A stretch of 5,824 bases of DNA from Candidatus Poribacteria bacterium (lineage in GTDB: Bacteria; Poribacteria; DTPJ01; WJIO01): assembly GCA_014730235.1 (NCBI GenBank), contig WJIO01000094.1, positions 1 through 5,824 of the forward strand, given 5' to 3'. Position 1 is the first letter of the stretch, and the number at the start of each line of letters is the position of its first letter. Shown here in pieces: positions 1-5,824 of this stretch. Position numbers and translations under genes: made by a program. Below the pieces are notes generated by a model that was not told the origin of the DNA, ran no database searches, and worked only from the letters and a program-made list of their open reading frames with translations.

Positions 1-171
1 ATCCAAATTGCCAGTACCATCAGGCATATAGACAGACCAACCCGCGACCGGATCATAAGTCCAGACAGAATCGTATTCTGTATCAATGCTGGATAATACT
101 ACATTGGGATCAGGATTTAATGGGTTTAGAGGAAATGAGACAAGATTCCAACCTGTTTCTAAACTATAGGC
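1..171 (-). other. Start of WNLVS-type module, shared with the neighbouring protein
   Basis: Residues 1614-1670 read from AYSLETGWNLVSFPL through VVLSSI and YDSVWTYDP to GNLD. In the WD40 protein the equivalent run is LPATWNLVSMPL, ILSSI, FDSVWTYEP and GNLN. Twenty-plus positions match, so the modules are homologous. By comparison with the neighbour, roughly 110 more residues are expected beyond the left edge before the stop. Confidence 0.8.
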
Positions 172-3100
172 TGGTTGTCCTGACAACTCAACAGTTTTAT
201 CAACAGTTCCATCGTTGTTCTCATCCACCACCAGATTAACCTGAGTAGTGCCTAAGTTTGTCCAGTCATCTACCTGTATTATATGGCTTTCGTTGGAGCC
301 AATTGTGATATTGCCAGCGTAGAATAATCCGCCCTGTTCCCCTATCTCCTCCAGTATAAGGTCATAAGTTTTCGGATTTCCTAGATTTACATATTCCATC
401 TGCGTATTTTCTGACTTAACCATAAAAGTGGATGTTTCACCAGCCCATAGATTTGTATTGGCAACAGTAAAGACCCGACTCGAATACTCAAGTTCTTTAG
501 CTATCTTTACAGAATATGTTTTCTCTGAGTCATTAGTTGAGTATGTGACTGCATTTCCATCCGGACTAACTGTAACCTGATCCTGAGTTGACGAATTGAC
601 TGTAGCACCAATAACCTGGATTAGTGAATCATCATAAAACAGATGGATATTTACATTACCTGTATCTGTTCCATTGATATATGTAGTATATGATATATCA
701 TCAGCAAGAATATAAGACTCAGGGAAATCATCCAAAGTCTCATCAGAAGTACCTATATTGGAAATTAGTGTAATTGGTCCAGAATTAGGAATATTATCCC
801 ACCATATTCCATCCCTTAAACCTAATTCTCTGCCTTCAGAATCTACAAATAGTAAATTACCAGAACCTGTGATTGATTTAATATTAGGAATCTCTGGTTC
901 TATAAAATCTGGTGGTATTTTGTCATAACCAATATGAACCAATTCTGGATCACTATCATGATCCTGACATCCCCATACAGTAGATCCGTTTTGTAATTCG
1001 TATTCACCCCATACTAGCCAACCGTCTATATCTGTCATATCTTCAAAGTAATTTACTACATCTTCAGATCCATTATATCTACAACTATTATGCTGTGTAT
1101 CAAATTCAATAAAGCAATTTTCTTCACCTGGATGGTTGGGATCATAACAATATACTTTTGCATAATCATTATCAGAATATTTTATGATTTTATATGGAAC
1201 AATGGAATGGCCGTGCCATTTACCGTTTACCATCCAGCTAATTGTTATCATCATTGGATCAAACCAGTCTTGCACTATTGATTTCTTAATACTATCTTCA
1301 TTACCATTTTCATATATTATGTTTGGTTCATCCCCAAATATATAGAGTTCCTCTGAATCAACACCCACTTGTTTACGAATGAGTCTTTGTCTTATATGAT
1401 AGGATGCTATAAAATCGTGAGTATTTTCTATATAATCCCCGAATATGTTTTGTTTAAAATCCCAATCACTATATTCACTAATACGAATATCATATGGATG
1501 TTTATTACCAAGCACCCAGGCATTATTCTCTAGGTTATTTACAGTGTTTTTATAAAACAATATACTTGTTGATGATATACCAAAACAAAATCCTTTAGTC
1601 TTAATTCCTAAATCTTTAATATATTCTTCCCAATATTCCTCTGCAGTATATCTTTTAATTTCTTTATTAATGGTGTAATCCTCCTCAATTTTTGTCTTTT
1701 CCTTACCATATACGTTGCTGAAAATTTCCCAATCAATTTCAGACTTATAACCATCAAACCAGAAGGGATTATTAAATTGGGCATAATAATTATTGCCAAA
1801 CTGGTATCCATTGTGATTAGGCCTGAAACCAGTATCAGCTACCAAAAAGGAAGTCTCCTCTGACCATTCCGACCACGCGCCATGATTGTCCTGGTATCTT
1901 ACATGCCAGTAATAAATCTCACCGCATTCCAATATATAATTCCCTAATACGGACGGAATAGTGATTTGAGGCACCACATCATAGGACCTAATGCCGTAAA
2001 CAAGGCCATTAGTATAATCTTTAGGAATGGTTGCTATTTCCCATTCACTACTGAAATAAGTATCACCTGAATCAGGATCAGAGAATAATGACGCCTTAAG
2101 AGTAGGTGTAAGGGAAGTTAAACCACCCTCTCCCGGTGATTCATTAACTGGTTTATCCGGACGATGATTAACGAAAACACTTTTATACGCATGATTATTT
2201 GTTTCATCAGATTCAGCTATGGCATTATCAGGATCAATAACCACATAAATATCATGATTACCCCCTTTGCCATCTGTAAACCATTCTATATTACTGCTCC
2301 TGCTATCATTACCCGGGATACCAATGCTGTTGATTGTGCAGTCACCAAACGATATACCACCTGAAGCCGGATCTCCGTCATAGAAGCGCACCAGAACGTT
2401 ATTTCCTGAATTAGCATCACCGTTGTTATGGATGGTTGCTGTAATGCTGACTTTCTCACCTTCCACTGGTTCTTCTGGTAAAAATACTATATCTGTTTCA
2501 CTCAAAGTAAGATCCGGTAATGCTCCTGTATTAAAAGAAGTTTCTTCTGACCATTCTGACCAAGCACCACTATTATCTCTATACCTTACATGCCAATAGT
2601 AAGTAGTATCAAACTCCAATACATTAGATGGTATACTAAGTTGGGTTAGATAAGCATAGGAGCGAATACCATAGACAAAACCCATGGAATAATCACCGGA
2701 GATGGTGCTTATTTCCCAGTCGGTCAAGATATGAGTGCTGTTCGGATCAGGATCGAGAAATTCGGAAGTTATAAGAGTCGGAGTAACGGATGTTATACCT
2801 TCGTTTTCTGGTGACACATTGGTCGGTTTATATGGAGATTGATTAAAATTAATAGTATATGGATAATCTGGTGTCCCGCTATAATTGCCTACACCAAGAT
2901 CATCCTGAGCAAAGATATAGTATTCTACCCCATCGTATGTTGTATAACTTGCAGGAATTACAGCCTGGTAATTATTGCCAGAGGAAAAAGCCATTTCGGC
3001 TTCCTGATAAAGTAGCTGTCCTGCTTTTCTGTAGAATAGTTTTGCTAAGACCAGTTGATTTGTGTTGTCTGTAATCTCTGCGTTAATAGTAATATCGGAA

Positions 3101-5010
3101 TTTATTAGTGAATTACTAATTGGTGTGTGATTAATCTGGGGAGCAACATTGGGTAAGATAGCCAATTGAAAGGGTTTATCGCTGGGATTCACAGACGGAT
3201 CAGATACAGTGCTTTGTCCGTCAGTAGCTGTAATGTAATAGTCCAATCCCGGAGTATTTATATCATTTCCAGGAATGATTCCCTCCCATATATTTCCTGA
3301 AGTATTGGTCATATCAACAGCAGTATATACTGGATTTGATGTATTTCGATAATAAAGCTTAGCACCTTGAATATAAGGTTCATAGTTGTCAATTATTTCA
3401 ACCTTTATTGTAAACTGTGTTCCTTCTGCCCATGATTGATTATGCAGAGCCAATGTGTCTTGAGTACGTTCAATTTTAGGCGCAGAACCAGGCATATAAG
3501 AACCAAAGGCCGATGCCTGGTTTCCCTGATAATTAACTACTACTTCAATATTTCGTTCTACCCCGTTTAAATCAGGATCACTCGATTTGTAGCGTATAAG
3601 GTAGGTATTAGCTACTCCAGATGAAATATAATCAAGTATTTCATCAAATGGACTGTATATATCAAAATATTGACCATTGGTTTGTTCAGTAATAACGCCA
3701 TAATCAGAAATGGCATGTGAATCATTTAAATCTATTAGCGAAAAGTTTGTAATTGAATTTATCTGCAAAATAGATATTGTTTCATTTTGGTTATAATTAC
3801 CATAATTACTATTATCTGTAGGAGTTTCATCAGTTATCAATATAAAAACCTTTTGCGCACCTGGACGGAAATTAAAATTGATTGTTGATTGATATAAAGC
3901 ATCCCATCCCGGTTCAAAATTCCCATCTGTGCGGTTTCTTTTCCAAACAGTTTCCTTGAAATAGTCTATATCTTTGGTTAGATTCCCATTATCCTCGATA
4001 ATTGGGTAACCATTATTACTTCCTGCTCCAAAACGACATAAACCCAGCAAAAAATCAATTTCTGAATCTGCTAGATTATCGACAAACTTAATCATATTAT
4101 CTTCAACTGTAGCTATCTCATCATCCATGCTTCCGCTGTTATCCATTAAGAAGACTACATCTGTCAAACGAGAACCGGCACCAATATCAGGGGGAGTTAC
4201 TTCAAAATAATCTGTTTGTAAAGCTCCATTTTCATATAGTATGAAGTTAGATTGATTTAATTCAGGCTCTCCCAGACCAAGTGTATTCACCACAGTATTC
4301 ATATAGACAAAGGGAAAATTCTGGGGATTAAGACTTACCAATGCTATCTCAAGCGGTTTAGGCTCATAAATTGCAATATCAATATCATCAATATACCAAC
4401 CTGAATAAGTATTAGATGAATCTGAATATATCTGGAAGGCTAAACGAATCGTTTTTTCAGCATAGGAATTAATATCAATTACTGTTTCACGCCAATCGCT
4501 GCTTCCTGTGCTTGCTCCAATATTTGTCCATGTGCTACCATCATCAATTGAAATCTTTATTCGACCATAATCATAACTGCTTTCGAGTCTGAACCACTCC
4601 CAAAATTCAATTACCAATCTTGATGAAGGGTAATTCAAAGAAGGTAGATCTATACTTGGGCTTATTAGATAATCATCGACATTATTGGGATAGTTTCCCG
4701 ATAGATTGGTTGCAGCGCAATTGGAAGAAGAATAAGCATTATTTGGTCCACTGGTTGGTTTTCCTGTTTCCCAGCATCCGTTTATAGACCACATTCCGCC
4801 TCCAGTTTCAAAATCCTCCTTTAAAATATATTCTACTGCTGATATGTTGCTGTTATTAACTGCGCTTAGTGAAGAACTGTTGCGTATCTTTGGTACAGGG
4901 ATAATTTGTCCCTTTTCTGTAGATATATCATCAACAGCATACACATTTAATGAGAAAAATATTGACACGAGAAACAGAATTGCTAATACAAATTGAATTT
5001 TGCTAAACAT
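1..5010 (-). CDS. Giant secreted multidomain protein: VWA, Ig/FN3, CARDB and probable cysteine peptidase (3' end missing)
   Basis: The frame is open for 1670 codons from the ATG at 5010 to the left edge with no stop, so the C-terminus lies outside the window. The start is supported by AAAGGA six bases upstream and by a signal peptide directly after it. Approximate order by residue: signal peptide 1-25; InhA/MAM-like jelly roll 65-217 (EDFETG ... SGWYIDDIDI); VWA 283-476 with MIDAS DNSGS at 290-294; Ig-like modules 508-617 and 622-722; FN3-like module A 724-826; CARDB-like 831-949; FN3-like module B 951-1056; cysteine-peptidase-like 1085-1345; beta-rich region 1371-1610; start of a WNLVS module from 1614. 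The protein is predicted to be exported and to act at the cell surface or outside the cell in adhesion, binding and possibly proteolysis. The reading frame and export are seen directly; the roles are inferred from domain families. No single characterised protein with this order is recognised. Confidence 0.95.
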   Translation of the reverse strand, partial: MFSKIQFVLAILFLVSIFFSLNVYAVDDISTEKGQIIPVPKIRNSSSLSAVNNSNISAVEYILKEDFETGGGMWSINGCWETGKPTSGPNNAYSSSNCAATNLSGNYPNNVDDYLISPSIDLPSLNYPSSRLVIEFWEWFRLESSYDYGRIKISIDDGSTWTNIGASTGSSDWRETVIDINSYAEKTIRLAFQIYSDSSNTYSGWYIDDIDIAIYEPKPLEIALVSLNPQNFPFVYMNTVVNTLGLGEPELNQSNFILYENGALQTDYFEVTPPDIGAGSRLTDVVFLMDNSGSMDDEIATVEDNMIKFVDNLADSEIDFLLGLCRFGAGSNNGYPIIEDNGNLTKDIDYFKETVWKRNRTDGNFEPGWDALYQSTINFNFRPGAQKVFILITDETPTDNSNYGNYNQNETISILQINSITNFSLIDLNDSHAISDYGVITEQTNGQYFDIYSPFDEILDYISSGVANTYLIRYKSSDPDLNGVERNIEVVVNYQGNQASAFGSYMPGSAPKIERTQDTLALHNQSWAEGTQFTIKVEIIDNYEPYIQGAKLYYRNTSNPVYTAVDMTNTSGNIWEGIIPGNDINTPGLDYYITATDGQSTVSDPSVNPSDKPFQLAILPNVAPQINHTPISNSLINSDITINAEITDNTNQLVLAKLFYRKAGQLLYQEAEMAFSSGNNYQAVIPASYTTYDGVEYYIFAQDDLGVGNYSGTPDYPYTINFNQSPYKPTNVSPENEGITSVTPTLITSEFLDPDPNSTHILTDWEISTISGDYSMGFVYGIRSYAYLTQLSIPSNVLEFDTTYYWHVRYRDNSGAWSEWSEETSFNTGALPDLTLSETDIVFLPEEPVEGEKVSITATIHNNGDANSGNNVLVRFYDGDPASGGISFGDCTINSIGIPGNDSRSSNIEWFTDGKGGNHDIYVVIDPDNAIAESDETNNHAYKSVFVNHRPDKPVNESPGEGGLTSLTPTLKASLFSDPDSGDTYFSSEWEIATIPKDYTNGLVYGIRSYDVVPQITIPSVLGNYILECGEIYYWHVRYQDNHGAWSEWSEETSFLVADTGFRPNHNGYQFGNNYYAQFNNPFWFDGYKSEIDWEIFSNVYGKEKTKIEEDYTINKEIKRYTAEEYWEEYIKDLGIKTKGFCFGISSTSILFYKNTVNNLENNAWVLGNKHPYDIRISEYSDWDFKQNIFGDYIENTHDFIASYHIRQRLIRKQVGVDSEELYIFGDEPNIIYENGNEDSIKKSIVQDWFDPMMITISWMVNGKWHGHSIVPYKIIKYSDNDYAKVYCYDPNHPGEENCFIEFDTQHNSCRYNGSEDVVNYFEDMTDIDGWLVWGEYELQNGSTVWGCQDHDSDPELVHIGYDKIPPDFIEPEIPNIKSITGSGNLLFVDSEGRELGLRDGIWWDNIPNSGPITLISNIGTSDETLDDFPESYILADDISYTTYINGTDTGNVNIHLFYDDSLIQVIGATVNSSTQDQVTVSPDGNAVTYSTNDSEKTYSVKIAKELEYSSRVFTVANTNLWAGETSTFMVKSENTQMEYVNLGNPKTYDLILEEIGEQGGLFYAGNITIGSNESHIIQVDDWTNLGTTQVNLVVDENNDGTVDKTVELSGQPAYSLETGWNLVSFPLNPLNPDPNVVLSSIDTEYDSVWTYDPVAGWSVYMPDGTGNLD
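181..900 (-). other. Beta-rich region after the peptidase, with calcium-loop-like motif
   Basis: Residues 1371-1610 begin with SITGSGNLLFVDSEGRELGLRDG, resembling the SPVxLxVxDPxGRxxG modules that often follow papain-like domains in exported proteins. The end reads HIIQVDDWTNLG and then VVDENNDGTVDKTVEL. Asp1596, Asn1598, Asp1600, Gly1601 and Asp1604 fit a D-x-N-x-D-G-x-x-D calcium loop. The middle, from 1430 to 1560, is probably one or two beta-sandwiches of no family I recognise. Calcium binding is inferred. Confidence 0.5.
976..1758 (-). other. Probable papain/C39-like cysteine peptidase domain
   Basis: Residues about 1085-1345. Cys1142 lies in KGFCFGISSTSILFY, a helix-start pattern like the GxCyGM(S/A)xT motif of papain-fold peptidases in secreted bacterial and archaeal proteins. 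His1268 lies in KWHGHSIVPYKI, and Asp1290 in VYCYDPNHPGEENC, matching the family succession GHxVvxY...vYDPNxPG. Asn1292 is an alternative third residue. The 125-residue Cys-to-His distance is typical of the fold. No obvious propeptide or upstream oxyanion Gln is seen, so activity is uncertain. It might instead be a non-catalytic relative used for binding. The flanking beta modules place it outside the cell. The DNA here is about 23-33% GC in the lines counted (1441-1740), below most of the gene. Confidence 0.55.
1843..2160 (-). repeat. FN3-like module B (second copy of an internal duplication)
   Basis: Residues 951-1056 match module A (724-826) throughout, with the WSEWSEETSF end displaced by 229 codons (687 bp) and the KPxNxSP start displaced by 225, so about four residues were gained. 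The lengthening falls in the loop around PSVLGNYILECGEIYYW. It joins directly to the peptidase-like section. Confidence 0.85.
2164..2520 (-). other. CARDB-like module
   Basis: Residues 831-949 start LPDLTLSETDIVFLPEEPVEGEKVSITATIHN and continue NNGDANSGNNVLVRFYDG, then GGNHDIYVVIDPDNAIAESDETNNHAYKS. The order PDLxxxxxxI, VxITATIxNxGxxxxxNVxVxFYDG, and IDPxNxIxExDExNN is the hallmark of the CARDB (cell adhesion related domain in bacteria) family, a beta-sandwich found in surface and secreted proteins. It sits exactly between the two FN3-like copies. Confidence 0.85.
2533..2841 (-). repeat. FN3-like module A (first copy of an internal duplication)
   Basis: Residues 724-826 run from KPTNVSPENEG through DWEISTI, GFVYGIRSY and YYWHVRYRDNSGAWSEWS to EETSF. 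Module B later in the same protein has KPVNESP, EWEIATI, GLVYGIRSY, YYWHVRYQDNHGAWSEWS and EETSF in the same order, so the two are clear copies. The DNA is also similar near the 3' end (a GACCATTC-centred stretch). Fibronectin type III folds of this kind serve as spacers and binding modules in secreted bacterial enzymes. Confidence 0.85.
2845..3147 (-). other. Ig-like module 2
   Basis: Residues 622-722 repeat the pattern of the preceding module: DITINAEITDNTNQLVLAKL, FYRKAG, MAFSSGNNYQAVIPA, then VEYYIFAQDDLG. The match of KLFYR, G-N-x-Y and EYYIxAxD with module 1 (KLYYR, GNIW, DYYITATD) supports two tandem copies of one fold acting as a spacer or binding arm. Confidence 0.6.
3160..3489 (-). 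other. Ig-like module 1
   Basis: Residues 508-617 contain FTIKVEIIDNYEPYIQGAKLYYRN, a central MTNTSGNIWEGIIPG and a final LDYYITATDG. This is the usual bacterial Ig/FN3-like pattern of a strand naming a 'response' (LYYR), a bulge with G-x-W/Y, and YYIxAxD. Function is probably structural or binding; no catalytic residues are seen. It is related to the next module at the level of strand pattern, less so in residue identity. Confidence 0.6.
3583..4164 (-). other. von Willebrand factor A domain with intact MIDAS
   Basis: Residues 283-476 begin TDVVFLMDNSGSMDDEI. Asp290, Ser292 and Ser294 give the DxSxS metal-ion-dependent adhesion site; Thr361 in RNRTDGNFEPGWDAL is a candidate for the third loop, and Asp394 in VFILITDETPTD for the fourth. 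The module ends near GVANTYLIRY. VWA domains of this type bind protein ligands through a divalent metal and are frequent in surface adhesins. The short beta segment before it (residues 218-282) looks like the N-terminal companion found with many bacterial VWA proteins. Metal binding is inferred from motif retention. Confidence 0.85.
4360..4818 (-). other. Jelly-roll module, immune inhibitor A/MAM-like
   Basis: Residues 65-217 start EDFETGGGMWS and end SGWYIDDIDIAIYEP. Between them come DDYLISPSIDLPS, RLVIEFWEWF, KISIDDGSTWTNIG, and DWRETVIDINSYAEKTIRLAFQ. This succession (open with a damaged-looking ExFE, then SPxIDL, ISxDGGxxW, DLSxYAGxxxxIxFxxxSD, GWYIDDV) is the known pattern of the beta-sandwich accessory domains in M6 peptidases and many secreted proteins of Bacteroidota-like bacteria. 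Cys79 and Cys98 could pair as a disulfide. It is probably a binding module with no catalytic role. Confidence 0.75.
4936..5010 (-). other. Signal peptide (Sec type)
   Basis: Residues 1-25 begin MFSKIQ, followed by a hydrophobic core (VLAILFLVSIFFSL) and VYA before VDD. The -3 Val and -1 Ala fit signal peptidase I cleavage after Ala25. There is no lipobox cysteine, so a lipoprotein is unlikely. A single Lys in the n-region is weak but acceptable. Confidence 0.85.
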
Positions 5011-5054
5011 CTATTTTCCTTTCTGATCCATATTAGAATCTATCTTAAACAGAC
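5011..5054 (-). other. 44-bp intergenic gap between the two co-directional genes
   Basis: The gap is short, AT-rich and holds no hairpin followed by a T-run, so no terminator is seen. No convincing -35/-10 pair is present either. This favours read-through from the WD40 gene into the giant gene, that is, an operon. The only clear signal is the ribosome binding site next to the downstream start. Confidence 0.7.
5017..5022 (-). promoter_or_regulatory. Shine-Dalgarno site of the giant gene
   Basis: Read on the minus strand, AAAGGA lies within the run AGAAAGGAAAATAG and is six bases from the ATG at 5010. Motif and spacing are near ideal for a bacterial ribosome binding site, and together with the signal peptide they fix the start. 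Confidence 0.8.
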
Positions 5055-5824
5055 TCATGGGGAAACAATTAACGTATGATCAAAATCTACCCAAATCAAG
5101 TAACCCTTTCCAGGTTCTAGCAAGTTAAGGGTATTAAGAAAATCAGGAGCATTCTTTATATACCTGAGCCATTTATTAGTTTTAGCATCGTATGTGTAGA
5201 TACATATACTGTCAGGTGCTGAATCTGTGAAATCTTCAACATATTTGGGTTCCAGAAAGTCATATCCAACAAAATTCCAGACTCCACCCTTTAGGAGAAT
5301 ATTCTTAGTTTCTAAAGGTGAACCCAGAAGATCCAATGTTCCTGTTTGATTCATTCTAATCCAGAAACTTCTGCTGGGTAACATTTTGTTTAAATTACCA
5401 GGCAGCCCTGGTCTGTATGCAAGCCATCCTTTATCTGGTTCATAGGTCCAAACTGAATCGAACATTCCCTGGATTGAGGATAATATATTAGCGGGATGAT
5501 TGTAACCTATCTGCAATGGCATTGAAACAAGATTCCAGGTTGCAGGTAAATCGTATGATAAACTTATATTATTTATTTGTGTATAGTACGGGGTCATATC
5601 CCATAATAAAACAGTACCATTCCCAAAATCGGCACTGGCTAAGAGATTGCCATCCGGGCTGAAAGTTATATAACGAATATTATGTCCTGATTGTTTGGAT
5701 ATTATAGCTATTTCCTGGTATGAAATCATATCCCATACCCTTATTTTACTACCCGCGCCGCATAACAGACTGCCATCTGGACTGAAGGTAATATATGATA
5801 TACCTGAAGTATCAGTATGTGTGA
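5055..5824 (-). CDS. WD40-repeat protein with C-terminal WNLVS-type beta module (5' end missing)
   Basis: The visible part is 255 codons ending in TGA at 5057-5055. The frame stays open through the right edge, so the start lies outside. The Met codon at 5729 is internal: the 31 codons before it already form a WD repeat ending IRVWDM. Two WD40-type repeats are visible, each with YITFSPDG followed by a strand ending VWDM or LLWDM, spaced 41 codons apart; more repeats probably lie upstream, since a propeller needs about seven blades. The remaining roughly 165 residues form a tryptophan- and aromatic-rich module (WNLVSMPL, LSSI, DSVWTYEP, GNLN, SFWIRM, WNFVGYDF, YTYD, LEPGKGYLIWV) with two similar halves. 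The same module begins at the end of the downstream gene. Beta-propellers usually mediate protein binding, and the C-terminal module resembles those in exported bacterial and archaeal proteins. Extracellular location is likely but the N-terminus is not seen. The gene probably shares an operon with the downstream giant gene. Confidence 0.92.
   Translation of the reverse strand, partial: THTDTSGISYITFSPDGSLLCGAGSKIRVWDMISYQEIAIISKQSGHNIRYITFSPDGNLLASADFGNGTVLLWDMTPYYTQINNISLSYDLPATWNLVSMPLQIGYNHPANILSSIQGMFDSVWTYEPDKGWLAYRPGLPGNLNKMLPSRSFWIRMNQTGTLDLLGSPLETKNILLKGGVWNFVGYDFLEPKYVEDFTDSAPDSICIYTYDAKTNKWLRYIKNAPDFLNTLNLLEPGKGYLIWVDFDHTLIVSP
5586..5824 (-). repeat. Two WD40-type repeats
   Basis: The FSPDG-encoding stretches near 5648-5672 and 5771-5795 (plus strand TGCCATC...GG.CTGAA) are 123 bp, or 41 codons, apart, the normal WD40 period. 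Each repeat closes with WDM. The conserved GH dipeptide is present before NIRYITFSPDG in the last repeat and is replaced by SG in the earlier one. Confidence 0.8.

Follow-up and report, generated by a model that had tools for sequence, protein, structure and literature searches.

A C39-like cysteine-peptidase-like domain in a predicted exported modular protein of a Candidatus Poribacteria bacterium

Here we describe a domain of a 1670-residue modular protein that carries Cys, His and Asp in the order typical of C39 peptidases. We consider it probable, with some reserve, that residues 1058-1336 constitute a diverged thiol enzyme of the papain fold (clan CA) from an unnamed family, which would have Peptidase_C39/C39_2 as its nearest group and would act outside the cytoplasm by means of Cys-His-Asp. 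The family is recognized by the signature hGFxFxN ... GxCxG(M/I/L) ... H(x~20)YDxN. The protein lies on a contig of 5,824 bp (G000:C8), which as a whole is the stretch analysed here (the window) and belongs to a 5.5-Mb draft genome of 451 contigs.

The Cys-His-Asp domain and its family

A sequence-only reading had located Cys1142 (nt 1585-1587) in GFCFGISSTS, His1268 (1207-1209) in WHGHSIVPYKI and Asp1290 (1141-1143) in YCYDPNHPG, and all three are placed as it claimed. The domain span it gave, 976-1758, translates exactly into residues 1085-1345 of the open reading frame (ORF); its start, however, is too late, and the true start is near residue 1058 (FRPNHNGYQFGN). The features of the domain are as follows:

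1003..1839, minus strand: C39-like papain-fold cysteine-peptidase-like domain (predicted), approximately residues 1058-1336 (family alignment, HMM, hhalign)
1792..1812, minus strand: N-terminal motif NGYQFGN, residues 1067-1073 (hGFxFxN in the family); Phe1071 and Asn1073 invariant in 11 sequences
1579..1593, minus strand: GFCFG, residues 1140-1144, with putative nucleophile Cys1142; Gly1140, Cys1142 and Gly1144 invariant in 11/11
1207..1209, minus strand: His1268, putative general base; invariant in 11/11 and aligned with the His of Peptidase_C39_2
1135..1146, minus strand: YDPN, residues 1289-1292, with putative third residue Asp1290; Tyr1289, Asp1290 and Asn1292 invariant in 11/11

Residues 1058-1336 have no match in Pfam, NCBIfam or PHROG and no significant match among PDB sequences; against Pfam nothing appears up to E 1, PF13529 included. 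Direct searches with the domain against Pfam, NCBIfam, PDB sequences, genome contigs and viral contigs found no relative, nor did tblastn against plasmids and phages. Weak matches to two loci (L003 and L004, E 0.03-0.07) and to influenza haemagglutinin (E 0.07) were judged to be chance. The pattern GxCFGM had no match in genome contigs, and pattern matches in viral contigs (L007, L025, L061, L062) and genomes (L009-L011) lay in unrelated frames.

Relatives were found by motif and through intermediates. The motif YDPN(H/Y)PG(D/E), searched in IMG/VR, led to viral-contig ORFs of 219 aa and identical sequence (L005/L006), with the blocks HGFRFPN ... GLCGGM ... NHQVVATGY ... YDPNYPGE; tblastn with this ORF reached Haloferax and Paraburkholderia plasmid proteins. 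The Halorientalis member was first reached by tblastn with a made-up consensus bait, and queries with natural sequences subsequently confirmed the match. The natural Halorientalis sequence retrieves Halobaculum and Natronorubrum, and the Paraburkholderia domain retrieves Microvirga. The resulting family set comprises the window and 10 relatives from haloarchaea, Paraburkholderia, Microvirga and viral contigs (L005/L014).

In the family alignment (A2) the relatives are 13-18% identical to the window and show the same four blocks in order; the Natronorubrum copy carries the window's own GFCFGI. Ten of the 279 window positions are invariant in all 11 sequences: F1062, F1071, N1073, G1140, C1142, G1144, H1268, Y1289, D1290 and N1292. 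The sequence-only reading had named loss of its three residues in close homologues as evidence against it, and C1142, H1268 and D1290 are retained in every one of these divergent sequences. An HMM of the 10 relatives, built with the window left out, gave the window protein 20.8 bits, whereas none of 5000 shuffled domain copies exceeded 10.6. An HMM of the bacterial/viral-led subgroup (Haloferax, Paraburkholderia, L014 and Microvirga) gave the window 20.5 bits versus 11.0 for shuffles; an HMM of the remaining haloarchaeal members gave no separation (10.9 bits versus 11.3 for shuffles). In hhalign, the window alone scored 42.0 with the relatives, and the highest of 300 column-shuffled versions scored 19.4.

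Several relatives likewise lie within exported or lectin-bearing proteins. Unnamed haloarchaeal exported proteins (e.g. Halorientalis MUG96_RS20740, Halobaculum P0D77_RS16065 and Natronorubrum BB347_RS16625) share hGFxFxN ... GxCxG(M/I) ... H ... YDPN with the window, and several have, by eye, N-terminal export-type signals and hydrophobic tails. They differ from it in their 13-18% identity and in having neither VWA nor CARDB; in one the domain follows a DUF5122 beta-propeller-type N-terminus, and in another it stands almost alone. In two further relatives the same domain is attached to modules that are repeated, H-type lectin in Haloferax KU306_RS16235 and repeats of the form DNLDLFVVGNDGVVYTSW in a Paraburkholderia caribensis plasmid ORF; both differ from the window in belonging to the GLCxGM subgroup and in their partner modules. 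The Paraburkholderia frame (strain MBA4, L013 1402-4797) is 1132 aa long, has about a dozen such repeats around the Cys domain, and corresponds to no gene listed in the PLSDB table. On four Halobaculum plasmids (L017 1293-2320, L019 1289-2324, L020 1284-2346 and L021 1284-2346) the neighbourhood of the family gene is conserved: two hypothetical genes of constant size (228 and 723 bp) precede it on the same strand. A stand-alone member (L014 5001-5657) occurs on two IMG/VR viral contigs, beside what appear by eye to be a sulfotransferase-like gene, glycosyltransferase-like ORFs and a terminase-like gene.

Relationship to C39 peptidases

An HMM search of the domain, as the sequence-only reading had proposed, gave no direct Pfam or NCBIfam match; homology to Peptidase_C39_2 emerged from profile-profile comparison. 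For this we used a Peptidase_C39_2 set collected from proteins of the same phylum, which itself matches the solved C39 peptidases 3ERV (E 9.7e-12), 6MPZ (E 8.9e-7) and ComA 3K8U. The family profile, window included, matched this set with a probability of 89.5% and a score of 47.6; the best of 300 column shuffles scored 16.7, and the reversed profile 10.7. Leaving the window out changed little (87.9%, score 46.0), and a smaller alignment pair gave a weaker match in the same register (50%, score 35.4). The match spans approximately 51 columns, covering the His/Asp half only, and sets His on His and the family's YDPN on the (N/A)DPN of Peptidase_C39_2; the consensus sequences run in parallel, LDDIRSVIDAGGPASVVLF ... 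AHQVLAYDYEESDDGVELHLYDPN in the family versus LDDLRRYIDNNRPPILLLR ... YHWVVAVGYDTRWNEFLIADPN in C39_2. A Cys-His-Asp order within 260 residues would mean little on its own—what raises it above chance is its invariance in 11 sequences together with a His/Asp half in register with Peptidase_C39_2.

The Cys half is less secure than the His/Asp half, and the invariant GxCxG is the main argument for it. Scored without the Cys column, the 16-column Cys block ranks 869 of 37,446 offsets. A Gln before the Cys is the usual oxyanion-hole residue of C39, although it is not universal in the superfamily. In the 11-sequence family alignment, none of the eight positions that precede the Cys shows a conserved Gln. 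The structure of LahT calls the role of this Gln into question, and its triad, Cys27-His101-Asp117, is carried on helix 1 and strands 4 and 5 (PMC6363468); the order Cys-His-Asp is that of the window domain.

With Peptidase_C39_2 (PF13529, e.g. PDB 3ERV) the family shares the helix-strand IDxxxPxxVxL, H-V-V-x-x-Y and (Y/N/A)DPN, all in register, and the Cys-His-Asp order. Unlike that group, it lies below detection by the Pfam model, has an extra N-terminal hGFxFxN and lacks a conserved Gln before the Cys; furthermore, the window domain has 126 residues between Cys and His, GxCxG instead of CGP/CxA, and a place within a 1670-aa scaffold that is predicted to be exported. Because Pfam gives no match up to E 1, we describe the domain as related to PF13529 and not as a member of it. 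The peptidase C39 domains of AMS/PCAT and ComA transporters (PF03412; LahT, PDB 6MPZ) share the Cys-His-Asp order, the His at a strand and the Asp in a DP motif; in contrast to them, the window domain is not fused to an ABC transporter, is part of a predicted exported protein, and has no leader-peptide substrate in view. The best PDB match of the family profile is a UfSP, in the region of the DP motif, at a non-significant E of 0.11. UfSP and Atg4 (C78/C54) are papain-fold proteases that use the order Cys-Asp-His with a DPH box (PMC10318531), whereas in the family the motif is DPN and the His comes earlier.

In several C39_2 loci of the phylum (L067, L077 and similar) the segment before the Cys, FDPxANGYIPHxGGNDF, resembles by eye the FxPxxHGFxFxN of the family; this likeness may reflect a closer evolutionary link between the two.

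The surrounding protein and its modules

The domain is one of several modules in the large ORF:

1..5010, minus strand: ORF of the large, predicted exported modular protein, 1670 aa, 3' end lost at the contig end (ORF reading)
4936..5010, minus strand: putative Sec signal peptide, residues 1-25 (MFSKIQFVLAILFLVSIFFSLNVYA), by eye; AGGAAA upstream of the ATG
4369..4821, minus strand: choice-of-anchor J / InhA-MAM-like domain, residues 64-214 (NCBIfam NF038128, E 3.3e-11, above cut-off; Pfam PF20773, E 6.3e-9)
2848..4365, minus strand: scaffold block, residues 216-721 (VWA + FN3-like), with a second copy in the genome (G000:C252)
3796..4161, minus strand: VWA domain, residues 284-405, with DNSGS (MIDAS-type DxSxS) (Pfam PF00092, E 5.3e-8, above cut-off)
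2518..2832, minus strand: first Ig/FN3-like module, approximately residues 727-831 (Pfam PF25788 Ig_Rha78A_N, E 5.3e-13)
2188..2517, minus strand: CARDB domain, residues 832-941 (Pfam PF07705, E 8.1e-16)
1852..2169, minus strand: second Ig/FN3-like module, approximately residues 948-1053, limits approximate (second PF25788 stretch; repeats the first module by eye)
1..171, minus strand: start of the C-terminal GWNLVSFPL module, residues 1614-1670, cut by the contig end
5055..5822, minus strand: upstream ORF, 255 aa visible, 5' end open, with WD40-type repeats and then a GWNLVS module (ORF list, Pfam)

The VWA, CARDB and Ig/FN3-like modules named by the sequence-only reading are genuine Pfam matches, to which NCBIfam adds the N-terminal choice-of-anchor J domain. 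The VWA domain scores 33.7 bits against a cut-off of 23.8, and its DNSGS corresponds to the DxSxS of MIDAS. The PF25788 match falls in two stretches, the best at residues 792-831, and the outer limit of the first module was estimated by eye. Export is predicted from the N-terminal signal peptide, read by eye; no sorting signal and no membrane or lipid anchor is visible in the 1670-aa ORF, which runs off the contig before its C-terminus.

The GWNLVSFPL module at the C-terminal end is 49% identical over 57 residues to that of the upstream ORF. Since this ORF lies on the same strand, 44 bases away, and has the same GWNLVS ending, the two genes may belong to one transcript, with a C-terminal module in common. 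Copies of the tail module that are 94-95% identical occur on contigs C80 and C83 (L057 2221-2721; L058 2-427), which probably explains the contig break; the C80 copy shows how the tail ends, and it does so without an evident anchor.

The scaffold also recurs within the genome. Residues 216-721 are 62% identical over 508 columns to a paralogue on contig G000:C252, and the match stops at residue 721, after which the paralogue reads FSDFTFIHITDVHIGW, similar by eye to motif 1 of calcineurin-like metallophosphoesterases; the approximately 60 residues left after the scaffold contain no Pfam domain, and the frame stops beside an ORF with an rve integrase core. In the wider locus (L056, G000:C252:5500-10042, at 2173-4292) the paralogue runs into FTFIHITDVHIGW and ends beside the rve ORF, as though an insertion sequence had disrupted the gene. 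The Cys domain (1003-1839) has the lowest G+C content of the gene, 31.4%, against 35-42% for the other modules, 42.1% for the module preceding it, and approximately 40% for a 60-kb sample of the genome. Three observations suggest acquisition of the Cys domain by module exchange: the two scaffold copies continue differently, the G+C content of the domain is low, and a profile search of 83 other genomes of the phylum did not detect it.

Proposed action and significance

AlphaFold2 models of the window domain alone (pLDDT 32.6) and of L014 with the window as second row (pLDDT 32.4) are too low in confidence to place residues. A papain-like fold for residues 1058-1336 is supported by homology to the family and to C39_2, rather than by a model. 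Under the action that we propose, the N-terminal signal would export the protein, and the VWA, anchor-J, Ig/FN3-like and CARDB modules would tether it to an extracytoplasmic polymer or partner. There Cys1142 of the domain would make the nucleophilic attack on a peptide or amide bond, His1268 would serve as the base, and Asp1290 would keep this His oriented. The sequence-only reading of a papain-fold, C39-like Cys-His-Asp domain in an exported VWA/Ig/CARDB protein agrees with the homology and the invariance; it went too far in function, and its idea of a protease processing neighbouring proteins was dropped for want of support. Papain-like families include non-peptidases (PMC10318531), and since transferases and dead binding domains are among their members (PMC10318531, PMC6363468), "peptidase-like" is the furthest name that is justified.

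The domain might have a papain/C39-like fold and still be no protease but an acyltransferase, an amidase, a deamidase or an enzyme of transglutaminase type; an acyltransferase, BtrH_N, is found near C39 in the superfamily (PMC10318531), the conserved Gln is missing, and the family is far from any characterized member. We regard this as unlikely, although not negligible: the closest profile match found is a peptidase group, C39_2, and the canonical Cys-His-Asp set is complete. That set also bears on a catalytically dead fold that would only bind peptides, like the C39-like domain of HlyB—a reading to which we give little weight. Inactive substrate-binding C39-like domains are known (PMC6363468), and the other modules of the protein are of binding types; however, HlyB-type domains have lost the Cys, whereas in the present family archaeal and bacterial members alike keep Cys, His and Asp unchanged, which pure binding would not need. 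Least probable is an unrelated fold in which the order of the three residues is a coincidence: no curated family matches and AlphaFold finds no confident fold (pLDDT ~32), but the scores lie far outside the shuffled and reversed controls, and it is exactly the named residues that are invariant. The domain is probably an extracellular thiol enzyme, a reading drawn from sequence comparison.

The family adds a new branch to a class of enzymes that is already known; it is not a system of a new kind. More tentatively, we see in the family (hGFxFxN-GxCxG-H-YDxN, from archaea, bacteria and viral contigs) an undescribed group of extracellular C39-like thiol enzymes, in which a catalytic cassette would sit in exported binding scaffolds—VWA/CARDB in the window, H-type lectin in Haloferax—with C-terminal modules that would be swapped among scaffolds within one genome. 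Neither Pfam nor NCBIfam has a model for the family, so that its genes either go unannotated or are labelled hypothetical, even though their products are probably exported thiol enzymes of haloarchaea and of several groups of bacteria. C39-type domains are best known from inside-facing transporters. The general picture of peptidases is unchanged; naming the signature would make the genes of the family findable, and would show C39-type domains also as parts of extracellular modular proteins.
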